From: Hydractinia symbiolongicarpus
Taxonomy: Eukaryota; Cnidaria; Hydrozoa; Anthoathecata; Hydractiniidae
Direction of reading: 5' to 3'
DNA length: 64,000 nucleotides
NCBI RefSeq assembly: GCF_029227915.1
Contig: NC_079875.1
Location: 27,340,001 to 27,404,000, forward strand
This document shows positions 1-64,000 of this stretch, in pieces. The translations under genes and the position numbers were made by a program. The notes under the pieces are model-generated. The model was not told where the DNA came from. It saw nothing but the letters and a program-made list of their open reading frames with translations, and did no database searches. The stretch's first letter is position 1. Each line of letters begins with the position of its first letter.

Positions 1-164
1 AAAAAGCAGCAAAACACTGAAAATTCATAACATTTGAACTTCATAATCCGCGAATAAATATTTTCATTTAGATTACTCCAGAGCTTATCACAAGAAGACC
101 TTTGAAATTCGTAAGTTACTTTCGTTAAGACACATTCATATATAATATTCTGACAACATTTTAG

Positions 165-648
165 CTATTATCGGACAGTGAATCGGAAGAAGAAGTCCGA
201 CCAACTAATTTAGGAAGAAATGTGGATAAAAAGCAGGTATGTCTTCAAACCATTTTGTGGTAAGATTTTTACATTATTGCTGTGTATTTTGAAAACTGCT
301 TAATGCATTCATAACTTTATAACATTTTAAACTTCAAATAGACTACCGAAGAAAAAGTGTTACTGGAAAAGAATGAAAAGAAAAAAAAAAGAAAAAAAGA
401 AAGAAAAAAAAGAAAAAAAAGAAAAAAAAAGAGTCACATACAGGTGGGAGACGATATCAAGTTAGACGAAAGGGTGAAAAAGAATAAAAATAAGAAGAGC
501 AAAATAAAAGAGGGTCAGGTACGTTCTACAAACGTACTTGAAAAAAGGATTTATTTGGACAAAAGAAATGTGCTCACATTACTTAAAATTCTTTCATTTA
601 TTGTAGGAGACAATTACAACCACCAAAAGGAAGAAAAAGGAGAAATAA
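165..648 (+). CDS. 3' end of a lysine-rich nuclear-type protein gene (three exons, 5' end outside window)
   Basis: Three consecutive exons join in phase 0: 165-236, 342-518 and 607-648, each bounded by AG and GT dinucleotides, with stop TAA at 646-648. The first exon encodes an acidic patch (SDSESEEE), the second a long run of Lys/Arg from about 390 to 440 followed by a charged stretch, and the last a short KRKKKEK tail. All internal exon lengths are multiples of three and the frame stays open, which argues for a real gene rather than noise. Alternating acidic and basic low-complexity tails are common in nucleolar and chromatin proteins, so a nuclear location is likely (inference). No domain identifies the family. 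The 5' part lies to the left of the window. Confidence 0.5.
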
Positions 649-1001
649 TTTAGGATATTGTAAATATATGAACAAAGAAATGTTATGTAAACGAAACAAT
701 GAGTTTTTTCTATTAACGTGTACTTAGTATTACATGAAATGTTTCACTTGCATAAATATTTTAAGAAAACGTTCTTTTACATTCATTTTTTTCAACTAAA
801 GAAGTACTCCGAATTCTTTAAAATTTTAAATCATGTTTTTATTTTAGTGTATTAAGATATAAATATATATAAAGTAATACTATATATTCTTGATTATACA
901 TAATTACGTTACCAGGCAAGTTGAGACATATTTATTAGTATTTCATTTTTTATTAGTACTACCTTTGTTCCTTTTTCTGCTTTTCGTATCAATTCTTTTA
1001 G
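649..1001. other. AT-rich spacer, no gene seen
   Basis: Follows the stop of the lysine-rich gene and probably holds its 3' untranslated region. Very AT-rich, with TATATA runs near 865-890. I see no coding or repeat structure. Confidence 0.4.
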
Positions 1002-3240
1002 AAAAAATGCAAGACTGCAGTTATTTCTGGAAAAATCGGAAAACATATGTTCTTGTGCCCCATAAAAATGTAAGTACTTTATTAAAATTTTAAATTTATT
1101 TCCAATGTAGTGAAATTGTAGTTGTATAATTTCTTATGTTTAGTATGAACAGAAACATCAGGAAATATAAAAATGGTAGAGGACAGAAAATTATGGTACA
1201 ATAGAAAAAAAGAAGAATTTCAACGTACATTTAATATCAATGCCACTTCCAAATCCTTTGATGCTTCACAAACTATAGCTGGTTTAACCAACTGGAGAAA
1301 ATTCAAATCAGAAACATACTGTAGCAAGTGTTCATTGTTGATTAAGAATAAACTTCTTCCAAGTTACAGCAAATGCAAACTAAAAACGTCTACCACATGT
1401 ATTTGCAGTAAAAATGTTTATAAAATTCCTCAAATTAGTGATGTTCCGAAGGAATTACTTGGAATGACATATGAACAGCAGAATATTTTACGCATTTTTG
1501 ATATTGCCATTGGAAAATATGAAAGAAAGCAGCATGGATACAGAGTAAAAAACATGCGGCTTTTCATTAATAAAGACAGACTTAACCGTTGAACAGTACC
1601 AATTTGATAGGTATATGTACAAGACAATATCAGGTTAGTAATTTGTCTTTCTTTTCATAGAACAAAACTATGTTCTCTAAAGTGAGTATACTCATTAAAA
1701 ATTTTCTTTAGGTGCAATAGCCAGTGGCAGAAAAATGGGTAAAACGCCAAAAGATTCTCTCAGTACTAAATGGTTCTCACCACAATACTGGCAATGGCAA
1801 CATGCATTTCTTATTGATGCTGTCAGTCAATTTGGGTATCCTGATATGTTCATTACAATATCTCTATCAGAATGGTACTTTCCCCAGGTAAGTATGATAA
1901 CATATTATACACAGCATCATTTGCTTATGTTATAGTGTACAAAAAATCCAAATGTAATATAGAATACAACATTGCGCAGTGCTTTTGAAATGGCACATGA
2001 AGTACCAACAAAATTGCCTTGTCAAGAAACATTTCACTTTGCACACATATTAGAGCAAATCGTCCGAGGCTATTTATGTGGTAGTAATACTAATAGATGG
2101 AAAAAACACTTCTGTTCGCACTGCAGGTAACGAAAAATTTTCATAGTGCTTACTGTTTAAGCAAGGCCATAAAAGGTTCATACTCTATACGCTTGTTATT
2201 TTAGAAACGGACGAAACAATGTTAAGACATATTTTTACAGATTTGAGTTTCAAGATCGCGGGACTTTGCATATGCACTTGTTAATTTGGTTACAAGATCT
2301 CAAAGGCATAGATCTTAAACGGATAACTGCAGAAATTCCCAAAGATGATCTTCATACGGCTTTCCATGTATGTAGTAATTTCTCATACTTTATTTAATGA
2401 CAATTATATATTGTAAGTTCAACAAAATTTTCTTCAGATCTTTTTAACACAAAAGAGCAAAACACCTCAGCATGATTTATTAATTAACGAAAAAGATACC
2501 AGTATTGATAACGAAGTACTACACATAAAGCATCCAGCCGACGCTAAAGCTGTTAATTTGAGGGCGTATATAGACACACTTGCTCTGTCATTACGATGTG
2601 GCATGGATTTCCAAACTTGTGATGGTCGTGCCATGTTTCTCCGATATCTTGCTGCATATGTGTCAAAGATGAAAGATTCAATAATGTGCAAAGGTATAGG
2701 TTTTAAGGAAAACATGTGTAAAAAAAGATATATATGCTTTTATTCAATAATAATGTGCAAAGGTATAGGTTTTAAAGAAAACATGTGTATCCATGTGAAC
2801 CTAAAATTTGGATGGTTTTTTCAGATACGAAAATGGCTTGGACTAGTTCTCGAACAAAACGGTACTTAGCTGCGCATATATATTTTATAGAAAATAATGC
2901 ATTGGTTGGAATTCAGTGTTATTCATTATTTAACAGAGAATATTTCTGGCAAAATTGACAATTTGACTTCATCAAATCCTTCAACGTTACCCGACACTTT
3001 AAGAAACTTTGTGACTGCTATCACTTGTTATCCAACTTTCTGGAACAACAAAAGAAAAGTGAAAAACTTCTTGGAAAGATTGGGACATCGTGATTACTAT
3101 ATAGATACTTTTATGTATTATCTTGATTCTTTATTTGATACGTATCGTTTATGGCAGAAGTTTTAAAGTTAGTAATTTCTTTTGCAGATGTGTTAACAAT
3201 TCTGCAAATGTCATAACATATCTTTATTTACTTAGATCAA
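1002..3240 (+). pseudogene. Helentron Rep (HUH endonuclease) region, multi-exon, degraded
   Basis: Readable exons are about 1002-1069 (small Cys-containing exon), 1173-1633, 1712-1887, 1963-2126, 2205-2367 and 2438-2696, with fragments to 3170. Exon 1712-1887 has FGYPDMFITISLSEW, typical of the Helitron-like N domain. Exon 2205-2367 has the HUH motif in RGTLHMHLLIWL, which would coordinate the metal for nicking and joining DNA. Exon 2438-2696 has AAYVSKMKD, the expected site of the nucleophilic tyrosine. A frameshift near 1575 separates the first ORF (stop at 1590-1592) from its continuation, and the frame breaks again after 2700, where a 40-bp segment is duplicated. The product would act in the nucleus on element ends; this copy cannot encode it. 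Confidence 0.7.
2676..2789 (+). repeat. Local tandem duplication inside the Rep region
   Basis: A roughly 45-bp segment beginning ATTCAATAATGTGCAAAGG is present at about 2676-2720 and again at 2742-2789. The duplication falls just after the YVSKMKD exon and probably lies within or extends an intron. Confidence 0.7.
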
Positions 3241-3329
3241 ACGAACTGTGTGATATTCAAAACGAAGAAGAGGATACTGCACTTCAAGATTTTGATTAAA
3301 ATATGGAAACCAACGACAGTAGTTAAACG

Positions 3330-3700
3330 TGGCATCCTCGAAAGCAACCATACATTTTAATAACAGGAGGGCCAGGAACAGGTGGCATCTCATTATTTTT
3401 ATAAAATATGTCAAAAATTACCAATACAATTGACCGCTATTTATAAAATTTTAGGGAAAAGTGAGGTGTTAAAAGAAGTAATTATACATTGCCTTAAAGT
3501 AGAAGAAAATTGCCTCGTTGTTTGTCCCACAGGATATCTTTCATCTAGTTACAAAGACATTTTTGGCGACAAAATTACTACGGAAACAGTTCATTCCGCA
3601 TTTTTCATACCTGTGGATGACAGAATAAGTTGTAAGATGAATTGGAACTTATGTCATTACGACGTCATCATATTTGACGAGGTTCACATTTTCTTTTCTA
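3330..3700 (+). pseudogene. PIF1-type helicase, N-terminal part (Walker A and B), with intron splitting Walker A
   Basis: The sequence before 3381 reads ILITGGPGTG and that after 3454 continues GKSEVLKEVI. Removing 3382-3454 (73 bases, GT...AG) gives an intact Walker A loop with the glycine codon split across the junction. Downstream, CPTGYLSSSY corresponds to helicase motif Ia and VIIFDEV to Walker B. Similarity then stops, and the rest of the protein resumes at 7152 on the far side of a nested transposon. In rolling-circle elements this domain unwinds the displaced strand during transposition. Confidence 0.7.
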
Positions 3701-3962
3701 TGTACATAACTGATATCTGTTTTAGGAGGGAATTGAGGGACAGCATGAAATGTTGGGCAAATAAGACACTTAAAAATACTGTGAACAAGGCGCATCAAAC
3801 GCGTGCAAAATGGCCGACTAAAACCAAGTTTTGCCTCGTTAAAATTTACACCTTGTTGAACGGCTATTAAAAGTTGTCTGGGTCATCGAAACCGTAAACA
3901 AGCTATTGTTTCGGTCGCCGGCAACGATTTTTCATGAACTCCTTTGTTTCGCTATTAAATGG

Positions 3963-4015
3963 TGTCCCGTAATTACCCTGTTGGGTTGCATGTTAAACGG
4001 GGTAATGATGGGACA
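3963..4015. repeat. Left terminal/subterminal inverted motif pair of the pogo-like element
   Basis: TGTCCCGTAATTACCC (3963-3978) faces GGGTAATGATGGGACA (4000-4015), which could fold into a hairpin. The same motif recurs at the right end. Confidence 0.75.
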
Positions 4016-4111
4016 CCATATTTACTAACGATTTACCACCTAAGGGGAAGGTTACAATTGCCTCTTTTTCCCGCCAAACTTCGCGATGTCAAAACAGCAT
4101 ATTAGTACATA

Positions 4112-6902
4112 ATGCCACGCAACTATAAACCAAGGCCAAGAGTCATGTGGACGAAGAAGGCATTAGAAAATGCTTTGGCTGAAAGGACCCAATGTGGGAC
4201 TTCCATTCGCGCCTTGGCTAAAAAATTTAACATCCCCAAGTCTAGTTTGAAGCGGCACATCCAGTGCATGCGGAAAGGTACCACACTACGCGGAAAAGGA
4301 AGAAAATCTGTATTCACAACTGTGGAGACAGATCAACTCAAATCTTGCATCACCAGTTTGGCAGATATGGGGTTTGGCCTAAGATTAAAAGACGTCGGAG
4401 AGCTGGTCAAATCCTACGTTACGCAATACGACCACGAGCGCGCTAAAAATGTTTTTCATTATAAAGGGCGTTTTGGATATCCTGGTCCAAATTGGCTCAA
4501 GTCGTTCATGGAGCGCAACAATCTTTCCTTAAAGGAAGCAACAAAACTTGCAAGGAACAGGTATAACATATATAATACTATAATAAAAACATTAATAAAT
4601 TATACACCATGCGTGCGTTGTTAACATATGTAGTGAGCTCGCCTGCTGCTCCCAGTTCTGTGGACCGCGGATCGAATCTCGCTCACTGCCAGGCAGTATG
4701 TTAGCAATTCACAAAGTAACTCTCCTTCAATTAAACAGGTATAACGCCACGAAGAATCCGTTCGTAATATATCATTATTACGATCTGTTGGAGAAAGCAT
4801 TGAAAGACTTGGAATTGGAGGACAAACCACACCTCATATGGAATTGTACCGAGTCCAGTTTGCCACACGACCCCAAGCGATGCAAAATTGTTTCGGAAAA
4901 AGGACAACATTAAAAGCAACAGGCACGCGCATGCGATCGTGCGCTTTTACGACAAGGCCTGCGTTATCCATATTGCATTGATTTTTTTTCAGATTACACC
5001 AGGAAATGATCGTGAAAATACCACAGTCATGGCAGCATGCTCCGCCGACGGGAGAGCCTTACCACCCATACTTGTATTCCAGGGCAAATTCGTACAAACA
5101 ACATGGAGGCCCAACATTCCTTCCGGTTCAAAGAATTATTCCTGGATATACGCCAACCCGTCAGGAAAGATGGATTTCGACACATTCTACAAATGGTTTG
5201 AAAAGTGGAAGAAGGAAACACGAGTGTTTAAAGAGGTAATAAAAACTTCCCTTTTATATGTTTGTATATTTACTTATCGCTCGTACTTATAGCTAAATGA
5301 CTATTTATTAAGGAACCAACTGAGACAACGGAAGGCGTACTAGATCCGCGAATTCTAATTTATGACGTCAAATTGCCCCCACATGCTACGGATTTGTTGC
5401 AACCTTTGGATGTTTCCGTGTTTGTCGTTAAAGGACCATTGGTTTGCGGCTATGTTGGCAAGTGAAGAGGTATTTTTAATTTGGTTTATATAAACTCGCA
5501 TTCTAAAAAAAAAGTTTTATTACAGATGATGACCGCAGAAACGCCCGAAAGCTTACGGCCAATAAATAATTAAAAACGACTTTGTCTTTTTTATATCTTT
5601 ACAATTATGTCGTTTCTTCTTTTATTCAAGGTATGGGAAAAGGCATTAACAAAAGACAATATGCGTCATGGGTTCAGGAAATGTGGTATCCATCCGCTTG
5701 ATAAAACAATGTATCCCAAATACAGGTTCGACACCAACCTGAAAAAAAGGTAAGCATCGATAGTGTTTATTTACTTACTTATTTTCAGTGTGGACCATTT
5801 ATACGTAAGTGGATTAATCCTAAAATGTAAAAACGATTTTTTCAGATATGATGTGTGGATAACAAATGGAAAGCCGGAACTTTCCGCCGCGGAACTCGAC
5901 GCTATCGACACAGAAGCTTCAGCCGAGTCGACCAATACGCCTACACTGGAATCAGTCACACCATCCAATACTGAGAACAGTGATGGCAACACATTCGTGT
6001 ATAATGGTCGCAAAGGGAGAATTGTCTCCAATTTTATTCCAGACGATGAACCAGACAATCTAATTCGTATGCCAACCACGCCCGCTTTGTCAGATTCAAG
6101 TCCAAACACGCCAACAACAAGCAACGCTTGTTTCCAGTCAGCGTTTTTAAAGAAATTGGACTCCCTGACACCTCCATCATCTAAAACTGGTGTCAGCACT
6201 GAAACGCGGAAGAGGGCTAATCCTCACGGTGAAATTGTTACATCTGACGAAGTGTTTACGTCAATTAAAGCAAAAGCGCTAGAAAAAGAAGCAAAATCGA
6301 AAAAGCCAAAACTCTTGGCCCCACCAACGGCGAAGAAAAGCACAGAGGCAAGCGACAGTGACGGAGTGTTGGAAGAAGACTCGTCAGAAGAAGAGTACTC
6401 TTCTTCTGAGAGCGAACATGGGGATAATCGTGGTACGCGCGATGTTGTGTTTCCTCCTACCGTTCGCGGAGATGAAGGTTATATATACCTTAGGTCCGTA
6501 TGGGACCAATTCAATCCTCCCGTTACCAGGGCCGAAGTAGTAAATTCCTACTTCGGTATAATATATTACGCTGACGCTGCACGGAAAAAATTTCGTCTTT
6601 TCGTTGGAAAAGTAATAAACACTTTCCGATCGGACAAGGATGGTTGTCTGGAAAATTTGGAATTCCAATGCGTACGATACACGGCTGGAACTCCGACAAT
6701 TTTGGAAGAAACTCCTACACATTTGGTGTCGGAATTGGATTTGATTCCGGCTTGGGACGTAGTCTGTGGTTCCCTACAAGTCAGCCGTTGTGACGACCAG
6801 ACAAGCAACATCCGTAAAATGACGTCGGGGAAAATAAACATCCCGGACTACCCCAAGTTTGTTCAAACTGCTGCCATTGTGTCTAAACCAAGAAGTAAAT
6901 AA
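4112..6902 (+). pseudogene. pogo/Tigger-like DDE transposase, multi-exon, catalytically broken
   Basis: Exon 1 (4112-4560) encodes an N-terminal helix-turn-helix of psq/CENP-B type (SIRALAKKFNIPKSSLKRHI) and a second DNA-binding half (YPGPNWLKSFMERN). Intron 4561-4738 joins cleanly to exon 2 at 4739, whose NCTESSLPHDPKR corresponds to the first DDE block, but the usual Asp is Thr. Exon 3 starts at 4993 (ITPGNDRENTTVMAACSA). The next block has LPPHATDLLQPLD directly after ILIYD, so about 20-25 residues normally holding the second Asp region are missing; a frameshift follows near 5425. The last exon (about 5847-6902) adds a long Ser/acid-rich tail unusual for Tigger. Host domestication is unlikely because the catalytic core is damaged. 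Confidence 0.7.
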
Positions 6903-6948
6903 GTAAAAAGAAATCAATCGGCAACATCCGTTGTACGTTAAACACGTA

Positions 6949-7065
6949 TGTCCCGTTATTACCCTTGTTGCACTTGGAATAGGCTCGGGGTAAATACGGG
7001 ACATGTCCCGTAATTTCTCAATATGCGTCCCGTAATTTCCGAAAAGAAAGGGTAATTACGGGACA
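6949..7065. repeat. Right subterminal cluster of the TGTCCCGTAATTACCC motif
   Basis: Five copies in alternating or tandem orientation: 6949-6964, 6988-7003 (inverted), 7004-7015 (partial), 7025-7040 (diverged) and 7050-7065 (inverted). With the two left copies, the element carries seven. Such arrays are plausible transposase-binding sites. Confidence 0.75.
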
Positions 7066-7151
7066 GATAATTTTTTTGAATATCTCAAAAACTATAGGCC
7101 ATGTCATAAAACTACTTTCGCGTTTTCTTACCGATGGTATAAACAAACTAG

Positions 7152-8130
7152 AGATTAGTCGATATTTTTGGCTATGCTGAAAATAGTTCAGTTCCATTCG
7201 CTGGGATAACAATGATTTTTGTTGGTGATCTTTATCAACTACCGCCAGTTCTTCAAAAACCAATATATGCTGACTACTATGATGAAATATTTAATATACA
7301 TCACCTCTGGAGGACTTTTAAATTTTGTGAATTGAGTGAAGTCATGAGACAAAGAGAGGATTTTTCTTTTATTGATTTACTGAATAATGTTCGTATTGGT
7401 GAATTAAGTGAGAATGATGTGAATGTTTTAAATTCAAGAGTTATTGATAAAACAGATGACAATTACCCTGTAGATGCTTTACATATTTTTGCTGAAAATG
7501 AACCAGCACGGCTACATAACCAGACAATGTTAGAAATGATAAATCAAACTGTCCTGACAGTTGAAGCAATAGACCAAGTACCAAATTATGTTCCAAATCA
7601 TATATATGTTAGAATTTTGAACATGTCTTTGAGTCAAACTAAAGGTTTAATTTTTCATCTAAAAATAAAAATTGGGTCCAGAGCAATGCTTCATGAAATT
7701 TGATGATCATAAAGCTGGACATAAAAAAATGCAGAGTCAGTTAGGAAGATATTATGATACTGTTCCTATTGAAAGAGTAACACTTGATATTAAAACAAAT
7801 ACAAAGAAAGACAGTGCACCAGCTATTAAAAGAACACAATTTCCTTTGACATTTTCATGGGGATGTACAGTGCACAAAGTTCAAGGTCTTAGTTTGAATC
7901 AAATTGTTTTAAGTTGTGATATATTAAAGCAAAGGTCATTTAATCCAGGGCAATTTTATGTAGGAATAAGTCGTGCAACTTCACTAGAGGGATTGTTTTT
8001 AACAGGAAAATTTGATAAAAAAGTAATAGTAGTAGATGAAAGGGTAAAAGAAGAGTATGCTTATCTAATAAAAGAACAAATGTTGGAAAGTCTAGGTAAT
8101 GAAGATCAATTAGAAAGTGGTGTCTTTTTA
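7152..8130 (+). pseudogene. PIF1-type helicase, C-terminal part
   Basis: Reading from 7152 gives RLVDIFGYAENSSVPFAG leading into IFVGDLYQLPPV (helicase motif III), the region that should directly follow Walker B at 3700. Later motifs follow: FTFSWGCTVHKVQGLSL and FYVGISRATSLEGLFL near 7840-8000 are the PIF1/RecD-type motifs V and VI. A frameshift near 7660-7690 shifts the frame between the two readable ORFs (7212-7703 and 7672-8325). Apart from this the domain is well preserved, so the Helentron insertion is not very old. Confidence 0.8.
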
Positions 8131-8670
8131 GAATTTAAAATTTGCAACGTGCAATCGCTAAGTAGACATATTGTTGATATGAGATCTGATCTGTCATTTA
8201 CAAATAGTGACATTATACTTTGTACTGAAACCCAATTAACAAGTGAACTAGCAGATGTTCATTTAGACAATTTTAACTATTTTTTGAATAACAACGAAGA
8301 TAGGTTTCTTGGTTTAGCTGTTTAACAAATAGAATTATTTCGTGACTTTGATGGAAATGGTTTTTCAATATTTAAAACATGTGTTGAAAATTCCGAATTA
8401 ACAGTATTACTTCTCTACAGGAAAAATAGCACTTTAATTCCTGAGTTTTATGATCTTTTGAGATATTTAACCTGTATATATGATATTGCTTTGATTGTGG
8501 ATGACTTTAATCTTAAACCAAATGAAAATTTGAGAAATGTTTTGAACTTGTATGATCAACTAATTGTAAGACCAACCTTTATAAGTGGTTCCATTTTAGA
8601 CCAAGTTTTTGTTAATGGAATACAGTGGATTCTTCCACGGGAAACAGCTAGTATAATAATTATTTAACAT
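8131..8670 (+). pseudogene. Endonuclease (EEP/AP-endonuclease-like) domain fused to the helicase
   Basis: Directly in frame with the helicase, NVQSLSRHIVDMRSD and SDIILCTETQL match the first two blocks of exonuclease-endonuclease-phosphatase domains of non-LTR elements. The frame stops at 8323-8325; after a break, DDFNLKP (normally GDFN) and RPTFISGSILDQVFVN continue the domain to 8670. The terminal SDH block is not visible. Helentrons are known to carry an RTE-like endonuclease in this position. Its role in transposition is unsettled. Confidence 0.65.
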
Positions 8671-8989
8671 TTCTTTAATTAAGAAAGTACTAAGAACAGT
8701 AACATAAAACACACTTTTTATATTTACTCATATAGAATATTGATTGTATTCTTAGATTCAGATGTACCGCTAGCAATTGTTATATAATTATTCAAGGATG
8801 GAGTAGATTTAAAATTTTTCCACTCAGGTTTATCTGCCCGTCCAGCCTTTAAAATATCGTTTAGATGGAAATGAACATACTTTTGAAGGGTAAAATCGCA
8901 TTGTTTATGTTGGTGGCCCTATCGAAGGCAAAATTCAAAATAAGGTTCCTTATAAAAGATGGCAGCTTTGATGTAACATGGTCTGTTAA
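8671..8989. other. AT-rich flank, no gene seen
   Basis: No coding similarity. Could contain the 3' terminus of the Helentron, but I could not find a terminal hairpin that convinces me. Confidence 0.3.
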
Positions 8990-9450
8990 CCCTATTCGAT
9001 CCGGGGTTTTTCAAACATACTATGACCACATATCTTCCGGTTTTTACATGGATCGGGTAAAAAATTGCCCGAAAATCCGTTTTCTTCCGATTTTAGAGTG
9101 AAATCCGACAAAATCGGGAAATCAGATTAGTCACGTGTCAAAATTATTCAAAATGATTCTTCTTGATGAAACAAAAGTTGTGTTGCAAGTTTCAAGTTCT
9201 AAGAATAATCCTAACAGGAGTTATTATATTTTCCCCATTATAAGGATTTCATCGAGATTTTAGGGGTAGTTTCGAGTAATGGCCAATATCAAAGCCTCAA
9301 AAAGGTATGGGACCTAAACATTTAGCATGCAGGTGTCTAATAGATAAATGTTGAAACTCAGTATCATAGCCATATAAGAAAGCAATCAGGAGTTATTAAA
9401 AAAAAACGTCACGGGGCGGAATTCGCCCCCCCCCCCTGGACCGAATAGGG
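8990..9450. mobile_element. piggyBac-type MITE with TTAA target site
   Basis: The left end CCCTATTCGATCCGGGG (8990-9006) is matched by the right end, whose reverse complement begins CCCTATTCGGTCC (9438-9450). Each tip abuts TTAA (8986-8989 and 9451-9454). CCCT tips and TTAA duplication are characteristic of piggyBac. At 461 bp with no transposase it is a non-autonomous copy. A C-tract at 9426-9436 precedes the right tip. Confidence 0.8.
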
Positions 9451-10288
9451 TTAAGCCGCTCACATGTGAACGGTTGTAACTTCTTAAAGTCCCCATCCGC
9501 CGCGGTATTCGGAATAGTCGCTGGACCGTATGATCTAAGGAAGTCCTTAGGAAAATGATCAAGAAATGATACTGCTGCTTTTGTACGACGTCATATCTAA
9601 ATATATGTAAAAAATGTGTATAGGTAATGGCACATTTTCATATAGCTAATTTTTTTAAAAAACGCATTGCAAACTTTATCAAGAAAGTTTTGTGTCATAA
9701 TTGTTTTTTTAAATATGCATTTTAAGCTTTATGAAAGCTATTACGTTCATGATCTGGAAAGAAGTGAATATAACACTTAACTTTACAATGTTGAACCACC
9801 AATATCAACCAAGCGACTACTGACTTGGAATATTTTGCTGCTTTATACTTTTTTTCAAATCCCTGGAGATATAAAGACGTAGCGGAAGTTTTTTTTCGTG
9901 AAACTGTATGGTGGAGAACTGAAACATAAAATTATAATTTTTGTCTCATACACACACACACACATACATACGCACATGAATGACTTATGGGGACATCAGT
10001 GTCAGTCAGCGTTATGGGACAATTCGCGTGATTTTTTTTTATTTACTTTTTTTCTTAATTTTAATGGAAAAATTACTTTGTGGTAACTAAAGACAATATG
10101 TAGTGGTCTTATTACAAACATACATCGCTTAAAAAACCTTACAAATTCAAATAAATCGATTTAAATCATACCGGTGTGAGTTAGTGTTATGGGCCAATTT
10201 TTATTAAACTTATGTAAATTTATATTATACATATTGTTTTTATTACCATCATATTAGAAATACTTTTTTTTGTCAAACATATTTCTCT
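9451..10288. other. Intergenic; (AC)n tract and sequences resembling the downstream 18-bp repeat
   Basis: No gene seen. A CA microsatellite lies at about 9950-9964. GACTTATGGGGACA (about 9982) and GTTATGGGACA (about 10011) resemble the inverted form of the 18-bp satellite unit that follows, as does GTTATGGGCCA near 10185. Confidence 0.5.
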
Positions 10289-10486
10289 GTCCCATAAGTT
10301 GTGTGTGTCCCATAAGTTGTGTGTGTCCCATAAGTTGTGTGTGTCCCATAAGTTGTGTGTGTCCCATAAGTTGTGTGTGTCCCATAAGTTGTGTGTGTCC
10401 CATAAGTTGTGTGTGTCCCATAAGTTGTGTGTGTCCCATAAGTTGTGTGTGTCCCATAAGTTGTGTGTGTCCCATAAGTTGTGTGT
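10289..10486. repeat. 18-bp satellite, 11 identical units
   Basis: The unit GTCCCATAAGTTGTGTGT repeats exactly 11 times with no substitutions over 198 bp. Because 18 is divisible by three, open frames run through it on both strands, but these are by-products of the repeat. Complete identity means recent expansion or homogenisation. The unit resembles the ends of the MITE at 28945-29224. Confidence 0.95.
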
Positions 10487-10984
10487 ATATTTCTTTAGAC
10501 GTCGGCCACGTCGACACTTGCCTAAGTAGAATTTTCCAATGGGAAAATTCTGTGTATTTAAAACTAGTTATTGGTCTAAAAGCATTGCATAATTTTATTA
10601 TCAGCGTTTAATAAGGTTCCTTTGCGCCCAGGATCCGAATTTTTGATTTTATCTCCACTCAGGAGTGTTTGCTGAGGCTCGACTCTCCTTCGATGTGCTT
10701 TGCCGAAGTTCTATGTTTTTCACGGTAGTCAATATTGCCGCATTTCGCTGATTTTGTTGCTCTTTATATTCCTTTGTTCTCTGCCGTAAAATGTGGACTC
10801 TTCGACCTTCTTGAAACTGAAAAAATTTGTGACGTCAAGAAGAATTTCGCCGAAGTCGTCGAAATTTACGGTAATAGAAAGATTGATATTAGGGGATGGG
10901 TGCGTTGGAATAATTAACTCTTCCTACAGACTCTGAAAACCTGTTTAAGTTGGCAGTACTGTTTAGCTGATGCCGTGTTACCTC
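10487..10984. other. No recognised gene
   Basis: A 60-codon frame at 10735-10917 has no recognisable motif. Slightly higher GC than the surroundings; it may be the 5' part of the Harbinger remnant that follows. Confidence 0.3.
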
Positions 10985-11605
10985 TGTGATTTCAGAAATA
11001 CTTAGGCTAATTTACATAGTGTTTTCTAAAACAACAGAAGAAGTTGAATAGTATGCCAAAAACTTATAGATTTGGTTTCCCCTAATGTATCGGTGCTGTT
11101 AACGGTACGCACATGAAAATCAAAAAGGCCAACATATTATGCCAGCAGAAAGGGTAATTTAACATCAAACTAGTCGGTTGCTCGTGGAAAAATCCACGGG
11201 TTCGCCCGTCCTTTTTTACCGCATTGCGTGCGTCTCGCTACTTGCGCAGCTAAGCTACCATTTTACGTGACAGACAGACAGACGTATACGGGTATTACAA
11301 TGTAGATTGTAAATTCTACCTTAAATGAATTGTTTAGAGATGAAACTATCCAAAAATGCGAAAGAACCATTGTCGAAGGGGAGCCTGCAGTACCAGTTTT
11401 CATGTTAGGAGACCAAGCATATCCTTTACTACTATTTTTAATGATGGAATTTTCGAAAGGGGGAAGAACTCTAGTGAACGTTTTTTTTGGTCAACGTTTA
11501 TCCTCAGCAAGAATAGCTGTCGAGTGCGCATTTGGGCGATTAAAAGCTCGGTTTGGCTGTTTAAGGAGAGAAATGGACATAAATCTTAAGGACTTTCTGT
11601 TGTAA
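10985..11605 (+). pseudogene. PIF/Harbinger (HARBI1-like) transposase remnant
   Basis: CIGAVNGTHMKIKKAN near 11084-11130 corresponds to the first DDE block, with Asn in place of the catalytic Asp and an upstream stop. After a 138-bp foreign insert, coding resumes at 11312 with NSTLNELFRDE. The strongest part is FMLGDQAYPLL (second Asp) and SSARIAVECAFGRLKARF (Glu block), up to the stop at 11603-11605. The order and motifs are those of DDE_Tnp_4 transposases. The copy is fragmentary and inactive. Confidence 0.75.
11174..11311 (-). mobile_element. SINE-like insert inside the Harbinger remnant
   Basis: This GC-richer block interrupts Harbinger coding sequence that resumes at 11312. It contains a hairpin (CGTGG AAAAA TCCACG, about 11182-11196) and a (GACA)n-TATACGGGTATTA tail (11268-11300). 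Read on the minus strand, its start resembles sequences at 14063-14099 and 62463-62495, so it belongs to a dispersed family. No box A/B promoter was identified with confidence. Confidence 0.45.
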
Positions 11606-11920
11606 TTCATTCCTGTTTTTTTCTACTACATAACTTTTGTGAAATTAGACAAGAGGTAGTTAATCCAAATGATGTGCTAGTTGCTCAAAACTACGATGCT
11701 GAATTTTAGCCTTTATCAAATCAATGATAACAATGACGGGTGGTTAAAAAATCAGAATTATCTTTGTTAAATATTTTGAAAAAGTAACAACATAAAATAC
11801 AACTTGTAAGGTAAAATGTTATAATGTCACTGAAAGTTGAAATAAGTGCATTCGTTGTCTTCATTCTCTTGATTTTTGCTTTTCTCTGGGAAGGGTCACC
11901 ATATACTGCGGAACTGACTG

Positions 11921-12139
11921 ATGATGGCAGCTGGGGGGGTTAAAAGAGGGTCGATATTGTTGGGGGACTCTCCCACTGATTTATTTTTCTTCAGGTACTC
12001 AAACATGTATTTTGTGACAAGAGTATCAAAGTTTTCCGCACAGCCTTTTGATACAAGCAACCCAAGGTTTGTTTTAAAACAGAAGTCAATAAAGAATTAT
12101 CTGCTGACTCAGCAATTTAAAAAATTAAACAAAGTTTAA
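11921..12139 (+). CDS. Unrecognised 72-codon open frame
   Basis: Begins in MMAAGG and contains a Phe/Tyr-rich middle and KQKSIKNYLLTQQFKKLN near the end. I recognise no family. It sits directly upstream of the Penelope-like remnant and may be a decayed piece of it or of an unrelated gene. Reality as a protein is doubtful. Confidence 0.2.
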   Translation: MMAAGGVKRGSILLGDSPTDLFFFRYSNMYFVTRVSKFSAQPFDTSNPRFVLKQKSIKNYLLTQQFKKLNKV

Positions 12140-12504
12140 ACGGCTAATAAAAGGTTACTGATACCTTCACATGAAGAAGTTATTATTACGTGTGGATTTT
12201 GCAAGCAATTTATTTTAAGGTATTCATTAAAGTCCCATACTAAAAGAGGAAGAACGAGTCATAACATTGCTGAAATCATTGAAGAATCAAAATAAAATTT
12301 CCCGAAGTTTGTACAATAAGCTGAAGCCTATTGGCAGTCAACCACCAGTTCCAGTACGACCCAGTCCTATCAATGCCAGGCTCTGCCTATTTTAATATTG
12401 CAAACCAAGTAGCTGAATGGCTTTCTGTAGTAGATGAATGCAAAACAAACTATTCTACGAAAAGCATTGCGGATAGTTTGAAGACCATAAAGAGGGTGAA
12501 CAGC

Positions 12505-13113
12505 TTATTAGTTTTGACGTAACATCTCTGTATACAAATGTACCTGTATATGAAGCCATCGAAGAGTGCACAGTTATTATACTCTAGTTGATAAAATAAC
12601 TTTCACAAAATTGCTCAAGATTTGTAGCTGTAACGTTATTATGTTAACAAACGATGGTTACTACCGGCAAGTTGATGGTTTAGCGATGGGAGCCCCTCCT
12701 CTCCCAAACGGTTGGATGCACAAATTTGATAAGATCGTAAAAGGTGATGCTAGTCTATTTGCAAGATATATGGATGATTATTTGAGAAATATAAAGATGA
12801 ACCAGATTGAAAACGTGTTACAGAATATCAACAATCTTCATCCATCATTAAAATTTACGGTTGGAAATGAAAGAAACGGTGAATTGCCGTTCTTAGATAT
12901 GTTAATTACCGTAAACAAAATGGATTGCTAGAGTCAACTTGGTATAGCAAAAAGACGGACACAGGTTTATTAATGAACTTCCATGCCTTGTCCCCTGATA
13001 AATATAAACGTTCAGTGGTGTCAGAAATGGTACATCGGATAATTAGAGCTTGTAGTACATGGTCATATATACACGAAAGTTTAGAGAAAGCTAAAAAGAT
13101 ATTACATGGTTAA
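12505..13113 (+). pseudogene. Penelope-like reverse transcriptase remnant
   Basis: LISFDVTSLYTNVPV (about 12509-12553) matches RT motif A; YYRQVDGLAMG is motif B, with a small deletion in the following PLxP segment; FARYMDDYLRNI near 12762 carries the catalytic YMDD. LPFLDMLI and, after a stop at 12929-12931, STWYSKKTDTGLL and FHALSPDKYKRSVV with RACSTW follow the usual Penelope order. Several frameshifts and stops show it is dead. Penelope elements lack LTRs of retroviral type and prime at nicked chromosomal DNA. Confidence 0.75.
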
Positions 13114-13484
13114 GAAAGTTGAAAACTGTTCTTCCTTCCCTGAAACAACCAGTTGATAAGGCCTTTAAAAGTGGTGTGGTCTATGAAATTTGTTGCGATG
13201 TAATTCGCGCTATGTCAGTGGCATCTTATCACCCGCATAAAGGAGCATTCAAGAGTTTCCAGTCCATTGGGCTTACATTTTAATAGCTGCGAATGTATAC
13301 TATCAATGGAAAAGTTAAAATTTTATCGACCTTGAAGTCTCAACGGCACTTATTGATTTTGGAAGCTCTTTTTATAAATGACACACTCTTTTGATAAAAT
13401 TTTAATATCATTTCAATATTTTTTAGTATAGTGAACGTATGTTGTAGATACTTTTGTTTTAATCTGTATTAACTATTATTTTAG

Positions 13485-13530
13485 ATTTTACCTGATGACA
13501 ACTATAAAAGTCGAAATATATCGTTATTGA
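13485..13530 (+). ncRNA. Hammerhead-like core at a Penelope 3' end (candidate)
   Basis: CCTGATGA at about 13491, then a weak ACT/AGT stem, then CGAAAT, has the CUGAUGA...GAAA arrangement of hammerhead ribozymes, which are known in Penelope-like elements. Stem II is only three pairs plus one, and no clear cleavage triplet was fixed, so activity is unproven. Confidence 0.35.
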
Positions 13531-13559
13531 TAAAAATTGTTGGTCACTTTACCAAGAAA

Positions 13560-16400
13560 TATTCATTAAAGCTCTCACACATTTTTCTATCAAGAGAGCT
13601 TCTAACAATTTTAGCAGATCTTTTGTAAGTTTGGTGCTTGATGGAACGAACACGTTGAACACCTATCATTCGTGCGTTTTGCGTTCCGTTGAGGGTAGCT
13701 CTGGAGACTTATCTTTTGTGTGTTTAACATTTTGATTACCTCTTTTGCCACGCCAGCTTTTAATTAAGACATTTTATTGTTTCACGCACGTGCCGATTCA
13801 TTTCTTCTATAGCGTATGATTAAAGGGAGTTAAAAAAACATTTCATGGATAGTAAATGTTTTAATCAATTTTATGTTATTATATATAACTTAATGTCTTA
13901 CGCTTTTAGTCTCTGGAATAGCTCTCAAGACTATCAGTCTCCGCAGAAAAATTAGCTTTATTATGTTAGTATTGGAATTATTAAAATTACTAAATTACAA
14001 AAAATTATTCATGCAATCATTTGCAACCGTTATTTTAGAGTATAATATGTTTATCCGGTAAATAGAATCTATATAATAATACGCCATATCCGTGTGTCTA
14101 TAACAGGCAAAGTGGATGTGTGGTTTTTTCTAAAGTAAATAAATAACAGGGGTAATCACATTACAATGTCTTACATTACACCTTCTTTATAGCTGCCATT
14201 AAAAAACATCATACAGCAACATTTTTTAGTTTTGGCTGATAATATAAGTTAGGTAGATAACGCAGCTGTGACGGTAGGTAAAACAAAGTTTATAAACGAA
14301 ACATATCTATCGAAAAATATCGTAAATGTTCAGTCAAAAGATGTTTATTTGTTCTTAAACGAGCATGGAAAAACCTAGATGATGGTCCTGGTGATTATAT
14401 TTCTGCTTTTGTGACAGTGCGCAGGCTTTAGTGTAAAAAGCAGTCAAATAGAAACGGGACTTGAAGAATATTTTTTTGTACTAGAGTTTATATAATTTTG
14501 CTGGCTATAATTTATGTTTTGCGGGATTTATTTTTACGAATCTTATGTTTTTTGAAAATTTCTTTCTTCTTATTTGTATTTGCATTTGCACTTAACTACA
14601 AAATAAGTCGAGCAACAATTAATTTCGCAATTTAATAAGCAATAAAATTAAGTAATAAGCCTGTTTCTAGGCTAAAGCCTGGTTTTTACCTTTCTTTATT
14701 CCAGATCATTCCTCATCATTAGTTCCGCGCCATCTCCAACTACTGCTTGTTTCAAAAAAATCAATCGTTCTTTAGCTGATTTTCTGGTTATGCTCTTATT
14801 ATTGCCTACATAATGTTTCAACTTGGGAAATTCTCGAGATTGCAACATAAGGTTAGTATGATGTAAACATGTATTCGAAGTGTAATTCTTTAATCTACAA
14901 CCTTTCCATATTCTCTAGAAAACATTTAGAAAACACGTGCAGTTCACTCTATAAATCGTTCTAATTTAAGTCATACCTTCCTACGCAAAATTAAACCCGT
15001 AAGATTTCCAAAATTATAATCAAATCAATTTTGTACTCGCAGACTGGATTTTAAATAGAAAACCTTTTTGCGGACCTAAGCCAGCGAGCAAAGCAATTTG
15101 AGCGCAAGCGTGGCTATTTGCCATTTTACTCAAGTTCTGATTATGATTTCAGATTAAAAAGTATTTTACCTATTTGTGTGTTTCAAAAAAATGTTCTTTA
15201 AAAATCATTTTTCTGTTTGTTTTTGCAAATTGAATTAGAAATCGAACGACGGTTAAAAGTTAAAAAATAACGCAAACAAGAAAAACTACAGAGGAAAGTT
15301 ATAAACGCTCAAAGTATTGTCATCTTGGTAGAGAGAGATAAAAAGAATATAAATAAGGTTATAATTTTTGCGTGTTTTATGGCTCTTGAAATAAGTTGGA
15401 AAACGCAGTCTGTGAGAGGGAAAAAGGAGGGATGAATTTAGGTTTGTAACGATGTTATTTTAATTTTTTAAACTATTTAAAAAAAAAAAGATAACAATTT
15501 TTTTTCAACAAACTTTTGAACCTGCTTTAAATTTCTTTTTACACTAAAATAAAACCATGTTTTTATATTTTAGATTACGCAACTGGTACCTACAATACGA
15601 TGGCTATAGAAATAGATAGTTTTAGTAAAGAACTAAATTGTAAAAAACTTTAAATATGCTCGCCGGTAAAGGAAATGTTTAAAACTCTCTTTTCTTGTTC
15701 CCTTTCCTTGTTTTGTAATTTAACACAATAGAATGCTATTTTTACAGTATTGATTGATGACTGTCAATAGTCAACGCACGCAGTGTTGATGTAGTAGTCT
15801 GATGTTGTTGGCGTTATCTAATGAAACGATATTTATCTGTTACGTTGCAGCCAAGAACACAGAAAACGGAAGAAATGTTTCCCTTATTTACAAAACATCG
15901 GTGAGAAAAAAGCAATAATGCAGGGAAAACTTTGTATAATTAATATAATAATGCTGTTTAAACTTGCTGTAAAACAAATGCGTTTATAACAGAATAAACA
16001 TTTTTATGAAGAAGAGAGGAGAGCACCTACACACCTACTTTACGGCGAAGCAAAATATGAGTGTTTGGTTTAGTCAGAAATTTTGCCTTAACATGTCTTG
16101 TTTTTGACGACTGGTCAACCGCACGATAGTAGAAATAACATGTAAGGTAGCTTTTCAATTAAGCAGATGTGACTACGAAGAGGCAGATAATCAAGGCACA
16201 CATAAATAAAAAGGCGGTGTGTGTTGGTGATGGGAAAAAACATTATAAATCATTTATTTATCGTAAGCTATGCAAAAAAAACCTGCAATGTATTGTTACC
16301 CTACCAAGCGGCATTTCCGATGTTCGCAAGAAAATCGCAAATGGAGTTTCGGCTCTGCGAGGGAGGGTGTATGGGGAGCATGCGTAGTAGGATAAGGGCG
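13560..16400. other. Long region without recognised genes
   Basis: AT-rich, no coding motif seen. 14063-14099 (TCTATATAATAATACGCC...) matches the end of the SINE-like family also seen at 11262-11310 (inverted) and 62463-62495. A small inverted pair AAGCCA/TGGCT lies near 15077-15115. Two overlapping frames at 16169-16484 have no identifiable domain and probably form the 5' region of the DIRS-type element. Confidence 0.4.
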
Positions 16401-16403
16401 GGG

Positions 16404-16445
16404 TATAAAAGAAGACTGAAGAATACAGTCATTCTGGATTTGACT
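16404..16445 (+). promoter_or_regulatory. TATA box and likely start region of the DIRS-type element
   Basis: GGGCGGGGTATAAAAG gives a strong TATA box (16404-16410) preceded by a GC box-like GGGCGGGG. An initiator-like TCATTCT lies at about 16429, roughly 25 bases downstream, and the gag-like ATG is at 16488. Position and spacing fit RNA polymerase II transcription of the element. Confidence 0.55.
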
Positions 16446-16487
16446 CAGATGTACATCAGTACGGTAAATTTAACATATATTTGAGTC

Positions 16488-17191
16488 ATGACTTCCGAAC
16501 AAGGTCCATCGAATTCTTCTGCGTTGAACGCATCCATCAGGCAATCCGAACCAAGAATGGTCGAGTTGGCAGCAGCTGCAGCAGCAAAAGTGATGCAACA
16601 AGTCGCAGCAAAACAGGATGAAAGGCTGGATTGGTTGACATCAAACCTAGAAAGTAAAAGAAAAGAAGAAAACAAAATTTAACAAGAAAGGAAATGAAAA
16701 GATGCACGGTTACAACCTGGAGGTTTTGGAGAATATGGAAAAGATACAGAGACGGTTAGACGATGGGAAAATAAACAAAGCGAAGGAAACACTGGAGACG
16801 GGTAGGAGTCTTGGAAAAAAAACGAATGAAATTAATTAAACTAGCGGATAGAGAGGATTGGGTAACTCTACAAGAATATTTGACCGATGAGGTGGCCTCT
16901 GATACTGGCGACGAAAAAGAAATATCGAAAGCTATCAGGAGTGCTAATGCAAAAAGAGAGAAGCGCAAGAGAGAACGAAAGCCTTATTCTAGAAGCTCTG
17001 TCGTTCACGATTACCTTACAATTCACCTCATAGCACTAACAATAACCGCGAGTATACTCAGCAAAGGCTCTCATTTAACAAAAATTCACGAAAACAAAAC
17101 TTGTTGGTCGTGTGACCGTCAAGGACATTTTCAAATGTATTGCCCATTTTCGAAAAACAATCAAGTAAAAATACCTGACAGGCCTAATTAG
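16488..17191 (+). pseudogene. gag-like ORF with CCHC zinc knuckle
   Basis: ATG at 16488 starts a 64-codon frame with an Ala-rich stretch (VELAAAAAAKVMQQVAAKQ). After stops, the frame from 16811 is charged and ends with CWSCDRQGHFQMYCPF near 17102-17150, a C-x2-C-x4-H-x4-C knuckle that would bind RNA. The pieces are separated by stops, so the protein is not made intact. Confidence 0.6.
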
Positions 17192-17193
17192 AA

Positions 17194-17253
17194 TGTTGAT
17201 ATTATGTGAAATGTGTTGATATTATGTGAATTGTGTTGATATTATGTGAAATG
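17194..17253 (+). repeat. Three 20-bp tandem repeats between gag and RT
   Basis: TGTTGATATTATGTGAAATG occurs at 17194-17213, 17214-17233 (one change) and 17234-17253. Confidence 0.9.
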
Positions 17254-17319
17254 TACGTCTTGATATGTAATATATATATTTAAAATTTTTTTAGGTCGTA
17301 ATTGGGAATACGAGAGCCA

Positions 17320-18915
17320 AGATGTTGTAGTTGCCGGAAAATGTAGTCGAGAACGGTTATCAGCTACCTTTTAAATCAACTACACCTCCATTATACGCCA
17401 AAAACAATGCATCTAACCTAAGGAACAGAGAATTTGTAGAAGTCTCTATTTCGGATTTGATAAAAAATAATTGTATCAAGAAGTGGCCGAAGCCCTATAC
17501 TGTGTTAATCCTGTAACTGTGGCAGACGGAGAAAAACCTAGATTGTTTTTAGATTTAAGACATGTCAACGAACATTTAGAATTAAAAAAGGTTCGATTCA
17601 AAAATTTAAAAACACTGGAAATTTATTTGAAAAAGACTTTTACTTCGGAACATTCGATTTGAAAAGCGGATACCATCATGTCAAAATAGCCGCAGAATTT
17701 AGAAAATATTTAGGCTTTGCTTGGAATTTTGAAGACGGAGTGACAAAATATTTCCAATTCTTAGTTCTTCAATTCAGATTAGCAAGTGCTTGTTACGTTT
17801 ATACAAAACTTACAAGGCCCTCTGTTAAGAAATGGCGAGGAGAAGGAATAAAATGCGTTGTGTATTTGGACGATGGTATCCAGGCGACCAAGGTTATGAG
17901 CGTGTCTCAAAAATTCTGGAAAAAGTCCAACAAGATCTACTTGCTGTGGGATTTACTCTAAATTTACAAAAATCGAAACTCTATCCATAAAAACAAGCAA
18001 AATCGTTAGGTTTTGTAGTCGACACAAACAAAATGGAGCACAGAGTCCCGCAAGAAAAAATAGTGAAAACATTGCGTTTAATTAATTTTGCGTTATCAAA
18101 ACAATATTCTAATGCTCATGAAATCTCAAAAATTGCAGGGCATCTAATCTGATTTATTTACACGTGGGATGTACAAATTTATAGAAACTTAAATTACGTG
18201 GTTTTGTTTTTCGGAAATAGATGAATTGACAAAATTTGAGCTGGAATTTTGGCAAAGAAACTTATCTAAAAGTAATGGTTTTGCTATAAAACATAACCCA
18301 ACAAGAGTGGTTTATTCAGACGCAAGTGGTTTTGGATATGGCGGATACGTTTTACAACGATTAGGTGATGTTATTGCTAGAGGAAATTTCAACGAATACG
18401 GAAAAACACGTAACACGTAAAATATTTGCTCGAGTTATTTGGAGATTTCCTACGCAACGAATTTGTTCTGTGGTTCTCTGATAATGTCACTTGGTTAAAA
18501 TTATTGATGCGGGAAGCACAAAAGTTAATTGCAGCAAATTGCTTTAGACATTTACGACCTTTGTTTAAAATTAAATGTTACTCTTAAACCAACTTGGCTT
18601 TCAAAATTAAACGATAATGTTAACTGGAGCATCGATAATGAGTCATTTGGCTATATTTAAAGTATGTTTGGGGAATTCACATGTGATAGATTTGCAGACG
18701 AGTTAAATCATAGAGTGAAGAAGTTTAATTGGAAATTTTTATGCCGTAAGTCGAGCGGAATGAATGCTTTTACATTTAACTGGGAAAATGAATTTAATTG
18801 GTTGTGCCCTCCTATCAGCCTTATTAGCAATGTGCTGCGTCATTTAAAGTTATGGAAAACCAAAGGAGTTTTATTTGTGCCAGAGTGGCGATCGCATACT
18901 ATTGGCCTTTATTAA
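17320..18915 (+). pseudogene. DIRS-type reverse transcriptase / RNase H
   Basis: LFLDLRHVNEHL near 17546 and FDLKSGYHHV near 17655 (first catalytic Asp) lead to VVYLDDGI near 17860 (catalytic YLDD). VVYSDASGFGYGGYVLQ near 18310 is the RNase H start with its Asp. Farther on, FTCDRFADELNHRVKKFNW and NEFNWLCPPISL (18676-18830) match the conserved C-terminal part of DIRS/Ngaro polyproteins. At least five frame breaks separate these blocks. Catalytic residues are retained although the frame is not. Confidence 0.75.
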
Positions 18916-19259
18916 CCGGAGACGGTGTTTGTTTTGACACGTGCATAAAACAATGTTTATTAATGGATCCTTATTTTAGTAACAATTGTAAATGTGAATC
19001 AGTTTTTAAGGGATTTGCTAGATTTAAATCGTTAGCTTTGTACATCGATTGTTCGAAATAAAACGTTAATTTTTTCAATTATTTCATTGTCAAACTGAGG
19101 TCAATAATAAACTTTGCACATGAGTATTAAACGACAAAAACTAACGAGCAGCGTAAAATTCAGCGCCTTAAGAAGCGGAGAAGCAAATACCAAAGCACTG
19201 GTTATGTTTATAACGCCAAGGTCGGGCAGGTGATTGACCAGTAATTTAGCTATAAGAGG

Positions 19260-19400
19260 CAAGAAATAAAGAGTTACATGACGTAAGTTCACGAATGTAG
19301 ATAACGCCCAAATGTAGCGCCCGCTCAAATGTAGCGGTGACGTGAAATAGCCTGCGGGGCTGAAATATGTTTAACGCCCAAATGTGGTGGAAATGTATTT
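19260..19400. repeat. Short CGCYCAAATGTRG repeats between RT and recombinase
   Basis: Three related copies: AACGCCCAAATGTAGCG near 19303, CGCTCAAATGTAGCGG near 19322 and AACGCCCAAATGTGGTGG near 19374. A CG-rich island in otherwise AT-rich DNA; could be a remnant of the element's internal repeat region. Confidence 0.5.
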
Positions 19401-19559
19401 ACATTTTTAGTGTATGTACGGCATACTTGCAAATGACATCTTAATCGATCAACGATTTTTCGGTATAATCTACAAAACAAGATAAAAAAGCCGCAGTATT
19501 GACATAAGTGATGCGCATGCGCAAAAGTATTTAAGAAATTGATTTGTTGTGTTAATTGT

Positions 19560-20560
19560 ATTTTCCATAGTTGGTTTATACGGCGAAATGTGGAAAACAT
19601 AATCAAATCTGGAAGATTAAAAGACGTTGCTTCCTCCCTTCCCGTTCTGTTGGACGCAGCTTATGCAGATACCAAATTGGCCAAGTATAAGCCAGCATGG
19701 AAGAAGTGGTTACAATGGGCAAGCGAATTCAAAGAATTTGCATCATGCCTAGCAAATCCATTTTTTGTTGCTTGTTACTTTAACGATTTAGTGAAATCGG
19801 ATTCGAAAGAAGGCATATTGCGCAATAAGGTGGGGACATCACTCTTCCGGCGTCAAAGATAGTCCGACTGATCACCCTTTCGTAAAAATGGCTTTTGAAG
19901 GAGCGAAACGTTTAGCAGCATCTACCAAAATCAAAAATGAAAAAAAAAACAATAACAATCGAGATTATTAAAACAGTGGTAGGCAATTACAACAGCACTA
20001 ATCTAGCCTATCCAAGATTTTTAAATATTTCCATGCTTGGTTTCGCAGGGTTTTTCAAAATAAGTGAACTTTTAGACATAAGGATAAGCAACATAAAACT
20101 GTCAGAAAGTTGTATCGAAATTTTCCTTGAAATATCGAAATGTGATCAGATAAGAGAAGGAAACATCGTTTATATAAGCAGCACAGAAACTCGTTACTGC
20201 CCTGTATTTTGGCTAAATAAGTATTTGCATGAGACAAATTTAGTTAACGAACCAGATTCGTTCCTTATTTGTCGCCTGGCCAAAACTTCAAAAGGCTACA
20301 ATGTTCACGGTTAAAAAAGATTATCATACACTAGAATCAGAGAAATATTTATGGAGCAAATACAAGCTTTGCTCAGAGAAGAAGGAAAAATTATGGATTG
20401 CATTCTCTTCGCTCAGGAGGGGCCGACTTCAGCAGCCAATAACGACATGAGGATCGTTTGATAGGAAAACACGGACGATGGTCGTCAAATTCGAGCAGAG
20501 ACGGTTATATTAAAGATAATAAAAATAAAAGGTTGTCACAATCATTAGGCTTGTAAAACT
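19560..20560 (+). pseudogene. Tyrosine recombinase of the DIRS-type element
   Basis: An N-terminal core-binding part (KYKPAWKKWLQWASEF, about 19683) is followed after a frameshift by the catalytic domain. GFFKISELLDI near 20049 occupies the position of the first catalytic Arg but reads Lys. HSLRSGG near 20398 supplies the His-x-x-Arg pair and is followed by a frameshift; the last block GKHGRWSSNSSRDGYIKD near 20467 holds the nucleophilic Tyr. Only the first Arg is altered among the core residues. The enzyme would integrate circular cDNA by recombination; this copy is inactive. Confidence 0.7.
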
Positions 20561-22135
20561 CTTTCAAGCTTTTTTTTACTCTGAAACCAATAGAAAGGAA
20601 TGCTATTTATCAACAAGTGTAAAATGTAAAACGATCTAGCCACATGTTGCTGCACGAGAAACATTTTCATGCGCATGTCCCCTTAGCTTTATAAATGAGC
20701 AGAAAGTTATTCAGAAGGTTGCTAGTTATTAGTTTCGATTCGATGAGTTTCTGTACTTTCACCATTTTCTTTTACAGCTTAGAAGGAAAAAAGTCGAAAC
20801 AAGCAGCTGCTATAAATTTTAAAAATGTAATGTTTATGTTATCAATTGTAATTTTATAGTTTAGACATCAAGATGAAGACACTCATCTCTGAATTTATAA
20901 ATCACATACAATTGTTTTTTTCTCCCTTTCTTGCTCGACTAGCGGAAATCACTAAATGCTTTTTAGGGGTTCTAAGCGGCTATAAATAGGGAGGCTAAAG
21001 AGTCCTCCTTCAAAAGTGAAAATACAGACATCGTATTGTTCGAAGGAAATTTTGGATGAAAAATAGTCTTAGCTGGCGTCATCAAAGAAACATCTTTCAC
21101 GCAGTGCTTATTTTACTACGTATACTTTATTCGATTTTGGGTAGAATTTCAAAGCAAAACCGTGCACGTTGTTGCTAGCTATTTGAAAATGAAAATCTTA
21201 TTAAAAATTATTACGCAAATCAAGTATAGATTTTGATTGGCTGAAATGTTGCTCCCACAAAGTAGTCTGTCCAACTTTTATTCAATCATTCCGGCGCATA
21301 CAAAAGCGCGAGTTCAGCGGAATTATTCCGAAAATGCGCATGCGTAGATCAAAAGTTGCGGCGCTTTTAACGACTGGGCGCTAAAATACTGCTGTATGAA
21401 AATAAGCCTTCCGCAGAAATATATCATTGAATTTTTGTGTTATTCTCTATAAATATCAAACATTTTAAAATTTTAAAATAATGTTTTCGGAATTTCCCAC
21501 TTTCAGTGTTTTAGTGAAACCGCTGTTTAACGCCTTGCATAGACGCCCTGTCCTATTTATAAAATATGTGCAATGTGCAAATATTTTAAATTGCTCTCCT
21601 CGCTTACTTTCTAATTACAATTTCTCTGTCTAGTAAAAGCAACTTATTCGAGTTCTCGTTCTTCACTTGCACATGAAGAGGGCGATGTATCTCGGTTGTT
21701 TATGTTTTTCAACGCTTGACTTTAAAAAGTTAATTTCAAATTAAGTTATTTTAAGTTACATGTAAGTTAGTGATGAAATCTTTTAAGAAGCATTATTTAT
21801 CCACAAAATGAGGTAACGTGTGATTAGATAATGCTGATTTTGTATATACTGATACTAAAATATACAGACGATACGTTCTCCATACGAAAACTAACAACAT
21901 TATGTTTTTTGTCAAATCATTAATCTTGTCAAGTAAAGTTTAATTACAAAATAATTTATCTTATCGTAGCTCAGGAGCAAATCTAGTGGTCCCATTTAAC
22001 CACTTTATTTCTTATTTGTAGTTAGTCACAATCATAAATTCCCGGTAAATCTCCTAGCACCTCCAATTTTATCCAAACTTAAACGTATAAACACAATTAC
22101 AATAGCCGTCAAAAATGTCGCGTATGCCCTAACGC
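20561..22135. other. No recognised gene
   Basis: AT-rich with a few CG-rich islands (about 21290-21370). No coding motif or terminal repeat identified. Confidence 0.3.
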
Positions 22136-22175
22136 AATAGGACTTCTTTCTATACTGATAGAGAGAAGTCCTATT
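22136..22175. repeat. 18-bp-stem hairpin
   Basis: AATAGGACTTCT and its exact complement enclose TTCTAT-ACTG-ATAGAG, giving an 18-bp stem with one G-T pair and a 4-base loop. Isolated in non-coding DNA. Confidence 0.8.
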
Positions 22176-24044
22176 TCACGTTCAATTAATAGAACTATTT
22201 TTCGGATAGTTGACGAAGTGTGATTTTGTCCTCCATTATCGGCTACCTCCGCAGTTGAATTCTTTGTATTTTTTTGTGCTATATTTATAAAAAGGCAGGT
22301 AACTGATAGATAACCGAATGTTTTTCATGCTTGTGTAGTATTGAACCATCATTAGTGCGCAAAATTTCTTAGGGAAAACAGCCCAAAACAATCACTTAGC
22401 TATTGTTTACCTGGTGATCATGTTTATTGTGTCAAAAGCGTTTAAAATAAGAACATTAAAATTTGTATAATATTTATTCAAAGTGACGCTGAAAGTTAAA
22501 GTGGCAAGTGTTTTATCTCCATACGATTTTGTTTGTTTAAATTTAGCATTGTTTATAAAAAAATGGGTAAAAGCAGAACACACGAGACAGACCAAGCAGG
22601 TATACCAGAAAAGGAGATATCTAAATCATATTGTGATATATGCAGAAATCAAATAAACTGAATATATAGCACATTTTAAATATTGGGCCCATTATAATCT
22701 GTCCCGTTTTTTTACTGAGATTGGCTGGGCACGGCCCATAAACTCTTTTTTTATACAAGCAATTCAAATTCTAAAATGAGGCTTAAAGATGCTTACGAAA
22801 AGTACTTTTTCAGGCTCAAAATATGCTTAGGTTATGCTTAATGGCAAAAAGATTTATTTGAATATGCTTATGAAAAACACATGATCAGGCTCAAAATATG
22901 CTTACTTAAAAAAAAAAGCATTTGAATTTTAAATATCAGTAATTTCATTAGACATTAAGAATAAAAAGAAAAACTGCTCAAGAAACAAAAAACATAAAAA
23001 CTTCACAATATTTTCTTAGGTTTCACATAATGCTTAGCAATGCCGAGTCGGGCTGAAACGTGCATAGCGTTCTCAAACTGCTTATGTAGCAAAAACCTAC
23101 CATCTTTGAAATTTTGATAGGGTTAATGTTTCCTCTGTTCGACTCTTATCAAACAGTGTGTTTGAGAAAAACACATTGAGACCATTATTTATAAAAATAC
23201 AAATTTGTTCTAGCCCGATTTCTGCCCTCGTTTGTTTGTTTTTTTAAAACAAAAGGAAAAATGGAATTAAATGGCAAACAGTTATGAGAAAACAGTAGTC
23301 TAGCTACTTATTGCAGAACAAAATATAACTAAATATGGCGAACAAGCTAATAATGTACGAAAATGAGGTTTCCGAAAACAGAGTAAAAAGGTTGTTTTTT
23401 TGGCATTGCTTACACACAGAAGTAAAACATACAATGTCGGTCGGAGGAATTTTGCAATTTTTAAATGGCAAAATAATAAAACGGATTCTTTATATTTCTT
23501 CTAATTTTATTACTTATTTTTATTTCTATTTTCGAAATGGAAAGAAGTGTAAATAAGTTCCTAAGAGTAAGATTTCAATAGATATTTTTAGAAAGACTGC
23601 CGTTTGTTTTCTATGTGCCATTTCACGTATAAAAAATTTGTACAAGTTCTCTATATTTTTACTAATGATTAGTCTTTTTCATCGCTGTCATTTTGATGCT
23701 TAAACGCGAATATCAAATTTGCACTTTTTGGTGCCTGTCATGCCCTTGCCCTGCCTTGCCTACCCCTGTCTTGCCGATATTCGCACTTAGCTTTTTAGAC
23801 AACTGTCTTCAATTAAAGCGTCTTTACACCTGCCATCCTCCCCACTTGGCGCTAAAGCACGTTTCTGCTACATAACACATAAACGCACGTGAACGCCTAA
23901 TGGGGACGAAGCTTGTATGAATTAGGAAAGTGCATTTTGTAAAAATAACAACGTGACATCAAATTGTAAGAAATATAAGAAAACGAACTCACAACTACAA
24001 CGTCACAACCACATCTCAAATACTTCATCTATAAAATAAGTTTT
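22176..24044. other. No recognised gene; weak local repeats
   Basis: CAGGCTCAAAATATGCTTA occurs twice (about 22812 and 22890) within a loose repeat of AAATATGCTTA. A CCTTGCC-rich tract lies at 23738-23775. Nothing coding was recognised. Confidence 0.35.
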
Positions 24045-24097
24045 TGCCCATTTCAGGATTCGAACCTGATAAAACGATGTTTTAGCCATTATGGGCA
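24045..24097 (-). tRNA. Truncated tRNA-like sequence (pseudogene)
   Basis: Read on the minus strand, a perfect 7-bp acceptor-like stem TGCCCAT/ATGGGCA and a perfect T-arm (TCAGG-TTCGAAT-CCTGA) are present, but only about 20 bases lie between them, too few for both D and anticodon arms. Total length 53. Not a functional nuclear tRNA; likely a decayed or SINE-associated piece. Confidence 0.35.
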
Positions 24098-25013
24098 TAA
24101 AAGTTTTCTAGTACTGGGTTATTTCCAAGTCGTTTTAGCTATCTCTTGAGTTACATAAAAAAGAAATTGTAAACTCAAGAACAATTTCTGAATAAGCCTT
24201 AAATTAATACTAAAAGAAAAAAATATATATCAAGGCCAACCTGATGTAATTGTTAAATTTAGTTGCAGTTTGCATATGCATTTAAGATAAAAGGTAGAGA
24301 GAAATGCTGAATATACACTTTTTTGTAAAAAAAAATGTTGCTAAGACTTACTGTTGCTTGAAATAACAAATTCATTCGCTTGACAATAAAAAACAAACTG
24401 TTTTATCTTTGTGGTATATCTCCGGAACCATTGTTTCTAATATCCCTGTTTTTGCTTTTTTTAAAACAGCCTGTTGCTCAATAACTGAAATAGTTCAAAA
24501 GAAAATTGCTTCGATTTTTTACAAACTGAGTAGTTGCTTATAAAAAAGGTGTACATGCTTAATTTAATGCCCTACCGTATTTGCAAAGCACACAAGGTTA
24601 CGCCTGGAATGCCCTTTGTTCTTCAAAGGTAAAATTGCATTAATACAGAACGTGCTCATTCCAAACACTCTTTTTTTATGTAAGAACATTCATAAGAATA
24701 GCAAAAACTTCTAACATGTAGATTTTCAACATAAGGCATTTATATCAAATAAATAAAGATTTGTTAAATGAACCCATTCCATAAAAAAGAAAAAAGAAAA
24801 AATATAGTAACATTTAGATTTTTAACATTTAAGTACATATGTCTAAAGTTATATACCCGGGTTAAGCCACAAGTAACCATGTGACCTGGCGTTAAACGCT
24901 TGGTGGAGTGCTTAATATGAGCCGTAAACTGTGTCACACATTCAGGTGGAGCGCCTTAGTACAGGTATGCATTTTATAAAAAATTCCAAAGGACTTGATA
25001 AACAACTTTTTAT

Positions 25014-25054
25014 CCTCCACAACATATAAAATATCATTTTATATGTTGTGGAGG
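25014..25054. repeat. Perfect 19-bp-stem hairpin
   Basis: CCTCCACAACATATAAAAT is followed by a 3-base loop and its exact complement. Flanked by two copies of CTTAGTACAGGTA (about 24954 and 25084). No gene in this neighbourhood. Confidence 0.9.
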
Positions 25055-25097
25055 AATAGTCTGTTGTTAACACTGGGCTGAGCTTAGTACAGGTAAA

Positions 25098-25884
25098 CCT
25101 TTTAGAAGATAAAAGATTCAACAGAAACCTACAAATCTAGCATTGAATATACCATTTCCGCGGGCGATCAAAACAAAGTCAGTAAAAATATATCGCATTT
25201 GGTATTTCATACAGATATAAAATTATGTGTTATTATAACAGGACGCGTCTTTTACGGACAGACAGAATTATAGAATAGGAAATCTGTGCCTGTCTATGAC
25301 TTTTGCAAAGTGCATTATATTTTTTTTAAATTTTTTACTGCACTATCATTTTTTCTTAAATATCTTCAATTTTTAACAAAAATTGCTTTAAAACAATCTA
25401 TTTTGTACAACTGCAACTGGCGTATAAGTAATCAGGATGCTCCCGTAGGTAAAAAACTACCTGGGACCCAATTAAATCAATTTCCTAAAACTTGGTAAAC
25501 ACCTATCAAAAAACCTTCAAGGCCTAATCTCTTCAACCGTTCGTCAAAACATAGTAACTAGAAAAGAATAGTTTAGGAAATTTGGCTGTTTATTTAGCTA
25601 ACATGACCAATACAGCTAAGTTTTCTAATTTAGATGGGGTTGTCAGAATAAGGTGCACGATCATTTTAAAAATGGTCTTGGCACAGGGTGATTTTCTTTG
25701 CAAGGATGACCTTGATGCTATTTTAGTGGCAACTGACGCTGATATGTTGGAAATTTTTGATAGTTAATTGCTTTGGGTTCCAGAATAATAACACACAATT
25801 GATAGAAACAATGTATTTCTATTGGAATGAGTAGATACACCACGTTCAATATGCATAGATTATTTATGCATTGTAGGTGTCTTC
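25098..25884. other. No recognised gene
   Basis: Open frames at 25286-25498 and 25582-25767 show no recognisable motif; the second reads plausibly protein-like (VRIRCTIILKMVLAQGDFL) but I cannot assign it. Confidence 0.25.
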
Positions 25885-26410
25885 ATGCTCTGAGCGTCAG
25901 AAACATGAGACAATGGTGTTTTCTTTCATACCCTGAGCGTCAGGTGTATGAGAGAATTGAACAAATATGTAACGCATATCCTGAGCGTCAGGATATGCAT
26001 TATAGGTGTCTTCATGCTTTGAGCGTCAGAAACATGAGACAATGGTGTTTTCTCTCATACCCTGAGCGTCAGGTGTATGAGAGAATTGAGATGCCTTGAG
26101 TGTCAAGTGCATCGGCATGTCCTGAGCGTCAGGCACATGCTAATTACTGGTGTTTTTATTCATACCTTGAGCGTCAGATGTATGAGAGAATGAGATGCCT
26201 TGAGCGCCAAGTGCATCGACATGCCCTGAGCGTCAGGCGCATGTTTCCTATTCCAGTAAAGATTACAGTACACATATCTACAACTACATGTCCTGAGCGT
26301 CAGGCACATGCAAAATACTCGTGTTTTATTCATACACTGAGCGTCAGGTGTATGAGAGATGCCCTGAGCGTCAGGCGCATCGACATGTGCTGAGCGTCAG
26401 GCACATGCTA
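25885..26410. repeat. Array of 14 short palindromes with TGAGCGTCA core
   Basis: Fourteen copies of a hairpin module with core centres from about 25894 to 26394. Twelve of 14 share TGAGCGTCA exactly; the others read TGAGTGTCA and TGAGCGCCA. The inner stem is CCTGA/TCAGG or CTTGA/TCAAG around a 3-base loop. Outside it, most copies have one unpaired base on the 3' side and then an outer stem of 5-9 pairs. Outer stems differ between copies yet stay complementary: TCATAC/GTATGA, GCATGT/ACATGC, GATGC/GCATC, ACATGC/GCATGT, GCATAT/ATATGC, TCATG/CATGA. Copy spacing is irregular, about 25-60 bp, and a 95-bp block holding two copies is duplicated (25869 and 25996). I know no named family with this design. 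Confidence 0.9.
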
Positions 26411-28944
26411 ATTACACATGCTAACTTCTGGCCGGGTTCGAACCCGGATACCGTCGGTTGAAAGTACAGATCAATGACCACAAGGCCGGTTTGACCTTGA
26501 AGAACTAGCACAGTGTGGGGTGTTGGGGTTTTATATGCAGCCATTAATAATGAAGACCTGGGTAGGGTCCAGTTCCTTTACAAGCAAGTGAGACTACTAT
26601 CCTGACAACCTTTAGATCAGGTCCATAGGTAGAAACCATCCCCCACTGTGCAAGGCTCTACATTGCATCCTCAATGACTAAGGTAAACCTATAATGTATA
26701 CTAACTACAATGCTAAAGAACTGTACTTCTGTCACCACAATTAACATTAGCAAAACTTGCAGTTTAGCTCCATATAAAGGTTTGTGTTTAAATCAAAACA
26801 TCTTTTAAGAACAGGTTAAACCTTACTATTGTTGTTCATTATTGAGAATTGTGAAGTGAGAATTATAAAGGTGACTGCTTATATCAAGTATTCAGTTCAT
26901 TGAGAGATCAAATCTTACTATTTACGAATTTCAAGTTAAAAGTTAAAGAATAAAAATTCCAAGCTGTAATGTTGTTTTTCTGATTTTTGAAGCTTCTCCT
27001 CCATGCTTCTGATCACATTCTCCATTTTGAAATCAATCAATTTTTGTAATATGTTTTCCATTTACTTCTTTGGTCATATTCAAGATCTATGGGTCTCAAG
27101 GAAATGAATGGATTTATCAAAAAAAAAAAAATGTGAGTTTTACGTTTTACCCACGTCACTAAGACGTGAGACTTGAATGAATAATTTATTACTTTTTTTC
27201 TTCCTGTTAAAGCTTTGAAAAAATGGAGGGCCTTGTACATCAAGTACAATCCACCTCAGAAACTTCCAAGGTACTCTTGACGTATAATATTCACAACACA
27301 AGAGGGTATGACACGATGTACGCCTTTTCCGAATCATAAAACTCGGCTGGGTTTCCAAGCTACTCGCACTAACAGGTTTATATTGAAAGCCAATAACATT
27401 AATTTTATTGCTTTTAGTCGCCGTTTTCATTGAAAAATTGTTTTGAAAAAAAATAGAGGAATATGTATTGATCAACTAGAATGCAATCTACATATGTATT
27501 TCACAAGGAATAAAATGATAAAGACGTCTCAGTTTTATTTCAGGGGGGTTATGCTTTTTCTTGTTGTCAGTCCCGAAAGTAGTTGTATGATCACTGACGT
27601 CAAACGCATAATTACGCATATTAAATTTTTTACCCAGTCTACCGTGCAAACATTCAGAATGAACAAAGCTTTGACATGGCATAAAGTTTTGTTTATGCAT
27701 GTTTTGATTAAAGATTGATGGGAAAGGTATAGCAGTTTTCTTTATCAGTGTACGAATTATGAGTTGACAGAGCCATCATAAGTTTCAAGCAGTCACTAAC
27801 CTTTAAAGGGAATTGTGAAGTTAACCTGAAAAGTTATTTAAGGAACTTTGGTGGTCCTAAAATGCTTCATATTGCCATAAAAAAAATTGTGGGCACAAAA
27901 AGTTGTAAATGGTAAAGAAAAGATAATAAATGAATTGAAATGCAGGAATGATTTTAAAAACACTTTTATGAAATTACAGAAATGAAACTTATATTTGAAA
28001 CTTTGCCAGGCTTAAAACATTGTTTCTATTTGTTATTATAGATGTAATTACATCGTATTGGCCTCATTGAAAATACCTACATTCTGTAAGTCAGGAAGTA
28101 TAGCTAATACACACAACAAAAATTTCAGACTTTACCATTTATACTCTATAGTCTTGTTATTATTCTGGAACCACCTGGGGTATTCCCAAATTACCCTTGA
28201 ACAGACTACGCCTTTTCAAATAAACACTGGCATATTTCCTGCAATTATTGCAAGGTGGACTTTGAACCCTCCGTTTTCAGGAACGAAGCACACAAGAAGT
28301 ACCAACAAGGAGAGACTCTTTTGAGAGATGTACTAGCTATCTTGCCTTTTTGTTTACATTTCGGTACCAGTATTAAATCCTGGACCTTTAAACCTTGTAT
28401 CGTGTTGTAATTCACAAAATTTTGAAACACTTCGGATTTAGCATGTTTAGCATTTATAGCTATATCATTTTGCTACATAACAAGACCGGGGATAGTTAAA
28501 ATACAATTAAAATACAAAGATAAACTGTAATTTTTTTTAAAGAACCTCTTCATCATGTTAGCTAGCAATGTTTGTGGGCTTTGCTATCTGAGAACGGAGT
28601 TCAAATTCTAACTTACTCAACTTGCAGGAAAATTAAATATGGCTGCACTCAACGGCATACACCTTCAATTTTATTGGAATTACTCAGAGTCTGTCTGTCC
28701 TTCCGTCTTGTCGTTTTAAATACCCTGCAGAAATGGTCAGTTAACTAGGCTACAGGTTTTCAAGACAAGACTGTTTGAGTTTGAGAAACTAGCCAACCAA
28801 AATCATTTACAAAGAAAAATTAGCTAGCTACCCAGCGAACCTAATTTACTAGAATCCACAAAAAATGATCGGCTATGTTATTATATTAATTTCTCAATAC
28901 AATTTTTTACCTTTCCAGCCGGGGAGGATCGAGTTTTGCAGATC
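26411..28944. other. No recognised gene
   Basis: Contains a box-B-like palindrome at 26431-26447, a CACGTC/GACGTG inverted pair near 27152-27168 and AT-rich DNA. Several short frames (27140-27718, 28058-28324) show no motif. Confidence 0.3.
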
Positions 28945-29224
28945 TGTCCCCATAAGGTTTGTGTGTGCGTTTCTGCACGGTACGGTAAAAATAAACGGCG
29001 GTAAAATCTAACGGAGGAGAGTGGCCCATAAGTCGTGTGTGAAAAGTTTGCACCACTCGACCAAAACAAATATGGCTGCAGTGTAGTTGGATATTTTTTT
29101 GGTACAAAGAAAGAATAAAAATTAAACACAGTACTTATAGAAATTTGTAACCTTACACCTCAATATACCAAGTGTAGTTATTTAAAGTGTCTCTGTAACT
29201 TTTTTAACGTAAACTTATGGGACA
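28945..29224. mobile_element. Small MITE with TGTCCCATAAG-type ends
   Basis: The left end TGTCCCCATAAGG (28945-28957) faces the right end ACTTATGGGACA (29213-29224), 280 bp apart. An internal GGCCCATAAGTCGTGTG (about 29023) repeats the theme. The ends match the 18-bp satellite unit at 10289-10486. No clear target duplication was seen, so the boundaries are tentative. Confidence 0.5.
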
Positions 29225-30824
29225 CCAACACTAGCTGCTAGTTAGCTAACTGGTAGATTCCATCAAGTTTAGTATGCTCAGGTAGGAAAACACACACAAA
29301 CACTGTGGGACTTTGGACAAAAGCGGACAATAGTATCTTTCTGCGCGCGAAAATTCTACGCCGTTCTTTTTCGAATGCAAGCTTTGACTGATGAGGTGAG
29401 TACCTTTGTCTTTTTTCAATGTTATCTAAGTAAGTCTTCCTTCTGCCTGGTTTAGTGTACAGTTTAGCTGCTATTTTAGCTTTAGCTAGCTATTTATTTG
29501 TATTGGCTGCACCTAACACTAAGAACTTTTTTATATATAAAGCTTTCAACCAGCAGAATTTAAGCCAACAATGGTATATCATAAAACTAGGTATAGAGCT
29601 AGCTAGCTAGCTATTTATATAGCTAAAAAGACTGTATACACTAGGTATCTTACACCTGCCTATCCACAGCAATAGGTGAGTTTCCATGTTTATGTTTCAA
29701 CTAAATTCTTACGCATGTGCAGAAAACCTAAAAAAAAAACAGGCAAAAAAAAAAATGCGAAGAAAGTCAAATTATGGTTAAAAACTTTTTACCTTGGATA
29801 AGTAGCATCTTTTGACCAATATGTTCTAAACCTAAACAAATCAAAGGATACCTCCACTCGATAAATATTTTTATTTAGTATAATGAATGGCTATTATATA
29901 GCTTGCTTTATCTGTAGTGAATATTTATAGTCACATGTTTGTATTATATGTATAGTTTGGAATTATTATATATATATAATAATCTTACCCTTTAGGAAAA
30001 CGAATCAAAGCTGGTGTAAAAATATGTCATTTATGAATCAAAGAAAATTAATTTTGAGCCATAATTGTTTGCGATTTTGATCTTGTCCTAAATTTGTGAC
30101 TGAAATGCTTTCTTTTTTATGGTTTCGGCGAAAAATGTAAAAATTGGCTGTCCTCTCAAATTCTAAAAAAGGTTGTCTTCTAAAATGGTGAACCTTTGTT
30201 AATATTTACTAAAACGAGCCCAATGAATTATTTTATTTTTACATTTGTGTGATATACAATGTTTGCGTTTATCCAGTCTTTTTTAATTTGCGATATATGC
30301 GTTTGTTATATTTAAGTACTGTCTTTATTTTTTGAGACATTTGATTTTCAATTTAATTGCAACCATTTATGTGCAAATGACACACTCTTTTAATTTGTGC
30401 TTATAAAAAAAATTATTATGCATAATTCCTTAACCTTTTAAGTTAAATCTAAATTAAATAAAACCCATGAAATTTTTATTATGCACATAGACATTCACAT
30501 TGGCAATTGTTGATGTGAATTCCAAAGGTTATGCAAATACCATATTTACCTTTAGAAATTATAGAAATTCTTCTTAAGTTGAACCTGTCTGTTTCATATC
30601 CTACTTTTTATATATAGGGCTTACAACGATTATCAATAATGATGGATAGCAGGCTTATAGAATATTTGATTATCAGCAAATGCAATTTGCTATTCTTTAT
30701 ATTTCCTATAAATAAGACCTTTAACTTTGACTTTACAGTTACATGCCAAATGGCAAGTATTCCACTACTACCATATTATATATATACCATATATATACAT
30801 GCCTTAAGTTTGGATTAGGCTTGT
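29225..30824. other. No recognised gene; GCTA-rich tracts
   Basis: TAGCTAGCTAGCTA runs occur near 29480 and 29595. Remainder AT-rich without coding motifs. Confidence 0.35.
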
Positions 30825-31681
30825 ACATCATCATCAGCATCATTCTCGGCTTAACGTCCGTTTTCCATGCTAGCATGGGTTGGACGGGGTATATTAATGA
30901 CCCTCTTCCAATCTGATCTAGACTGTGTTAGATCTAAGCTCAACTTCCGCTGTATCGAGTCTGTCCTTATAACCTCCTGCCAAGTCTTTCTCGGTCTGCC
31001 TCTGGGCTTTGCCCCAGGAACTATCAAGTCTCTACACTTTCTTACCCAATTATCCTCCTCCATTCTTTCCAAGTGCCCCAGCCAATTCAATCTTCTTATC
31101 TGGATAACATCTTTAATTCTACGGATACTTAGCCTGCTTCTTAGCTCATCTGAACTCTTCCTGTCTCTCAGACTGGCGTTACACATCCACCTAACCATTC
31201 TCATATCATTCCTTTCTAAACGGTCAAGATCTTCCTGCTTCACTGCCCATGTCTTACTACCGTACAACATAACACTTTTTACACAGGCCTCATACAACCT
31301 ACCTTTTGCCTCAATTGACAAGACTCTGCTAGTCAACAAAGGAAGTAACTCTCTGAACTTTTTCCAAGCAGAATCTATCCTGCAAGTAACACTTCTTCCA
31401 ACACCCCCTTGACTGCCCAACATATCACCTAAGTAACAGAAGTTCTCAACTATCTCTAACGAGCAATTGTTGTACATCATTAAAGCTGGAAATACTTCAT
31501 TTTCTATAATCTCACCTTTGCAACGCTTGCATATAAACTGAATGTCAGCTCTTAACCTTCCACCAATACTACTGCACTTCTTATGTACCCAATGCTTGCA
31601 AGTCTGACAAAAAATTGAGTTACTACCAACCCCTTTCCTGCAAACTCCACAAGGCCACTTTCCAACTACAACTACCCACAA
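30825..31681 (-). pseudogene. 5'-truncated LINE: post-RT zinc finger and C-terminal domain, with 3' tail
   Basis: The minus-strand frame of 276 codons (31681-30851) starts with a PHD-like zinc cluster, CGVCRKGVGSNSIFC then C-x2-C-x4-H-x2-C and a final C-x2-C. It continues with FCYLGDMLGSQGGV, CVKSVMLYGSKTWAV, WMCNASLRDRKSS and WLGHLERM, a block that follows the RT in Jockey/CR1-type LINEs of many invertebrates. RT and endonuclease are absent, as expected for 5' truncation. The 3' end has the palindrome CCATGCTAGCATGG (30867-30880) and a TGATGA-type tail (30827-30842). The frame itself is open throughout, which suggests a fairly young insertion. Confidence 0.75.
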
Positions 31682-32263
31682 GTTTAACCCTTTGCAGCAT
31701 CACCAAAATATTTAAAAGGACGACGATGTTTAATCTACAGTGAACGTTCTTGAAAAAAAGATTGAAATATATATATAATAATTATTTCACATTTTCTTTC
31801 ATTTGCAAAACTAATGTTCCACAAACATTTTTAATTCAGGTTTTTTAATTTCAAACGTTTCATAAGATTTTCTAGTTAAGGTATATGGGAAGTAGAATTT
31901 TATTTCTAAAATCTTGTCTAGTAAGTAAGTAAGTAAGTAATAGTAATACAGCATAAAATATTAAAACACGAAATAAATGCAATAAGCGTGTTTCATTTTT
32001 AGCTTTAAGTTATATCATTGGAGGTTTAAAGGTGGAAAATGATTAACCAGGTTTGTAAAATTTTATATTTATATAGAATATCTTTGCTGTAATTGCACTT
32101 TTACAATAAGGTGAGTTGATGTAAACAAACTGCAACTTTAGTGGTCTATTTGCTCTTTTACTCACAAGTGAATGCATGGGAAAAGGTGGAAATGTTATTC
32201 TGCTATCTTTGAAATTTGTCTTATTTTTTCTAAAATTGTAGTATGCAAATAAATTTGTTTTAG
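31682..32263. other. No recognised gene; (GTAA)n tract
   Basis: GTAAGTAAGTAAGTAAGTAA lies at about 31919-31939. The rest is AT-rich and would be upstream intron if the following exons belong to a gene. Confidence 0.4.
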
Positions 32264-32642
32264 AGAAGAGGCAAAAGATGTAAAATTGACCACAAGGAAG
32301 TGGCAAAAAATTACTGTAAAAGTAAAACTGATCAAAAAGGATTCGATTTAGTGTACATAAACGATAATATAGGTATGAATGCAAATGTCTTTTAAGAAAA
32401 CCATTTTTTCATTCAAAGTTATTGATTTCATTGCAAGTAATAATGCTGGCGCAACAATGACTTTCTATATTTTTTTTTATGTTTTCAACAGGGTACGGCG
32501 TTTTCACCACAAAAACATTTTACAAAGAGGAATTTCTTCTTGAGTACCCTGGCCCAATAATTTCTGCAGCACTGGGCAGAGAAAGACAAGAAAGCTACTC
32601 AGCTCACCATGGGTCGTATTTGTTTTTCTACAACAATACATG
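32264..32642 (+). CDS. SET-domain protein, two internal exons (partial)
   Basis: Exon 32264-32372 encodes a basic segment and DLVYINDNIG. Removing a GT...AG intron (32373-32491) joins the split glycine codon to exon 32492-32642, which reads YGVFTTKTFYKEEFLLEY then PGPIISAALGRERQESY and GSYLFFYNNT. This matches the N-terminal half of SET methyltransferase domains (GxGVFxTxxFxxGEFLxEYxGxLI), closest in my judgement to KMT5A-like histone H4 lysine-20 methyltransferases. The exon ends mid-codon at a GTAAGG donor (32643). I could not find the exons for the NHS and C-terminal catalytic parts, so it may be a gene fragment. Confidence 0.55.
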
Positions 32643-33489
32643 GTAAGGAGCATATATGTTTGTTTTGAGTGTCTGTACGAACTTAGTCAGATAAAATATC
32701 TGCAAGCGTGGAAAACGAGAAAATATAGGGCATAATCTACACACAATACGTTCTATAAAATAAATTTGTGATGTGATCGCGAGTGTTTTTACATCTTTGT
32801 TTTTAGTAACCACATTTTTTTGTTGTTCTGCCTAGTGCAGCTGTAGGGAAAATCCATGAACCGGTGTTATTTACTATAATGTTATTTATATTATATATTA
32901 GGCCCAGTTTGTCGCGCCAAAAGTATTAACTAACCATGTAACTAATGCTAACGATATTTATTTTTTTATTATTATCTGAATTTGTGAAGTGATCCGAAGT
33001 ATATAAAAGTCTGGAGTTTCATAAAGCCAGATTTTTAATTGTTAATTAGAAATTGGAGATTAAAATGTTATAAGTTTAAACTCATAATCATATTTACCTA
33101 CACGTACACTTCGAGAAACAATTCGAACTGATACACGCCTTTTTTATAATAACCAGGTTGGCCATTATTCCTATTTCTCTATTGTTCCAAAAAGAGACCT
33201 ATTGTTCCTAACTTTAAATCCCAATCTGATATTCCTATAAAGCATATTCTTATGAAGGAAAAGCGTTTAGTTGAGTTTAAAAGTTTCCTAGAACTTGCTT
33301 GAAAAAAGTTAGAAAAATATCGAAGATTTTCAAAAATACCCGAATTCTCTCACAATTGTTTTTCACGATGTCAATTTTTTTTTTATCAAAGCTGTAACTA
33401 TTCGGTTTCAATTTCATCTCAAAACAAAACTCGTTGCTCATACTCAATACTAAAACCATAAAATCAGATCACTTTTTCCCCTAAAGAAA
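32643..33489. other. No recognised gene
   Basis: A CTAG-acceptor at about 32835 followed by a short open stretch might be a further exon of the SET gene, but it lacks SET motifs. The rest is AT-rich. Confidence 0.25.
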
Positions 33490-33950
33490 AAAGTTAAACA
33501 CCAATCTTCAGTGACTTACGAAGGAGTGCGTTCGTGTAATTGGAAATACATAGGTAAAACGAAAAGCAATGCAGAAGTAAGATGGAGAGAGCATGATAAG
33601 ATTAATAATAAATCAGAGCCAGAGAAGCATATAGCTCTCAATAATGGTCACTCTTTCACTTCGAACATTATTACAAAAGCTCCAAATATTACAAGAAAAC
33701 GAAAGATATTAGAAGCATACTATATAAAGAAATTTAACCCTTCTATAAACGATCAATTGGACATTAAATTTGTGAACCTTGTTAGAAATGGTATAACATA
33801 AATTCCCACAGGATTTTAATATTTTTAATTATTCTTTTAATTGTTCTTAGCTGTATTTAATGTATAAGTTTTGATAGATGTTTTTAATGCTTGATGATGT
33901 ACTAGAAGTACGAAAAGCTTCGCAATAAATATATTTATATACTTGTTTCC
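33490..33950 (+). pseudogene. Penelope-like element 3' fragment with GIY-YIG endonuclease
   Basis: From about 33509 the frame reads VTYEGVRSCNWKYIGKT, NAEVRWREHD, KHIALNNGHSFTSN, RKRKILEAYYIKKFNPSIN and LVRNGIT with stop at 33799-33801. This is the C-terminal GIY-YIG endonuclease of Penelope-like elements: the YIG, the Arg-x3-H region and the Glu in LEAYYI are retained. The RT part is missing. Downstream at about 33890 is a TGATGA / GTACT-AGA-AGTAC / GAAA arrangement typical of the 3' end of such elements. A 5'-truncated copy. Confidence 0.75.
33887..33930 (+). ncRNA. Hammerhead-like core at second Penelope 3' end (candidate)
   Basis: CTTGATGAT is followed by a perfect 5-bp stem GTACT-AGA-AGTAC and then GAAAAGC. 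This matches the CUGAUGA / stem II / GAAA order with one extra U in the core. A possible AUA cleavage triplet follows. Second example in this window after 13485-13530. Confidence 0.4.
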
Positions 33951-34375
33951 TTATTGAGAAAAACCATAAAAGTTTCTTAGCAATGTTGTAAATTTAACTA
34001 CAGTTTCTTAAAAACAGGTCACTTTTTTTAACTGGCCCCCAAAATAATTTCTGGTGATACTTTTGTACTGAAATCATAAAATAAATAAGGAACAAACACT
34101 ACTAGGCCTTTTGTTTGCTTTCTTATAAAAAATGAGATTTAAATCTACTAGCTATTGTTACAAGACAAGCCTGCTACGCCACTGCTATGTATAGCTTATT
34201 ATTTAGATTTAGAATATACCTTAAATTTTAACGAATCTCGTAATTTTAATTTATTTTAAACCTATTCATTGAGAAAATGTAGTCTTGAGCAGATTTTATC
34301 AACTACAAAAAAGAAAATTTAGTAAAAAGAACCAGAGTAGAAAAATAAACAAAGTCACATCGTATCATTTATTTT
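33951..34375. other. No recognised gene
   Basis: AT-rich intergenic DNA without visible motif. Confidence 0.3.
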
Positions 34376-34990
34376 CACAAATTGATCTTACTTCAGTTAC
34401 TTGTTTTGCGTAGACATATTTTTGCGAAGAGTAGCGGAGCCTGTTTCCTCATTATATAAGCCAAATATAAGGGAAAGAAGTACGATGGAGAGTATATAGC
34501 ATTTCTATGCGATTTCGTCCCTATACATCCGAATTACAAAAATTCAAACAAAAAATCACAGTAATCCAGCAATTTAATGTGGTCATTCTTTAGTACAGTT
34601 TATAGTAAGCGAGACAACGTGTTTATCAAGGAGCAAAGCGATGGAGTGTTTGTTGTTTTTTAAAGATGGTGCCAAGCGGAAAATGGGGACGAACTGATAT
34701 TTTCAAGAAAGCGAAAGAGGGAAGTATGAATAGCTAGCTAGTATATCACTATTTTTTACATGTAATGAACCTCTTCTCACCCACACCTAACTAGCAAATA
34801 ACTACCAACATATGTGGCAAAATAAGCTGGTATAACACTACCAAATTGGCTAGCTAGCAGCATAAACTAGGTAGTTAACCAGCACAAAACTGTTTTTCTC
34901 ACTAGCTACTTATCTGACATAAAACTGGCTACTTGGCCGGCATAAAATTAGCTATGTAGCTAATTTTATGCCGGCGGTTAATGTAGCGGT
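34376..34990. repeat. Dispersed repeat, copy A left part
   Basis: Matches 40580-41300 in order: GAGTAGCGGAGCC, CTCATTA-TATAAGCCAAATATA, GTACGATGGAGAGTATATA, the TTAATGTGGTCATTCTT segment, AGTAAGCGAGACAA and TAGCTAGCTAGTATATCACT, followed by TAGCTGGCATAAAACT-type minisatellite units. Its right continuation lies beyond the LINE at 39376. Confidence 0.75.
34936..34975. repeat. Perfect 19-bp inverted repeat next to the LINE 5' end
   Basis: GCCGGCATAAAATTAGCTA (34936-34954), a 2-base centre, then its exact complement (34957-34975). The arms are the repeat's GGCATAAAATTAGCTA unit in opposite orientations, so one unit has been inverted. Confidence 0.9.
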
Positions 34991-35115
34991 TAATGAGAGA
35001 GTTGTCGAGAGCGGACGTGTTTTTAACTACTGCGGAAGAGGGAATTTAAATTTTGATATTTTATTTAAATTTTACTATTTTACTTAATACTTACTCAATA
35101 CTTATATTTACAAAT

Positions 35116-35918
35116 ATGGAATCTAATCAAGTGAACATAATTTCTGTGGAAATGGTGCGTGATATTTTTACAACAATGTTTCAAAAGCAACAGCAGGATA
35201 TTGTTCAGTTAATTAGCAGTAATCTGAAGATCACAAACGAACAGATTGGTGAATTAGACAAAAAACTGAAAGAAATTGCATCATCATATGAAGCTATCCA
35301 AGAAGAAAATAGGACATTAAAAAATAATCTTTTTGGAGCAATTGAAAAAATTAAAGCCTTAGAAAAGGACAAAAAAGATATAGAGGAAAGCTTGACAGTG
35401 ACACAAAGTTTGAATGAGGAAAGTTTTAAAAAAATGGAAGCTGGCTTACTTGAACAGACAACGAATCGTAAAGAACAATTGAGTATTTATGAGGAAAAAC
35501 TACGACACTTAGAGGATAGACAAAGAAGAAACAATTTACGTATTGATGGGTTGGGAGAAAGCGAGTCGGAGAGTTGGATACTGAAAAGAAAGTGGTCAAT
35601 TTCTTTGAACACAAATTAGGATTGTCGAATGTGCACGTAGAGAGAGCACACCGCACAGGAGAGGAAAGCAATGGGAAAAAGCGTACTATCGTACTTAAAC
35701 TGTTGGACTATAAGGATAAAGTTAATATTTTAAACAACTCGAAGAAACTAAAAGGCACCGGAATATATGTAAATGAGGATTACTCCACTTCGACGAATCA
35801 GATTAGGGCGAATCTCTTCAAGGAAATGAAGATTCATAGAGAAAATGGTAAATATGCTATCGTTCTTTATGATCGTCTTGTTGTTAGGGAGTTTAAGAAA
35901 CCGAAAAACATTGTTTAA
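35116..35918 (+). pseudogene. LINE ORF1, L1-ORF1p-like, one frameshift
   Basis: ATG at 35116 follows the AT-rich leader. Residues about 45-150 form a long heptad-like coiled coil (ELDKKLKEIASSYEAIQEEN and onward), ending in RQRRNNLRIDGLGESE, the typical entry into the RRM-like domain of L1-type ORF1 proteins. Around 35565-35575 the frame shifts; the second frame continues TEKKVVNFFEHKLGL, HVERAHRTGE and GIYVNEDYS to the stop at 35916-35918. ORF1p would trimerise and bind element RNA as a chaperone. A one-base indel is enough to explain the break. Pairing an L1-like ORF1 with a CR1/Jockey-like ORF2 is known in invertebrates. Confidence 0.75.
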
Positions 35919-35972
35919 CGCTTTCTTATTTACACGATTTATATTTTCTTTTTAATTATCTTTTCTACTACA

Positions 35973-38900
35973 ATGACGGAAACAAATTTTGAAAATTTGG
36001 AATTCCATCCATTCCAAACCAACGAAACCTTACTATTAAACGATGAAAATGACCCAAACTTAAATTTTTATAACTGTACATTGTCCAAGAACACTAATAC
36101 AAAATATTATTCTCCAAATTCAGACAATATTTTTGCACATGCAAGAAATTATTCCTTTTCTATACTACATCTCAACATTAGAAGCATGCAAAAGAATTTT
36201 GAGAGTTTTAAACAGTTTCTCCACACTCTGAATTTTCGTTTTAAAATAATTTGTCTCACTGAAACTTGGTGTCGTGATGAAGCCATAAAAAACAATTCAA
36301 ATTTTCAATTGTGTAATTACTCGGTGATTCATCAAATTAGAAACTCTAACAAGGCGGGTGGTGGCGTGTGTGTGTTTATTCATAATTCTCTATTGTATAA
36401 AAAAAGAACAGAGCTATGTGTGAATAATAACGATTGTGAGTCATTAAGTGTAGAAATACTGAACAAAACCACAACGAACATCATTGTGAGCGTAATATAC
36501 AGGCAACCTGCAGGATCAATTGATAATTTTAAAACGTTAATTGAACCTATTATATTGATCAATAAAAACACCAGCAAAGCAGTATACCTCGTGGGGGATC
36601 TTAACCTCAATACACTTGATTACGAAACAAACAAAAACATCCAGTGTTTCTTTAACTTTATATTTCAAAGTGGGTATATTCCTCTCATAAATAAACCAAC
36701 CCGGGTAACTAAACAAAACGCTACAGTAATTGATCACATCATAACAAATTCATTTTGCGACAAAGAACTACATTCGGGTATTATCAAAACAGACATCTCT
36801 GATCATTTTCCCATCTTTATCACGTCCAATACAAACTTTGATAAACAGTCAAACCATGTAAAAATAAAAAAGCGAAAAATAAATGAAAATACAATAACAT
36901 TATTTAAGTATTTATTGGCTAAGGTAAAATGGGACGACGTGGTAAAAGGGAAGGATGCAAATGACGCATATGATAGCTTTCTGAAAATTTTTTTGGAAGC
37001 TTATGATGCGGCATTTCCAGAAGAAATTAAGTTTATTAAGACCAAAACATTCTTTAATCCCTGGATGACTAGGGGTCTCCAAAAATCTTCCCGAAGAAAA
37101 CAAAAACTATATGAAAAGTATTTAAGAAAGAAAACCTACGGGAATGAAACACTGTACAAAAATTATAAAAACCTTTTTGAATTGATAAAAAAGCGTGCTA
37201 AGAATTTTTACTTCAATGAACAAATTAATAAATACAAACATAATGCAAGAAAAACATGGAATATCATCAAGGAAGTGATTGGTAAAATAAAAATTAGAAG
37301 TAATAATTTTCCTTCAAAACTTGTAAATGACGAAAATGAAATTGAAGAACCATCTTTGATAGCTGAAGAATTTAACAATTTTTTCACTAAAGTGGGGCCG
37401 ACCCTGGCGTCGAAAATAGGTCACAGTACAAAATCCTTTAAATCGTATTTGTCATATTATGATAATGAAATAGAGAAAAAAGAGCTAAGTGAGGAGGAAC
37501 TAGAAGCAGCATTTCATTCTTTGCAAATCAACAAAAGTCCTGGCTTTGATCAAATCAGCAGCAATGTCTTAAAGAACTGTTTCAATGAACTAAAATCTCC
37601 ACTACTGCATATATTTAATTCATCTCTAATTACAGGCATTGTTCCTAAAAAGTTAAAAATAGCTAGAGTTGCCCCAGTCTTTAAAGCAGGAGAGGTTTGT
37701 AAAGTATCTAACTACAGACCAATTTCAATACTCCCTTGCTTCTCGAAGATTTTAGAGAGAATCATGTACAACAGGGTTTATTCTTTCTTGAACAATAACG
37801 ATATTTTTTATAATAAGCAATTTGGATTTCAAGCAGGTCATTCAACTGATCACGCAATCATTCAGTTGAGTCAGGAAATATTTCAAGCCTTTGATGAGAA
37901 TAAATTTACAATTGGGGTCTTTATTGATCTCAGTAAGGCATTCGATACAGTCAACCATGAGATTCTATTAGAAAAACTAAAAAATTATGGCATAAGAAAT
38001 ACATATCTCACATGGTTCAATAACTACCTCTTCGAAAGAAAACAATATATTTCTTATGACGAAGGAAATACTAACTACAGGATTATAACATGTGGAGTAC
38101 CTCAAGGGTCAATTTTAGGGCCACTGTTGTTTCTTATTTATATCAATGATATATTTAGAGCATCTAGTGTCTTAAATTCAATTTTATTTGCTGATGATAC
38201 AAATTTATTCTTTACTCATAAAGATATAAACGTACTTTTTGAAACCACTAACCTAGAATTGGCTAAATTGGCTGAATGGTTTAAAGCGAATAAATTATCC
38301 CTTAACACTTCAAAAACTAGATATACCTTTTTTCACAAACTTAGTAAAAAAGATAAAATACCTCTTAGGTTACCTGGATTAGTTATTGATCATGTAAACA
38401 TAAGAAGAGAATATTCAATGAAATTTCTTGGAGTTCTCCTAGACGAAAATTTAACTTGGAGAGAACATATTAAATTAGTGGAAAACAAAGTTTCCAAAAG
38501 CTTAGGAATCTTATATAAAGCCAGTTTCGCTTTGAATAAGAACTGCTTAAGAAGCATATATTTTTCCTTTATACACTGCTATTTAAACTATGCAAACATT
38601 GCATGGGGTAGCACTAATATAACAAAATTAAAAAAACTGCACATTCAGCAAAAACATGCCAGTAGGATTATATTACGACAGAACAAATGTTCCCATTCTA
38701 GACCATTGCTAAAAGAACTGGGTATTCTTAATGTATGTCAGCTAAACATTTTTCAAGTCCTTATTTTTATGTATAAGATTAAAAATTTAATAGCACCAAA
38801 TATATTCATTACATTATTTAAGAAAGTTCAACATAAATATCCAACTAGATTTTCAGGTAATAATTTCTTTCGGCCAAAAATCATATCTAATGTAACAAAA

Positions 38901-39041
38901 TTTTCAATATCAAACCGAGGCCCAAAACTCTGGAGCATGCTTCTAAACGATGAGATAAAAAGCCTTCCATCTACAAAACAATTTAAAATTGCACTAAGAA
39001 ATCAGCTGTTACGAAGTAATAACGAACAAGTCTTCTTCTGA
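35973..39041 (+). CDS. LINE ORF2: AP endonuclease + reverse transcriptase, intact (1022 aa)
   Basis: The ATG at 35973 opens a frame of 1022 codons. Residues about 60-290 form the endonuclease: ILHLNIRSM, LTETWC, SVIYRQPAG, LVGDLNLNTLDYE and DISDHFPIF carry all expected metal-binding and catalytic positions. Residues about 500-790 are the reverse transcriptase: NKSPGFDQI, VSNYRPISILP, FGFQAGHSTDHAI, VFIDLSKAFDTVNH, CGVPQGSILGPLLF and FADDTNLF with the catalytic Asp pair. The rest is the usual C-terminal domain without a clear zinc knuckle. The enzyme nicks target DNA and primes cDNA on the nick. No stop or missing catalytic residue was seen, so it may be functional. Starts 54 bases after ORF1. 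Confidence 0.92.
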   Translation: MTETNFENLEFHPFQTNETLLLNDENDPNLNFYNCTLSKNTNTKYYSPNSDNIFAHARNYSFSILHLNIRSMQKNFESFKQFLHTLNFRFKIICLTETWCRDEAIKNNSNFQLCNYSVIHQIRNSNKAGGGVCVFIHNSLLYKKRTELCVNNNDCESLSVEILNKTTTNIIVSVIYRQPAGSIDNFKTLIEPIILINKNTSKAVYLVGDLNLNTLDYETNKNIQCFFNFIFQSGYIPLINKPTRVTKQNATVIDHIITNSFCDKELHSGIIKTDISDHFPIFITSNTNFDKQSNHVKIKKRKINENTITLFKYLLAKVKWDDVVKGKDANDAYDSFLKIFLEAYDAAFPEEIKFIKTKTFFNPWMTRGLQKSSRRKQKLYEKYLRKKTYGNETLYKNYKNLFELIKKRAKNFYFNEQINKYKHNARKTWNIIKEVIGKIKIRSNNFPSKLVNDENEIEEPSLIAEEFNNFFTKVGPTLASKIGHSTKSFKSYLSYYDNEIEKKELSEEELEAAFHSLQINKSPGFDQISSNVLKNCFNELKSPLLHIFNSSLITGIVPKKLKIARVAPVFKAGEVCKVSNYRPISILPCFSKILERIMYNRVYSFLNNNDIFYNKQFGFQAGHSTDHAIIQLSQEIFQAFDENKFTIGVFIDLSKAFDTVNHEILLEKLKNYGIRNTYLTWFNNYLFERKQYISYDEGNTNYRIITCGVPQGSILGPLLFLIYINDIFRASSVLNSILFADDTNLFFTHKDINVLFETTNLELAKLAEWFKANKLSLNTSKTRYTFFHKLSKKDKIPLRLPGLVIDHVNIRREYSMKFLGVLLDENLTWREHIKLVENKVSKSLGILYKASFALNKNCLRSIYFSFIHCYLNYANIAWGSTNITKLKKLHIQQKHASRIILRQNKCSHSRPLLKELGILNVCQLNIFQVLIFMYKIKNLIAPNIFITLFKKVQHKYPTRFSGNNFFRPKIISNVTKFSISNRGPKLWSMLLNDEIKSLPSTKQFKIALRNQLLRSNNEQVFF

Positions 39042-39375
39042 AACAACACTATGTGTGATAATTAAACGCTTTCTTTTATTTAACATAACATTTAATATTT
39101 TATTAAGTTTTTAATTATCAATTTTTATTTGACGCTCTTTTTAATGACGGCTATGTAAGGTGTGAGATGATAAGACTGCATAGTCTTCTACTTACTCCTG
39201 CCATTTTATTCTACGTACGTGATACAGTTATGTATATATATATGTATATATATATATCCTAATGTAGAAATTTATGCCTGTACTTATGTGTATGTAGAAC
39301 TTGTATCTGTAATTTTGAAATAGTTGTATGTAAATTTCTTTTGGCGAAAAAAAAAAAAAAAAAAAAAAAAAAAAG

Positions 39376-39798
39376 ATTTAAATGATCCTTAAGACATATT
39401 TTCTAGTCATACACATACTGCACAATGAGTTAATTATGCTCTGATTAGGAAAGTACAATCAAATATCTACAATTATCCACAAAATATGTTGGTTCTAACA
39501 ATTTTAGACAAAAAACTAAGAACCAAAAGTTTAGCCAAATCAGCAAAAGAACATTGGTATAGACATATATTCTTTTTAGCAGAAGAGCCTGGACTTTTTT
39601 TATAAATAAAAGAATAAATGCAACCTCCATGTGTTTTTTGCAACCTTGTCCATAGTATTTATTTTGAAAAATATAGTGAAAATGGAAGGTTATGTAGAGC
39701 TATCACTATTTTTCACTTTTAGGTCATTCACACCCCTAAAAAGCTCCCTAACTAAAGCATAAAACATAATTTAGTGGCTCAGATTTTCTAGCTAAATA
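39376..39798. repeat. Dispersed repeat, copy A right part
   Basis: Corresponds to 41370-41480 and 42655-42960 of copy B: TCTGATTAGGAA, AATCAGCAAAAG, TTCTTTTTAGCAGAAGAGCCT and TTCACACCCCTAAA followed by CTAACTAAAGCAT. It continues until the hAT-like MITE at 39799. Confidence 0.7.
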
Positions 39799-40285
39799 AA
39801 GAGGGTGCCGATAAGCCGCAAACGCCCGCATATATACGGGCGAGTTCGGGCGACTTTTCGAATTAAATTGACGGTTGTCGGCCGAAACCGCCCGCACTTT
39901 CCTGAACACGCCCGAACTCGCCCGGAACATTCCCGAAATGCAACACCTTGTAACATAAACATGGCGGACGACAGTTAAAAGAATGCGTTTGAAGAGAAAG
40001 GAGTTAATAAAGTTTATATATAAGTTATTTATCAAGTAAATATTATCACAAATCTTAAAAAACAGTTTTTTTAAGAACTTCGCTATCACATAGTTAGTTC
40101 ATTTTAATTTTTATACTTTTTTAAATAATTCTTCGAGAGTCATTTGTGGTGAATCTTTTTTTTTCGGGCATTGTTCGGGACTATGCGGGTTTTTTGGGCA
40201 AATACCTGAATTTTTTTCAAAACGCCGAACTCGCCCGAAAACGCCCGCACTTTTTACGGCGTATGCGGCTTATCGGCACCCTCGT
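39799..40285. mobile_element. hAT-like MITE with perfect 8-bp target duplication
   Basis: GCTAAATA at 39791-39798 is repeated at 40286-40293. Between them is a 487-bp element whose ends are inverted: AAGAGGGTGCCGATAAGCCG at the left and its near-exact complement at the right (about 23 of 25 positions). The interior is rich in CGCCCG/CGGGCG runs that can form internal hairpins. No transposase. An 8-bp duplication is typical of hAT elements. Confidence 0.88.
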
Positions 40286-41915
40286 GCTAAATATACCAAA
40301 CTAGGTGCCATATTTTTACGGATTCTAGTTCGTCAGATTATAAACAGAATGTAATATCATTGGCTCGTGAAATATTGTGCCCGGAACAAACTGTGGATTA
40401 GCTAATACAGACACTGGTAGCTAGTTTTTCCAAAAACAAACATTTTTCTGTTCATTTATAAGATATTTTCTGCCTGTGCATATGCATGCACATGTCCATT
40501 GGTGTGGATGCAAATCAAAATATTAAGTCGTGCTGCAACTCATCTAAATCCAGAAAAGCGCTTCTTGTACAATCATCTATATCACATTCATTTTTGCGTA
40601 GAGTAGCGGAGCCCATTTCCTCATTAAATAAGCCAAATATAAAAGAAAAAGGAAGTACGGTGGAGAGTATATAGGATTTCTATACGATTTCCGCGCCTCG
40701 TCCCCCTATACATAAAAAATATCCAAAATTCGGCCGTTTTTGAGTCAGTTTCCCAGCGATTTAATATGGTCATTCTTAATTACATTTTTTAGTAAGCGAG
40801 ACAATATGTTTTTAGCACGGCGATGGAGTTTTTGTTGTTTTTAACCAAGCGTAAATAGTGCTGTTTCCAATTGAGATTAAGTTTGCCTACAATTTTTAGC
40901 CACGTGATACACATATTAATTTCACTAATATCACATGACTTTTTCTCGGACACATAGCGCCTCAAACTCAAACTTTCGTTAATCTAAGCTATATCGCAAC
41001 TGACAAAAGGGCTTGTTCAAGAAAACGAAGAAAGGGTATGTTTTTAGCTAGCTAGTATATCACTATTCCTTTACATGTAATGAACTCTTTCTTATTCTCA
41101 CTCACACTTAAGGCTAGCTAGCATAAAACTACTGACTGAGCTGGCTGGCATAAAATAGAGCAATAGAACAAACATATAACATATACAGCTAGCATAAAAC
41201 TGGCTACAGAGCTAGCATAAATTTAACTACTTAGCTGGCATAAAATTAGCTAATTAGGCTAGCATAAAATTATCTACATAGCTAGCATAGAAAAATTCTT
41301 TTGGACAGATTTTCAATGAGATAGGCCACCTAGCTTATACTTATGACACAGTATATAAGTGATATAATTCTACTCTGATTAGGAATGTCCCATTACATAG
41401 CTTGTTCTAGCGACAATCCACAATCGTCCAATTATAGACCAAAGTTCAAGGGCAAAAAATGTTTAGCGAAATCAGCAAAAGTACATACCTATATATAATT
41501 CTATAGATACTTCCCTTCCCACTTACGAGGTCAAGTTGGGAACTTTATAACATTGAATGTTATAGAGGGGGTGAGAGCCATATTTTTGTGAATGATTGTA
41601 GCTATAATGTAGGAACATCACAAAAGAAGCGGTGTAGTAGACATTGCCACGTTATAGATCAGGAAATTAACTTTTTTAACCCTGCCGGTGAGCATACACC
41701 AGTGTGGATTAAGTGACAAATGGAAATTATTTCTATATTGACATCTATATTTTTTATTAAGCCATTTTAAATTCTGACAAGTGGTTCTTGTGCAATCGTC
41801 AACATGTATTGAAAATCTTTAAATATCTATATATATATCGCATTCATTTTTTGACAGAAATTATTCCTATATCAAATAACCTTTTTTTACATCAACGTCT
41901 ACATTTTCTGTTACA

Positions 41916-42354
41916 GGGAACGTTCACATATTACGTAATCAAGTAGGGGGGAGGGGGGTCAACTAAAATCAGCCAAAGTGGTTTAATAACATAAGCAAAT
42001 CAAAAAAAATTAAAAGCATATTTTATCAAGAGTGTGAAACATATCAATTATATCTAAAACGTTTGTACTGGCCTTATTCTATATCTTAAATGTAAAATAT
42101 AACAGTAAAATATAAAACTGTAAATATTTAAAACTTTTGTAGGGTCTGGTATAAATACTAGCATCTGTTTTAAGACAAACAGTATTTGTTTTCATTCATA
42201 AACTAATTCTTTACGGATTTTTTTTAGGGGGGGGTTAAGTAGATGATGACGCAATTTTGGGAGGGGGGTCACCAAATGATTACGACTGATTACATGGGGG
42301 TGGGAGGAGTAGAAAATAGGCAAAAAATTGATTACGTAATATGTGAACGCTCAC
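41916..42354. mobile_element. MITE with ACGTTCACATATTACGTAA inverted ends
   Basis: The left end ACGTTCACATATTACGTAA starts at 41920; its complement lies at 42331-42349, with matching continuing to TTGAT/ATCAA and with diverged outer bases. G-rich tracts follow the left end and precede the right end. 439 bp, non-coding. The class is not assigned: no unequivocal target duplication was seen. Confidence 0.75.
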
Positions 42355-42432
42355 TTAAAAAGGTTATTTAACTAGACGTTACTGTTAAGTTCTTGTTATG
42401 ATGTGCAACTGTAAAATTATGCACGCATTTAT

Positions 42433-42500
42433 CCCCTGTTGGTCTAATGGTTAAGACACTCTTGCAAATGAGAGATTTAGGTTCGAATCCTAAACAGGGC
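42433..42500 (+). tRNA. tRNA-like sequence, probably pseudogene
   Basis: A cloverleaf can be drawn: acceptor CCCTGT/ACAGGG (6 pairs), D-stem GTCT/AGAC around AATGGTTA, T-arm TTAGG-TTCGAAT-CCTAA. The anticodon arm is CTCTT/GAGAG with only a 6-base loop, and the variable region is 2 bases. At 68 bases it is short. Because the anticodon loop is abnormal I do not assign an amino acid. Confidence 0.5.
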
Positions 42501-43182
42501 TAGGAAAAAAACTTGCACCTATAGATATTGAGACAAGTGAATCTTTGGAAAATTTAAAATTACGTACAGCACACAAACCACGTGCTGGTGATTATTTCGG
42601 GTAGAAATAGTCATTATGACAAATTAGAGCATTTGTTAGTCTGTCCTAAAAAACTTATATTCTTTTTAGCAGAAGAGCCTGAACTTTATTATGAATAAAA
42701 TGATAAATTCAGCCTTTATAATGTTTTTTTACAACTTTGTCCCTAGTATTTCTTTGCTTTTGTCATGAAAATTATGGTGAAAACGAAAGGTTATGTAGAG
42801 CTAGTATATCACTATTTTTTTCACATGTAATGAACTCCTTCACCTTCAAAGAGATGATTCACACCCCTAAAGCTAGCTAACTAAAGCATGAAAGAATTTG
42901 TTAGTGACATGCCTAGATTTTCTAGCTAGCTACACAAACTAAACTGAATACATAGGTAGCTAAATTTTATAAAAATCACCAGCTTCAGCGTGCTAAGATT
43001 AAATTTTTAGAGACCTTGATATTTACATCAAATATACATCCTAACAAACAAGTTTTATTCTAAAAATAAAATGCCATAATATTTAATTAAGATATCATGT
43101 ATCCAATGTAATAAATTTTTAATAGAGGAAAAAAAACAAAAAAAAACAAAAAAACTAATACATAAGCGCAAATAATTTTTCC

Positions 43183-43281
43183 AAAACAAACATATTTTGA
43201 TTTAATTGGATAAAATGGATCACGTGAAGTTTTTGAAACACAAACATTTTTCGCTTTGATTGGACAAAATAGATCACGTGA
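43183..43281. promoter_or_regulatory. Duplicated ATTGG + CACGTG module upstream of the Helitron ORF
   Basis: Two related 44-bp blocks each contain ATTGG (inverted CCAAT; 43205-43209 and 43259-43263) followed at the same spacing by an E-box CACGTG (43221-43226 and 43275-43280). They lie about 300 bp before the 2A-OTU start codon. CCAAT and E-box are classic polymerase II elements; promoter function is inferred. Confidence 0.45.
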
Positions 43282-43328
43282 TTTGGCGACCGAAATATAC
43301 TTTTTCGGCGCCACTTTTTTTTCAAACC

Positions 43329-43347
43329 CTCTGGTAATTTACCAGAG
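43329..43347. repeat. Palindrome CTCTGGTAA-T-TTACCAGAG
   Basis: A 9-bp perfect inverted repeat with a single central base, between the promoter-like module and the Helitron ORF. Two copies of an ATTTAGGTGCAAA...CTAGGTGCATCGTT unit follow (about 43452 and 43516). Could be near the 5' terminus of the element. Confidence 0.6.
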
Positions 43348-43580
43348 CGCGTTGGTTTTGTTTGCTTGAACTTTTGGATACTTCACAGATTATTGGATAA
43401 GTATTATTTGATAATTTTTTCTGTGTCTTTTACTAGCAAACAAACAAACATTTAGGTGCAAAGTGCAACTAGGTGCATCGTTTACTAGATTATTATTTAC
43501 TGTTTAAATCTTATTTAGGTGCAAAAAACTGCAGCTAGGTGCATCGTTAATACTAATTTACTTGTAAAAAAAAAACAATC

Positions 43581-44552
43581 ATGATATCAGTTCAGGCATA
43601 TCGTGCCACTATCGGTTCGTTTTATAATGTAGCTGCTATTCATTCCAGTAATGATATTAAAAATAAAACAAATTTCCACAGCCATACAGGAATGTTTTTT
43701 GACAATCTGGATAATAGCAACCACTTCATTTATTTTTTAAAACTTTTTAGTTTATTAATTTTTATATGTTGTCTAAGCTGTAACATCAATCTTGCATGTT
43801 TGAAGTTACTGTTATTGTTATCAGGGGATATTGAAAGCAATCCTGGACCCTTTAATAACAATGATATTGACTTCCAAATAGCACTACAAGAGTCTTATGC
43901 TGCCCATCTTTTAAATGAGTCAAATTCTGCAGACCATATAATTGCTTATGCTAGAAGTATTGGTCTGTCAAATATAACATATCGTGAAGTGACGATAGGA
44001 GATGGCAACTGTTTTTATAGAGCAGTAGTACAGCAACTTGATCGGCCTGAGATCAGACAAATTGTCCCCTCTGAACTTAATTTCCAGAACCATGTTGAAC
44101 TACGAGCAGCTGTGGTCAAATTTGTCCGCAAAAATAGCAACATAGGAATTTTTCAAAATAATCGGACCTTTTATTCAAAAAGCTCTGAAGAGTGGGAACG
44201 TGACTTACAAATTCAGTCAAAACCTACTGTCTATGTTGAAGAAATTTTCATACAAGCTGCCGCAATAATGCTGGGCGTCAACATTTTGATAACATCTGAT
44301 ACCAGTACTGCGATGCACCCATATACCCTTATTAGTCCTACTTATGATGAAACACATGATATTGCTGGGGAACAGCAATTGGCACATCTATTGTCTGATG
44401 GTACCACTGCAGGTGCTTTTATTTTGCTTGGGAGAGTAAATAGAAATCACTACCAATCATTGGTCTTTGATGACAATTTGAGCCTTCCTTCTGTTGCATT
44501 GCACCACTCAGTCCACCTAAAAAAATTCCCTGTTTGTCATCGGGCAATGTAA
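43581..44552 (+). CDS. 2A ribosome-skipping leader + OTU cysteine protease (Helitron first ORF)
   Basis: ATG at 43581. Residues 49-80 form a strongly hydrophobic segment (IYFLKLFSLLIFICC...LLLLL) running straight into GDIESNPGP at residues 82-90 (43824-43850), a full match to the DxExNPGP 2A consensus; skipping would occur between Gly89 and Pro90. Residues about 133-298 are an OTU fold: IGDGNCFYRAV supplies Asp141 and Cys144, NRNHYQSLVF supplies His290. The ORF ends at a frameshift, likely in the A7 run near 44522, after which linker coding continues in another frame. The leader before 2A could act as a signal or membrane anchor, as reported for some 2A-bearing proteins. Inference: the leader is released co-translationally from the OTU-Rep-helicase polyprotein. 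Confidence 0.8.
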   Translation: MISVQAYRATIGSFYNVAAIHSSNDIKNKTNFHSHTGMFFDNLDNSNHFIYFLKLFSLLIFICCLSCNINLACLKLLLLLSGDIESNPGPFNNNDIDFQIALQESYAAHLLNESNSADHIIAYARSIGLSNITYREVTIGDGNCFYRAVVQQLDRPEIRQIVPSELNFQNHVELRAAVVKFVRKNSNIGIFQNNRTFYSKSSEEWERDLQIQSKPTVYVEEIFIQAAAIMLGVNILITSDTSTAMHPYTLISPTYDETHDIAGEQQLAHLLSDGTTAGAFILLGRVNRNHYQSLVFDDNLSLPSVALHHSVHLKKFPVCHRAM

Positions 44553-44917
44553 TTCAACCTAAAGATACAACAAATAAAAAATATGGTAAAGAGAAAGTGA
44601 TTACTTTAAAGGAAAAGCAAGATCTTCTAGTGGAAAAAGTAATGAAATCTCATATGTCTGTTGTAATACAAAACAGACCTAAAACTAATAATTTTTTAAA
44701 TAAAGAACTTGCTCTAAAGCAAAAGTGTCTTCAGTTGAATATTAAATATGAAGAACCTGAAGTCAATGAAACAATTACCGAAACAAAAAATAGGCGCAAG
44801 CGAATAACTTATAGATGCAAAAAAGCCGTTTGTAAAACAGCTGTGGGTAAACAGAAAAATTTGATTTTAAAAAACCCGCCTGTTACACTGCCAATCACTT
44901 ACACACAATCAGAATAA
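44540..44917 (+). pseudogene. Helitron linker, Lys-rich, frame 2
   Basis: Continues the polyprotein after the OTU domain: VIQPKDTTNKKYGKEK, then RRKRITYRCKKAVCKTAVGK, a basic Cys-containing stretch. No domain recognised. Ends at a stop (44915-44917); coding resumes five bases later in another frame, so a small indel separates them. Confidence 0.5.
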
Positions 44918-44921
44918 TATT

Positions 44922-45863
44922 TTGTCAACAAATTTACCAACTACACACTCCATATCAACAACTCAGTCAATGCCAACAAGTTCATCAATTGCACAGACGA
45001 TACCAAAAAATTTGCCAACCTCACAACAGTCAATACCAAAAAATTTGCCAACCACACAACAGTCCATACCAAAAACATCAACCATACAGTCAATGTCGAC
45101 AGTTGTCACAGGCAACCAGTCCAGTGATCAAGACAACATTTTTGGAAGTGAAACTGCCACCATTCATCAAAATCCCGATGTAGTGGCTGCTGTAATACAG
45201 TTTGAAGAAGGTGAGAAATTACATAGTTTATCAACATGTAAAACTTGTCTTGAAACTCGACCAGTATTTCACGCAACACCTCCAATAAGACCTACTGCAA
45301 AAAATGAAACAAAACCAATTGCTGTTAAGCCTTGGAAAATATTCAGCGATGGTAGGTGTGATAGGTGTCACAGGGAGAGTCTTAGTCGTTTTAAAAAGAA
45401 TGTTAAGACACCTGCTAGATTTTCAGGTATACTGTCAGCTGATAATGACGACTTGGGTCCGTTACACGATAACATTCGTCATAATGATATGCATTTTTTA
45501 CCAGTACCACCATATCTTCAAAATTTGACCATACTAGAAGTAGCATTAATTCGTCGTATTACTGTCATTATGAATATACACCTCCTGCGGTATGGCATGC
45601 TTGCATCAAAAGGTCATTGCATCAGTTTTCCTCAAAGAATGCAAATTGCTACTGAACTGCCATCATTACCGTCAGAAGTTGGAATAGTGGTTATTAAAAA
45701 GAAAGGAATTCAAAATTCAGTTCAACAGTATACTGTGCAAAGGGGTAAGTTGAAAACGCAATACGGGGACTGTGTTTTGGATACCCAGAAGGGGGTGTTG
45801 AAGGTCCAGATACTAAAAATAAACATCAATACAATGGCTCTGATCACATTGACAAACCTTTAA
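44922..45863 (+). pseudogene. Helitron Ser/Thr/Pro/Gln linker and DUF6570-like region
   Basis: The first 60 codons are low complexity with a 36-bp tandem duplication encoding IPKNLPTxQQS (about 45001-45072). Next come two Cys pairs (CKTC, CDRC) and LTILEVALIRRITVIMNI with KGHCISFPQ, the signature of the DUF6570-like region that precedes Rep in many Helitrons. A frameshift near 45780-45800 ends the frame; the other frame continues with GPDTKNKHQYNGSDHI. Confidence 0.6.
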
Positions 45864-47700
45864 AAGGACGCTACTTCCAGTTCCTGCCGAATGAATACTA
45901 TAAGGATGTCTCAATAAAATATGACCGCATTCAAAATTTACCAGAGATGCGTTCTGAATTACGTGATTTGCCAGTTGTGGAATTGCCAAATATCATACCA
46001 GAAGGAGATAAGGGTCCTGCTGAAAATCAATTTCAACAAAACTTACCTGACGATGACGAGAGTACAACCCGTTCTGGTTTAGTTTGCCCGGTTGAACCTA
46101 AAGATGCACACAAAGAGTTACGAATAGTACTGGAGAAGCTCTTGGGTTCTGAAGATGCAGTTAATCAAGCTCTTCAACATGGCACAGTTGCGAATGCAAA
46201 TTTAGAATATACACGAGAACGGCCTATTCGGGAATTAAAAACTCCTGGGTTTTTTACTATGGCATACCCAACTGTTTTTATTAATGGAAATTGTGACTTA
46301 ACTGTTCCAAGGTTAAATAAAATTAACTTTAAGGAATACATCGAACATATATATTATTGTTCTGATAATCGTGTAGCACGTCATCCGTACTTGAAATTTT
46401 TCTTATTAAATATGCGTTTGCGAATGCAAGCATTGCAGCAGGATAGCTTTCTTGTTTCCCAACAATTAAATGATGCTCATCTCACAATCGCTGAACTTCG
46501 AGATAATTTACAAAATGATGATGATTCAGTTCCACGTAAAATTATTAGTATTGGAAAAAACCTGGTAAATACCGATCCATACTGGAGAGACCAAAAAACA
46601 AATTGGATGCCATGCTGTTTTTTAGACGAAATGAATTTGGCGATTTACCAGCATATTTTGATACCAACAGTTGTGCCGAATTTCATTGGAAACCATTGCA
46701 TGAACTACTTATTAAGTATTATGCGTTAATAAACAATGTAAACGAAGATGCTGTACGCCAGCAAATGGAAAGTGATAATAAATTCAAGCGGGAAATGATT
46801 CTACAAAATCTTCATATTGTGACACAGTATTTCGATGCAAGGACTATAAATTACTTCGCCACAGTTAGTAAGGAAGTATTTCAATATGATGACTATTGGT
46901 TGCGATATGAATTTGCTTAAAGTCGAGGTGAGATACATGGACACGCAATAATATCGTCATCTAAACATGCCCGGAAAGTCAAAACTATAATGGATAGCTT
47001 GTCTGATGATGTTGCAGACTCACAAGCATTAAAACCTGGAGCGCAAGAACTTCAAAAATGGTTACAAACAACAAATGAAGACAGTAATGACATTTTTTCA
47101 CCAATGTTTACTTCACTGCATCCTGCTGGTGGAAATGAAATTATAGATACTTCTGGAATTAGAACTTGGGTTCCAAACAAAGATCAATGGGCCAGACCAG
47201 AGGGGACTCAAGCTCCACCGGACCATAACCCATTGGCACAAGAACTTTCGGATGTTGCTAGTCATGAAGGTGGTATAAAAGAGCAACATATCTATCTTGT
47301 GAACAGGATTGGCCTCCATAATTGTAATTCCAATTGTTTGCGTTATCGCCGTAAGAATAAAAAAGATACTGCTCCACAGAAGTACTGTCGCTTTCATTTT
47401 GGCGATCTTGATCCACAAACCAAAAAAACAAGTGGTAAAGAGATTCATCCTTTTAATGCTGTCATAACAGAAGGGGGACATCCTAGATATGAGGGACCAC
47501 GGGATCATCCTCGCTTGATGATGCATGTAAAAACACGCATACTTAGTTGGCTAGCAAATTGTGATAGTCAACCCATTATCGATCAGAACCTTCTCGCTCT
47601 ACAAAAATACATTGCTAGTTATGCTTGCAAAGGTGCTGCTTCAACGGAAGATTTAGTACATGTTTATCGCCATCTCATTGAAAACACTGATGATGGAAGC
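45864..47700 (+). pseudogene. Helitron Rep (HUH) domain, with in-frame stop at the HUH motif
   Basis: ELKTPGFFTMAYPTVF (about 46235) starts the Helitron-like N domain. After a frameshift near 46600, FGDLPAYFDTNSCAEFHW continues to the stop TAA at 46918-46920. Directly after, SRGEIHGHAII contains the HUH motif (H-x-H). The frame from 46990 is then open to 48549. LQKYIASYACKGA near 47607 holds the paired-tyrosine region with a downstream Lys. The stop right before the metal-binding motif kills the nickase, yet the next 500 codons are open, so decay is recent. Confidence 0.7.
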
Positions 47701-48549
47701 ACTGTTAAAAATTTGGCTCAACGACTACTTCAAAAAATTGCGGGTTTAGTAGATGTTCCAGGTGCTGCGGCGGATTTCATTAATAGTGGTGGTCGTCTGA
47801 CTAGAAGTACCAGAAATTTTCGATACATTGGTATCAGTGGTTTCCGAGCCTTGGATACGTCTGGTGAAGATGGAACTGTTACAAAAAGTAGCGCATTAGA
47901 CAAATACTTAAGTGATAAGCGGAGAGAAACTGAGCCAGAAATATCATTATGGAACTGGAGCAAAAAGTGTAATTGTACCTGCAAAGTAGATCACGTCCCA
48001 GTTTTTACAGGAATATCTACAAAACCTGTCTGGCCTGTTACTGAGGACTATGCAAAAGCTATGCTCATTATATTTTCTGTTGGAACGTGGCACAATACCG
48101 AAGATTTGAAGGGACAACATGAGTCATTTGCTGCTGCTTTGGCTTCCCTTGTTCAAACTGAAGAATGCCCATCAATATTAATTGATTCATTGAAAGAGGC
48201 TAAACAATCATTCGATAAAAAAAGCGAGAGAGCACAAAGTCACACCCGTGCAATCAATATTGAAACCAATACTCAGTGTTCGGATCAATCATCACAATAT
48301 ACAGATGCAAGTTCCCAATGTTCCCAAAATTCTGCCATTGCACAAATGAACATAGGTAGAGCAATAATGAGAGATATTGCTAGGCACCATGTTGCTGATA
48401 TCAATGAGCCGAATGTACAACAGGTTCTTCCTGATGGTGGGCCTACATTTGATTGGAATAAGTATGCAATTCAAAGTTTTGGTAGTCAATGGCCAATTAA
48501 TGCTGACATATGGTTACAATCTATATCTGAAGAAGCAGAAAAAAAATGA
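47701..48549 (+). pseudogene. Helitron region between Rep and helicase
   Basis: Same open frame as the Rep C-terminal part (46990-48549). CNCTCKVDHVPVF near 47970 is a small Cys cluster; EDYAKAMLIIFSVGTWHN is typical of the stretch before the helicase in Helitron polyproteins. A Ser/Gln-rich run (about 48265-48340) precedes a stop at 48547-48549; the helicase follows in another frame. Confidence 0.6.
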
Positions 48550-49126
48550 ATTGCAGCATGCTGAAGATTGTACTTTACCCCAAATAAACATCTTAAATGC
48601 TAATGAATTACAAAGAACAGTCATTGGTATAAATCTTCAGCATTTATTACAAGTCGCAAAAGGAACTTTGCCAACAGGTACCCAGCCAATACGTTTATTA
48701 ATACAAGGAACAGCCGGTGTCGGGAAAACATTCATCATTACCGCGCTTACTAGAATCGTTCGTCGTATTTTTAAGCGAAATTCTGCTGTTATGAACTTGG
48801 CCCCAACTGGGGCAGCATCAGTCCTCATACCTAATGGTCGCACTATACACTCAATGACTCCACCACCACACAAACTTAAAAAAGATAAGAATTTAAATTC
48901 TGTCCAGCTGTCTGACTATCCGTTGGGTGATGTAGCTCTAAAAAAGCTAAGAAAATATACAGGCATGCATGAAAACAATGAACTGAAATTGATTCAACTT
49001 AATATTGATGAACGTAGCATGCAGTCGAAGCTTCTAGTGGCTTGGTGCAGCCAAAGATTATGTGAGGCAACAGGAGACTTTGATAATTATTATGGAGGTG
49101 TACCAACTGTCAATAGGTGTTTGTAA
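48549..49126 (+). pseudogene. Helitron PIF1 helicase, truncated after Walker B
   Basis: IQGTAGVGKTFIITAL near 48704 is Walker A, NLAPTGAASVLI near 48796 is motif Ia, and LNIDERSMQ near 49000 is Walker B with Asp-Glu. The sequence ends at GGVPTV, just where GDxxQLPP should follow. Motifs III-VI are absent, so about two-thirds of the helicase has been lost by truncation or replaced by the non-coding DNA that follows. Confidence 0.75.
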
Positions 49127-49682
49127 TGTCATGTTTATAGAGGGTCTTCAGTTCAATTACCTTCATTCTGCAGACTATCTTTGTAAAAAGGAGATCTCGC
49201 ACTGAATATAGCTGTACAATTCAAACACAAAAGGGTCAGTAGACTAGTTCCTCTTCTTCCAGAAAGACAAGCTGATATTTTTGCTCTAATAATTTTCCTG
49301 GATTAAGGTTAAAACTTTTACCAACGTTGACAGCACCTTTAAAAGAAATAAGATGCAGTGGAAATTGTGGCGCAACTATGTCATTAATATAGAAGAACAG
49401 CTTTTGGAGAATAGTAGCAACATTTACCGAGAACAATTCAGAAGATCCATTGGTACTGCAACAGTAAAAACTCATTCCCGTAGTCCGCAATGGACGTGAG
49501 AAGCTTCAGCCTGAATGACATTTTGAACGATTTTCTGGTCGCCTCGCTTTAATGAAAGTAATGAGGATAATTTTTAAAAGTTTCGAAATTTGTAGATAAT
49601 GAATTGACTTTATGAAATTGACTTTATGAAATTCTCTTGGTAAACGTACGCTAATAGGACAGGACTTCTGTAAAGGGTACAA

Positions 49683-49763
49683 GGGTTTCGACTCATATTC
49701 CCGAACTAAGGTACAAAAATGTCTAACTGAGTGCGAACAGTCTTCAGCAGGAACTAGACATTT
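49683..49763 (-). repeat. Structured repeat with CTGANGA and CGAAAC, copy 1
   Basis: On the minus strand ATGTCTA (49755-49761) and TAGACAT (49719-49725) pair around CTGCTGAAGACTG, and the segment ends GAGTCGAAACCC. A related copy lies at 61493-61590 with compensating changes (GACT/AGTC here, GACC/GGTC there). The CTGANGA...TCGAAAC signature resembles Penelope terminal sequences. Confidence 0.55.
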
Positions 49764-50040
49764 CTTTCATCCATAACTTTTCATCTGTCCTAATCCCTCT
49801 ACACGTGAAGAGGGGGCAAGATCGATCCTGATAGAACAGGGGCAGTGCTCTATCAAAGTGGAATACCGTTAATCGATAACCACTGTGATACATGAAATCT
49901 TTTAATTAAACTTGAATTAATTTACTCCCCTGTTTGTCAATGATCGATATCACTCACTTTTTAATGTTATTTATAACTTATTATTTTAAAGTTCCATTAT
50001 ATTTCCAGTTTTATTATATAGTATGCATTGAAATTCAGCT

Positions 50041-50400
50041 CTTTGTCAGTCTTTTCAGAAAGTTTGCTTGCCTTTTCTTTATAGTTTGTCTCAGTATTCA
50101 GTTTTAACCCATATCAAAATACCACTGTCATTATTTTGCAGATAACGTAATAGTGTTTGTAGTCTTTTGCATAGTTAGTATCAGTATTTCTAATATTCAT
50201 AATTTATTTAAAAAACATCAAACATCAAAACCCCTTTGTCAGTCTTCGATAAAAGGTTTGCCTGCTTTTTCTTAGTTTCGCATTAAATTCAATTGCCTCA
50301 GTCTTCAGTTTTAGCCAATATCAATATTTTGTAGATGACATGTTTGCAGTCTTTATGCCTAGTTAGTATCATATTTCTCACACAGTTAAAATTGTTTTTT
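50041..50400. repeat. Diverged tandem duplication, period about 192 bp
   Basis: CTTTGTCAGTCTT begins copies at about 50042 and 50234; shared landmarks include GTTTGC, CAGTCTTCAGTTTTA, CAATATCAAAAT/CAATATT, TTTGCAG and TAGTTAGTATCA. Function unknown. Confidence 0.7.
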
Positions 50401-50443
50401 ATTTTTTAAAAATATTGAAAAATATTAAAACTAGCTGTAGATG

Positions 50444-50477
50444 ATCCGTTATTCCAACAAATGATGGAATAACGGAT
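50444..50477. repeat. 13-bp perfect hairpin
   Basis: ATCCGTTATTCCA (50444-50456), 8-base loop, exact complement (50465-50477). AT-rich flanks, no U-run directly after it. Confidence 0.85.
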
Positions 50478-51080
50478 GGAAATTAGCTATGGAAAATAAA
50501 AAAAAATCTTTTTAGCTGATCCAATTCAATTAGAGAAAATGATTCGAAAAGAAATAACTATCCTTTTTTACTTTTTTTGGTCAATTTTAAAAGTGATAAC
50601 ACTATTGTTATTGTTATATATGACAAACATTTTTGATATCAGGAATGTTTGGTAATTGCTTTTTATGTTCTTCTGTCAACACACCAAGGTTTGTCTTTGA
50701 TTTAAAAAGAAGTACGTAGCATGTCCTGGCATCTTTATTTTTGTCATAGTTTTTTTATTAATAAATGGCATGTAAAGCTACGGGGACACGGCAACAATTT
50801 TCATGCGATTGCAACAAAAAAAATTTGTTGCAATCGCATGCAAAGTTGTTTCCGTGTCGCATGAGCTCCAGCGAATAATGATGGCCGTCGCAGTTGATCG
50901 AAGTATAATAATCGCTTCTATTGCACTTCTTCTTGATGAAGAAGAAACAAAGAAAAAACAATCAAAACGATCTATTTGGACAAGGCCATGGTTACAACGT
51001 AGGAAGGTCGATGGAGCCTTTCACACCTTGTTCAAAGAATAAAGGAAGAAGATCTAGAAGGATTCAAAGGATATGTAAGG

Positions 51081-52159
51081 ATGGACGTTGGCCATTTTGA
51101 TGAACTGGTCCATCTACTTGCTCCAGTTTTGCATAAGCAAGATACCAACATGAGAGAATGCATAAAAACAGAGGAAATGTGCTGTATCACATTAAGATAT
51201 CTTGCAAGCGGTGAATCATTCAGATCTTTAGAGTATCAATTCCGGATCAGTAAGAAGGCAATATCTTATATAATTCAGGAAGTGTGTAGTGCTATCGCTG
51301 AAGCTTTGGGAAAAAATAACTTTAAAACACCGGAAACAACAGAAGAATGGATGGAAATTGCAAAAAAGTTTTATAATCGATGGAATTTTCCAAATGGATT
51401 AGGTGGTGTCGACGGAAAACACATTGCTATACAGCAACCAAAAAACTCTTGCTCGCATTATAGAAATTACAAAGGGAGTGATAGTATAATTTTGATGGGA
51501 ATGATTGGCCAGAATACGAATTCCTTTTCGCTGATGTAGGGATGAATGGCAGAAATTCAGATGGCGGGAATTGGTCCCAAAGTTCCTTGAAACTTGCCCT
51601 AGAGTCCGGCGAACTTAATTTGCCAGAACCATCAGCACTTCCTGGTCGTCTTAGAAAAGTACCATATGTATGTACAGGTGACGATGCTTTTCCCCTCTCT
51701 ACTTTTATGATGAAACCATAACCTCAGAAAGGTTTGACCTCCGAAAAACGTGTGTTCAATTACCGACTTTCCAGGATGCGACGCATTTCTGAAAATGGAT
51801 TTGGTATTTTAGCCAATCGTTGGAGAGTGTTTAGACGCCCATTCTCACTGGAACCAGAAAAGGTTTAAACCATCGCAATTGCTGCCATAACGCTTCATAA
51901 TTGGCTACGGAAGGATTCCACCTACGGAAAAGTGTATATTCCTAAGGATTTGGTTGACAGTGAAGATGTGACAACGGGAGAAATAATAGAGGGATCTTGG
52001 CGAAGAGACCCACCAACTGAATCATGGAATTCTTTGTCATTAAATAAAGCTAGTAACGCTACTCACGAGGCGAAAGCAATCAGAGAGGAATTTAATGCAT
52101 ATTTCTACAATGAGGGATGTGTTCCGTGGCAGTGGCGTTGTGCGAGACTTGATGTCTAA
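51081..52159 (+). pseudogene. Harbinger (DDE_Tnp_4) transposase, three inactivating changes
   Basis: The first frame (51081-51539) has LRYLASGESFRSLEYQFRI and GGVDGKHIAIQQP with the first catalytic Asp. Near 51520 the frame shifts; the next block carries ADVGMNGRNSDGG, then VCTGDDAFPL with the second Asp, and RRISENGFGIL with the Glu near 51778. Stops interrupt at about 51719 and 51866. The C-terminal part (IAIAAITLHNWLRKD to the stop at 52157-52159) is open. With one frameshift and two stops it is a recent pseudogene with an intact catalytic triad. A further open stretch at 50803-51042 precedes it and may be its N-terminus. Confidence 0.8.
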
Positions 52160-52165
52160 GGGAAT

Positions 52166-52572
52166 AAAATAAGTGTTCATTACATGTCCTTTCTGAGTGT
52201 CTAAGAAGCATCAGATGATGCTGAGGAAGGTGAAAAAGGACCAAACTGTCCATTTATTGGCGAGCATGTTAAGGAATGGTCCCTGTTGGAACTGATTTCC
52301 TTGGAATTGATTCGGGTTGAAGAGTGGAATTTGATAGTTTGAACGACCAGTTAATTTCTGCTGTTCGAAGTCGTAGAACACGTCCATCACTTTCTTTTTT
52401 AAGTATATTTTCCATCAAAAACTTTTGTTAGTTCTTCCTTGACCTCCGCTTTCTCTTCTTTATTCCGTTATTGACTTCGGAAGACCACAGTGATTTGTTT
52501 TCGTTATAAAATTTAATAAGTTCATTTTTTTCTTCTTCCGAAAGTTTTTGCTTCGCTTGATCTTCCGCCATG
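52166..52572 (-). pseudogene. Harbinger second gene, MADF-like DNA-binding protein, frameshifted
   Basis: From ATG at 52572-52570 on the minus strand: MAEDQAKQKLSEEEKNELIK, FYNENKSLWSSEVNN, then a frame change near 52460 leads to KAEVKEELTKVFDGKYT. LIKFYxENKxLW and the later LTKVFDGKYT match the MADF/Myb-like accessory protein of Harbinger elements, which helps the transposase enter the nucleus and bind the ends. The remainder toward 52166 is weak. Convergent with the transposase. Confidence 0.6.
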
Positions 52573-52857
52573 TCGAAGTCTTATGTAGTTTAGTTCGAAG
52601 TCTCGTCTAGTCTTGTCTAATTTGTTGTGATTGAAAAACTTTTGTTTTGATTGTTTTGAGTTTTTAAACGAATTTGATTGGTTAAAATAAAAAAATGTTG
52701 CAAAAATTCTCTTGCAGCAACAAAAATTTGAGCGAAAAATGTTGCAGAATGAGGATATTTGATGTGGGGACACAGTGAAACATTTTCATGCGATTGCAAC
52801 AAAACAATTTTTTTGTTGCAATCGCATGAAAATTGTTGCCGTGTCCCCGTAGCTTAA

Positions 52858-53689
52858 GTCAAAATTATTTTAGTTTAAGATATATGCGAGATAACAATTT
52901 ACAATTTATATTAATTCCCCCGCTTGAGTAAAACTGTGAGCTAAAATTTAACTAAAAAAATTAGGGATGTACTCATAGAAATCGCACGTAAGGTGCAAAT
53001 ATATAACCCGCAGCTAATAACGATATAAATATGTATACACTTATGCCAAAACATCTATATATAGGCATCGCTACATATAAAACGTTATTAGATATTCCTA
53101 GCAAAAACTCTGAAGTCGGTGTGCCACTATCGATGTTTGGAAAGAAATATTTGGCCAATTTTGGTATAGCTTTTATTGATATTTTTCTCGTCCCTTTACA
53201 AAATAACACCGTCCCATTCTTAAATTTATTTTTACTTAAGTAAAAAACAAGATGTTGTATTTACATTTATTTGGGATGGATTATATAGCTATAGCTGTAG
53301 CTATACATTTATTACATAAAACCTTTGAAGAAGAAAACAGCTTTTAGCTATGGGCCCTTCGTTTTATATACCATGTACAAAACATCCTTTTCTTCTTCCA
53401 GTATCACTGTAATTTTACCATTTTGAACGCGTTTCACGAACACTTCATGTAGGTACATATTATGAATTTTAATTACAAAGCATGAAAGTTACGGTTTTCC
53501 CCGCCATGAAGTATAAAGTATGTGTACAATACGAATGTGTGATCAAACCGGACGGTTTTCTTGTTGTAATTAAAACTAAAAGTTTATTCTAATAAATAGG
53601 AGGAGTTTGAGAAAACAAAAACATGTTTGTAATGATATTGATATATCAATATCAATATTATTATAAACAAAAACATGTTTATAATGATA
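52858..53689. other. No recognised gene; GATATTGATATATCAATATC palindrome
   Basis: AT-rich. A perfect 20-bp palindrome lies at about 53634-53653 between two copies of AAAAACATGTTTRTAATGAT (about 53619 and 53669). Confidence 0.45.
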
Positions 53690-53960
53690 TTGATGAAATT
53701 CTTGGTGTTTGACTTGGATGATGAAAGTGATGAAGAAGAGGGACAATTTGAACCTCCACACGAGAACTTAAGCGACCGGAGATGATACTGAAGATTGTTT
53801 TTATCTTTACACAATGCACCAATGGTCGATACCGGCAAAAATGATAAAGCCGGGAACCAAATCATCAAGCCACCACATGAGTGGTGTCAATAGAGTCGAT
53901 CAGCAGCTTTATGATCAAAACTTGGTTTGTTTTAATAAAAGGAGCGTGTATTTAAATAAG
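53690..53960 (+). pseudogene. piggyBac-like transposase fragment
   Basis: An acidic stretch DLDDESDEEEGQFEPP near 53710 resembles the N-terminal part of piggyBac transposases; farther on, MVDTGKNDKAGNQIIKPP and, one frame over, MSGVNRVDQQLYDQN (about 53879-53920) resemble the conserved NxMGGVDxxDQ block. The catalytic middle is missing. Assignment rests on short motifs. Confidence 0.4.
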
Positions 53961-54434
53961 ATGTGTTATGTATTACTCTCTGTGAAAATTAAGAGAATTA
54001 ATTTTTTAATAGGAGGAGCGTGAATTCTAGTTTGGAAAGGTTACGAAAGAAGAACAACATTGAAAGTCACTTAATTGCTACTGGTTCTTAGAAAAAATCA
54101 GTCTACAGAATGTGAGTGAAAGGATGTTATTAATTGCATTGTGACAATGTATTTTAACTCGCCAAATTATGTAATCTGTGAATCTGTTTGGGGCGAAATG
54201 CTTATTATTCTTATATAACATTTTAGGCATTGTTTATGGAGTATGTAATAAAGTGTATATAGTATATCAACGTGCTAAAGTGTTTTTGTGAGATGAAACT
54301 TTTAAAAAGTTAGAGCGAAAAATATTTTGGATGTTTACCACTGCAATAAAAGATTGGTAAATTGTTTTAACAGATTTGTAGTACAAATAAGTTGCTAAAT
54401 TACAACATTACATTTTTAATATATATGTAACAAA
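53961..54434. other. No recognised gene
   Basis: AT-rich DNA; nothing coding or repetitive identified. Confidence 0.3.
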
Positions 54435-54497
54435 GCCTTGATTGTATAACGTAAGGCAACTTTGTAGAAAATCCAGGTTCAAATCCTGGTCAAGGCA
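54435..54497 (+). tRNA. Short tRNA-like sequence, probably pseudogene
   Basis: A perfect 7-bp acceptor-like stem GCCTTGA/TCAAGGC and a perfect T-arm CCAGG-TTCAAAT-CCTGG enclose only 31 bases. GTATAACGTAAGGC resembles a D-arm; TTTGTAGAAAA could be the reduced anticodon arm. Length 63. Not confidently functional. Confidence 0.4.
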
Positions 54498-54564
54498 ATT
54501 ATTCTGTTATTTTTAGCTTGCCAACTACATATTATTGCTATTTTCCTGGGTTTTTTCTCTTACG

Positions 54565-54648
54565 GGTGGCAAGCCACCGCAATGATGAACTCAACCTGTT
54601 AGGTCTTTGGAAATAAGCTAGAGGTTGTACTCCTCTAGAGAACATGCC
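54565..54648 (+). repeat. 84-bp structured repeat, copy 1
   Basis: Shares 82 of 84 bases with 61306-61389, while flanks differ. Contains hairpins GGTGGC-AA-GCCACC and CTAGAGG-TTGTACT-CCTCTAG, and a short ACCT-GTT-AGGT. High identity in unrelated flanks implies a mobile or constrained unit. Confidence 0.85.
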
Positions 54649-54682
54649 GGGATTCTTTTACTCTGTAATTTTTTTATGGGGT

Positions 54683-54746
54683 CCAATGTAAGTCATCTAC
54701 ATTTAAGGAAGTTTGGATTTCTTTAAATGTAGATGTCTTACATTAG
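54683..54746. repeat. 29-bp-arm hairpin
   Basis: Arms 54683-54711 and 54718-54746 pair with three mismatches around a 6-base loop. Core AAGTCATCTACATTTAA faces TTAAATGTAGATGTCTT. Size is compatible with a small-RNA precursor or a mini-foldback element. Confidence 0.8.
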
Positions 54747-56855
54747 ACGAGCAAGACTGTTTACGAATTTGGTTGGTAAAATATATTACCACTTAGATTA
54801 AAATTATTTTGGTCCTACAATTTTGAGTATTTTTTCATTTTTTTATAATGGCACACTCTTATGATCAATTCAGGTTAAAATACAAGTTTCAGAAAATTAC
54901 AACAATTTTGTACAATTTTTTTTGAAAAGGATTGGGTCGAGATTATGACGTTTTTCAGTTCAGAAAGTGTAGTGTGTTGGCGGTGGTGGAAGTATTAGTT
55001 GTTAATTTACTTAAATATTCGAGTTTAACTGCTTGAAAACATGGCAAATTGCGCCGCTATCAACTGCACTAACATAACTGGTTCATGAAGTGAAGCCACT
55101 TTTGATATTGAACAATGGATGTACAATGCCCATTATTAAGAGAACCAGAGTGGTTAATAATGGCGACATATAGCATTGATTTACATTAAAGTAAGCCTTA
55201 CCTGATTTATTTACATCCATATGCAACAAACTAACCACGTTTTTTTTTACCGTTCTGTGGGGGGCGATAACCTTGACACAAGGAGGGCACAAATATCGCC
55301 ACTATACCATGAATTTCGTTGCGGTAATTTTATGATTAACATAAATTTTATTTAAATTTATCTTTTATGATAATCATAATATTTTTTTGCGCGTATAGGT
55401 TGTTTCGAAAAAATGAATGCTATGGCTAAAGAACTTATCCCATGCGTAAAATACAATATGTTAGTAGTAACGGAAAGCCAGCCGATGTCTTTTGTTCCAG
55501 CCTTGAGACCCGAAATATAGAGACCTTGTCAATAATGTTACGAAATTTTGAGACAACGTCTTAATGATGTAAATAAAAGTAATAGTAAAATCAACCTAGT
55601 CCTTTCAAACAGAAGGATTTGTCAACTGTAGAGTTTAATTTATTGAACATTGTGTTAATTAAGCAAACTTTGTGTACTATCTGCAGGTAACCTGCTAATA
55701 TTTTGCAAGTAAACTGTGGCTGAAGATTCACCTCATTAGACTTTTTTCAAAAAAACGTTTGCGAAGTATTACTTACAACAGTCTACGGTATCTATAAACA
55801 CGTATTAGATCAATGATATGAAAATAAAGATCTCGCAGCAATTTTGATATTGAAAATGACCTTATTGCAGGCACCTTAAAACTTGATAATCACTAAGCCA
55901 AGGAATATCCAATAAAATTTGTAATTGATGAAGAGTTTAGCCATTTATCCTGCTGGGGGAGTGAAAAGTTCCTGAACAACAAAATTTTTTTGTATCTAAC
56001 AGGTTAAAAATATCCCTTGAAATGAGAGAGTCTATTGTCAAAAAGGAATGCAGAATTGATCATAAAAATTTTTTGTACTAGTAATCACATGAATATGAGT
56101 GCAGTTACATTTTAATTCACGAGTTATCAGTAAAAAACAGAAAATTTAATTGAGTCCTAGGACAATAATTCAAGCACGTTGCTAACTTTTACTTGGTTTC
56201 TTCTATTCTGACCTTGATGGGAAGTTACTGTCTGAATGGGAATTTCCCTTTAGAGCTTGATATGTTTTGAATTTTCCAATTATGAATTAATAATAATCCA
56301 CTAAAATTTAGCTGCAAACTTGGTTTTTAATTCACACTTTTATCATTTTTCCTCTCGGCTCCATCGCAAGAATCAGCGACGTGTAATTGTGCAATTCATA
56401 TGGTTATTCATCTTATATTAGTACACTAGTTATTGCACTTGTTCTTTTTCGTGAGAAATCTTGTCGTGACTCCTCATCAATACTAATCTTCATAAATACT
56501 GCTTGTATAATGAAAAATGAGTTCATTAATATTTAAAAAATTCTTAAAATAGAAGTAAACTCCACCTTCAGGGCATAAATTCCTGAATTTTTGTCTTCAA
56601 CTATATGGATCATCAAAAATCCTTATTTAATTTGTTTGTGGGTGGGTTCGATTGCACGCATAATCAATAGGTGTAAAAATTTCAATACACTAACCAAAGA
56701 GACTTGGCGAACAAAGTCTTTCGCAGATTTAAAAAGAGAGTCATCAGTCAAGGATGAGACTGTCAAGAGAAGAGACTAAACCACCCTTATTGAGATGAGG
56801 TGGACCGATAATTGAGCATGAAAGTCATGCATTTTATCGGTAAAGAGCAAGGTGA
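54747..56855. other. Long region without clear genes
   Basis: AT-rich. The only coding hint is a 15-codon start at 55041 (listed separately). Nothing else recognised. Confidence 0.35.
55041..55088 (+). pseudogene. Possible THAP-domain start
   Basis: ATG at 55041 reads MANCAAINCTNITGS before a stop. The N-C-x4-C-x-N pattern is the usual start of C2CH THAP domains. The rest is not visible, so this could be chance. Confidence 0.2.
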
Positions 56856-56858
56856 CAG

Positions 56859-57070
56859 ATAAATCAAGGTATGCGGAGATACATAGAAGATAAGATTTCA
56901 GTTATAACTGCAAAAAGAAGCCAAGAGAACCACTTTTTTGGAAGTCTTTGATGGTCATGGTGGTAAAAAAGCGTCAGTATATGCTAGAGACAATCTTTTT
57001 ACAAACATCAGAACCAAGATGGGTTTTACGATACAGATCCCCAAAAGGTCAAGATGGCTGTTAGTTAAAT
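56859..57070 (+). pseudogene. PP2C-type protein phosphatase fragment (PPM1D-like), frameshifted
   Basis: NQGMRRYIEDKISVI (about 56862-56906) and HFFG lead, after a one-base frame change near 56940, to VFDGHGGKKASVYARDNL. VFDGHGG is the metal-binding signature of PP2C phosphatases and RRYIED the N-terminal one (RxxMED in active enzymes, here Ile for Met). A second frame change near 57020 continues GFYDTDPQKVKMAV before a stop. The spacing resembles PPM1D. Only about 70 residues of a 300-residue domain are present, so this is an exon remnant or retrocopy piece. Confidence 0.55.
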
Positions 57071-57344
57071 TTTCCATTTTCTAAACGGAACAAAATATTC
57101 ATGCATGGAATTTTGAAAGTGTAAAAGATTTATTGCAAATCCAGAAAACTAACATCGACATCATTGTTAGGCGCAATTCAAAATATTTAAAATGGTAAAT
57201 TTTCTTCAGCGGCCATCTTAAATGTTTCTATGTAGTTTGTATAACTTCGTATAAATTTATTAAAAATTACGCTTTATTTTTTATTATTATTCTTAAAATA
57301 CCATTGCAAAACATTTTCTTTTAGACAAACCTTGCACTGATCCA

Positions 57345-57583
57345 TTCGTGGGAGAGAGACCTCTCATTGGAAAGATCTAGTAATTGTGGACGCATATTTG
57401 AAACGGCTAGATCTTGTTCCAATGCCTTCTATTCGATCTACAGCGACCACCGCAACGTTGTGCCATGTGTTTGCTACCCATGGATTACCGGAAATTTGTC
57501 TTTCAGATAAGGGCCCGGCATTTATTAGTAAAGAATTCAAGGAATTTCTTCGAATGAATGGAACCAGACAGTCAAGTGAGTGA
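57345..57583 (+). pseudogene. Retroelement integrase core fragment
   Basis: The frame at 57386-57583 has HVFATHGLPEICLSDKGPAF and SKEFKEFLRMNGT, matching the central integrase segment of gypsy-type LTR retrotransposons, including the second catalytic Asp in LSDKGPAF. Upstream HSWERDLSLERSSN-like coding is weak. The piece ends abruptly where the R2-like fragment begins. Confidence 0.65.
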
Positions 57584-58236
57584 AAATTCTTGACGAGGCT
57601 ACACCCGAATACGCGCTGAAGAAGAACCCCCGCTTCAGCGACCAGCTGTATGCAACAATTGATGGCAAGCCGTTATGTGAGTTGAAAAATAATCCTAACG
57701 GTCAATTATGGCAAAAAGGCATTACGTCGATTATTTCTGGTCGTTCCTACATCGAATTTATCAAGTTACGCATTGGACGGCTTCCTACACTCGAGAATTG
57801 TAATCGTGGGCGTGAGGTGGACAAGAAGTGCAGGCACTATCGAAGGGTGGGGGAAACCCTTTCCCACGTGGTACAACATTGCGGCTTTACGCACTTTCCA
57901 CGAATACAAAGACACGACTCCATTGTCGACTTTGTAAAGGATATTGCCATCAAGAACAAGCACCAAGTACTCGTTGAACCAGTTTTCACCATTGCTGGAA
58001 TCAGATTAAAACCTGACCTCGTGGTTGTGCGTCCGGATAGCGTCATCGTCATAGAAGTGTCCATTGTGACTGACCTAATGCGCTTTCAGCACGCTGAGGG
58101 TAGCACTCTAAGAGATGCTTATAATCAAAAAGTCGCATACTACGATCGACCTGGCTTACGAACTGCGTTGAGAGAGAAATACGGAACACGAACCGTCACG
58201 TTTGGTGCGATTATTGTGTCACCGAGAGACATCTAG
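57580..58236 (+). pseudogene. R2/NeSL-type LINE 3' part: zinc cluster and restriction-like endonuclease
   Basis: A 218-codon open frame. KCRHYRRVGETLSHVVQHC followed by THFPRIQRHD is the CCHC-type cluster of R2-group LINEs; the second Cys of the knuckle is Tyr here. RLKPDLVVVRPDSVIVIEVS holds the PD...E core of the restriction-like endonuclease, and DAYNQKVAYYDRPGL adds the conserved Lys-x3-Tyr region. The N-terminal RT half is missing (5' truncation). The 3' tail from 58237 includes a CCCCTAGTGGGTC hairpin. Such enzymes cut specific target sites, but the target cannot be told from this fragment. Confidence 0.7.
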
Positions 58237-58389
58237 TGCTCTGAAAATAACAACACTCTGTTCTCCATTGGCGGTAGACAACGCGATATCGATACAATTG
58301 TGGCAAGAAGCATGGAGAAGACCGTAAAGATCTGGAAGTTCTTCATGCGAACAACGAAATGAAGGGGTATAATTTATGGTAGACCCCTA

Positions 58390-58650
58390 GTGGGTCACCA
58401 ATGGCTCGAAATGGCCATTTGCCCTGCTATAAAGCGAAGATTCAACCATTGTTTTATGTCTATGCGCTTGGTGTGCAAGACGAGGTGAATAGAACTTTCC
58501 CTCCAATGTCGAAAACATCAAAACTTGGAGAAGGTTTGCGATATAACATCTTTCTGTACGAAATATGGTTACATAAATTTTACATATCTGTATATGGGGC
58601 ACCGCCCCCATTAAAAACAAAAATATACAAATAATAGCCAAATGCCTCGC

Positions 58651-58692
<42 letters not shown>

Positions 58693-58753
58693 ACTGTCCC
58701 TATCTACTATCTAGCGAGCCACAGCCAAGGGAACGGGCTTGGCAAAATCAGCA

Positions 58754-58787
<34 letters not shown>

Positions 58788-59214
58788 TGACGCTTACAAT
58801 AACCATGCCAAAAGATGGGACAAGCCAAACTGTTGACAAAGGACACTCGCGTTTACAATAACAGTGTCAGAAGATTGGACAGGCCTAAGTATTGACACGC
58901 GTCACTTGGAGTCATTCATTGCTGCCATACGAGATAAACCAAACCGCGTTGGGAGCAAAACTTTGAATAACATTCTGCAATTACAAAACATTTCGTTTTT
59001 TCTGCAGAAAACGCAAAAATAGACTTCATTTCGAAGTCTCGATTAGTTTTGAGAGTAATGTCGGCACAACCTTGAAAGTATAGACAATTTCCGACCGTCT
59101 GCTCCGGCTGTCTCCTTTTCAAATGTGGGATATTGGCAAAATTCTAACTGGTTTCCGATTGTTTAGTTTCTATATGTCGGACAAAATTCCTAAAAAAATA
59201 TTTTGCCACTTGCA
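58390..59214. other. No recognised gene
   Basis: Several short frames without motifs. A weakly repeated AGTGTCAGAAGATTGGACAGG-like segment lies at 58805-58895. Confidence 0.3.
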
Positions 59215-60245
59215 GTTATAAGTTGATTGGATTATCACTTTGGAATGCACAACACTATACAGTCATGACTTTACTATCCGATGGATGGTACCTATATGAT
59301 GGATTAAAATCCCCTGTCTTATGCTCTGAGCATTACGAAGCTGTGTACAGGCCTACATATTGTTTGTATGGTGCATATAATTTACTTACTTGTTATATTT
59401 CTTACACCGTTTATTTATATGTATTAATATAATGCATTAATATTTATTTATAAAGCATTAGAAAGTATACAGGAAAACGGAGCAGAGCAGTTGGATACCT
59501 CAAAAACTCCAACACAATCATGTAGGTCCAACACAATCATCCACAATTATGTAGGTCACTTTTCACAGAATTTAGATTTTATTACTTACAGAACTCACAA
59601 AACTTTTTTTTAAAAAATGTATTATACAGAAAACTTCTGTAGCTCATACACATTCTTTTAGCCACATCTGATAAGAAAAGTATTCCAAATAAATCAAATA
59701 CAGAGACTACTGAACACCACGAAAACTTCTCATCAGGTAATTATATTAGCATTACAACATTCTTTGTCTTCTATACATATATATAAATATATACATCAAA
59801 CAGTGCCTTTTGCTTTTTATTTTAGGACTATTAACACCTTTCCGAGATTTCTATGACAAGGACAAGCACATACAGCTTCTTTCTTGCTTCACAACAACAG
59901 AACTTGCATCTGAAGCTGTTAATGGCAATTAAGTTGTTGAGGAGCAGGACCTAAAATCATTAAGTGACATTACCTCAGTGTTAGATAAGAACTATCACAG
60001 TGAACCTAATTAAAGAATTTTGCAGGAAATCGGCTTTTACGAAAATTAAAACACTCTTGTTGAAGAAAAGAAGAAATCCAGTGTGGATTTGTAATTATTG
60101 CAGAAAGCGTGTTAAGGCGAGATCCATAATTTGTGAACAGTGTTTAGTTTGGTGTCATTTCAAATGCACAAGATTAAACATTAAGCCAAAAGGAGATTAG
60201 TTTTGCAAATGTTGCTGTGATGAAGAACCTGTATATATTGTAAAT
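59215..60245 (+). pseudogene. Peptidase-tail and PHD-finger gene remnant, several exons
   Basis: After an acceptor at about 59216 the sequence reads YKLIGLSLWNAQHYTVMTLL and GWYLYDGL, resembling the His-containing C-terminal block of ubiquitin-protease-like domains. An exon near 59663-59735 is Ser/Thr-rich. From 59826, GLLTPFRDFYDKDKHI leads to an in-frame stop (about 59931). From 60000 a third frame encodes WICNYCRKRVKARSIICEQC, then C-x2-C-x4-H-x2-C and a last FCKCC after a stop, a PHD-like zinc finger. The combination occurs in large transposon-linked proteins of cnidarians (my recollection). Broken by at least two stops and one frame change. Confidence 0.45.
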
Positions 60246-61305
60246 TTTAAACTATTCTTAAAAATATATACTTGGATCCTCAAAATTCTTTATTCTTTAA
60301 ATGTAGAAATTCCTTGTTTTAGACGCGGACCTTACAGGATCATTAAAACATTTATGTCGTGGTGTTTTATAATGCTTAACATCTTTTGCATATTGCTATT
60401 AAAATATTTATGAGGCATCTTTTGTATCACTTTTCTATATACCATTTTTAGAGGTTATAAAATGCATGTATAATTCTACTTATAGCTTTTAAATCATTAA
60501 ACATCCCAATGACTTCTTCGGATAAAAAGGTGTCCATGTCACTCACCTCGACGCAGTCTGCGGTGATTTGAAGCTGTACGTTAACCCTATCGTTAAATGA
60601 CCATGTCTACGAGAATGTCAAAGTAGATATACTTCAGAACCATCTGTGCAGGGCTGAGTGTCGGGCCCATTAACACGTGTAAAGTCACTGCCAGAGTCAC
60701 AAGTTCTGGCGCACAGATCGTTGCTTGCTTTTTCTTATCTACTAATTCGTTGTGAAGTTTTATGCTACAAAAGTAAAAAAAAATAGCACAAATAAGGGCA
60801 AGTGAGCGAACGTCTCCCCCTACTGGACTAGGGTAACAAGTGGGATGCTCAACCCCAAAGACAAGACAAAACGTCAACACCCCTTGCTATGCTTCTTACA
60901 TGGTCTCAAGAAAGAGAAAGGAGTGAGAAAACTCCACTTTCACGGTGGGTTGACCAATCAATGGTCAGTCAGGGTAAATTGCAACCGCTATGAAAATTTT
61001 CTCCCCCGATTTACTTTGTTGCAGAAAAGAACTTCTACTAAAGAACAGTATGTAAGCTGAGCGATGTAAGTTGAGATGAATCCACTGCATTGGCACGATC
61101 GTCACACTTAGCCGGTAAAAGCATTAAAATTTCCTCCTATCACCAAGCAGTAACTTAATAAAAGTGTGTTGTTCTACATTACCAAGGGGTACAAGTTGGA
61201 ACGTTGTCATGCGATCACACAAATGGGCAATCAATATTGGTTATGGAAAGAATGGACGTTCGGTGACATAATTTCATAGTGTTTTTAGAAAATAATTTAC
61301 AAAGA
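60246..61305. other. No recognised gene
   Basis: A frame at 60845-61060 (starting MLNPKDKTKR) has no known motif. Otherwise plain intergenic DNA. Confidence 0.3.
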
Positions 61306-61389
61306 GGTGGCAAGCCACCGCAATGATAAACTCAACCTGTTAGGCCTTTGGAAATAAGCTAGAGGTTGTACTCCTCTAGAGAACATGCC
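61306..61389 (+). repeat. 84-bp structured repeat, copy 2
   Basis: 82 of 84 bases identical to 54565-54648; both differences fall outside the two strong hairpins. Lies 104 bp before the second structured repeat. Confidence 0.85.
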
Positions 61390-61492
61390 TCAAAAAGTAC
61401 AATTTTCCCTTTTTACAAGGAATTAATTCAAAAATATATAAAAAGGACACAACACATTTGAAAAGATGAACAGAACTTTAACTAAGGGCAGG

Positions 61493-61590
61493 TAGGTTTC
61501 GACCCATATTTCTGAACCTAAGTACCCTGGATGTCTAGCTGGGTCACCTCGAAGAGGTCCGCGGACGGTCATCAGCAGAAACTAGACATC
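61493..61590 (-). repeat. Structured repeat with CTGATGA and CGAAAC, copy 2
   Basis: GGATGTCTAG (61528-61537) and CTAGACATCC (61581-61590) form a perfect 10-bp stem. On the minus strand it encloses TTTCTGCTGATGACC and two small hairpins (GTCCGCGGAC; ACCTC/GAGGT), and the segment ends GGGTCGAAACC. Compare 49683-49763. Confidence 0.6.
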
Positions 61591-61639
61591 CCTATCTTCC
61601 TAAAATTAACTTTGACCACTTTCTGTTCAACTGTGCTAT

Positions 61640-62280
61640 TCTTTGTTTTTAACTCAGGTAATAAGTGGAGTCGTTACTCTCCAAGGAGTCCTGAATGAAA
61701 TGGGGAAGGTTAAAAACTTCCGCTTGACTAAAGGAACCTCATTTGAAATCATTTTCTTCTTATTTAAAAATATAGCATGGCAAGCTGACTCAGTTAAATC
61801 CATTTGTATAGATAATTGTTGTCATTCGCGGAAGAAGCCTCAAGAGATTTTTCCAAAGTGTGCTTAACAAGACTCTCTAAAAAACATCCATTTTTCCATG
61901 TGTGTAGGCTTGATTTTTTGACAGAAAAATGCTTTGGAAACAAGTAGAATAAAATGTACAGCAAGCATTGGACAAATCAATAACAGTCTTCATTGTTTCG
62001 TAAAGAAATAGGAAAACATTTATTACAATGGCTGGAATACTTTTTAATCAAATTTTTAAAAGGGAAGTGAAAACTCTAAACCGAAAATTGCTATTGGATG
62101 CGTGCCTAATATTTATGTGGGTATAGGGACCAACAGGAATGAACGTTTATACAGCGAATTGAAAAGTCTAGGAAAAGAAATAAACTTGGAGTACAAACAG
62201 CCATTTCTCTTCTTGCCATCCGTTTAGTGCTGATACAGTTGCACCTCCAATTTGGAGCATAGAAAAAGCTTTGGTATTAT
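61640..62280 (+). pseudogene. Unassigned transposase-like gene remnant (DNCC ... GTNRNE)
   Basis: The frame 61643-61867 reads VISGVVTLQGVLNEM, GTSFEIIFFLFKNIA and SICIDNCCHSRKKPQEIF; the Asp-Asn-Cys-Cys followed by basic residues looks like a DDE-type Asp block. About 240 bases later, VPNIYVGIGTNRNERLYSEL and, in another frame, SRKRNKLGVQTAISLL resemble the C-terminal GTNRNE block of an animal transposase family that I recall but cannot name with certainty. The order and spacing fit one gene with an internal deletion. No terminal repeats seen. Confidence 0.4.
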
Positions 62281-63360
62281 ACTTTCAATACATCTGCTGA
62301 CATGTTAATTCAATGAATGTCATTCAAAGATTGATGCTGTTGATCTTGCCTAGGAAAGCTTGCTGTTGAATAAATCAAATGGACCCAAAGATCATAATTA
62401 CAAAGGATACTCAAAGTAAGTAAGCCTTATGTTACCACACAGGACACAGCCTGATTTTGTATTATCTATATATTAATACGCCTTGTGTGTGTGTGCACAC
62501 AGTGATGCCACATACATTAATATAAGCACACAATATATTTTACCTTATTATCCTGTAAAACTAACTTTTTATTATTTAACATAAACTCTTGATACATTTT
62601 CTCTTATTATTTTGTAAAACTCACATTCAAAAATCACTTGATAGAATTGATATTGCTTAATCCTGTTTAGGTAAAATCACGTAATGAGGAAGAACGTTAG
62701 CTAGCTATTGTGAAGCATATTAATCTGGAATATCTGGATTCAGCTGCATGTATTACTGTCTTTGTATTACTGTATTTTAAAGTATGAAAATAGACCACTT
62801 TTTCACGCTTTTTTAAATGCCAGGCGATTCATCAAATATGACATAATCTGGGTAAATCCTGCCATGCCATTGGTAAATAGCATCGCGCTTGCCACGATTG
62901 AAAATGGTGGATGCGGTTACGTGGGACGTCAGTTATAATAAAGATCAGTATTATAAATCGATTCAATGATGAGTTAACAAAACAGCTAGCTGTAATGATA
63001 ATACTTGTCTAATGACAAACCTTAACAGTTGTGTAACGATAACCATAAATTTTAATAATTCGACTCACCATTTCTTTGGAACTATATCAATGTTCACAGG
63101 GATTTTTGACTTTTTGATATTGAGGGGCAAAAAAATTGGGTAAATGTTGGACCTATGTTGTCGCCTCGTTCATCCAATCCAATTTACACAGTTGTTTTAT
63201 TCTTTTAGGTTGTTGTTAAATTCGTCAACAAATCCGTTTCTACCGCAGCTTTGGAGGCTGATGTTATGGGGACGCAATCGGGACATGCCAACATGGTGAA
63301 GGTGATTTTCCCTATTTGATGTAAATATCTTCAACATGAGTAACAAACTTGGTTCAATAA
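62281..63360. other. No recognised gene; family end and TG tract
   Basis: 62463-62495 (TCTATATATTAATACGCC then GTGTGTG) matches the SINE-like family end at 14063. The rest is AT-rich. Confidence 0.4.
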
Positions 63361-63660
63361 TTGCAAAGTTCGCAAACCTTTCCAATAATAACATATCAGC
63401 ATTTAATAACCAACGTTTTATCTTCGAAGGAAACAACTTTCCAATGGTGTTTAGAAAATAGTGTTATAAGTGGAATACAATATTGTCCTAAATATTACAG
63501 TCTAACGAAAATATGTAAATCTAGTAAAACTTCAGATAAACACCGTTGGCGATGCAGAAAAGACCTTCATGACGTCAAAGTCTTTGAGAACGGATTCATG
63601 GTTCTCACAATCAAACTTAACAATAGACCCTTTCAGGGTTGCACAAAGGACTCTGAGTAG
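63361..63660 (+). pseudogene. Merlin/IS1016-like transposase N-terminal zinc ribbon
   Basis: From about 63445: FQWCLENSVISGIQYCPKYY, then a basic stretch and DKHRWRCRKDLHDVKVF. In Merlin and ISXO2-type transposases the N-terminus reads CPxC...YRWRCRxC; here CPKYY has lost the second Cys and CRKDL the fourth. The downstream DDE domain is not visible before the stop at 63658-63660. Confidence 0.45.
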
Positions 63661-63827
63661 TCAGTGCAAACAAAAACAACAGAGCGGATAGTGATAAAAA
63701 GTTTGTGGTGGCGTTTGTTATTAATGCGAGGTTTTCCTGTGAATACAAGTTAAAAAGTTACAAATGTTAATATTTTCAAAAAAAAAAAAAGATTATTAAA
63801 AGTATATAGTAATATGAAGCAAAAGTG

Positions 63828-64000
63828 ATGGCTACGTCTGAAGATATTGAATGTTTGGAGAATTTTTTAGAGCTATCTAAAGCTGAACTTCAATTTTTCC
63901 TTTCCCAACGTGGACTACCAACATCTGGATCCCATGGAACGTTAGCTGCAAGAGTCCTAATTGCTCATGAACAGAAAGTTAAAATAAAAGCCACTGCCAA
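63828..64000 (+). CDS. N-terminus of a SAP-domain protein (continues past the window)
   Basis: ATG at 63828 follows an A-rich leader and opens a frame to the window edge. ENFLELSKAELQFFLSQRGL and GTLAARVLIAHE fit the SAP fold (Leu-x3-Leu helix, RGLpxsG turn, Leu-x2-Arg second helix), which binds AT-rich DNA. In cnidarians such short SAP N-termini head long transposon-related proteins (recollection); a host chromatin protein is the alternative. No defect in the visible 57 codons. Confidence 0.55.
   Translation, partial: MATSEDIECLENFLELSKAELQFFLSQRGLPTSGSHGTLAARVLIAHEQKVKIKATA

Follow-up and report, generated by a model that had tools for sequence, protein, structure and literature searches.

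The described systems that come closest to the locus reported here are rolling-circle elements with central repeats and, for the hairpins alone, short bacterial repeats. HINE/Pearl elements have fixed flanks around a variable core, a layout given in two accounts (PMC7492417, PMC4067079). In the first account, the Cg_HINE elements have satellite-like central repeats, and tandem repeats at the center of rolling-circle elements are treated chiefly as satellite DNA that is carried along (PMC7492417). The second gives subterminal inverted repeats (subTIRs) of 11-15 bp as a criterion for Helentron/HINE elements (PMC4067079). Helraiser forms circles with precisely joined ends. Its 3' hairpin gave about 90% activity with a swapped stem, and a changed loop was not tolerated, according to that study (PMC4778049). 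In bacteria, REPs undergo single-strand processing by a HUH transposase (PMC8266576), and REPINs (PMC3116915) are grouped with them here for comparison.

The whole stretch of DNA that was analyzed, 64,000 nucleotides in length, is referred to as the window and corresponds to C1:27340001-27404000 of the assembly searched (480.9 Mb, 76 contigs). It contains 14 modules at positions 25885-26410, and these were found to form hairpins when each was folded. The array is as follows.

25869..26416, + strand, hairpin array of 14 modules with the usual form NATRY-CCTGA-GCG-TCAGG-n-RYATN (core count, single-module and whole-array folds)

The cores are located at 25891, 25934, 25982, 26020, 26063, 26097, 26123, 26168, 26201, 26227, 26294, 26338, 26365, and 26391. 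The first-pass annotation had reported 14 hairpins, 12 of them with one identical core, and this count was confirmed. Exact TGAGCGTCA is present in 12 of the 14 modules, against a mean of 0.26 and a maximum of 2 in 100 shuffles of the window. About six types of outer stem were found, in keeping with its figure of at least six, and the duplicated block that it had noticed is 96 bp in length, with 97% identity between copies that lie 129 bp apart. In the usual module a GCG loop is closed by a 5-bp inner stem, and a single unpaired base on the 3' side separates this from an outer stem of about 5 bp. This agrees with the module first proposed, and it does not extend to all copies. Module 25982 has no unpaired base, module 26201 has a shorter inner stem, and modules 26338 and 26391, when folded singly, form the outer stem and not the inner core stem.

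Folding of the complete array is also strong. For the 548 nt, the DNA fold has a z score of -11.7 and the RNA folds of the two strands have z scores of -10.1 and -13.4; none of 100 shuffles equaled these folds. The best folds of these 548 nt pair several modules with each other and not locally. No Rfam family was matched within the array at gathering scores, and two tRNA matches were obtained elsewhere in the window.

The core can be followed through the genome. CCTGAGCGTCAGG occurs 820 times (420 + 400) in the 481-Mb genome, and the reversed control occurs 0 times. The first 100 of these sites lie on C1 to C3 and are clustered. From the clusters among them, 18 regions were taken, the window's own being excluded, and 17 contain at least part of one conserved end block on a fixed side of the array. 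The exception is L049, which has neither end block within 4 kb. The layout of the element is a left end (TTAATTGCTTTGGG), the hairpin array, and a right end (...CTTGCAGTTTAGCTCCAT). The copy in the window has the following parts.

25764..26773, + strand, whole element copy, TTAATTG...CTCCAT, with no coding capacity recognized (11 left and 9 right ends in register)
25764..25868, + strand, left terminal block, about 105 bp conserved (blastn and genome-wide left-end search)
26498..26773, + strand, right terminal block (matches of 82-88% over the block in L041, L042, L046, L048, L051, and L052)
26749..26769, + strand, 3' terminal hairpin AGC-A-AAACT-TGC-AGTTT-A-GCT, 4 nt before the end (fold of the last 35 nt and shuffles)

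The 11 aligned left ends include that of the window copy, and L040 among them duplicates L038. The blastn matches to the left block start at window positions 25761-25764 in nine loci, or eight without the duplicate. A query of 90 bases from the left end gave 125 first-look candidates. Of these, 40 were scored; they have 97-100% identity and lie on 12 contigs, and 39 are outside the window's own copy. The right block is partial or weaker in L050, L054, L043, and L045. No relationship is apparent among the 50-bp flanks of the copies printed, apart from those of the duplicates L038 and L040 and those at the tandem joins. Within the window, neither end was matched again with up to three mismatches beyond the copy at 25764..26773. 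Among loci, L044 is a segmental copy of the window region with 96-97% identity and L045 duplicates L043. For this reason L040, L044, and L045 were dropped from the module counts, L044 from the right ends, and L040 and L044 from the left ends.

The array is almost certainly the central repeat block of an interspersed family of mobile elements in a hydrozoan genome, very probably that of Hydractinia symbiolongicarpus. A hairpin that inserts by itself was ruled out, as 17 of the 18 fetched clusters hold at least part of an end block. The suggestion of a self-copying foldback inserting beside itself is supported as to mobility and not as to the unit, which is an element with conserved ends, about 1.5 kb in complete young copies.

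Copies differ considerably in size. The 12 two-ended copies that were measured are 383-3940 bp in length with 1-19 cores, and five of them, of 1349-1571 bp, have 14-19 cores each. A complete young copy, L055 57-1597, is 1540 bp in length and has 19 cores when one mismatch is allowed. The longest copies have extra sequence, for example a piggyBac-like frame or a 53-bp satellite. The former, named by eye, is on the reverse strand of L052 and is read as a nested insertion. The latter is an array at 1764-2487 of L059 (oriented), with the right block on one side and the terminal hairpin on the other, as if captured. No rolling-circle enzyme was recognized among the frames of at least 60-70 aa inspected by eye in the longer variants L046, L059, L042, L050, and L052. 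A 74-aa open frame recurs in the right block (L046 8785-9007 and L048 5415-5637, oriented, and also L059). An inverted repeat, CCTCCTTCGT / ACGAAGGAGG, brackets the hairpin array in the fuller copies L041 (3898 and 4684, oriented), L055, and L056; these exact motifs are missing from the window copy. The spacer of the window copy has a palindrome of its own.

26430..26451, + strand, tRNA B-box-like palindrome GGCCGGGTTCGAACCCGGATAC / GGGTTCGAACCC (spacer of the window copy)

It falls outside the blocks that align to independent loci, since the blastn blocks end at 26426 and resume at 26498. Viral contigs gave six matches, each a single copy of the 13-mer with no array. A literature search on the core string and the design found no such element, by title or start of abstract, among the papers listed, which does not prove absence from print.

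Several other features are present in the window. An 18-bp tandem unit, TGTCCCATAAGTTGTGTG, occurs in about eleven perfect copies at 10288-10486. A perfect 20-bp inverted repeat around 3 bases is located at 25013-25055, outside the element. A non-LTR element is represented at 35973-39041 by an open frame of 1022 aa; it encodes endonuclease and reverse transcriptase domains and has 82% identity to a Hydractinia symbiolongicarpus protein. The remains of an OTU/DUF6570/PIF1-type gene set form a broken row of frames at 43581-49126. This set is an association known from autonomous Helitrons.

The 3' hairpin usually has the form GAGCAAAACTTGCAGTTTAGCTC, GAGC-A-AAACT-TGC-AGTTT-A-GCTC, and is 3 nt from the end of the element. 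Shuffling of the last 35 nt gave such a hairpin 9 times in 5000, and random AT-rich strings gave one 145 times in 20000. The hairpin is intact by the script's rule in 6 of 11 right ends, and L050 has a different hairpin. A left-end hairpin of the internal design was considered and dropped, since its stem depends on G-T pairing and 10 of 11 copies do not pass the strict rule. Terminal inverted repeats are absent; the longest inverted match between the two ends is 7 bp, and a match of this length was reached by 202 of 3000 shuffles.

A right end directly abuts a left end in 6 of 18 cases (L044 left out), and in five of the six the junction is exact, CTCCAT being followed at once by TTAATTG. The remaining one has a mutated TTATTTG start. 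L055, L058, and L059 were selected for neighboring left ends on the same strand; among the initial loci and the window, 2 of 11 right ends abut a left end (L047 and L051).

The insertion sites were explored through the flanks. The copy in L042 splits a non-LTR reverse transcriptase frame at GATGAA^CTAGTA. Removal of the element restores a continuous frame (...KLKDE joined to LVKIEK...), so it seems that nothing was lost or duplicated there, multiples of three aside. When its two flanks were joined and searched against the genome, only these flanks of L042 itself were matched. Among the other two-ended copies, flank sequence led to a single usable empty site, that of the L051 tandem pair, in L048. 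This paralogous unoccupied site has 90% identity over 266 columns to the flanks of L051. It reads CCTA followed by a run of A, and the occupied site reads CCTAA before the element and TAAAA after it. Judged from these sequences, the insertion in L051 appears precise to 2-3 nt and a TA or TAA duplication is possible. No TA or TAA match was present at the flanks of the window copy, L041, L042, L050, L052, L056, or L060. The first-pass annotation had proposed to check whether each insertion duplicates its target; across eight two-ended copies there is no consistent duplication. With the boundaries as drawn, and with the element itself starting TT, the flanking bases of these eight are a and t in three and t and t in none.

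The hairpins follow an order that is common to copies. The outer stems run GCATAT or variants, CATGC, GATGC, CATGT, CATAC, GATGC, and CATGC or CATGT, after which the last groups are repeated. The usual spacings between cores are 38, 34, 26, 44-45, 27, 26, and 53, with some exceptions. The window copy is an older-looking, rearranged variant, and its outer stems still follow the order found in the other genomic copies and are not freely mixed. Thus, what had been described as intermixed stem types are positional classes of a higher-order repeat that was amplified in blocks. It had also been allowed that the stems might be fixed in one known MITE or satellite. They are indeed fixed by position in one element, and that element could not be named as a known one.

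Pairing was compared among modules and within positional classes. Among 110 distinct modules (of 154, from 16 sequences), counted with no pairing filter and with a register of one unpaired base assumed throughout, the innermost outer pair is C-G in 51, T-A in 23, and C.A in 14. The next pair is G-C in 68 and A-T in 12, and the fifth is C-G in 45 and G-C in 24. The stems therefore differ by paired changes. Within classes, 285 of 327 modules from 23 loci were tallied, with 42 modules left out because their classes had fewer than four members and with pair -1 of the D class set aside because its consensus mixes states. Of 2217 cells, 2073 are unchanged, 48 are G-U, 93 are broken, and 3 are compensated. 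An earlier grouping of 125 of 154 modules had given 69 broken, 33 G-U, and 5 compensated cells, along with 10 in which both sides had changed and did not pair. Since the cells that fail to pair outnumber those that were compensated, inserted copies decay largely without pairing repair. In the genome-wide sample, one stem class of 39 modules, GATGC/GCTTC, is mismatched (T.T) by consensus, so the complementarity reported for every copy applies to most stems and not to these. A separate shuffle test on 154 of 178 modules was given no weight, as its selection rule partly favors pairing.

One module has a history of its own. In the window it is the following.

25974..25998, + strand, D hairpin GCATAT-CCTGA-GCG-TCAGG-ATATGC, core 25982, in the T-A state (comparison of D modules across copies)

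The comparison uses the D module adjoining the CATGC module in 42 left ends, which over-represent young copies because they are largely the best-scoring matches; the state of L067 was taken from a degraded second module. The T-A state (GCATAT/ATATGC and variants) is present in 11 of the 42. A broken A.A state (GCATAA/ATATGC) is present in 6 copies at 5 loci, and an A-T state (GCATAA/TTATGC, with GCTTAA in two) in 18 copies at 15 loci. Of the remaining left ends, two have other D states and five lack a D module. Mean divergence within groups over the 165-nt left region, without the hairpin, is 10.6% for T-A, 3.0% for A.A, and 1.5% for A-T. In a FastTree tree of this region, A.A branches beside A-T and T-A falls mostly outside; the tree is midpoint-rooted, its topology is read without support values, and the long branch of L037 is placed oddly. 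The simplest history is T-A to A.A to A-T, in which a pair was broken and then restored in the commonest lineage of the sample. Were A.A instead derived from A-T, no copy seen would represent the intermediate of the first change. Two D modules are usual in older copies and one in young copies, and fusion of two D modules is part of the history of the element. Both D modules of the older copies are T-A, so fusion alone cannot account for the change. A second lineage, GCGTAT/ATACGC (L039 and L041, with one further change in L079), is paired at another position. The restoration is one event, and hairpin-templated repair predicts the same outcome as selection. The D series hints that the folded shape matters to the element. 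Compensatory variation had been taken at the outset as a sign that the fold is kept. Paired differences between classes and the one restored series bear this out, and the changes within classes, which mostly break pairs, do not.

The best explanation as a whole is an element moved by a rolling-circle process, with its fold kept in the source lineage, and this is given a probability of roughly 0.6. The lack of consistent duplication, the 3' hairpin, and the end-to-end junctions are rolling-circle features, and by analogy with known elements they make this mode of movement fairly likely. A rolling-circle enzyme (HUH Rep/helicase) acting in trans would move the element and would explain single-strand intermediates, the 3' hairpin as a stop signal, and the head-to-tail concatemers. 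Against this are ends that are not TC...CTRR, the possible duplication at L051, the incomplete retention of the 3' hairpin, and the failure to recognize an autonomous partner among the longer variants inspected by eye. As to the fold, the D series together with the broken pairs within classes suggests that pairing was probably preserved in the source lineage and is lost once copies have inserted. Somewhat more loosely, the internal hairpins may have begun as tandem copies of one palindromic unit of about 26 bp. In the active source lineage, either selection on a folded single strand (DNA or RNA) or repair templated by the hairpin could have maintained pairing, and inserted hairpins would decay neutrally. 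The excess of broken over compensated cells (93 against 3), the single restoration, and the mismatched GATGC/GCTTC class count against maintenance of the fold.

Other explanations account for part of these observations. The hairpins could be neutral, satellite-like passengers, with the apparent compensation arising from intrastrand template switching or having been set once in a founder. This is plausible, at odds a little below even. The positional classes are fixed and copies decay largely uncompensated, as expected for passengers, and the Cg_HINE elements have satellite-like central repeats as well (PMC7492417). However, templated correction would tend to erase the unpaired 3' base, which is retained, and a pair was broken in one group and re-paired in the group with the most sampled copies. 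It is rather doubtful that the element belongs to another class of DNA transposon, either Crypton-like with a tyrosine recombinase or an uncharacterized one targeting TA or TAA, with tandems formed by self-adjacent insertion. The possible TA or TAA duplication at L051 would suit it, and no rolling-circle protein is tied to the family in the longer variants inspected by eye. Such a duplication is not found at L042, L041, L056, L060, L050, or the window copy, however, and in five of six tandem junctions the ends are joined to the base.

A cluster of candidate binding sites for a dimeric factor (TGA-N3-TCA), as in subterminal transposase sites, is improbable. The palindromic core is nearly invariant in all classes, which such a factor could explain, whereas a double-stranded dimer site needs no covarying outer arms. 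A structured non-coding RNA transcribed from the element is still less probable. The RNA fold is predicted to be strong on both strands, but the DNA fold is strong as well and the array has no Rfam match at gathering scores.

Compared with known classes, the element departs from MITEs in having no terminal inverted repeats and, in eight two-ended copies, no target duplication of fixed length. Canonical Helitrons have TC...CTRR ends and insert between A and T; the copies printed here have TTAATTG...CTCCAT ends, and only three of the eight two-ended copies lie between a and t. With the non-autonomous Helentrons of the HINE/Pearl type (Cg_HINE of oyster, DINE-1), it shares fixed flanks around a variable core of tandem repeats, here with 1-19 cores in 12 two-ended copies. 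It also shares the lack of consistent target duplication, a 3' palindrome, and interspersion in both orientations. The core unit is different, as HINE monomers are 140-180 bp and the unit here is a hairpin of about 26 bp in a multi-hairpin higher-order repeat. The HINE/Helentron subTIRs are 11-15 bp, whereas the 7-bp match between the ends of this element is reached so readily by shuffling that it does not stand for them. The palindrome of Helentron/HINE elements is 8-35 bp from the 3' end and after the subTIR, and here it is 3 nt from the end. Their target is TT or T-rich and is not duplicated. With the boundaries as drawn, none of the eight two-ended copies lies between t and t, but the element itself starts TT, and the single usable empty site is AT-rich with an ambiguity of 2-3 nt. 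Because neither the subTIRs nor a clear TT target of HINE was seen, the element is filed neither as HINE nor as Helitron. The preferred reading is a non-autonomous element of the rolling-circle kind that carries central repeats.

The likeness to Helraiser lies in the 3' terminal hairpin and in the exact end-to-end junctions, which are as in Helraiser circles. The tolerance of Helraiser for a swapped stem also parallels the variable stems around an invariant core. For the modules, bacterial REP hairpins appear to be the nearest parallel. REP/BIME sequences and REPINs likewise occur in many copies as short, imperfect hairpins that contain a bulge, whereas the hairpins here are in an animal genome and inside a larger element. 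It is conceivable, though unlikely, that the array of up to 19 hairpins is recognized by structure as single strands in a eukaryotic rolling-circle element, as an animal counterpart of BIMEs. Stems would then be maintained in the active lineage, the enzyme would read the loop and inner stem, and the number and integrity of the hairpins would tune replication or termination. The repeats of this element are hairpins, and one of them has a break-and-restore series in the youngest and commonest sampled lineage. A role that depends on structure within a transposon of eukaryotes can thus be put to the test, and the animal concerned is open to laboratory manipulation.
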